A stretch of 33,627 nt of DNA from Lachnospiraceae bacterium. GTDB lineage: Bacteria > Bacillota > Clostridia > Lachnospirales > Lachnospiraceae. Positions 1 through 33,627 of this stretch are shown here, one piece after another. The notes beneath the pieces are model-generated. The model saw only the letters and a program-made list of their open reading frames with translations, did no database searches and had not been told where the DNA came from. The stretch spans positions 1-33,627 of the forward strand of contig JAEEIH010000219.1 of NCBI GenBank assembly GCA_016281275.1, written 5' to 3'. Positions within the stretch are counted from its first letter, which is position 1. Each line of letters opens with the position of its first letter. The translations under genes and the position numbers were made by a program.

Positions 1-1
1 C

Positions 2-529
2 AAGCTGAACATCGTGCTCAACTCACTCCTTCAGGATCTCGACCTTGAAGAGATCAACATGAGCATCATCCAGAAGATCAAGGAGCAGGCCGGCGAGGAC
101 AGCGCACTGATCGGACGTGTACTTGATGCGATCGGAGAGGCAATCCGCGAGGAGGACAACATCGAAGTCTACACGAGCGGTGCCACGAACATCCTCAACT
201 ACCCCGAGCTTTCGGGTGATGACAGTGCAAAGAGGCTTCTTTACACGCTTGAAGACAAGCAGGAACTTGCGGAGCTGGTCGATGACAAACTCTTAAGTGA
301 AAGCGGAGAGCACAGCGGGACGAAGGGAGATATTCAGGTCTACATCGGGAATGAAACTCCGATCGACTCCATGAAGAACTGTTCGGTCGTTACGGCGACG
401 TACGAGATCGAAGAAGGTGTCTACGGAAAGGTCGGTATCATAGGTCCGAAGCGTATGGATTACGACAAAGTCGTCGGAACGCTTAAAACGCTTATGACAC
501 AGCTTGACGAAATCTTTAAGAAGAAGTAG
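2..529 (+). CDS. hrcA: Heat-inducible transcription repressor HrcA, 5'-truncated by window edge
   Basis: Open frame from the left edge; C-terminal HrcA-like sequence (IYIGNE-like VYIGNETPIDSMKNCSVVTATY, GKVGIIGPKRMDYDKVVGTL); directly upstream of grpE-dnaK-dnaJ. Confidence 0.93.
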   Translation, partial: KLNIVLNSLLQDLDLEEINMSIIQKIKEQAGEDSALIGRVLDAIGEAIREEDNIEVYTSGATNILNYPELSGDDSAKRLLYTLEDKQELAELVDDKLLSESGEHSGTKGDIQVYIGNETPIDSMKNCSVVTATYEIEEGVYGKVGIIGPKRMDYDKVVGTLKTLMTQLDEIFKKK

Positions 530-621
530 TGCCGGTGAAGAAATTTTTGAATTTACGGAAACCGCATGAAATATATGAAAATCAGTTTCGAAAAGAAACT
601 GAAGGAAAGGAATGAGACGTA

Positions 622-3329
<2,708 letters not shown>

Positions 3330-3362
3330 AATACTGCAAGGCAGTACTAGGAGTACCATCAA

Positions 3363-4499
3363 ATGGCTGATAAAAGAGATTATTACGAAGTCCTCGGGGT
3401 AGCAAAAACTGCTACCCCTGAGGAGATTAAAAAGGCATATCGTGTTCTTGGGAAAAAATATCATCCCGACGTAAATCCCGGTAACAAGGAAGCCGAAGAA
3501 AAATTCAAGGAAGTCGGCGAGGCCTACGCAGTTCTTTCCGATCCCGACAAGCGAAGGCAGTATGACCAGTTTGGTCATGCGGCTTTTGAACAGGGAGGAG
3601 CAGGAGGTTACGGTGGCTTCGGAGGCTTTGGCGGTTTTGGTGATATTGATTTCACGGATATGTTCGGAGACCTTTTCGGAGGCATATTCGGCGGAGGTTC
3701 GAGACGATCGAACGGCGGTCCGCAAAAGGGAGCGAATCTTCACACCTCGATAAAAATCACATTCGATGAGGCAATGAAGGGTGTTGAGAAGGAAATCGAG
3801 CTTACATTAAAGGATGAATGTCCAACATGTAAGGGTTCGGGCGCAAAGCCCGGGACCACGCCGCTTACATGTCCGAAATGTAAGGGAAAAGGTCAGGTGG
3901 CATATACACAGAACACGCTTTTCGGAGTTACAAGGAGCATTCAGGTTTGTCCGGATTGTCGCGGAACAGGAAAGCTCATTAAGGATAAGTGCCCCGATTG
4001 CGGAGGAACCGGCTATAAGAGCAGTAAAAAGACGCTTCAGGTTTCGGTCCCCGCCGGTATCGACGACGGACAGAGCATCAGGCTTTCGGGAAAGGGCGAA
4101 CCCGGAACACAGGGAGGTCCGAGAGGAGATCTGCTTGTGGAAGTCAGAGTGCAGGATCATCCGATTTTCCAAAGAGACGGACTCAATATTTATTCGGTTG
4201 CACCCATGAGTTATGCCACGGCAGTACTCGGCGGTGATGTGAGGATCTCGACCATAGACGGTGATGTTATTTACGAGGTAAAGCCCGGTACGGCGACAGA
4301 TACACGTATCAGACTCCGCGGAAAAGGAGTTCCTTCGTTGAGAAACAAGAACGATCGCGGCGATCATTATGTTACGCTCGTTGTTGATGTTCCTACCAAG
4401 CTTACGAATGAACAAAAAGATCTTTTGAGAAAATTCGAGGATTCTCTTAGCGGAAAGACAACGGACGACGCACCCAAAAAAAAGAAGCGTCTGTTCTGA
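3363..4499 (+). CDS. dnaJ: Chaperone DnaJ (Hsp40)
   Basis: 378 aa; J-domain with HPD ([11 protein letters not shown]), Gly/Phe-rich region, four CxxCxGxG zinc motifs. Confidence 0.99.
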
Positions 4500-4576
4500 G
4501 CGTGGTTCCGTGTTCGGTGCCGGATCGGGACATGCTTCCGAGTCGGACACAAATGAAGTGAATAAAGGGAAAAATA

Positions 4577-6007
4577 ATGACACAGAAAGCAAAAAGCAGC
4601 ATCTTTATAGTAATTCTTTCGGCGGTTCTTCTTGCCATCATAGGATGTTCAACGGGAGAAAGCAGTTACATCGAGCCGGTCAAGGAGCCGATGACATCGT
4701 CGGTTGATAAGGTTGACCCCGATCCGACTCCTTCCCCCACACCCACTCCCTTGGTTGATATGGAAGAGGGAACCTATGATATCGGCGAGATGCCGCTTTT
4801 TGCTATTGAAGGAACAGATTATGTTCCGTTCTCTTTCGGGCTTGAACAGCTTGACTCCGTGACTGCCGACGGAAAGACCGTTGTAAATGAAGCGGAAGAT
4901 GAACAGAGTGGATCCGAAGCATCCGGCGGTGAAGGCTCCGAGGAGTCCGGTGAAGAAGAATTAAAAGACGAAAAAGCTGTTTCCTCCGATGACGAGTCTG
5001 CGGAAAACCCGGAGGAAGAAGTCGAAGAAGAAAAAATCTACAACACGTACAAGATCGTTCTGAAGAGTGGCTTACAGTTCCGAGACGGAACGCCTGTTAC
5101 GGCCGATGACGTTCTTTTCAACATTTTGGCTCACTCGGCACGAGGGTATAAAGGAGACTACGATCTCAGCCGTCTTGACATTCCGGGAATGAGGGAATAC
5201 CACACCCAGATCCCCGAGGAGGAAAGAATAAGGGTTGAAAAGATCATCAACGCCGGCGGATTTGATATCGAGGAAGGAAAGTACCCCGAGATCGAAGGCG
5301 TAGATACCGCCGAGCAGGATGCGATATGGGGTTGCTACGACGAAGCGGGTCTGATCTTCGCACAGAATATCATCGATTACGTCAACTCCAATTATGCCCT
5401 CAATGCGTATGTTAACGCATTTATGTCCGGATATCTTACATATGCGAAGGTTGAAGCGAGTGAGAGCTTAAAAACAGCATTTGCATACATAGTATGGGGC
5501 TACGGAAGAAAAAAGAATCCGTACAACTACAGAAAAAACACACTTACCACTATTACGGACAAGGTGTTTGATCTCAATGAATATGAGCTGACGGCGATGG
5601 ATCTTTGGGAAGAGATCAAGGAATACTACAAAGGAGATCTTTCCGATGAGGGCATCAACAATGATGTGGTTCCGGGCGGGGATCCCATCGAAAAGCTGAT
5701 TGCGGATGTTTATTTTTCCAAGCAGGATTATAGGGTTGACGGCATCCGCGGAGTATTTAAGGGGATAACCCGTGAAGAAGGTTCGGTTGATGAAAGAGAG
5801 TGCATCTATCTGACGCTTTCGGATAAGGATGATATCGGCAGCTTTAATTTCTTCCTGACCGAACCCATGGAATTTGAGCGTACCGGCAGTCTTAACGATC
5901 CCGAAGTGATCGTCGAGATCGAAGAGGAGGAAAGCGAGGAAGAAGGAGAAGGTTCCGAAGGCGGCGAAGGATCGGAGGAAAATTCGCGGGATGGAGAGGA
6001 ATCATAA
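4577..6007 (+). CDS. Acidic lipoprotein with partial similarity to family-5 extracellular solute-binding proteins
   Basis: Signal peptide plus lipobox (LLAIIGCS); PTPSPTPTP linker; motif YKIVLKSGLQFRDGTPVTADDVLFNI resembles SBP_bac_5; Glu/Ser/Gly-rich segments in the middle and at the C-terminus. Confidence 0.7.
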   Translation: MTQKAKSSIFIVILSAVLLAIIGCSTGESSYIEPVKEPMTSSVDKVDPDPTPSPTPTPLVDMEEGTYDIGEMPLFAIEGTDYVPFSFGLEQLDSVTADGKTVVNEAEDEQSGSEASGGEGSEESGEEELKDEKAVSSDDESAENPEEEVEEEKIYNTYKIVLKSGLQFRDGTPVTADDVLFNILAHSARGYKGDYDLSRLDIPGMREYHTQIPEEERIRVEKIINAGGFDIEEGKYPEIEGVDTAEQDAIWGCYDEAGLIFAQNIIDYVNSNYALNAYVNAFMSGYLTYAKVEASESLKTAFAYIVWGYGRKKNPYNYRKNTLTTITDKVFDLNEYELTAMDLWEEIKEYYKGDLSDEGINNDVVPGGDPIEKLIADVYFSKQDYRVDGIRGVFKGITREEGSVDERECIYLTLSDKDDIGSFNFFLTEPMEFERTGSLNDPEVIVEIEEEESEEEGEGSEGGEGSEENSRDGEES

Positions 6008-7014
6008 TGAAGTGGACTAAGATTACATTAAATACTACTACGGAAGCTCTTGATTATCTGGGTGCCATTGCGATGGATCTCGGTCTTGAGGGATTTGAAA
6101 TTGAGGACAATGTGCCTCTTACAGAGGAAGATAAAAAGAGGATGTTCATTGACATTCTCCCCACGCTTCCCCCGGATGACGGCAGCGCACGAGTAAGTTT
6201 TTATGTTCCGAAAGATACCGATACGGAAAAGCTCCTTGAGGATATAAAGCGGGAAGCGGCAGATTATGAGAGCTTTTGTGATTTTGGGGCGATGACTTTT
6301 GATTTTGCAACGACCGACGACTCGGACTATATCAACAACTGGAAGAAATACTTCAAGTCCTTCAGAGTCAACGATCGCCTGGTGATAAAGCCCACATGGG
6401 AAGAAAAAGCACCCATGGCAAAGGACGGTGACACCGTTATCGAGATCGATCCCGGGACTGCTTTCGGTACCGGCGCGCATGAAACCACAAAGCTTTGCCT
6501 GCTCGCCATGAGCGAGAGGTTAAAAAAAGGCGATACTTGTATCGACATAGGATGCGGAAGCGGTATCCTTTCGATCGCCGCAATCCTTTTCGGGGCAAGA
6601 AATGCTTTTGGATTTGACGTCGATGACAATGCGTCAAAGATTTCGGTTGAAAACGCCGGTGTGAACAAGATCCCTGCCGAATACAGAGAAAGCTTTGATA
6701 AATGCGATATAGATGCGATAAAAGACGGGGAGATCCTTTTTGCAACCGGAAATCTTCTTGAATCGGAAGACCTTCCGAAATCACTTGAAGGTCATACTTT
6801 TGATTTTACCGCAGCCAACATCCTTGCCGACGTGATCATACCGTTGGCACCATATGCAAGAAAGCTGACAAGGACCGGTGGTTTTATCACTTGCTCCGGT
6901 ATTCTCACCACAAAGGAAGACTCTGTTGTAAAGGCGCTTGTCGAAAACGGCTTCGAGATTGTCGGGATCAAGCGCATGGGCGAATGGTCCGGTATTACTG
7001 CGAAGGCAGTTTAG
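6007..7014 (+). CDS. prmA: Ribosomal protein L11 methyltransferase PrmA
   Basis: IDPGTAFGTGAHETTKLCL and CIDIGCGSGILSIAA motifs; overlaps the preceding stop (ATAATG). Confidence 0.95.
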   Translation: MKWTKITLNTTTEALDYLGAIAMDLGLEGFEIEDNVPLTEEDKKRMFIDILPTLPPDDGSARVSFYVPKDTDTEKLLEDIKREAADYESFCDFGAMTFDFATTDDSDYINNWKKYFKSFRVNDRLVIKPTWEEKAPMAKDGDTVIEIDPGTAFGTGAHETTKLCLLAMSERLKKGDTCIDIGCGSGILSIAAILFGARNAFGFDVDDNASKISVENAGVNKIPAEYRESFDKCDIDAIKDGEILFATGNLLESEDLPKSLEGHTFDFTAANILADVIIPLAPYARKLTRTGGFITCSGILTTKEDSVVKALVENGFEIVGIKRMGEWSGITAKAV

Positions 7015-7034
7015 AGGAGGAACACGGAGTTAAA

Positions 7035-7790
7035 ATGCAGCACTTCCATATTGATCGTGAAATCCTTCCCGGAGAACGGATAGAGCTTTTCGGGGAAGAT
7101 CACAATCACATCAAAAATGTATTGCGCATGAAGCGCGGAGAGAAAGTCGTCATCAACGACACACAAGGACTCTCGCATATTTGTGCCCTTGCCGGTTTCG
7201 GCGAGGGCTGTTCTTGCTTTGATGAGGAAGAGCGCTTTCCGTGTGAAACCGAGCCGGCAGCAAGAATCGTTCTTTATCAGGGACTTCCCAAAAAAGACAA
7301 GATGGATCTTATAGTTGAGAAAGCCGTCGAACTCGGTGTTTCGCGGATTGTTCCCGTGATGACCGGTCGTGTGATCGTCAAAATAGAAGATGATAAAAAA
7401 GAAGCCAGAAAGCTTGAACGCTGGAATGCCATCTCAAAGAGCGCGGCCATGCAGTCGGGCAGGGGGATCATACCTACAGTTGATCGTCTGATGTCGTTTA
7501 ATCAGGCGCTGGAGGATGCAAGGAAGCTTGACAGAATTCTGATACCTTATGAGGAAAGCGACACGGTAGGATGTACGATGAAAAGCTCTCGTGAGGCAAT
7601 AAAGGGCCTTAGGGATGTTAAGAGTGTTGCTGTTTTTATCGGACCCGAAGGTGGTTTTGAGGCTGCAGAAGTACAGGAAGCCATGAGAGTCGGCGCTGTT
7701 CCCGTCAGTCTGGGGAAAAGGATACTACGGACCGAAACTGCCGGACTTGCGGCTCTTTCGATAATCATGTTCGAGCTTGAAGATCTGTGA
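7035..7790 (+). CDS. rsmE: 16S rRNA m3U1498 methyltransferase RsmE
   Basis: In-frame ATG at 7035; HIKNVLRMKRGE, QSGRGIIPTV, FIGPEGGFEAAEV, LGKRILRTETAGLAALSI. Confidence 0.93.
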   Translation: MQHFHIDREILPGERIELFGEDHNHIKNVLRMKRGEKVVINDTQGLSHICALAGFGEGCSCFDEEERFPCETEPAARIVLYQGLPKKDKMDLIVEKAVELGVSRIVPVMTGRVIVKIEDDKKEARKLERWNAISKSAAMQSGRGIIPTVDRLMSFNQALEDARKLDRILIPYEESDTVGCTMKSSREAIKGLRDVKSVAVFIGPEGGFEAAEVQEAMRVGAVPVSLGKRILRTETAGLAALSIIMFELEDL

Positions 7791-7943
7791 TATGCTGCGA
7801 CCGGTTATAACAGACGGGGATATAACGGGTAACACCGAAAGCGTTTTCGAGGAGACATTGACGAAGCGTTTACGGGAAGAGAAGTCTTGAACAGAAGTAC
7901 TCCGTGAGATTAATGATTCAAAAACCGAAAATGAGGAACAGAT

Positions 7944-9131
7944 ATGGAGATATATCTCGATAATGCAGCAACCACCAAGGTTTGCAAAATCGCCGTACAG
8001 GCTGCGCTCAACGCAATGCAGACCGATTGGGGAAATCCTTCGTCAAAGCACACCAAAGGGCTTGATGCGGGGAACATAATCAAGAACTCAGCAAAAACGA
8101 TAGCGGAAACTATAGATGTGAAGCCCACGGAGATCGTTTTTACTTCAGGCGGAACGGAGTCGAACAATATGGCTCTTGTCGGAGCTGCGCTCGCAGCCAA
8201 AAGACGCGGAAACCATGTAATTGCGTCAGGCTATGAACACGCATCCGTCTATAATCCTCTTATATCGCTTAGGGATTTCGGATTTGAAGTCGAATTTGCT
8301 CCTGTTGATGAACTCGGACACATTAAAATTGATGAGCTGACCGACATGATAAGACCGACAACGGTGCTTGTTTCCGTAATGTATGTCAACAACGAGGTTG
8401 GGGCGGTGAACGATATCGGCGCGATAGCAGAGGCTGTTCACGAAAAAAACAAGGACGTCATTTTTCACTGTGATGCGGTTCAGGCCTACGGTAAGTATGT
8501 TATTTACCCCGCCAGGCTCGGGATTGATCTCATGAGCGTGAGCGGTCACAAGATAAATGCGCCTAAAGGAAGCGGATTCCTATATGTGAAGGACGGCGTA
8601 AGGATAAGACCTCTCATATGGGGAGGCGGACAGCAAAAAGACAGGCGATCCGGAACGGAAAATGTGCCGGCGATCGCGGGACTTGCTGCGGCTGCAAGGC
8701 AATACTATAATGAACGGCGCGAAGCAACGGAGCGTCTTTATGAGCTGAAGACCATGTTCGTCAATGAACTTAAGGATATAAACGGCACACACGTACATGC
8801 TGTAAAACCGGAAGAAGACGGTTCGTTCAGTGAGGCGGAGGTGAGAAAGACGGCACCCCATATCGTCAGCGCCGGCTTTGAAGGCGCAAGAGCGGAGGTC
8901 CTTCTTCATGCGCTTGAACAGTCGGAGATTTACGTCTCATCGGGCTCGGCATGCTCAAGCAACCATCCCGGAATAAGCGGAACACTGAGGGCCATTGGCG
9001 TACCTAAGAATCTCCTTGACGCTACTCTAAGATTCAGCTTCTCGTTTTCGACGACACGCGAAGAACTCGAAAAAACAATTGAGGTACTTAAAGAAATTGT
9101 ACCGATCTACGCAAGATTTGCGAGAAAGTAA
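7944..9131 (+). CDS. Cysteine desulfurase (NifS/IscS-like class V aminotransferase)
   Basis: YLDNAATTKV, FTSGGTESNNMAL, SVSGHKINAPKGSGFLYV, SSGSACSSNHPG. Confidence 0.95.
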   Translation: MEIYLDNAATTKVCKIAVQAALNAMQTDWGNPSSKHTKGLDAGNIIKNSAKTIAETIDVKPTEIVFTSGGTESNNMALVGAALAAKRRGNHVIASGYEHASVYNPLISLRDFGFEVEFAPVDELGHIKIDELTDMIRPTTVLVSVMYVNNEVGAVNDIGAIAEAVHEKNKDVIFHCDAVQAYGKYVIYPARLGIDLMSVSGHKINAPKGSGFLYVKDGVRIRPLIWGGGQQKDRRSGTENVPAIAGLAAAARQYYNERREATERLYELKTMFVNELKDINGTHVHAVKPEEDGSFSEAEVRKTAPHIVSAGFEGARAEVLLHALEQSEIYVSSGSACSSNHPGISGTLRAIGVPKNLLDATLRFSFSFSTTREELEKTIEVLKEIVPIYARFARK

Positions 9132-9252
9132 GGATCGATACCGCCGGATCGGTTGATAAGGATTCGGACACGTGTGAACATCAGAAGAAAGCCCCGGTAC
9201 AAAAAGACGGATTTTATCGGAAAGACGGTTCTCTTTCAGGAAAGGAACAGAC

Positions 9253-10473
9253 ATGATATACAGAGCATTTTTGATCAAATACTCGGAAATTGGTATCAAA
9301 GGAAAGAACAGATATGTTTTTGAAGACGCGCTTTGCGCAAGAATCAATGAGAACCTTTCGCGGATTTCGGACGGTTTTGTGACAGTCAGGGAGCAGGGAA
9401 GGATATTTCTGTCATGTCCCGAGGACTACGACTACGATAGGACGGTCAGAGAGCTTAAGAAGATCTTTGGCGTTTGGGCTATCTGTCCGGTCAAGGTGAT
9501 TCCGGACAACAGTTTCGAGAGTCTTACTCAGGCTACGGGAGATTATGTCGAAGAGGTGTACGGCGACAAAGAGATCACCTTTAAGGTTGAGGCAAGACGT
9601 GCAGACAAACGTTATCCGATCGAATCTCCCAAAATCTGCGCCGACATGGGTGACTACCTTCTTCGCAGGTTCAAGAACCTTAAGGTTGACGTGCGTGATC
9701 CCCAGGTAAGGATCCATGTTGAGGTTCGCAACAACGCCTATGTTTATTCGGAGATCATCCGGGGACCCGGCGGAATGCCCGTCGGCGCAAACGGAAGGGC
9801 GATGCTCCTATTGTCGGGAGGAATCGACAGTCCGGTTGCCGGATATATGATAGCGAAGCGCGGAGTAACCGTCGATGCCGTCTATTTCCATGCGCCGCCT
9901 TACACAAGCGAGCAGGCGCTTCAGAAGGTTATCGACCTTGCGCAGATAATCAGCGCCTACACGGGTCCCATAAGGCTTCATGTGGTCAATTTTACCGACA
10001 TTCAGCTTGACATTATCGAGAAGTGCCCAAGAGATGAGCTCACCATTATCATGAGACGTTACATGATGAGGCTGGCTGAGCATTTTGCGCGTGAGTGCGG
10101 TTCGCTCGGACTTGTTACGGGAGAGAGCATCGGACAGGTTGCAAGCCAGACGATGCAGAGCCTTGCAGTGACAAACGCAGTTTGCGGGATGCCTGTCTAC
10201 AGACCGCTCATAGCTTTCGATAAGCAGGATATCATCGATATTTCTGAAAAGATAGGAACCTACGAGACTTCAATAGAGCCTTACGAGGATTGCTGCACGA
10301 TCTTTGTTGCCAAGCATCCCGTTACTAAGCCTTTGCTCCATGTTATAGAGAAGTCTGAGAAAAAACTCGAGGGTTCGGTTGAAGAGCTTGTTGAAAAAGC
10401 AATCAAAACAGTCAGGATCATTAACGTTACAAGCAGCCGTATCTACGATAAGGGGACTCCTTACGCTGAGTGA
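9253..10473 (+). CDS. thiI: tRNA 4-thiouridine synthetase ThiI (no rhodanese domain)
   Basis: N-terminal SEIGIKGKNR; PP-loop AMLLLSGGIDSPVAGYMIAKRG; paired with a cysteine desulfurase. Confidence 0.95.
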   Translation: MIYRAFLIKYSEIGIKGKNRYVFEDALCARINENLSRISDGFVTVREQGRIFLSCPEDYDYDRTVRELKKIFGVWAICPVKVIPDNSFESLTQATGDYVEEVYGDKEITFKVEARRADKRYPIESPKICADMGDYLLRRFKNLKVDVRDPQVRIHVEVRNNAYVYSEIIRGPGGMPVGANGRAMLLLSGGIDSPVAGYMIAKRGVTVDAVYFHAPPYTSEQALQKVIDLAQIISAYTGPIRLHVVNFTDIQLDIIEKCPRDELTIIMRRYMMRLAEHFARECGSLGLVTGESIGQVASQTMQSLAVTNAVCGMPVYRPLIAFDKQDIIDISEKIGTYETSIEPYEDCCTIFVAKHPVTKPLLHVIEKSEKKLEGSVEELVEKAIKTVRIINVTSSRIYDKGTPYAE

Positions 10474-10488
10474 TGATCAGACAAAAAT

Positions 10489-10515
10489 GGGCAGTACGCG
10501 TATTGCGTACTGCCC
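10489..10515 (-). terminator. Perfect 11-bp stem hairpin, likely intrinsic terminator for the minus-strand HPr-like gene
   Basis: GGGCAGTACGC-GTATT-GCGTACTGCCC; read on the minus strand it is followed by ATTTTTG. Lies between convergent thiI and the HPr-like gene. Confidence 0.8.
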
Positions 10516-10551
10516 GTGTTCTCAACTAATCGCGATTTCGCGCCTGCCTCA

Positions 10552-10782
10552 TCAAACGATGTAGGGCTTAAGAGCAGCGAGGATGTCGTCGATGTTATCC
10601 GATGCATGAATGTTAAGGTCAATCGGCTTTGAAAGATCAAGGCTGAAGATTCCCATGATAGATTTAGCGTCGATAACATATCTGCCTGAAACCAGGTCGA
10701 AGTCCGAATCAAATTTTGTTACGGCATTAACGAATGACTTTACCGCATCAATTGAGTTGAGATTGATTTTTACTGTCTTCAT
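10552..10782 (-). CDS. HPr-family phosphocarrier-like protein lacking the His15 active-site motif
   Basis: 76 aa; retains DAKSIMGIFSLDLSKPIDLNI (HPr Ser46 region KSIMGVMSLG); the GIHARPA motif is replaced by NSIDAVKSFV. SD AAAGGAGTG upstream. Confidence 0.85.
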   Translation of the reverse strand: MKTVKINLNSIDAVKSFVNAVTKFDSDFDLVSGRYVIDAKSIMGIFSLDLSKPIDLNIHASDNIDDILAALKPYIV

Positions 10783-10825
10783 AAAATCACACTCCTTTAT
10801 ATCAAATATTTGTATTTATGAGTAC

Positions 10826-10853
10826 AGTATAAAGGTTAATGTTTTTTTGTCAA
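10826..10853 (-). promoter_or_regulatory. Sigma-A-type promoter for the HPr-like gene
   Basis: Minus strand TTGACA (10853-10848), 16-nt spacer, TATACT (10831-10826). Confidence 0.75.
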
Positions 10854-10950
10854 GAGTAAACAATCCCGAAAAAAAGCGGCTTTGACCGTTGAAGATTGTC
10901 AGATATGCACTATAAACTTTTTGAAAAATGTGAATTATGAGGAAGAAAAG

Positions 10951-12312
10951 ATGAATGATATACCCTCGGTTCTTAAGGGCAAGAGAGCGGCTTTGTGCTC
11001 TTTGGGCTGCAAGGTTAACGCCTATGAAACCCAGGCCGTCAGAAAAATGCTCGAAGATAAGGGCGCCTTTATTGTAAGTGATGATGAGGATGCGGACATA
11101 TACGTGATCAACACATGTTCCGTCACGGGAATCGCCGACAAGAAATCAAGGCAGTCTGTCCACCACGCCATGAAGCTTAACGAAAAGGCGCTTATAGTTG
11201 TCACGGGCTGTTATGCACAGGCGGTCGGAAATGCCGCATTTGAGGACGATGATCGCGTCATTGTGATAGGAAGCAATCAAAAAGACGGGATAGTCGAAGC
11301 CATCGAGAATTGGTTTGGAGAACACAGAAACGCTACGATCGTTTCGGATCTTTTTACCGACAGGAAGTACATGGACCTCAGTATAGACGGTTTTAACGAT
11401 AAGACAAGAGCGTTCATCAAGGTAGAAGACGGGTGCGATCAGTTCTGTACTTATTGTATTATCCCGTATGTGCGCGGAAGAGTACGTTCGAGGAGTACGG
11501 AAGATGCGATAGCGGAGATCAGAGGTCTCGCCGGGGCGGGATATAAAGAAGTTGTTCTCACGGGGATTCATCTTTCGTCTTACGGACGTGAAGACTATGA
11601 CAGGAAAGCAGGTTTTGTGCACGGACCGCTTCTGCGGCTTATTCAGGAGACAGCCGCTGTTCCCGGGATAGAAAGGGTAAGACTCGGAAGTCTTGAGCCG
11701 CGTATCATAACCAAGGAATTTGCTGAAGAACTTGCCGGCATTAAGGAATTTTGCCCACAGTTTCACCTGTCGCTTCAGAACGGTTGTAACAGCGTGTTAA
11801 AGAGGATGAACCGTCATTATACGATCGAGGAATATGCCGAAAGGACAGAGGTGCTGCGCAAGACTTTCGACCGTCCGGCGATCACAACGGACGTCATAGC
11901 CGGATTCCCGGGAGAAACGGATGAGGAGTTTGAGAATTCCATAGCAAACCTTGAAAGGATCGGGTTTGCCAAGATGCATGTCTTTAGGTATTCGAAGCGA
12001 AAGGGCACTCCCGCCGCAGCGATGAAGGATCAGGTTCTGCCGCAGGTTTCCGCGGAAAGAAGCGACAGGCTCATAAGTCTTGATGCACGAATGCATGCGG
12101 CCTACCTGGGTTCGTTTGTCGGTCAGAAGGAAAAAATCCTTGTGGAGCGTATATTATCGGCAGACGGAAAGGTGTTTGCCAAGGGACTTACAACCAGGTA
12201 TGCGGATGTGGAGGCGGTCGTATCGGGTCATGCACCGGAAGTGAATTCGATCACAGAAGTCAGATGCGAGAGTGTATCGGACGAGGGTGTGATACTCGGG
12301 ACACTCCTATAA
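10951..12312 (+). CDS. mtaB: tRNA t6A37 methylthiotransferase MtaB (radical SAM)
   Basis: In-frame ATG at 10951 with upstream GAGGAAG; ALCSLGCKVNAYETQ, radical SAM DGCDQFCTYCIIPYVRGRVRSR, C-terminal TRAM-like region. The ORF track start (10882) is longer. Confidence 0.93.
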   Translation: MNDIPSVLKGKRAALCSLGCKVNAYETQAVRKMLEDKGAFIVSDDEDADIYVINTCSVTGIADKKSRQSVHHAMKLNEKALIVVTGCYAQAVGNAAFEDDDRVIVIGSNQKDGIVEAIENWFGEHRNATIVSDLFTDRKYMDLSIDGFNDKTRAFIKVEDGCDQFCTYCIIPYVRGRVRSRSTEDAIAEIRGLAGAGYKEVVLTGIHLSSYGREDYDRKAGFVHGPLLRLIQETAAVPGIERVRLGSLEPRIITKEFAEELAGIKEFCPQFHLSLQNGCNSVLKRMNRHYTIEEYAERTEVLRKTFDRPAITTDVIAGFPGETDEEFENSIANLERIGFAKMHVFRYSKRKGTPAAAMKDQVLPQVSAERSDRLISLDARMHAAYLGSFVGQKEKILVERILSADGKVFAKGLTTRYADVEAVVSGHAPEVNSITEVRCESVSDEGVILGTLL

Positions 12313-12366
12313 GAGGCTCATCCCGGGTAAAAAAGTCCGACGGATTCATGTAAGAGCGTGTCAGAC

Positions 12367-12395
12367 TTGAAAAACATCTGTTCCTGATATATAAT
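12367..12395 (+). promoter_or_regulatory. Sigma-A-type promoter for the ireB-ruvX cluster
   Basis: TTGAAA (12367-12372), 17-nt spacer, TATAAT (12390-12395). Confidence 0.75.
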
Positions 12396-12437
12396 AAATT
12401 GATAATGTATTGGCGTCAGCCGGAAATGAGGATGATT

Positions 12438-12707
12438 ATGACGAACGGTGTCAGCACGAATACTCAGTTTTTTAAGCCTGCCAAAGAGCAGGACAAGATT
12501 GTCAAAAGCACGATCGATAGTGTTTATATCGCACTTACGGAGAAAGGTTACAACCCTGTCAGCCAGATCGTAGGTTATATCATGTCCGGTGATCCTACCT
12601 ACATCACAAGTCATAACGGTGCGAGAAGCCAGATCATGCGTGTGGAGCGCGACGAGATCATTGAGGAACTCCTCAGAGAGTACATCAAGAATAATTTCGG
12701 CTCGTGA
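12438..12707 (+). CDS. ireB: IreB family (UPF0297) regulatory phosphoprotein
   Basis: VYIALTEKGYNPVSQIVGYIMSGDPTYITSHNGAR; adjacent to ruvX and DUF1292. Start taken at ATG 12438 (SD GAGGA), since the ORF-track start at 12399 falls at the likely transcription start. Confidence 0.92.
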   Translation: MTNGVSTNTQFFKPAKEQDKIVKSTIDSVYIALTEKGYNPVSQIVGYIMSGDPTYITSHNGARSQIMRVERDEIIEELLREYIKNNFGS

Positions 12708-12735
12708 TCCGGAAAATTGATCAGTGGATTGAATT

Positions 12736-13161
12736 ATGAGGATAATGGGACTTGATTTCGGCGGCATGACTTGTGGTGTCGCTATTAGTGATGAGTTGCT
12801 GTTGACCGCGCAGCCCGTCACCACTATAAGACGAAAGCATGAGACAAAGCTTCGTCAGACCTTCGCTGCGATAGAAGAATTGTGCATGAAGTACGAGGTT
12901 GAAAAGATCGTGGTCGGGTTACCCAAGAAGCTTGATGATACCGATAGCGAAAGAACCCTGAAATGTCGCGAATTCGCTGAAAACGTGGCAAGGCGGACAG
13001 GTAAAGAAACGATACTTTGGGATGAACGTCTCACAACGGTTCAGGCGAGCCGTATTCTCGATGAGGCGGGACTCTCATACAAAGAAAAAGGACAGGTTGT
13101 TGACAAGATAGCTGCTGCGATCATTCTTCAGAGCTATCTTGATTCTCGTGAGACAAAATAA
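12736..13161 (+). CDS. ruvX: Holliday junction resolvase-like RuvX/YqgF
   Basis: MRIMGLDFGGMTCGVAISDELLLTAQPV; VVGLPKKLD; LWDERLTTVQASR. Confidence 0.94.
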   Translation: MRIMGLDFGGMTCGVAISDELLLTAQPVTTIRRKHETKLRQTFAAIEELCMKYEVEKIVVGLPKKLDDTDSERTLKCREFAENVARRTGKETILWDERLTTVQASRILDEAGLSYKEKGQVVDKIAAAIILQSYLDSRETK

Positions 13162-13179
13162 GTTTATCGGAGTACATGA

Positions 13180-13458
13180 ATGGACAACAAATTAATGTTT
13201 ACGACAGATGACGGTGAGAACGTGGAATTCACCGTTATTGAAGAAGCAAGGCTTTCGGGAGAAACATACCTCCTTGTTACGGCCGATGAAAAGGATGAGG
13301 ACGAAGTGGCTTATGTCCTCAGAGAAGTGAAAACGGAAGACAAGACGGAAGCATCCTACAGGATGGTTGAAGACGATGAAGAACTCGCCGCGGTTACCGG
13401 TCTTTTCAATGAGGTACTTGACGGAGAGATGGACATAGTAGTGGAGCCGAACGATTAA
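13180..13458 (+). CDS. DUF1292 domain protein
   Basis: 92 aa acidic protein, FTVIEEARLSGETYLLVTADE; conserved ireB-ruvX-DUF1292 order. Confidence 0.85.
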   Translation: MDNKLMFTTDDGENVEFTVIEEARLSGETYLLVTADEKDEDEVAYVLREVKTEDKTEASYRMVEDDEELAAVTGLFNEVLDGEMDIVVEPND

Positions 13459-13569
13459 CATCTTTAGGCAGCCAGACGTATTGCGAAGACGGCAGGTTAA
13501 CGGAACCGGTCGAAAAAAGCCGCTTCCGAAGGGGGACACGGTGCCTCCGTAAATCATGAGGAGTAAGAA

Positions 13570-15300
13570 TTGGATCAAAATATCAGGAATATAAGCGTTG
13601 AAGGCGAAAAGAAAGGAAATGACGAATTTGTAAAGACCTTTAATTCGGACAAGCCTTCGGTTAAAGTCATTCCGCTCGGAGGACTGGAACAGATCGGAAT
13701 GAATATCACGGCCATCGAATACGAGGATACTATCGTGGTCGTTGATTGCGGAATAGCGTTTCCGGAGGATGATATGCTCGGTATCGATCTTGTCGTACCG
13801 GATGTGACATACCTTACGGACAACATAGATAAGGTTAAGGGTTTTGTGATCACACACGGACATGAGGATCATATAGGGGCGCTCCCCTATATCCTTCCGA
13901 AGCTGCCCGTTCCCGTTTATGCCACGAGACTTACGATAGGGCTTATCGAAAACAAGTTTAAGGAATTTGAAATTCCCAAAAAAGTCAAGCTCAAGACCGT
14001 AGTGTACGGTCAAAGCGTTGTCTTTGGGAAGATCAGGGTCGAATTTATCCGAACAAATCACAGCATTGCCGATGCGGCGGCGCTCGCAATACACACACCT
14101 GCCGGTGTGATCGTTCACACCGGAGATTTTAAGATCGATTATACGCCTGTCTATGGTGACACCATCGATCTTGCACGTTTTGCCGAACTCGGAAAGAAGG
14201 GCGTGCTTGCGCTCATATGTGATTCCACAAACGTTATGAGGACCGGTTACACGATGTCGGAAAAGACTGTCGGAAAGACATTTGACAGTCTTTTTGCCGA
14301 ACACAGTTCCCGCAGGATCATCGTGGCGACGTTCTCATCAAATGTCGACAGAGTTCAGCAGATCATAAACAGCGCGGAGAAGTTCGGGAGAAAGGTGGTT
14401 ATCGAGGGAAGAAGCATGGTCAATGTGATAAAGACCGCCTCAGAGCTCGGATACCTTAAATACAATGAGGACACGGTGATCCCGATTGAAAATATAAAGA
14501 GTTATCCCGAAGAGAAGACCGTGATCATCACAACCGGAAGTCAGGGCGAGTCGATGGCGGCTTTGTCAAGGATCGCCGGTAATATTCACAAGAAGATAAT
14601 CCTTCAGCCCGGAGATGTCGTTATATTCAGTTCATCACCGATACCGGGCAATGAGAAGAGTATTTCGAAGGTCATCAATGAGCTTTCGATGAAAGGCGCA
14701 AAGGTAATTTATCAGGATGCCCACGTTTCCGGACATGCTTGCCAGGAGGAGATCAAGCTTCTCTACACGCTCACCAGACCCCGTTACGCCATTCCGGTAC
14801 ACGGAGAATACAGACATTTGGAAGTTCACAGTGAGCTTTGCCAGTCGCTTGGCATGCCCAAGGAAAATGTGTTCATCCTTCGCTCGGGTGATGCGCTGTC
14901 GATGAATGACGAATGTGCGGCGGTCACAGGGAGCGTACCTGCAGGAAGCCTTTTCGTGGACGGACTCGGAGTCGGGGATGTTGGAAATGTCGTTCTTCGC
15001 GATAGACACATGCTTTCGGAAAACGGACTGATCGTGGTGGCGATGTCGATCGAAAGCGAAACGGGGCTTGTTGTTTCGGGTCCGGATATCATCACCAGAG
15101 GCTTTGTTTATGTGCGTGAGTCAGAATCGCTGCTCACGGAACTTACAGAGGTCTGCAACAAGACACTTGATTATTGTATTGAAAATCAGCTTTCGGATTG
15201 GAGCAGGATAAAGAACAGGTTTAAGGACGACCTTTCGGATTATCTTTGGAAGAAGATGAGAAGAAGTCCCATGATCCTTCCGATCATCATGGAAGTGTGA
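13570..15300 (+). CDS. rnj: Ribonuclease J
   Basis: 576 aa, TTG start with GAGGAG upstream; VITHGHEDHIGALPYILPKL, HTGDFKIDYTPV, TTGSQGESMAALSRIA, PVHGEYRHL. Confidence 0.95.
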   Translation: MDQNIRNISVEGEKKGNDEFVKTFNSDKPSVKVIPLGGLEQIGMNITAIEYEDTIVVVDCGIAFPEDDMLGIDLVVPDVTYLTDNIDKVKGFVITHGHEDHIGALPYILPKLPVPVYATRLTIGLIENKFKEFEIPKKVKLKTVVYGQSVVFGKIRVEFIRTNHSIADAAALAIHTPAGVIVHTGDFKIDYTPVYGDTIDLARFAELGKKGVLALICDSTNVMRTGYTMSEKTVGKTFDSLFAEHSSRRIIVATFSSNVDRVQQIINSAEKFGRKVVIEGRSMVNVIKTASELGYLKYNEDTVIPIENIKSYPEEKTVIITTGSQGESMAALSRIAGNIHKKIILQPGDVVIFSSSPIPGNEKSISKVINELSMKGAKVIYQDAHVSGHACQEEIKLLYTLTRPRYAIPVHGEYRHLEVHSELCQSLGMPKENVFILRSGDALSMNDECAAVTGSVPAGSLFVDGLGVGDVGNVVLRDRHMLSENGLIVVAMSIESETGLVVSGPDIITRGFVYVRESESLLTELTEVCNKTLDYCIENQLSDWSRIKNRFKDDLSDYLWKKMRRSPMILPIIMEV

Positions 15301-15320
15301 ACATGTATGATGCGGGCGGT

Positions 15321-15466
15321 CGAAAAACCGCCGCTAAAGATAAATTTGGTACATAGTCTCATGTACGGCAATGAATCAGCGGCGAAAAAACCGCCGCTAA
15401 AGATAAATTTGGTACATAGTCTCATGTGCGGCAATGAATCAGCGGCGAAAAAACCGCCGCTAAAGA
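15321..15466. repeat. Tandem ~62-63-bp repeat (about 2.3 copies) with GC-rich hairpin
   Basis: Starts of CGAAAAA(A)CCGCCGCTAAAGA at 15321, 15383 and 15446. Unit includes TAAATTTGGTACATAGTCTCATGTRCGGCAATGAATCAGCGG. Junction forms AGCGGCG-AAAAAAC-CGCCGCT stem-loops. Confidence 0.95.
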
Positions 15467-15476
15467 GGAGGAAAAA

Positions 15477-15914
15477 GTGAAAAAAGGAAAGGGTTCGTTC
15501 ATAATGAGGCTTTTGATGCGGTTCTCGCTGACGATCCTCATCGTGGGAATCAACGTGATCTTTTACGTGTTTGTTTTCAATAAAATCTCTGATTTTGCAG
15601 GTCAGAGCTACGACATCACCTACAGAGTCTTTGGGGATCAGCCGATGGCGACCGGTGAGGGAAGGGACGTGAGGGTTACCATCCTTAAGGGTGAATCGAC
15701 AATGAACATTGCGAGTAAGCTCGCAGACGCAAAGCTTATTCCGGACAAGTATTCCTTCTACCTGAAGCTTAAGCTTAAAGATTATGAGATCATGCCGGGT
15801 ACTTTTGTGCTCAACACTTCGATGACATATAACGACATTCTTGATGCAATATCATCCTACTCAAATTCGGTCGACAAAGAGCAAAGTGTCGAGGATCTGG
15901 AGTCAAAGATCTGA
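15477..15914 (+). CDS. Membrane-anchored protein resembling the MltG/YceG N-terminal LysM-like domain only
   Basis: 145 aa, GTG start preceded by GAGGAGG; one N-terminal TM helix; ILKGESTMNIASKLADAKLIPDKYSFYLKLKLKDYEIMPGTFVLNTSMTYNDILDAIS; no MltG catalytic domain. Confidence 0.75.
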   Translation: MKKGKGSFIMRLLMRFSLTILIVGINVIFYVFVFNKISDFAGQSYDITYRVFGDQPMATGEGRDVRVTILKGESTMNIASKLADAKLIPDKYSFYLKLKLKDYEIMPGTFVLNTSMTYNDILDAISSYSNSVDKEQSVEDLESKI

Positions 15915-15930
15915 GAGAAGAGGAAATAAC

Positions 15931-16566
15931 ATGATCGTAAATGAACTGATTACAGGTTATCTTGCCTCGCTGGCGCACGACCTTCCCGCCGAACTCGAAG
16001 AGCTTAAAGAGAGGGCACGGAAAGCACATGTTCCGATCATCCGTGACGATATGCTCGAATTGATCAGATTTCTGTTGTTAAAGGAGAAGCCGAAAACCAT
16101 CCTTGAAATCGGGACGGCCGTCGGCTTCTCGGCGTTATATATGAAGTCTGTCGTGCCCGATGCGCGGATCACCACCATTGAAAAGGTCGGGATGAGACTT
16201 AAAGAAGCAAGAAAAAACCTTGAGGGAAGCGGAATAGAACTTGTTGAAGGAGATGCCGAAAAAGTACTGCCCGTTCTTTCGGGTGCTTATGATATGATCT
16301 TCCTTGATGCGGCAAAGGGGCAGTACGGCAGGTTCCTGCCCGATTGTAAAAGACTTCTTGCTCCCGGAGGACTGCTTCTGACAGACAATGTCCTTCTTGA
16401 AGGTTCTATCGCCGGATCGCGATTCGGTGTTGAGAGACGGGACAGGACAATACATGAGAGGATGAGGGAATTCTTACGTGAACTGACTCACGCAGAGGGG
16501 CTGGTGACAGTCATCCTGCCTGTCGGGGACGGAGCGGCTCTTACGTACAAGAGTCATGATGTCTGA
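15931..16566 (+). CDS. SAM-dependent O-methyltransferase (TrmR/YrrM-like)
   Basis: In-frame ATG at 15931 with AGAGGAA upstream; ILEIGTAVGFSALYM, DMIFLDAAKGQYGRFL, LLTDNVLLEG. Confidence 0.9.
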   Translation: MIVNELITGYLASLAHDLPAELEELKERARKAHVPIIRDDMLELIRFLLLKEKPKTILEIGTAVGFSALYMKSVVPDARITTIEKVGMRLKEARKNLEGSGIELVEGDAEKVLPVLSGAYDMIFLDAAKGQYGRFLPDCKRLLAPGGLLLTDNVLLEGSIAGSRFGVERRDRTIHERMREFLRELTHAEGLVTVILPVGDGAALTYKSHDV

Positions 16567-16621
16567 GCGCACGCCGATATGGAAAGAATCGTTCATCATG
16601 TTTTTCAAATGAGGAGTGGCT

Positions 16622-17926
16622 ATGACGGAAAAGAAAAAACCCGAGCTTTTGATGCCGGCCGGAAGCCTGCCTGTTCTTATGACGGCAGTCGATTTCGGGG
16701 CCGATGCCGTTTATATAGGCGGAGATATCTACAGCCTTCGCGCCAAGGCTGTTAATTTTTCAACAGAAGATATGATCCTCGGGATCGGATATGCTCACGA
16801 ACGCGGCAAGAAGGTTTATGTAACGGTTAACATAACCGCGCATAACGGAGATCTGGACGGGATAAAGGAATACCTTAAAGAGCTTGAAAAAATCGGACCG
16901 GACGGGCTTATCATTTCGGATCCCGGAGTGTTCATGCTTGCCTGCGAATTTGCTCCTTCCATAGAGCGTCACATAAGCACTCAGGCGAATAACACAAATT
17001 ATCTTACATACCGATTCTGGTATGAGAGGGGCGCGAAGAGAGTCGTTTCGGCCAGGGAGCTCTCTCTCGAAGAGATAAAAGAACTCAGACGAAATATCCC
17101 CGATGACATGGAAATCGAAAGCTTCGTGCACGGAGCGATGTGCATATCTTATTCGGGAAGATGTCTGCTGAGTAATTATCTGACGGGAAGGGACGCGAAT
17201 CTCGGCGAATGTACTCACCCCTGCAGATGGAGGTATAGCCTCGTTGAGGAAACAAGACCCGGCGAATATATGCCTGTCATTGAAAATGAGAGAGGAACTT
17301 TCATTTTCAATTCAAAAGATCTTTGTATGGTCGATCGTATCGACGACCTTGTGAGCGCCGGAATATCCTCATACAAATGTGAAGGCAGAATGAAGAGCGC
17401 ACTTTATGTGGCAACCGTGACAAGAGCATACAGAAATGCAATAGATGATTATTTCAGGGATCCGGATGTATATAAGAAAAACAGGGAAATATACCTTGAA
17501 GAAGTAAAGAAATGTACCAACAGAAGGTTCTATACCGGCTTTTATTACGGGAAGCCGCCCAAAGAAGCGATGGTATATGAGGACAGCACCTATGTTAAGG
17601 AGTATGTATATTACGGCACGGTTGAGTTCTCCGAATCGGTTGAATACGGATGGTCGGATAATGAACACGGCGGATCCGGTCATGAAGGGAACGAAGAAAA
17701 AAACTGTGGCAGCATATGCGTTTTAACTCAAAAGAATAAATTTTGTGTCGGTGATACACTTGAAGTGCTTGAGCCCGGACCCATTGTTCCGAGGTTTGTG
17801 AAGGTTCTTGCGATCACCGCGGAGGACGGCACACGGATGGAGAGCTGTCCACATGCCGGACAGAAGCTCAATGTAACGTTTGACGGTAGGGTAAAAAAGG
17901 GGAGTCTGCTCAGAGGGAAAGCTTGA
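16622..17926 (+). CDS. U32 family peptidase (possibly RlhA/TrhP-like)
   Basis: LLMPAGSLPVLMTAVDFGADAVYIGG; ESFVHGAMCISYSGRCLLSNYLTGRDANLGECTHPCRW; start at ATG 16622 (SD GAGGAG). Confidence 0.94.
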   Translation: MTEKKKPELLMPAGSLPVLMTAVDFGADAVYIGGDIYSLRAKAVNFSTEDMILGIGYAHERGKKVYVTVNITAHNGDLDGIKEYLKELEKIGPDGLIISDPGVFMLACEFAPSIERHISTQANNTNYLTYRFWYERGAKRVVSARELSLEEIKELRRNIPDDMEIESFVHGAMCISYSGRCLLSNYLTGRDANLGECTHPCRWRYSLVEETRPGEYMPVIENERGTFIFNSKDLCMVDRIDDLVSAGISSYKCEGRMKSALYVATVTRAYRNAIDDYFRDPDVYKKNREIYLEEVKKCTNRRFYTGFYYGKPPKEAMVYEDSTYVKEYVYYGTVEFSESVEYGWSDNEHGGSGHEGNEEKNCGSICVLTQKNKFCVGDTLEVLEPGPIVPRFVKVLAITAEDGTRMESCPHAGQKLNVTFDGRVKKGSLLRGKA

Positions 17927-17978
17927 AATAAAAGAAATAACCGGTTGATCCAAAACGGATGCACAGTGGGGAAATCAA

Positions 17979-20900
17979 ATGATACAGTTAAACAGACAAA
18001 TCATACGGGCGCTTGCCTCAAGCGAACTCACTTATTCGAGGGGCGTAAGGTGCTTCAGAAACGGTAATGTTCGAAGAATGAGCACCGAGCGGCTCTCCGG
18101 AAAAATCCGTGTCGAGGTTGTTGACGGTGTCGAGTACACAGTCATGGTTTCGGAAGAAAACGGAGAAGTGAATTATACGTGCAATTGTGCCGGAAGCCTT
18201 AAGGAAAAAGGCGCCTGCAAGCATGTTATTGCTGCGCTTTTTGCAGTACTCAGACGTCAGGAAAAGAGCAGATTTGCCCGTATCGAATCGCCCGAGGACA
18301 GAAGGGCGTGCATGTGCATCGATCATTTCAGGAACACCGAGGACAGTGTGGGTGCCGTTGAGGTATTTCATCTTGAGCCCATAATCACCATACCCCAGAT
18401 GTTTTCGGATGATGAGAGCAGATGCTTTCTTTCGGTTAAGGTCGGCAAGGACAGACTGTACAAAGTTCAGAACCTTAAGCGCTTTGTGAGCGATTATCTT
18501 TCGCACCGGGATATAGATCTCGGTAAGGATGTAAAATTTGTCTGGTGTGAAAGCGAATTTGATAAATCTTCAAAGGAAATCCTTGATTTCATCATAGAGG
18601 GCTACGAACTTCTCGCACTGGGTGACGATATAGCGGGAACCAGAATCTTTAACAGAGCCATGATGATTCTTTCGAAGAATCTTCTCATGCGCCTTCTTAA
18701 CAGTGTCGGGAAATACACATTTACGCTCATTCTCGGAGAGAGAGTCTATGAAAATGTGAGAGTTTTTAATAAAAATCCCAACATCAGATATGATCTCGAT
18801 ATTGTGGATGATGCGATCCTGCTCGATTATCACGATAAAGAAGCGGTGATACCGCTCATGAAGAGCGGTGAACTTATATACTACAACGGAGCCGTGTTCG
18901 TTCCGGACGCGCGCTTCAGACGCAATTATGCGCCTTTCTTTAATAATCTCGGAACCGACAAGCCGCCCCTCATTTTCAGAGATGACAATAAAAAGAGGTT
19001 TCTCGAGGAAGTTCTCCCACGTATCGGTGACCTTATGGACATTGACGTTCCGGAAGAACTCGCCGATAGGTATATCTCGCCTGAGCTTTCGTGCAAGATT
19101 TTCTTTGACAGATATCAGAACGGGATAAAGGCTCAGGTCAGATTTGTTTATGACGAATTTGAGTTCAGCAGCTTTGAAAACCCTGACAGCGATCACTACA
19201 TCATCCTTCGCAGCAGAGACAAAGAGGATGATATTCTTGCGCGCCTTGAAGATCTCGGATTTGAAGCTCGTACAGGATTCTACCTTTTAAAGAATGAATC
19301 TGCGCTGTACGAATTCCTGATAAGCGATAAATCCACACTGACGGAAGTGGCACAGATTTACTATTCGGAAGACTTTAAGAAGCTTAAGGTTGTTTCGGGA
19401 GGAAGCTTTAATGTCGGACTCAGGGTAAGCAGCGATATGGACCTTTTACAGATGGAGTTCTCGTACGGCGATATGAGTCCTAAAGAGCTTGAGCGGTTGT
19501 TCCGTTCGCTCCGGGTCAAGAAAAAATATTACAGGCTTGAGAACGGAAGCTTTATAAACCTCATGGACGATGACTTTGAAAAGCTTGCCGTTATCATGGA
19601 CAATCTCGGTGTTACTTCAAAGAACTTTGTACAAGGCGGAATCAGACTCGCGAAGAGTAATGCTTTTTATCTTGACGGAGCTTTTGACAGAAGCGGATTC
19701 TCCGTCACAAAAAACGATGATTTCATCAAGCTGATCGAAAACATAAGCTCTGAGCACGAGGAAAGCTATATCATTCCCGAGGGCATAAACGCCGAACTTC
19801 GTGAATATCAGGTTCGCGGTTTCGGTTGGATGATGACGCTGGCACGCAACAGCCTCGGCGGAATTCTCGCCGACGATATGGGTCTCGGAAAAACGCTCCA
19901 GACGATCGTATATATACGTGCAATGCTTGACGGTCCGGAAAAACAGCATCCGCATTTTCTGATCGTTTGTCCGAGCTCGATAATCTATAACTGGATGGAC
20001 GAGTTTCAGAGTTTCGCGCCGGGCATTCGCGCCTGTGTCGTAACGGGAGTGCCCGAAGACAGAAAAAATCTTATTGCCGCATATGAGGATTATGATGTCC
20101 TTATCACATCATATCCGCTCATGAGACGCGATGTCGGGCTCTACAGAAAGATCATGTTCGGAACCGTTTTCCTTGACGAGGCACAGTTTATTAAGAATGC
20201 GGCTTCGCTTAATGCTCAATCCGTCAAGCTCCTTTGCGCGGATCACAGGTTTGCGCTTACCGGTACACCGATTGAGAATTCTCTCTCGGAGCTTTGGTCG
20301 ATATTTGATTTCATCATGCCGAACTTCCTGATGACACACAGCAAATTTGCCGCAAGATATGAGAAGCCCATCATAAACGGAGATAAGAATGTACTTGAGA
20401 ATCTCAACATGAGGATCAGCCCGTTCATTATGAGACGAATGAAGAAGGACGTGCTCAAGGAACTTCCCGGCAAGCTTGAGGAGAAGATCGTTACGCCGAT
20501 GTCAGAAGAGCAGCGTAACGTATATCTGTCCTACATGAATGAGATCCGGGGCGACTTGTTCGGCCGGATCGACGCGAACGGATTTGAAGGAAGCAAGATG
20601 AAAATACTTGCTGCTCTCACAAGACTCAGACAGATATGCTGTCATCCTTCGACATTCCTCGATAATTACAAGGGCGGAAGCGGAAAGCTCGACCTTCTCA
20701 TGCAACAGATTGACAACGCGATCGCCAACGAGCACAGGACTCTCGTGTTTTCGCAGTTTACGGGAATGCTGGAGATAATCGGCAGAGAACTTCAGTCAAA
20801 GGGAATAAACTATTTCTACCTCGATGGAAGCACGCCTCCCGAGGAACGTCTCGATATGGTAAAGAGGTTTAACGGCGGAGAGAACGACATTTTCCTGATC

Positions 20901-21194
20901 TCACTGAAGGCAGGCGGAACGGGACTCAACCTCATCGGTGCGGATACTGTCATCCACTATGATCCGTGGTGGAATCCTGCGGTAGAGGATCAGGCGACAG
21001 ACAGGGCGTACAGAATCGGACAGACTCAGAATGTATATGTGCTGAAACTTCTTACAAAAGGTACGATAGAGGAGAAGATATACAAGCTGCAGCAAAAAAA
21101 GAAGGAGCTCTCGGATTCATGCCTGACCGGAGGAGAAGTGTTCCTCAGCAAGCTTACTCGCGAAGAGCTCGAAGATATTTTTTCTTTTGATTGA
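17979..21194 (+). CDS. SNF2-family helicase with N-terminal SWIM zinc finger
   Basis: 1071 aa; CNCAGSLKEKGACKH (SWIM); GGILADDMGLGKTLQTI, FLDEAQFIKN, FALTGTPIENSLSELWSIFDF, GGTGLNLIGADTVIHYDPWWNPAVEDQATDRAYRIGQ. Confidence 0.96.
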   Translation: MIQLNRQIIRALASSELTYSRGVRCFRNGNVRRMSTERLSGKIRVEVVDGVEYTVMVSEENGEVNYTCNCAGSLKEKGACKHVIAALFAVLRRQEKSRFARIESPEDRRACMCIDHFRNTEDSVGAVEVFHLEPIITIPQMFSDDESRCFLSVKVGKDRLYKVQNLKRFVSDYLSHRDIDLGKDVKFVWCESEFDKSSKEILDFIIEGYELLALGDDIAGTRIFNRAMMILSKNLLMRLLNSVGKYTFTLILGERVYENVRVFNKNPNIRYDLDIVDDAILLDYHDKEAVIPLMKSGELIYYNGAVFVPDARFRRNYAPFFNNLGTDKPPLIFRDDNKKRFLEEVLPRIGDLMDIDVPEELADRYISPELSCKIFFDRYQNGIKAQVRFVYDEFEFSSFENPDSDHYIILRSRDKEDDILARLEDLGFEARTGFYLLKNESALYEFLISDKSTLTEVAQIYYSEDFKKLKVVSGGSFNVGLRVSSDMDLLQMEFSYGDMSPKELERLFRSLRVKKKYYRLENGSFINLMDDDFEKLAVIMDNLGVTSKNFVQGGIRLAKSNAFYLDGAFDRSGFSVTKNDDFIKLIENISSEHEESYIIPEGINAELREYQVRGFGWMMTLARNSLGGILADDMGLGKTLQTIVYIRAMLDGPEKQHPHFLIVCPSSIIYNWMDEFQSFAPGIRACVVTGVPEDRKNLIAAYEDYDVLITSYPLMRRDVGLYRKIMFGTVFLDEAQFIKNAASLNAQSVKLLCADHRFALTGTPIENSLSELWSIFDFIMPNFLMTHSKFAARYEKPIINGDKNVLENLNMRISPFIMRRMKKDVLKELPGKLEEKIVTPMSEEQRNVYLSYMNEIRGDLFGRIDANGFEGSKMKILAALTRLRQICCHPSTFLDNYKGGSGKLDLLMQQIDNAIANEHRTLVFSQFTGMLEIIGRELQSKGINYFYLDGSTPPEERLDMVKRFNGGENDIFLISLKAGGTGLNLIGADTVIHYDPWWNPAVEDQATDRAYRIGQTQNVYVLKLLTKGTIEEKIYKLQQKKKELSDSCLTGGEVFLSKLTREELEDIFSFD

Positions 21195-21282
21195 CCTGAG
21201 ACCGCTTGAGTTGAGTCGGCTGCTTTCTTTCGTGAGCACACCGTTGGGTGACGAAAGGATGCGTGACGGTCAGGGAGAGCGG

Positions 21283-21585
21283 TTATTTTAACTGAGGCGC
21301 CGGGGGGATGCGACCGAATACCATGTCATATCCATCGTTGCCGTAATTGAGCGATCTGTTTACACGGCTGATGGTTGCTGTTGAAGCACCGGTTTTTTCG
21401 GCAATATCAAGGTATGTTCTGCCGGCTCGAAGCATGGCGGCAACCTCGAAACGCTGCGCGAGGGACAAAAGCTCGTTAATGGTGCAGATGTCTTCAAAGA
21501 AAGTGTAGCACTCTGTTTCGTCCTTGAGGCTCAGCACGGCCTTGAAAAGATAATCGACTGCTTCGGTGTGTATCTTGGGATTCAT
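21283..21585 (-). CDS. YerC/YecD-type TrpR-like regulator
   Basis: 100 aa; EDICTINELLSLAQRFEVAAMLRAGRTYLDIAEKTGASTATISRVNRSLNYGNDGY. Confidence 0.93.
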   Translation of the reverse strand: MNPKIHTEAVDYLFKAVLSLKDETECYTFFEDICTINELLSLAQRFEVAAMLRAGRTYLDIAEKTGASTATISRVNRSLNYGNDGYDMVFGRIPPAPQLK

Positions 21586-21776
21586 GTGATCACTCCTTTG
21601 TGAAATATGTATGATTCCGCAATTGATGCGTTAATACGTTTATAATGTAATATTTTAACACTTTGCAGAACTAAAGTAAAGACTGTATTTTGAATAAAGT
21701 CAACATAAAGTACCGGTCCGGTTACTTAAGATCCGTTGTACCGTAACAAACAAACAGATAACAGGAAGAAACGATA

Positions 21777-23255
21777 ATGAAAAAAGGCGTTGAATACATA
21801 GGTAAAGTTGAAACTACCGAATTTCCGAACACGGGAATCCTTCATTGCGAAGGAGAAAAGATAAAGGTGAAGGGATCGATCGAGGGTCAGACCGTAAGGT
21901 TTGCGATGGGAAGAAAGCACTCGAATTACATAAGCGGAAAGCTCCATGAAGTGACAGAACGTTCGCCTCTCGAGTCAAGAAAGCCTGTCTGCCCGCATTT
22001 CGAAAGATGCGGCGGCTGCACGTACCAGAGGCTTGAGTACAAGGACGAGCTTGCGCTTAAGAAGTCTCAGGTCAAGAAACTGCTTGACGCCGTGGTCAAA
22101 GAGGAATTCGATTTTACCGGTATTGAGCAGAGCCCGATGGAGTGGGGTTACCGCAACAAAATGGAATTCACCTTCGGTGACTGTGCAAAGGGCGGAGAGC
22201 TTACACTCGGACTTCACAGGCAGGGCAGCTTCTATGATATTGAGCAGATAACCGACTGTCATATCGTAAATCCCGATTACAACAAGATCATTGATACTGT
22301 TGTTTCGACATGCCGTGAATTCGGTCTTACGTACATGCACAAGCTTTCACACGAAGGTTATCTTCGCCACCTCCTGATAAGGCGCGCCGCGACGACAGGT
22401 GAGATACTTGTAAATCTTGTTACGACTTCGCAGTGGAAATGCGAGCCTGTTCCAAAAGATTCAGCGCTTTCGGAAGAAATCCTTGCGCTTCCGATTTATG
22501 AGGATGAGGACGAAAGACCTGCGTTCAGAGCGGGAAGTCTTGATATTACCGAGAGGATGTTCCTTGAGGTGCTGGCGATGAGACTTCGTGCGCTGAACCT
22601 TGACGGAAGTATCGTCGGTATCAGCCGGGCATTAAACGATGACCCTGCCGATGCTCTTAAGTCGCAGAGCAAGCTTGACATTTTCGGAAAGGATTTCTTC
22701 TTTGAAGAAATCCTCGGACTTATATTTAAGATAACAGCCTTTTCGTTTTTTCAAACCAATTCTTTCGGAGCCGAGGTTTTGTACCGGATAGCGCGTGACT
22801 TCCTCGGAAACGTTACGGGAAAGGTTGTTTATGATCTTTACTCCGGTACGGGTACGATAGCGCAGGTCATCGCACCCGTCGCAAAGAAGGTCATAGGTGT
22901 TGAGATAGTGGAGGAAGCAGTTGCTTCGGCTCGTGAGAACGCCGAGCTTAACGACCTTCAGAACTGTGAATTTATCTGCGGTGACGTTCTTAAGGTTCTC
23001 GACACCATCAAGGAGGCGCCCGATGCCATAATCCTCGATCCTCCACGCGAAGGCATTCATCCCAAAGCGCTCAAACAGATCATCTCGTACGGAGTGGACA
23101 GGATAATCTACATTTCATGCAAGCCCACAAGCCTCGCGCATGATCTTGAGGCATTCATCGAAGGCGGCTACAAGCTGGAAAAGGTAAGGTGCTGCGATAT
23201 GTTTCCGCATACCGTGCATGTTGAAACGGTCGCATTGTTGACCAAAGTGTCCTAA
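21777..23255 (+). CDS. 23S rRNA (uracil-5-)-methyltransferase RumA/RlmD/RlmCD family
   Basis: CPHFERCGGCTYQRLEY Fe-S motif; FFQTNSFGAEVLY; VYDLYSGTGTIAQV; DPPREGIHPKAL; IYISCKPTSLAHDL. Confidence 0.95.
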   Translation: MKKGVEYIGKVETTEFPNTGILHCEGEKIKVKGSIEGQTVRFAMGRKHSNYISGKLHEVTERSPLESRKPVCPHFERCGGCTYQRLEYKDELALKKSQVKKLLDAVVKEEFDFTGIEQSPMEWGYRNKMEFTFGDCAKGGELTLGLHRQGSFYDIEQITDCHIVNPDYNKIIDTVVSTCREFGLTYMHKLSHEGYLRHLLIRRAATTGEILVNLVTTSQWKCEPVPKDSALSEEILALPIYEDEDERPAFRAGSLDITERMFLEVLAMRLRALNLDGSIVGISRALNDDPADALKSQSKLDIFGKDFFFEEILGLIFKITAFSFFQTNSFGAEVLYRIARDFLGNVTGKVVYDLYSGTGTIAQVIAPVAKKVIGVEIVEEAVASARENAELNDLQNCEFICGDVLKVLDTIKEAPDAIILDPPREGIHPKALKQIISYGVDRIIYISCKPTSLAHDLEAFIEGGYKLEKVRCCDMFPHTVHVETVALLTKVS

Positions 23256-23367
23256 AAGAAAAATAAGTGTTGAAGTGATAATTGATTCAGACGAGTCGGG
23301 GTGAAGGGATGTTTGATAATGCACGGAGGGTGGGGTGCAGGAGCCGTTAGTCGCTCCGCTGCGCCTC

Positions 23368-23396
23368 TTGTATTGAAAAAATGGATGAAGTATAAT
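23368..23396 (+). promoter_or_regulatory. Candidate sigma-A promoter for the tandem kinases
   Basis: TTGTAT (23368-23373), 17-nt spacer, TATAAT (23391-23396). Confidence 0.6.
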
Positions 23397-23474
23397 TATC
23401 CGATATAGCGGCTGAGTGATTTTTATTCCGTTATACCGGTCACAAAGCAATATTTCAAATACGAGGGAACATGA

Positions 23475-26180
23475 TTGATGAAAAATGACAATGTTAGAGA
23501 CAATGCGCTTTTTAAAACATCACACTTGATGATTCTCATAGCATATTCTTTGCTTTCGGTAGCGCTTATTGCCGAATCCCTGCTTATGGGTTGGGAAACC
23601 TGGATGGTTTATATTATCGGCATTTCGGTTCTCGGATGCTGGTTTATGCACGTTCAGAATGTTCTGACGCCATATCAGCGCCTTTGGGTATATTCTATAT
23701 TGATGATGGTAATCGCGGCTTTTTACGGCGTTCATCTTACCAGTACATATGACCTTGTGGGTGTTATTTCGGTTTGTATCGGATTGTTCACTCTGACCGG
23801 TGTTACGGCGCTGATATATTTGTGGCAGGTGACGTATTATCTGATTCTTGCCTATGATCTGGTACTTATGTGGAGTCAGGACTATCCATTTGACAGTCTG
23901 GTGATCTCGAGAACCATGCTCCATGTGTTCCTTATTGTCCTTGTGGGCTGGATATCCAGGATCATCATCAGGAGATGGGCAGAAATTCTTTATCGCTCCA
24001 AAGATGAAACCGAAATACTTCAGGGAGCTACCACGCGCCTGAATGATTTCCTTGCAAATGTATCACATGAGATCAGAACTCCGATCAATGCCGTTATCGG
24101 CCTTACCGATGTTTGTATTGAAAAAGTGGATAATCAGGATGTTCAAGAGGATCTGATTTCTGTCAAGGATGCAGGCAAACGTGTTGCGGAGCAGATCAGT
24201 GACATTTTGGATTATTCCGAGATAGACATGAAAAAGCTCGCTGTCAATGTGGAGCAGTACATGCTTTCTTCCGTTTTAAATGATGTTGTCACGGAAATGG
24301 CTTATATCAAACCGAAACATCTTGAACTTATTGTTGACGTGGATGCAGCATGTCCCGCTATGATGGTCACCGATGTTCCAAAGCTGAAAAAGATTTTATG
24401 GCACCTTATTTCCAACGGCTTGAAATATACAAAAGAAGGCGGCGTGTATGTTCATATATACTCCGTGACCCGTGAGTACGGCGTTAACCTTTGTATTGAA
24501 GTGGAAGATACGGGTATAGGTATGAGCCCGGAGGAGAGAGAGCACATCTACGAGCATTTCTATCAGGGCAATTCCGGAAGGACGAGGTCCACGAGCGGTC
24601 TCGGACTCGGTATGGCCATTGTTTCGGGATTTGTGAAGGTGCTCGGTGGTTTTATCATCATAGATTCCGAGCTCGGAAAAGGAACCAAGGTTAAGGTCTC
24701 CATTCCCCAGGATGTTATAGATCCGTCCAAGTGCATGTCTCTTAAGACAAAGGATGATATCAGCGTCGGAGCGTTCCTGCATTTTGATAAATTTGTCAAC
24801 CTTCAGGTTCGTGAATTTTATAACCTTATGGTTAAACACATCGTTCAGGGCCTCGGTGTCGTGATGCGCTGGGTTGAAACTGCGGACAAACTGCGTGAAT
24901 TGACGGATAACATGGAACTTACCCATTTGTTTGTGGGTGAAGAAGAATACATGGAGAATTCCGAGTTTATAGAAAGTCTTTCAAAGAGGATGGTTGTGGC
25001 CGTCATTGCCAATCCCAATTTCTGTCAGGTTCCCTGGTCGAAAATCAGGATATTACCGAAGCCGTTTTATTGCTTCCCTGTGGCAACCCTGCTTAACCAG
25101 GATCCTTCATTGGAAGAAAACAGAGTGGGCAGGCTCATGTGCAACGGCGTAAAAGCTCTGGTGGTTGACGACGAGCCCATGAATCACATGGTTGCCAACG
25201 GTATTTTCAGACGCTACGGCATGGAAGTATTTACGGCAAATTCAGGAAAAGAATCCATTGCCATGTGTGAGACCGACGATTACGATATCATTTTCATGGA
25301 TCATATGATGCCGGAGATGGACGGTATTGAGGCAATGAAACGTATCAGGACAGTTCTTTCGAGACGTCATAAAGATGTGCCCATAATCGCATTGACCGCA
25401 AATGCGGTAAGTACGGCGAAAAAAATGTTTCTCAGGGAGGGTTTCAACGGCTTTATCAGTAAGCCTATAGAGCTTTCGGAATTGGAGCGCGTACTTCGTA
25501 AAGTGATGCCCAAGGAGCTTTGCACCGATGTGTTTGAAACGGAAGAAGAGGCTTACGAGCGCACTGCGTCGAAAAAGACATCAGCGCAGTCCGAAAGCAA
25601 CAGGGAAGCAACAACGTCTCAGGAAATCATGTCCGAAGGCGTGCCGGAGCCGGATAAAACACTTTCTCCTTTGGAACAAGTGGCGGCTTTGGGTATCGAT
25701 ACAAAGACAGGTCTTTATTATTGCCAGAAAGACGAGGAATTTTACAGGAAGCTTCTTTTGCAATATGCCGGGGATGCTCCGAAGAAGCAGCAGGATGCCG
25801 AAAAATTCTTCGCCGGTAATGATTACCCCAATTATGAAATAGTTGTTCATGCTTTAAAGAGTACTTCCAAAATGATAGGCGCCGGAAAACTGAGCGAGTT
25901 GGCTTTGGCACTCGAAAATGCGGCTAAAGCCGAGGACGGTGAGTTTATCCGCACTCATCATGAGGCAGCCATGACCGAATACAAACGGCTGGTTGATGGA
26001 ATTATCAAAGCTTATGAAGAACCTGCGCAGGCTCAAAAGACCGAGGAAGTTGGGAATGCAGAGGATTCGGAATCGAACGGGGAAGATGAAGTTATGGAAT
26101 TTGCTCCCGATGACGAACCCGGCAATGACTCCGGGGGCGGCAATGACGAAGCTTTAGAGTTTTTGCCCGAGGAGGATTGA
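23475..26180 (+). CDS. Hybrid sensor histidine kinase: multi-TM sensor - HisKA - HATPase - degenerate REC-like region - REC - HPt
   Basis: 901 aa; LANVSHEIRTPINAVIGL H-box; EVEDTGIGMSPEER; LGLGMAIVSGFV; REC ALVVDDEPMNHMV...IIFMDHMMPEMDGIEAM; HPt-like IVVHALKSTSKMIGAGKLSELALALE. Confidence 0.93.
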   Translation: MMKNDNVRDNALFKTSHLMILIAYSLLSVALIAESLLMGWETWMVYIIGISVLGCWFMHVQNVLTPYQRLWVYSILMMVIAAFYGVHLTSTYDLVGVISVCIGLFTLTGVTALIYLWQVTYYLILAYDLVLMWSQDYPFDSLVISRTMLHVFLIVLVGWISRIIIRRWAEILYRSKDETEILQGATTRLNDFLANVSHEIRTPINAVIGLTDVCIEKVDNQDVQEDLISVKDAGKRVAEQISDILDYSEIDMKKLAVNVEQYMLSSVLNDVVTEMAYIKPKHLELIVDVDAACPAMMVTDVPKLKKILWHLISNGLKYTKEGGVYVHIYSVTREYGVNLCIEVEDTGIGMSPEEREHIYEHFYQGNSGRTRSTSGLGLGMAIVSGFVKVLGGFIIIDSELGKGTKVKVSIPQDVIDPSKCMSLKTKDDISVGAFLHFDKFVNLQVREFYNLMVKHIVQGLGVVMRWVETADKLRELTDNMELTHLFVGEEEYMENSEFIESLSKRMVVAVIANPNFCQVPWSKIRILPKPFYCFPVATLLNQDPSLEENRVGRLMCNGVKALVVDDEPMNHMVANGIFRRYGMEVFTANSGKESIAMCETDDYDIIFMDHMMPEMDGIEAMKRIRTVLSRRHKDVPIIALTANAVSTAKKMFLREGFNGFISKPIELSELERVLRKVMPKELCTDVFETEEEAYERTASKKTSAQSESNREATTSQEIMSEGVPEPDKTLSPLEQVAALGIDTKTGLYYCQKDEEFYRKLLLQYAGDAPKKQQDAEKFFAGNDYPNYEIVVHALKSTSKMIGAGKLSELALALENAAKAEDGEFIRTHHEAAMTEYKRLVDGIIKAYEEPAQAQKTEEVGNAEDSESNGEDEVMEFAPDDEPGNDSGGGNDEALEFLPEED

Positions 26181-26183
26181 GCC

Positions 26184-28889
26184 ATGAGAAAATATTTTGA
26201 ACGAAATCGTGAGACGGAAAAAGTTGTATACCAGTCTGCAGTAAAGGTTGACTTCTGGTTTTTCGTGGGGATCACCATATATGAGATCTTCCATATGGTA
26301 TATACTTTTGTTTTTGCGGAGGACTACGGCGAGCTCGTCATCTGGTCCAGGCTTTCCTATGGGATCTCGGGAGTGGCTACACTATTCTTTTCGGTGGCAT
26401 GTTTCTATGTCATGAAGGATTTTGAGAGGCGATATAAGATCCTCAAATATGCCAATATACTGAATACCTTCTCTTTATTGGGACTTTCGGTTGCCGTTAC
26501 GATACTTGACCAGATAAGGTCGGGGGTTATGGACACATCTCTTATCATCGTCATGTCGCTTATTATGCCGATGCTCCTTTACATGCCGCTGTCCGCATAT
26601 CTGACCATATTCCTTCTTACCAACGGATCGGTACTGTATTACTACATTACGCTGGCTATGCAAGACGGCGTGAAGTACAGAGCGGTCAAGTATTTCGCCA
26701 TTTACATGGTTATCTCGGTAATCTTAAGTATCATCGTAATGTATGTAAAATACAGTATGTACGCGAGAATACTCGAATCCAACAGGCAGAAGGACGAGAT
26801 CGAAAAACTGAATGCTGCGCAGAACCGTTTCTTTTCATCCATGAGCCATGAGATACGTACGCCCATAAACACCATCATCGGTCTTAACGAGATGATCCTG
26901 CGTGAAAATGTCTCCGAAGAGATCAACGAGGACGCGGCGAATATCAGATCTGCCGGCAATATGCTCCTTCACCTCATTAACGACATCCTCGATATGTCAA
27001 AGCTCGATTCGGGGCAGATGGAGCTGACCCCCGTATCGTACAGAACCGGAGATATGCTCTCCGATATTGTGGGAATGCTCTGGATACGTGCAAAGGATAA
27101 GGGACTGGAGTTTAAGATCGATGTTGCTCCCGATCTTCCGGGTGAGTTGTTCGGTGACGAGGTCAGAATCAAGCAGATCCTTATAAACGTTTTAAACAAC
27201 GCTATCAAGTACACCAAAGAGGGATCGGTTACATTAAATATCCAGTGCAGAAGAGAAGAAAGCAATAACGTTACGGTTATTTATTCCGTTTCGGATACGG
27301 GTATGGGTATCAAAAAGGAGAGCATCCCGTATCTGTTCACCGCATTTAAGCGGGTTGACGAGACTAAAAACAGGTACATTGAAGGAACGGGTCTGGGACT
27401 CTCTATCGTTAAGCAGCTCGTCGATATCATGGGCGGTAAGATAACCGTCAACTCCGTTTATACAAAGGGAACCACATTTATCATAGAAATCCCTCAAAGA
27501 TCGGTATCGGGAAGTACCATAGGTGCGATAGACCTTTCGAAGCGCAGCAGCATCATGCACATGGAAAGCTATCATCAGAGCTTTGAGGCGCCTGAGGCCA
27601 ATGTCCTTGTTGTGGATGATACCGAGACCAATCTTATGGTCGTTGAGAAGCTCCTTCGCGGTACAAAGGTCAATGTTGTTACTGCAAACAGCGCAAGAGC
27701 GGCTCTTAAAAAAACGGTTGAGATGCAGTTCCACGTTATATTTATGGATCACCTTATGCCGGAAATCGACGGCGTCGAATGTATGCACATGATCCGCGAC
27801 CAAAAGGGCGGACTCTGCAGAGAATCGAAGATCGTTGCCCTTACCGCCAATGCCGGCGGTGATATCAAGGCTCTTTATGTAAGAGAAGGATTTGATGGTT
27901 ATCTGGTTAAACCGGTAAGCGGAGAGGCTCTTGAAAATGAGCTTCGACGTCTTCTTCCGAAAGAACTTGTTACGGTTACCACCGGCGGAGGAGAGATTGT
28001 CGAAGAGAGTACCCTTTGGATCAAAGATCACCAGGCCAAGGCAGAGGTTGTTATTACGGCGGAATCCGTTGCCGATATTCCGCAGGAACTCGTGGACAGG
28101 TATCATATCAAGGTTGTTCCTCATTTGGTAAGCACGGAGGCGGGTATTTTCCAGGATGGACTTGAAATCGACACCACAGGGCTACTGTCATACATGGAAG
28201 ATGAAAACAAATTTGCAATAACCCTGGCTCCCGATGTTGCCTATCATGAAGCATTTTTTGCAAAACAGCTGGAGCATGCAAACAACGTGATTCATATCTC
28301 GATATCCTCCGCAATGGAGAGGTCGGCGTGTCACGCGGCGGCCGAAGCGTGCAAGTCATTTGACAATGTATTTGTTATAGATTCCGGACACCTTTCGAGC
28401 GGTCAGGGTCTCCTTACAATCGAAGCTGCCAGACTTGCGGAAGAGGGATACGGTGCCACGGAGATTGTGGAAAGGATTCTCGCTTGCAGAGAAAGGGTTC
28501 ACACCAGCTTTATGGTTGATTCCATGGACTACCTTGCAAGAGCCGGGCAGATCGGCAAGAAAACGGCGGATATCGTAAAGGCCCTCATGATCCGACCTGT
28601 ACTTGCCATGAAGAAAGGGAAGCTTTCATTGGGCGGTTTTTATTTCGGAAGCAGGGATGGCGCATGGAAAAGATATATCTCGTCGGCTCTCAATACGATC
28701 AATAAGATAGACACCCGTATGCTGTTTGTTACATACGTCAGTCTTAATGAAAAAGAGAAAAAAGAAATTGCCGATGAGATAGCCAAAAAGATGAGCTTTG
28801 ACAAAATCTACTTTCATCAGGCATCTCCGGTCATAGCGGTTAATTGCGGTCCGGGAACTTTCGGGTTGTTGTTCATGACCGAAAAGTAA
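26184..28889 (+). CDS. Hybrid histidine kinase fused to a DegV-like domain: multi-TM sensor - HisKA - HATPase - REC - DegV
   Basis: 901 aa; SSMSHEIRTPINTIIGL; SVSDTGMGIKKESIPYLF; GTGLGLSIVKQLV; REC NVLVVDDTETNLMV...IFMDHLMPEIDGVECM; C-terminal ~280 aa matches the DegV pattern (VVITAESVADIPQELVDRYHIKVVPHLV, IHISISSAMERSACHAAAEA, VFVIDSGHLSSGQGLLTIEAARLAEEG, MDYLARAGQIGK, GPGTFGLLF). Confidence 0.9.
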   Translation: MRKYFERNRETEKVVYQSAVKVDFWFFVGITIYEIFHMVYTFVFAEDYGELVIWSRLSYGISGVATLFFSVACFYVMKDFERRYKILKYANILNTFSLLGLSVAVTILDQIRSGVMDTSLIIVMSLIMPMLLYMPLSAYLTIFLLTNGSVLYYYITLAMQDGVKYRAVKYFAIYMVISVILSIIVMYVKYSMYARILESNRQKDEIEKLNAAQNRFFSSMSHEIRTPINTIIGLNEMILRENVSEEINEDAANIRSAGNMLLHLINDILDMSKLDSGQMELTPVSYRTGDMLSDIVGMLWIRAKDKGLEFKIDVAPDLPGELFGDEVRIKQILINVLNNAIKYTKEGSVTLNIQCRREESNNVTVIYSVSDTGMGIKKESIPYLFTAFKRVDETKNRYIEGTGLGLSIVKQLVDIMGGKITVNSVYTKGTTFIIEIPQRSVSGSTIGAIDLSKRSSIMHMESYHQSFEAPEANVLVVDDTETNLMVVEKLLRGTKVNVVTANSARAALKKTVEMQFHVIFMDHLMPEIDGVECMHMIRDQKGGLCRESKIVALTANAGGDIKALYVREGFDGYLVKPVSGEALENELRRLLPKELVTVTTGGGEIVEESTLWIKDHQAKAEVVITAESVADIPQELVDRYHIKVVPHLVSTEAGIFQDGLEIDTTGLLSYMEDENKFAITLAPDVAYHEAFFAKQLEHANNVIHISISSAMERSACHAAAEACKSFDNVFVIDSGHLSSGQGLLTIEAARLAEEGYGATEIVERILACRERVHTSFMVDSMDYLARAGQIGKKTADIVKALMIRPVLAMKKGKLSLGGFYFGSRDGAWKRYISSALNTINKIDTRMLFVTYVSLNEKEKKEIADEIAKKMSFDKIYFHQASPVIAVNCGPGTFGLLFMTEK

Positions 28890-28930
28890 GGATTAAGTGA
28901 CAGGTCTGTCATGCCGGACCTCGTGAAAGC

Positions 28931-28959
28931 TTGAAATATCCTTGAAAATGTAATAAAAT
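28931..28959 (+). promoter_or_regulatory. Candidate sigma-A promoter for the amino acid ABC permease
   Basis: TTGAAA (28931-28936), 17-nt spacer, TAAAAT (28954-28959). Confidence 0.6.
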
Positions 28960-29106
28960 TCGCAGTGTTGCCGTGCATCCCGGAATATGACGAAGCTACG
29001 TGACCGGGATATGTAATTCGCGGGGACGTACCTGAATAACATTTTGGCCGTGTCGGATACATCGTATCGGTGTCGGCGATCATTATTTTGGAGAGTCGGG
29101 GGGATT

Positions 29107-29793
29107 ATGGAGTTTTTTGCTACAATCTCGGAACAATTCTATAAATGCTTCATTAAGGATGACAGGTACAAGCTGCTTCTCGGAGGAATCGGTGTAACCC
29201 TCAAGGTGTCGCTTGTCGCAATCGTTCTGGGTATCATCATCGGCTTTTTTATTGCGGTATGCAATCTTTCAAAGAAGAAAGTGCTTCGTGGGATAGGTCT
29301 CGTTTATACCGATGTTATCCGCGGTACACCGTCCGTTACACAGTTGATGCTCATCTATTTTGTGGCGTTTGCGGCTGTGCAATGGGATAAGTGGATCATA
29401 TGCGCCATAGCGTTCGGTATCAATTCGGGCGGTTATGTTGCCGAAGTTATAAGAGCCGGGATTCTCTCCATCGACAAAGGACAGACTGAGGCGGGAAGGT
29501 CTCTCGGACTTAACGGCAGACAGACGATGACACACATCATCCTTCCGCAAGCGATCAAGAACATCTTCCCTGCGCTCGTTAACGAATTTATCGTGCTTAT
29601 CAAGGAAACTGCGATCGTCGGTTATGTCGGTCTCGTTGACATCCAGAAAGCCGGAGATTTCATTAAGAGCACCACGTTCCTCGCATTTATGCCGCTGCTT
29701 GCGACCGCGATCATCTATTACGTGATAATCAAGATCCTGAATATAGGTCTCAAACGTATTGAAAAGAAGCTGAGACAGTCGGAAATCAGGTGA
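29107..29793 (+). CDS. Polar amino acid ABC transporter permease (HisM/GlnP-like)
   Basis: In-frame ATG at 29107; GIGVTLKVSLVAIVLGIIIG, VYTDVIRGTPSVTQLML, EAGRSLGLNGRQTMTHIILPQAIKNIFPALVNEFIVLIKETAIVGYVG. Confidence 0.93.
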   Translation: MEFFATISEQFYKCFIKDDRYKLLLGGIGVTLKVSLVAIVLGIIIGFFIAVCNLSKKKVLRGIGLVYTDVIRGTPSVTQLMLIYFVAFAAVQWDKWIICAIAFGINSGGYVAEVIRAGILSIDKGQTEAGRSLGLNGRQTMTHIILPQAIKNIFPALVNEFIVLIKETAIVGYVGLVDIQKAGDFIKSTTFLAFMPLLATAIIYYVIIKILNIGLKRIEKKLRQSEIR

Positions 29794-29887
29794 CGACGCC
29801 AAATGGGATTACAACAGAAGAATAGCGCGAAAGTGTAACACATTTGGAAGATCAGGATAAGACGATAATTGTAACGGGGAATCAGGC

Positions 29888-30610
29888 ATGATAAAAATAT
29901 ATAATCTTAAGAAAAATTTTAATGATCTTGAAGTTTTAAAGGGTGTGAGTGAACACATCCGACCGGGTGAGGTCGTTTCGGTAATCGGACCCTCGGGTTC
30001 GGGCAAGTCGACATTCCTGCGATGCATCAATTTGCTTGAGGAAGTCACCGAGGGTGAGATATACGTTGATGAAGAGCTTATCACGGCTCCGGGAGTCGAC
30101 ATAAACCTTATCCGTCAGAAGATGGGCATGGTTTTCCAGCAGTTCAATCTCTTCCCTCACCTTAAGATCATTGATAACATCACACTTGCACCCGTCCTTC
30201 TTAAAAAGATGACAAAAGAAGAAGCAAAGGCTAAAGCGCTTGAGCTTCTCGCGAGAGTCGGGCTTTCGGACAAGGCCGATTCTTATCCCGCATCGCTTTC
30301 GGGCGGACAGAAGCAGCGTGTTGCGATCGCAAGGGCTCTTGCGATGAATCCCGAGATTATGCTCTTTGACGAGCCGACCTCGGCGCTCGACCCCGAGATG
30401 GTAGGCGAAGTTCTTGATGTTATCAAGAGTCTTGCCGAGTCAGGAATGACGATGGTGGTCGTTACACATGAGATGGGGTTTGCAAGGGAAGTTTCGTCGA
30501 GAGTTCTTTTTATGGATCAGGGTATCATCATGGAGAGCGGAACCCCCGCCGAGATATTTGATAACCCTCAAAACGAAAGAACAAAGCTTTTCCTCAGTAA
30601 AGTTTTATAA
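29888..30610 (+). CDS. Polar amino acid ABC transporter ATP-binding protein (GlnQ-like)
   Basis: Walker [50 protein letters not shown]. Confidence 0.97.
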
Positions 30611-30713
30611 AAGAGCCGGTCGGGCGTGATACACGGGAAGGCAATATAGGCGTTATTCTTCTGCGGGGATGTAAAGAAGGATGATAAACTGAAAACTATC
30701 TTCGCCCGGGATA

Positions 30714-30742
30714 TTGAAAACTGTCGGACACGGTGATATGCT
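30714..30742 (+). promoter_or_regulatory. Candidate sigma-A promoter for the solute-binding protein gene
   Basis: TTGAAA (30714-30719), 17-nt spacer, TATGCT (30737-30742). Confidence 0.6.
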
Positions 30743-30839
30743 GACATAACAGTCGCATCATAATCAGGAGTTTGTTACTCCGTGCGCATATGATGGATAA
30801 TCAGTGGCACAAAACATGCCGCTAAATAGGAGGCAAAAA

Positions 30840-31598
30840 ATGAAAAAAACAAAAAGGATCATCGCTGCCGTACTTGTTGCAATCCTTACGGTTGCATGTC
30901 TTACGGCTTGCGGAAAGAAAACAGAGGGTATCATTAAGTTCGGAACAAACGCAGAGTTCCCGCCTTTCGAGTTTGTTGCTGCAAACGGTGTGATCGGTGA
31001 GTTCGACGGTATCGATATCGCAATCGCTAAACAGATCGGCGAAGACATCAACATGGAAGCAAAGATCGAGAACATGGAATTCGATTCTCTCCTTGTTGCA
31101 CTTCAGAACAAGCAGATCGACGCTGTTATCGCAGGTATGACGGTTACAGAGGAGCGTGCCGAGTCGGTTGATTTCTCAACCCCTTACTACTCGGCAACTC
31201 AGGTTATCATCACAAAGGAAGGTTCGGGCATCAAGTCCGCAGCCGATCTTGCAGACAAGTTCACCTCGGTTGTTCAGGGATACACAGGTGAGACATGTAT
31301 CGTTGACCTCGGCTACAGGTACGAGTCTTTCAAGAAGGGCACAGAGTGCGTTATGGAGCTTGTGAACGGTAAGTGTGACGCAGTTGTTATCGACTCCGCT
31401 ACAGCTTCCAAGTACGTTGCCGACAATAAGGGTCTTGTCATCGTTGAGGATCCCGCAGTGTTCGGTAACGAGGAGTACGCTATTGCAGTGGCAAAAGGAA
31501 ACAAGGAACTCCTTGACAAGATCAACGCTTCGATCGAGAAGATGCTTGCAAACGGTACCATCGCATCTCTCGGTGACAAGTACTGCAGCGCAGAGTAA
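30840..31598 (+). CDS. Amino acid ABC transporter substrate-binding lipoprotein
   Basis: Signal peptide and lipobox VACLTACG; IKFGTNAEFPPFEFVAANGVIGEFDGIDIAIAKQIGED; ATG at 30840 after AGGAGG. Confidence 0.95.
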   Translation: MKKTKRIIAAVLVAILTVACLTACGKKTEGIIKFGTNAEFPPFEFVAANGVIGEFDGIDIAIAKQIGEDINMEAKIENMEFDSLLVALQNKQIDAVIAGMTVTEERAESVDFSTPYYSATQVIITKEGSGIKSAADLADKFTSVVQGYTGETCIVDLGYRYESFKKGTECVMELVNGKCDAVVIDSATASKYVADNKGLVIVEDPAVFGNEEYAIAVAKGNKELLDKINASIEKMLANGTIASLGDKYCSAE

Positions 31599-31649
31599 TT
31601 AACGAGTGTGATATTAACGCTACCTTTACGTTGTGATACAGGGTCTACC

Positions 31650-32093
31650 TTACAGTTCCGCACTGTCAAGTATGATCGTTACGGGGCCGTCGTTTTCGGA
31701 AGTCACGAGCATGTCGGCGCCGAACTCTCCGGTCCCGACTTTGAAGCTCCTACCACGGCACTCCGAGATGACAAGTTCATAAAGAGGTACGGCAAGTTCA
31801 GGTCGCGCCGCTTCGGTAAATCCGGGGCGGCGTTTTTTGCAGTCCGCATAGAGCGTGAACTGGCTCACTATCAGGAGTTCGGCTCCGGCATCAGTGGGAT
31901 TGACGTTCATCTTTCCTTCGGAGTCTTCAAACACCCTGAGACCGCAGATCTTGTCTGCCATCTTCTTTGCGACCTCCTCGGTGTCCGTAACATGGACTCC
32001 GAGAAGTACCAGAAATCCTTTTCCGATCTCTCCGACCGTCTTACCTTCTATTGTGACCGAAGCGCTTTTAACGCGCGTAACAACCGCTCTCAT
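31650..32093 (-). CDS. dtd: D-aminoacyl-tRNA deacylase Dtd
   Basis: 147 aa; MRAVVTRVKSASVTIEGKTVGEIGKGFLVLLGV; IVSQFTLYADCKKRRPGF; NDGPVTIILDS. Confidence 0.96.
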   Translation of the reverse strand: MRAVVTRVKSASVTIEGKTVGEIGKGFLVLLGVHVTDTEEVAKKMADKICGLRVFEDSEGKMNVNPTDAGAELLIVSQFTLYADCKKRRPGFTEAARPELAVPLYELVISECRGRSFKVGTGEFGADMLVTSENDGPVTIILDSAEL

Positions 32094-32103
32094 TTCTTTT
32101 TCC

Positions 32104-32295
32104 TCACTTCTTTTTCTTCCGGTGAGCGTACAGCGTTACATCTCCGTCGAGCTGAACAGTTCTGTACGCGGTAACGAGCTTTCCACCTGATTTTTTGGTG
32201 TATCAACACTTAAATGTATATCCGTTACGGACAAGGATCGGAAGAACTCCGTAAAATGCACCGTTCGAAACATTCTTCGAAGATACCGAAACCTT
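32104..32295 (-). pseudogene. Decayed C-terminal fragment of an InlB B-repeat/Flg_new (Listeria-Bacteroides repeat) surface protein
   Basis: Manual minus-strand translation: KVSVSSKNVSNGAFYGVLPILVRNGYTFKC*YTKKSGGKLVTAYRTVQLDGDVTLYAHRKKKK*. Matches the family pattern GYTFxGWYT...GG...LYAxW with an in-frame TGA at the GW Trp position and W-to-R at the terminal Trp. Not in the supplied ORF track. Confidence 0.75.
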
Positions 32296-32344
32296 TCATT
32301 TGTGTAGGTTTTTTTGATTATATCATATTTCCGCCAGATCTGGT

Positions 32345-32383
32345 AAAAGTAACTTTTGAGAGATGCTGATGCGTGTTACTTTT
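32345..32383. repeat. Inverted repeat AAAAGTAAC-(21 nt)-GTTACTTTT
   Basis: Perfect 9-bp arms 32345-32353 and 32375-32383. Confidence 0.8.
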
Positions 32384-32405
32384 CTTGACTGCTACAACTG
32401 CTAGA

Positions 32406-32435
32406 TGACCCACCGGGGACGGAGGTAGTGGGTCA
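32406..32435. repeat. Inverted repeat TGACCCAC-(14 nt)-GTGGGTCA around CGGGGACGG core, REP-like
   Basis: Perfect 8-bp arms; core CCGGGGACGG resembles RAYT-associated REP elements seen in other Firmicutes (recollection, not searched). Confidence 0.65.
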
Positions 32436-32438
32436 AAA

Positions 32439-32463
32439 TGTAACAGTACTAGGTTCTGTTACA
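32439..32463. repeat. Inverted repeat TGTAACAG-(9 nt)-CTGTTACA
   Basis: Perfect 8-bp arms, 3 nt downstream of the previous hairpin. Confidence 0.8.
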
Positions 32464-32706
32464 GTGGGCAATGAATCATCACCTAGCAATATGCACAAAT
32501 AAAAGATGCGAATTTGGCGATTATGCCGATTATCATTTCGAAAGCTCTATGGTATTATCTTGAAACAGTGTTTCAGCACTGTGTCTTTTGAATTCTGAAC
32601 GATTTATCCTGCAGAGAATCCCCCTGAAAGATCGCCGAGAACATTAAGACAGCTGAAGTGGATGAAAAATCAGAAGCGTGAAGAATGATTTTTGAGATGT
32701 TATATC

Positions 32707-32722
32707 GCGGTCATATGACCGC
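32707..32722. promoter_or_regulatory. Perfect 16-bp palindrome GCGGTCATATGACCGC, candidate operator of the toxin-antitoxin module
   Basis: Self-complementary; ends 7 nt before the -35 box of the toxin promoter. Confidence 0.65.
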
Positions 32723-32729
32723 AAATTTC

Positions 32730-32757
32730 TTGACAAGACCTATTGGATGAGTATAAT
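32730..32757 (+). promoter_or_regulatory. Sigma-A promoter for the toxin-antitoxin operon
   Basis: TTGACA (32730-32735), 16-nt spacer, TATAAT (32752-32757). Confidence 0.8.
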
Positions 32758-32780
32758 ATAAGGTGCACGGAGGTAACTGA

Positions 32781-33125
32781 GTGAGTAATCAAACGAGTGC
32801 GGCGGACATAACCACTTATCTTACAAAGGTTAAGAAACTGTTGTCCGCAGGGAAATACGATTTCGTTCCAAGAAGGAAAAACATGCAAGCGTTGGCGCAA
32901 CATGGACTTACAATCACAGATGTTAAGAATGAGATTTTAGGGCTTGTTGTCGGTGATTACTACAAAGGTCCTAAGCAGGATTTTGATCCAAATCGTCCCG
33001 GAGATATTTGGGAATTTAAGAAGAGTATTGATGGAATGCAGTTCTATGTTAAGGTTAAAATCATACAGGAAAACGGAGAAGATATCTTAAAATGTCTTTC
33101 GTTCCATGAGGACGATTTTGCATAG
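32781..33125 (+). CDS. MqsR-like type II toxin (motility quorum-sensing regulator family)
   Basis: 114 aa, GTG start after GGAGGT; TYLTKVKKLLSAGKYDFVPRRKNMQALAQHGLTITDVKNEILGLVVGDYYKGPKQD...DIWEFKKSIDGMQFYVKVKI matches the MqsR layout (VKKLVNAG, II GL, DFYKS, W, YLKI). Followed by an MqsA-like gene. Confidence 0.8.
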   Translation: MSNQTSAADITTYLTKVKKLLSAGKYDFVPRRKNMQALAQHGLTITDVKNEILGLVVGDYYKGPKQDFDPNRPGDIWEFKKSIDGMQFYVKVKIIQENGEDILKCLSFHEDDFA

Positions 33126-33143
33126 AAAAAGGAGGTGGCGTCA

Positions 33144-33627
33144 ATGAGGAAATATTGCGAGGAATGTGGAAGAGAAGTTGAGACAAAATTCATTACAAAG
33201 AGAGAATCTTATGACGTCCTTGGAGAATCCATTGAAGTAGATGCAGAGATATTGGTTTGCGCAGAGTGTGGAGAAGAGTTCTATTGCGAAGAGCTTGATA
33301 ACGCCACTCTGATTCGGGCATATAACGAGTACCGAAGAAGACATAAGCTTTTATTACCTGAAGAGATAAAAAAGATCAGAGAGCAGTACGGACTTAGCCA
33401 GAGAAAGTTTGCAAAACTCCTGAATTGGGGAGATAAAACCATTTGCCGGTATGAGAATGGCTCTGTTCAAGACAAGGCACATAACAGTCTTTTGCTATTT
33501 CTGCGTGAGCCTGAAAATATGAGAACATACCTTACAGAAAACGAGGTTTTCCTAGACGAAAAGCAGAAGGTAAAATTACTGGATACTGTTGATAAGCTTG
33601 AGCAGGATACGGAATACCGAGCAAATA
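33144..33627 (+). CDS. MqsA/YgiT-like antitoxin with CxxC zinc finger and XRE HTH, 3'-truncated by window edge
   Basis: Manual translation MRKYCEECGREVETKFITKRESYDVLGESIEVDAEILVCAECGEEFYCEELDNATLIRAYNEYRRRHKLLLPEEIKKIREQYGLSQRKFAKLLNWGDKTICRYENGSVQDKAHNSLLLFLREPENM...; SD GGAGG; no stop before the edge, so absent from the ORF track. Confidence 0.85.
   Translation, partial: MRKYCEECGREVETKFITKRESYDVLGESIEVDAEILVCAECGEEFYCEELDNATLIRAYNEYRRRHKLLLPEEIKKIREQYGLSQRKFAKLLNWGDKTICRYENGSVQDKAHNSLLLFLREPENMRTYLTENEVFLDEKQKVKLLDTVDKLEQDTEYRAN

Follow-up and report, generated by a model that had tools for sequence, protein, structure and literature searches.

Two tandem hybrid kinases with one HPt between them

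Do two adjacent hybrid histidine kinases that carry a single HPt domain between them act as one signalling system and, if so, where does the signal go? The question is raised by two long open reading frames, K1 and K2, that lie next to each other on the forward strand of a 33,627-nucleotide stretch of DNA (the whole of which we call the window) from a rumen Lachnospiraceae bacterium. From the ORFs, Pfam and an ortholog alignment, K1 (23478..26180; 900 aa) is a membrane hybrid histidine kinase with the order TM-HisKA-HATPase-pseudoREC-REC-HPt, and K2 (26184..28889; 901 aa) is a membrane hybrid kinase with the order TM-HisKA-HATPase-REC-DegV, without HPt. The original prediction, made from the DNA letters alone, gave both proteins 901 aa, which holds for K2; K1 reaches this length only with TTG 23475 as its start, but the next codon, ATG 23478, is preceded by GAGGGA, is the likelier start and gives 900 aa. 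The tandem order, the short gap and the second ribosome-binding site inside the first gene were all seen as predicted: K1 stops at TGA 26178-26180, followed by GCC and by the K2 ATG at 26184 (gap of 3 nt), and the K2 Shine-Dalgarno sequence, GAGGAGGA (26169..26176, forward strand), lies within the last codons of K1, its AGGAGG ending 8 nt ahead of the K2 ATG. No response regulator (RR) gene adjoins the pair in the window, in agreement with the earlier remark that no DNA-binding regulator lies nearby.

Pfam calls, all above gathering scores, place in K1 a HisKA domain (24039..24227; phospho-acceptor His codon 24066-24068), a HATPase_c catalytic domain (24372..24710), a receiver (Response_reg, 25158..25493; phospho-Asp codon 25299-25301) and an Hpt domain (25668..26015; 28.1 bits, cut-off 24.6). 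The latter is a four-helix domain by Pfam, tree and model, and its phospho-His codon (25848-25850) lies in VVHALKSTSKMIGA. K2 has HisKA (26817..27014, with His222), HATPase_c (27153..27500), a receiver (27603..27944; phospho-Asp522 codon 27747-27749; Pfam, alignment and REC tree) and, after a spacer of only ~35 aa, DegV (28047..28880; 159 bits), with no Hpt found by Pfam. Both C-terminal ends, REC then HPt in K1 and REC then DegV in K2, are as first described, and both proteins are multi-TM. The signature residues of a hybrid-kinase phosphorelay (HisKA His, HATPase N and G boxes, REC Asp and Lys, HPt His) are present. In the ortholog alignment the HisKA His is found in 95/95 K1 proteins and the REC Asp in 94/94, and among K2 proteins the HisKA His is found in 87 and the REC Asp in 88/89. 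With these residues intact, each kinase would be expected to autophosphorylate and to load its own REC.

A further K1 domain was missed both by Pfam and by the original prediction. AlphaFold models of K1 and K2, built as monomers from 14-sequence alignments, show a (beta-alpha)5 fold at about aa 429-540 of K1 (24762..25097), which has REC topology and a conserved KPF at strand 5, lacks the phospho-Asp and is hence called here a pseudo-receiver. The K1 model also contains the HPt four-helix bundle, and its best whole-model fold match in the PDB is ShkA (6qrj). In the K2 model (overall pLDDT 69) the membrane part is poor and the DegV fold is confident, its PDB matches being FakB/DegV structures, with TMt mostly 0.82-0.86.

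Conservation of the pair across Lachnospiraceae

The original prediction could be checked by asking whether the two genes always co-occur. In a survey of 397 Lachnospiraceae genomes (cut-offs E<=1e-160 for K2 and E<=1e-85 for K1), K2 was found in 64 genomes (81 matches) and K1 in 76. K2 is seldom without its partner: K1 or its contig-edge fragment lies directly upstream in 75 of the 81 K2 matches. For K2, the outcome named in the original prediction as a refutation, either gene often being present alone, was not observed. K1 itself is directly upstream on the same strand in 71, while in L086 and L182 the paired K1 scores below the match threshold and in L030 and L179 the C-terminal end of a K1 sits at the contig edge, ahead of K2. 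Three of the six remaining matches (L097, L139, L180) reach a contig end or lie within ~140 nt of it. The K2 of L112 lies behind a REC gene on a short contig, and L124 holds a tandem K2 duplication (HK-REC-DegV twice, 5751-11140) behind an HPt kinase without pseudo-receiver. The reverse association is less strict: behind four K1s a stand-alone DegV gene takes the place of a full K2, in L133 K1 is followed by frameshift-split HK-REC and DegV, and no DegV was found beside four low-scoring K1s (L129, L132, L138, L143).

The tandem arrangement is not due to chance: it is seen in 78 tandem pairs, 73 of which have gaps of <=60 nt. A second, paralogous pair (46/57% identity) is present in the same genome, on contig C188. 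In a 399-genome sample of the phylum, matches were obtained only within Lachnospiraceae, and named relatives are rumen and gut members of the family, including isolate NC2004. The K1 of NC2004 (L098:6509-9010; L222) is frameshift-split in the assembly, either in reality or by a sequencing error, and its K2 is intact. Tree distances of K1 and K2 are correlated (r=0.46 with L144, 0.80 without its long branch; permutations <=0.16), a correlation that linked inheritance alone would also give. By these comparisons we judge K1-K2 to be an ancient unit of the family, and the pair is almost certainly a functional unit. Roughly a sixth of the genomes sampled from this major gut and rumen family carry it.

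One HPt per pair, carried by either partner

Across the 78 tandem pairs, the HPt is on K1 only in 61, on K2 only in 14, on both in none, and on neither visibly in three; of the latter, L130 and L163 are cut off by the contig end and L148 has a frameshifted K1 with its HPt in the next ORF. The HPt has changed its location at least twice, and the K1 and K2 trees place these changes in the same lineages (starred branches force two changes). The larger K2-HPt clade (13 rows) is nested within K1-HPt pairs, in unrooted trees, which suggests a change from K1 to K2; the second switch is represented by one complete locus only (L144). The HPts of K2 group with those of neighbouring hybrid kinases (95% SH-aLRT, for a short domain). 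This grouping speaks against a simple transfer of the K1 HPt onto K2, an explanation we rejected, and it is likelier that K1 lost its HPt and K2 gained another one, a replacement rather than a moved segment.

Locus L144 is informative in another way. Its K1 has no HPt, and its K2 has DegV and HPt but neither the HisKA His nor a REC. Phosphate from within the pair could therefore arrive at this HPt only in trans. Because the HPt is found in one partner only and has switched partner at least twice, we favour a shared HPt: it is likely that the domain serves the pair in trans. Both RECs would use the single HPt, here that of K1, with K2 doing so across the protein boundary, as the mutually exclusive placement suggests. 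The idea of two kinases sharing one HPt, put forward in the original prediction, is the best reading of the assessed pairs, which carry one HPt in either partner. HPt switching between partner genes also provides a natural experiment for trans phosphotransfer.

The K2 REC could use another HPt of the genome, which (at 82.6% completeness) has ~10 other HPt matches and some 50 REC domains. This richness in HPt, REC and kinase genes also suits two independent hybrid kinases that share an operon and have their own partners elsewhere. We regard such independence as very improbable, since HPt placement is mutually exclusive with at least two coordinated switches, a paralogous pair exists in the genome, and K2 almost never occurs without K1.

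Other proteins were noted near these domains. Beside K2-HPt pairs lie ~250-aa proteins with an uncharacterised N-terminal half and a C-terminal REC (L087:12254-13030, L090:12396-13151 and similar), and L111:3-3014 is a contig-edge K1 with two HPt matches, a possible exception to the one-HPt pattern.

Upstream genes and the output of the pair

The original prediction had pictured a possible self-contained relay with the K2 REC as terminal receiver. Neither part agrees with the gene neighbourhoods and the REC tree. In 51/81 loci the gene immediately upstream of K1 encodes an RR, against 35/612 for the other neighbour positions; the loci are related, so that a p-value overstates this contrast. 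These regulators are c-di-GMP enzymes (REC-HD-GYP, REC-GGDEF) or single-REC proteins. Pfam assigned Response_reg to 53, HD_5 to 23, GGDEF to 10 and MCPsignal to 8 of the 73 upstream genes, and found no DNA-binding RR among them. The REC of K2 is 41% identical to K1 RECs, 40% to other hybrid RECs and 31% to RR RECs. In the tree it falls outside the RR clade, among the intermediate RECs of hybrid kinases, and the RECs of output regulators form their own side. Being nearer to hybrid RECs and outside the RR clade, it is most simply read as passing phosphate to the HPt. The REC of ShkA lacks the Rec-inter motif of PMC9981736.

Together, neighbourhood and tree make it fairly probable that the output runs through a separate RR, to which the HPt would pass its phosphate and which in most relatives would be the product of the gene directly upstream of K1. 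The window locus and most of its close relatives have no upstream RR; in L224 a REC gene that overlaps K1 is still present. Since the upstream RR is missing here and in most close relatives, the regulator of the window locus would be encoded elsewhere or shared with the C188 pair, which a REC-HD-GYP gene adjoins. Upstream of this paralogous pair there is also a 1365-aa protein (L009:7881-11978; G000:C188) with two sensor halves, HK, REC and HPt, and with a low-complexity linker in which DDVKQ/PDDVKQ units recur.

In eight loci (L122, L128, L165, L166, L168, L171-L173) the gene directly upstream of K1-K2 is an MCP gene. CheW and CheA follow further upstream in L122, and in most other MCP loci the gene sizes are similar and a CheA-like HK is present, suggesting a chemosensory link.

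The amino acid ABC transporter next to the pair had been named as a possible partner. Among relatives of 79-86% identity only L219 keeps the transporter, and elsewhere only L009 and L109 have an SBP_bac_3 gene immediately after the pair. We rejected the transporter as a general partner, its neighbour position not being conserved.

A divergent DegV domain

DegV had been proposed as the output of the relay. In FakB, His270 is part of the network that holds the fatty-acid carboxylate (PMC8892158), and the reaction with FakA depends on Arg173 (PMC9136124). Both residues are retained by the stand-alone DegVs found in related genomes (33/33 each), and Thr62/Ser and Ser95 are nearly invariant in them, in columns that are less certain. 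Of 87 K2 DegVs, 78 have Asn and 2 have His at the His270 position, and 35 keep Arg173. The K2 of the window has Asn887 (28842-28844) at the His270-equivalent and Gln789 (28548-28550) at the Arg173-equivalent position, and stand-alone DegVs adjacent to K1 likewise have Asn at the His270 position (5/5). FakB Arg205 is apparently lost as well, in a region where the alignment is uncertain by one or two residues, and we do not rely on it. The source genome has two FakA genes and ordinary or FakB-like DegV genes elsewhere, the FakA and FakB-like ones being intact. The FakA (YloV) genes are at G000:C52:48821-50467 and G000:C22:30068-31729, the second followed by a 195-aa DegV match.

The domain is also mobile, lying C-terminal to the kinase, N-terminal to it, or in a separate gene. 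It precedes the membrane part in the K2 variants L130:5431-8304 and L144:3947-6829, the latter with a degenerate kinase motif (NMSNELRSPIE) and without REC, and it stands beside K1 without any REC in L127, L131, L136 and L142. From residues and positions we consider the K2 DegV a separate, signalling-associated subfamily whose pocket may still bind lipid. A FakA-dependent output seems unlikely, and DegV as a FakB-type output was discarded on the lost residues and the separate FakA and FakB genes. Because the domain is mobile, we lean moderately towards a role as input or adaptor: DegV would be a repurposed fatty-acid-binding fold and not a metabolic output.

Two alternatives assign K2 other roles. 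In the first, along the route of the original prediction, phosphate would pass from the K1 His to the K1 REC, the K1 HPt and then the K2 REC, which would control DegV as a FakB-like lipid output. The single HPt per pair, the intact K2 REC Asp (88/89) and the fatty-acid-binding fold suit this route, but K2 has its own kinase, so that loading in cis is the simplest assumption for its REC, and that REC, as described above, groups with intermediate RECs; DegV occurs without a REC or at the N-terminus, its FakB residues are lost, and a separate RR adjoins most pairs. We hold this route to be quite improbable. In the second, K2 would be mainly a regulator that heterodimerises with K1, like RetS with GacS, the ligand state of DegV setting K1 activity and phosphotransfer by the K2 REC being secondary. 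The two kinases are produced together and both sit in the membrane, stand-alone DegV genes take the place of K2 beside K1, and the L144 K2 is still paired although its HisKA His and its REC are missing. Almost every K2 nevertheless retains His222 and Asp522, which argues for an active K2 relay and leaves the heterodimer rather unlikely.

A probable two-kinase sensor system

The pair looks like one two-kinase sensor system and not like a regulator of lipid metabolism. Taken as a whole, the proposal of one signalling unit formed by K1 and K2, with one HPt, a separate RR and DegV as input or adaptor, is one we hold with moderate confidence from the sequence comparisons. More tentatively, we can imagine a Lachnospiraceae-specific module in which DegV, with its Asn, reports a lipid or hydrophobic ligand to the two-kinase, one-HPt relay, which would feed c-di-GMP turnover or chemotaxis and possibly receive c-di-GMP feedback through the K1 pseudo-receiver. 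If true, DegV, familiar as a carrier of fatty acids for FakA, would gain a signalling role and be tied to the control of c-di-GMP and chemotaxis in gut Firmicutes. No paper linking DegV to histidine kinases was found in the open-access literature searched, which leaves most subscription journals outside.

Comparison with known systems

Four known systems share features with the pair. In Xanthomonas, RpfC/RpfG senses DSF, a fatty acid signal (PMC5391125). Like RpfC, K1 is a hybrid kinase with several TM helices, a REC and an HPt, and many of its relatives have a REC-HD-GYP gene directly upstream, matching the HD-GYP regulator RpfG. However, K1 has an additional pseudo-receiver and comes with a second hybrid kinase to which DegV is attached, and the adjacent REC-HD-GYP gene is absent in the window, HD_5 being found in 23/73 upstream genes of relatives, including that of the C188 paralog.

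In the Rcs phosphorelay (RcsC/RcsD/RcsB), the HPt is on one of two related membrane kinase-like proteins and is used in trans (PMC7418988), and RcsC also carries a pseudo-receiver (PMC7010744). The HPt distribution of K1-K2, on one of two partner membrane proteins, would fit a similar use in trans, and the L144 K2, a dead kinase with an HPt, resembles RcsD. In most K1-K2 pairs, by contrast, both kinases look active. Either of them may carry the HPt, and in place of a DNA-binding RcsB the RRs nearby are c-di-GMP enzymes or single RECs.

ShkA is a Caulobacter hybrid kinase (6qrj) whose pseudo-receiver binds c-di-GMP (PMC7010744). K1 has the same HK-pseudoREC-REC order, with the pseudo-receiver between CA and REC, whereas ShkA has neither its own HPt nor a paired DegV kinase. 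The K2 DegV shares its fold and Pfam family with FakB/DegV proteins but is fused to a kinase, with Asn in place of His270 and Arg173 mostly replaced. On the features tested, we do not class K1-K2 with RpfC/RpfG, Rcs or ShkA. By the literature searched, this two-kinase signalling system seems not to have been described before.

Follow-up and report, generated by a model that had tools for sequence, protein, structure and literature searches.

DegV proteins are known to carry fatty acids as separate, unfused polypeptides. In multikinase or split-Hpt relays (Rcs RcsC/RcsD; GacS/RetS), membrane kinases act jointly via a shared Hpt, and in the RpfC/RpfG system a hybrid kinase with an Hpt controls a REC-HD-GYP phosphodiesterase, RpfC itself sensing a fatty-acid-like signal. 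In FakB1, the Ser95-Thr62-His270 network holds the fatty-acid carboxylate, catalysis depends on Arg173 (the R173A variant has no activity), and Arg205, also involved in membrane binding, is the central residue for the binding of FakA; both arginines are called completely conserved across the FakB family (PMC8892158).

The window, i.e., the whole stretch of 33,627 nucleotides from a Lachnospiraceae bacterium analyzed here, encodes a DegV domain fused behind a histidine kinase and a receiver (HK-REC-DegV), directly preceded by a second hybrid kinase (HK-REC-Hpt; Table 1). The architecture, residue losses, pairing, one-Hpt rule, and operon association described below are read from sequence comparison.

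Table 1. Coordinates, strand and supporting evidence of the window features
Feature	Position	Strand	Basis
Partner hybrid kinase HK-REC-Hpt, 901 aa	23475..26180	+	ORF, Pfam, neighborhood comparison
HisKA of partner kinase (His198)	24039..24227	+	Pfam, motif
HATPase_c of partner kinase	24372..24710	+	Pfam
Receiver of partner kinase	25158..25493	+	Pfam; D565, D566, D609, K663 conserved
Hpt of partner kinase	25695..25991	+	Pfam 760-825, own profile 741-839, HALKS at aa 792
Ribosome-binding-like site of fused gene	26169..26175	+	GAGGAGG
Fused hybrid kinase HK-REC-DegV	26184..28889	+	ORF, Pfam, residue conservation
N-terminal multi-TM sensor region, about aa 1-200	26184..26790	+	hydrophobic stretches in translation
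HisKA of fused kinase	26817..27014	+	phospho-acceptor His222 in SHEIRTPIN, invariant in 38 homologs
HATPase_c of fused kinase	27153..27500	+	Pfam
Receiver domain of fused kinase	27603..27944	+	Asp522 in MDHLMPEIDG
Linker REC-DegV	27945..28046	+	joint model
DegV/EDD domain (pseudo-FakB)	28047..28880	+	Pfam, model, residue mapping
Polar amino-acid ABC transporter	29044..31598		
SNF2-family helicase	17979..21194		

Architecture and distribution of the fused kinase

The fused gene is a single ORF of 901 aa, free of internal stops, with all four Pfam domains far over their cut-offs: HisKA (aa 212-277, E 4e-18), HATPase_c (324-439, 3e-27), Response_reg (474-587, 4e-19), and DegV (PF02645, 622-899, E 2e-46, with a score of 159 bits where the cut-off is 27). 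The DegV match spans profile positions 2-279 of 280, i.e., the full length, and TIGR00762 also exceeds its own cut-off. No family was matched by the Pfam scan in the N-terminal sensor region. The elements of a hybrid histidine kinase (the HisKA histidine, the N and G boxes of the HATPase, and the Asp, Thr, and Lys of the receiver) are present and invariant in 38 fused homologs, with H222, N339, D478/D479, D522, T554, and K576 as the catalytic residues.

The AlphaFold2 model of the DegV part (mean pLDDT 92.9, pTM 0.90) has the two-lobed EDD fold, and the 45 PDB entries that match it best are without exception DegV/FakB proteins, mostly solved as fatty-acid binders and headed by 2dt8 (E 3e-26, TM 0.84); the full-length profile match and the fold place the domain in the DegV/FakB family (PF02645). 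The joint REC-DegV model (pTM 0.63) consists of two well-folded domains and a disordered linker, whose central 18 residues have pLDDT values below 50 and are predicted to be flexible. The joint model gives no fixed interface between REC and DegV, and, with the linker flexible, no direct contact between the two domains is predicted.

Searches among relatives and across the order gave 41 fused genes, and a scan of GTDB species genomes returned 466 related stretches. The best 80 of the 466, which were examined, are fused except for two cut by contig ends; their sources are chiefly Lachnospiraceae and Ruminococcaceae/Oscillospiraceae-type clostridia of the rumen and gut, isolates included. When the class and the phylum were sampled evenly under a strict threshold, fused forms were confined to the family of the window and a single genus of a different family, so the spread of the fusion is narrow but real. 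A full-length relative of the fused protein was not found in the plasmid records searched. The fused DegVs occupy one side of a branch against the standalone DegVs (SH-aLRT 99), and the fusion appears as one clade under purifying selection that recurs in rumen and gut clostridia.

Because the sequence comes from a fragmented draft assembly (220 contigs, with a completeness of 83%), a sequencing frameshift or an assembly chimera might be suspected of having joined two genes. However, the same genome carries a second HK-REC-DegV gene, a paralog, on another contig (C188), and dozens of independent genomes share the fusion; an artefact is therefore rejected, its probability being negligible.

An initial annotation had described the sensor, HisKA, HATPase, an intact receiver, and a DegV domain starting near 28045 within one ORF, and had called for Pfam scans (PF02645, receiver, HATPase, and HisKA) and a structural model of the DegV region. 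Both were carried out, and this architecture is borne out, including the receiver (D478, D479, D522, T554, and K576 being invariant in the 38 homologs) and the DegV start, found at about 28047. None of the outcomes it had named as damaging, i.e., absence of a DegV profile match, a structure without the EDD fold, or a frameshift merging two genes, occurred.

Some copies deviate from the common pattern. Fused genes at L188-L190 (genus g195, family f66) are 53-56% identical to the window DegV part and closer to it than many copies from its own family, which might reflect horizontal transfer. At L109, L143, and L185 the fused ORFs are short (588-629 aa) and no full partner kinase adjoins them; these may be frameshifts or split genes.

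FakB-defining residues in the fused DegV domains

Positions are given here in FakB2 numbering, with the 4x9x alignment as the mapping reference; the FakB2 equivalents are Ser93, Thr61, His266, Arg170, and Arg202, whose letters and numbers agree with this alignment. In the window DegV, Thr61 is kept, but Glu stands at position 93, Gln at 170, Phe at 202, and Asn at 266, leaving the domain without the two arginines of a FakA partner and without a complete Thr61-Ser93-His266 carboxylate network. Among the 123 distinct fused sequences, Arg170 (catalysis with FakA) is lost in 116 and kept in 7, and Arg202 (FakA and membrane docking) is lost in 121 and kept in 2; Asn replaces His266 in 119 of 120 sequences (His being kept in 1). 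Standalone DegVs keep both arginines in 39/39 cases and the histidine in 38/39 (41 were scored, and two that are fused genes cut at contig ends were left out).

None of the 123 fused DegVs has Arg170, Arg202, and His266 together. This absence, along with the inactivity of R173A FakB1 and the key part of Arg205 in FakA binding (FakB1 numbering; PMC8892158), led to the rejection of a functional FakB partner of FakA that is merely tethered to a kinase; despite the shared fold and the FakA-like gene beside a standalone DegV in the source genome, such a role is highly improbable.

The fold itself is kept. The invariants D13, D40, A102, S119, F157, P186, G203, and G268 are present in the fused DegVs, 53 of 61 hydrophobic columns are unchanged, and dN/dS of the fused DegV part is ~0.09, which marks selective replacement rather than decay; a decaying domain was accordingly rejected. 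Judged by its residues, the fused DegV domain is a pseudo-FakB, with the fold maintained and the FakB-defining residues replaced. The Glu found in place of the carboxylate-binding Ser speaks against FakB-like binding of an ordinary fatty-acid carboxylate.

The kinase pair, its Hpt, and the neighboring genes

The upstream partner kinase is conserved and was absent from the initial annotation. Its start codon is a TTG at 23475 or an ATG at 23478, its stop lies 3 bases ahead of the ATG of the fused gene, and the ribosome-binding-like site of the fused gene falls within its 3' end, a position that amounts to tight coupling of both genes. The partner is present upstream in 34/41 fused loci, the remaining ones being mostly contig ends, and it occurs with an Hpt at 70 of the best 80 of the 466 loci, a set that overlaps the former. 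For the two kinases, distances are correlated (r 0.88, 0/2000 permutations), and same-genome paralogs mostly track their own partner; such co-evolution is as expected for one functional unit. Between the HATPase and the receiver of the partner (about aa 430-550), ~120 aa without a Pfam match resemble a degenerate receiver.

The strongest rival to a sensory role of the DegV domain is a ligand-free structural or docking scaffold, a recruited FakB fold that serves dimerization or makes contact with the Hpt or the partner kinase. The loss of the carboxylate-binding and FakA-docking residues and the strict coupling of the fused kinase to a single partner are in keeping with it, but the Asn conserved in place of His266 in 119/120 sequences and the retained Ser119, Phe157, and hydrophobic core look more like a re-tuned than an empty site, and a pure scaffold is rather unlikely.

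The Hpt of the partner kinase is the only one of the window pair. Exactly one intact Hpt per kinase pair was found in 36/36 resolvable loci: on the upstream kinase in 24, behind DegV in 10, and on a third protein in 2 (L082 and L101), where the Hpt of the upstream kinase is without its histidine. Each resolvable pair or triple thus has the one intact Hpt histidine of a phosphorelay. The 10 loci with the Hpt behind DegV form, together with one partial case, a single 11-member subclade, in which DegV is placed between REC and a C-terminal Hpt. As this placement is one event in the tree, the one-Hpt rule represents two or three evolutionary changes, not 36. The subclade also suggests that DegV is an internal module of the relay and not its end point.

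A REC-GGDEF and/or REC-HD-GYP gene is located beside the pair, on the same strand, at 60 of the best 80 of the 466 loci and at 14/42 other loci (again always on the same strand), compared with 0/20 control windows taken from genomes of a similar kind (p 3e-10 and 0.003, respectively, by Fisher test, for related loci that are not independent). These genes, mostly directly upstream of the pair, encode REC-HD-GYP, REC-GGDEF, or REC-GGDEF-REC-HD-GYP proteins (by Pfam, with the GGDEF, HD, and GYP motifs visible). Cultured relatives such as Lachnospiraceae bacterium G41 and Ruminococcaceae bacterium AB4001 (loci L163 and L148) are among the carriers of the operon. No c-di-GMP gene adjoins the window's own pair. 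Next to the second copy in the source genome (C188) lies a REC-HD-GYP gene that shares 71% identity with its counterpart in the close relative L113; GGDEF matches in this genome number 17. Altogether, the gene neighborhood suggests that c-di-GMP enzymes and small REC proteins serve as outputs.

These observations bear on the output proposed in the initial annotation, in which REC phosphorylation would control lipid uptake, release, or transfer by DegV. The domain does sit directly C-terminal to REC, the usual place of an output domain in ordinary response regulators, but the relay runs past it to the Hpt in the 11-member subclade, the neighboring genes supply other outputs, and Arg202 and Arg170, needed in FakB for membrane/FakA contact and catalysis (PMC8892158), are lost; a DegV output is therefore improbable. 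What stands of the earlier interpretation is a DegV/FakB fold that belongs to a phosphorelay and follows a kinase and a receiver which both appear active, while a normal FakB-like fatty-acid binder (Ser93, His266, Arg170, and Arg202 being changed in most of the fused clade) and a non-transcriptional DegV output are not supported.

Several further genes lie near the pairs. A polar amino-acid ABC transporter (permease, ATPase, and binding protein) follows the fused kinase in the window, and an SBP_bac_3 protein likewise follows the second copy (L065); the transporter is not a conserved neighbor of the fused gene and was therefore left out of the system. Near the second copy, a third large hybrid kinase with a dCache sensor and a C-terminal Hpt (L065, 7881-12038) lies upstream of the REC-HD-GYP gene, and large kinases resembling it occur in L075, L080, and L081. 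The SNF2-family helicase of the window is partly similar to pilus_reg_Snf2, below the cut-off of that profile.

A proposed relay and its relation to known systems

The preferred reading is a two-kinase, Hpt-sharing phosphorelay with DegV as a regulatory ligand-binding module, feeding c-di-GMP enzymes; its chances of being right or wrong are about equal. The adjacent genes would form one signaling unit of two membrane hybrid kinases and, because these share a single Hpt, a His-Asp-His phosphorelay. The pseudo-FakB domain, with its EDD fold and hydrophobic core but without the residues for carboxylate holding and FakA work, most likely has a regulatory (sensory) role in the cytoplasm, with a lipid-like or another small molecule as its ligand. 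We infer phosphotransfer between the proteins and a direction of control in which ligand-bound DegV alters how phosphoryl groups pass from the REC of its own protein to the shared Hpt. The relay would most likely set the phosphorylation of the REC-GGDEF and REC-HD-GYP proteins; in most relatives their genes share an operon with the pair, and in the source genome a REC-HD-GYP gene adjoins the second copy. The lack of a c-di-GMP gene at the window pair, the Glu at the Ser site, the flexible linker, and the small number of evolutionary changes behind the one-Hpt rule count against this reading.

A fused kinase, an altered domain, a second kinase, and c-di-GMP enzymes together suggest an undescribed signaling circuit. 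Tentatively, and with slightly less than even probability, it may represent an undescribed class of gut-Clostridia phosphorelays, in which a pseudo-FakB in an obligately paired kinase senses a cytoplasmic lipid-like metabolite and gates the flow to c-di-GMP synthases/phosphodiesterases. The component families are known; a DegV-kinase fusion, the residue replacement, the pairing, and the c-di-GMP association were not found in the literature searched, which misses most subscription papers. That a whole clade has been recruited into kinases, its FakA/fatty-acid residues altered while selection maintains the fold, suggests that the DegV fold has been put to a new sensory use, and strict kinase pairing, a single shared Hpt, and c-di-GMP neighbors constitute a testable circuit in common rumen bacteria. 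Fused DegV proteins should not be annotated as fatty-acid kinase partners.

The window domain shares with FakB/DegV proteins (PF02645; S. aureus FakB1/FakB2, 4x9x, 2dt8) the full-length two-lobed EDD fold, the hydrophobic core, and the fold invariants, but it is fused behind HK-REC, has Arg170, Arg202, Ser93, and His266 replaced, and belongs to a clade of its own. Hybrid histidine kinases with an Hpt (BarA, ArcB, and TorS type) have the same HisKA-HATPase-REC core, and the HK-REC-Hpt partner offers a complete His-Asp-His relay; here, however, two paired kinases share one Hpt, and one of them carries DegV after REC. Rcs and GacS/RetS likewise join membrane kinases through a shared Hpt, whereas the present system has other sensors, a DegV module, a strict adjacent gene pair, and c-di-GMP enzymes nearby. 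The hybrid kinase adjoining REC-HD-GYP, at the loci with such a gene, is common to RpfC/RpfG, from which the present system differs by its second kinase with DegV, its occurrence in Clostridia, and the frequent REC-GGDEF-REC-HD-GYP architecture; an adjoining gene of the REC-HD-GYP/REC-GGDEF type, missing at the window locus, is present at the second copy and in the 60 relatives among the best 80 of 466.
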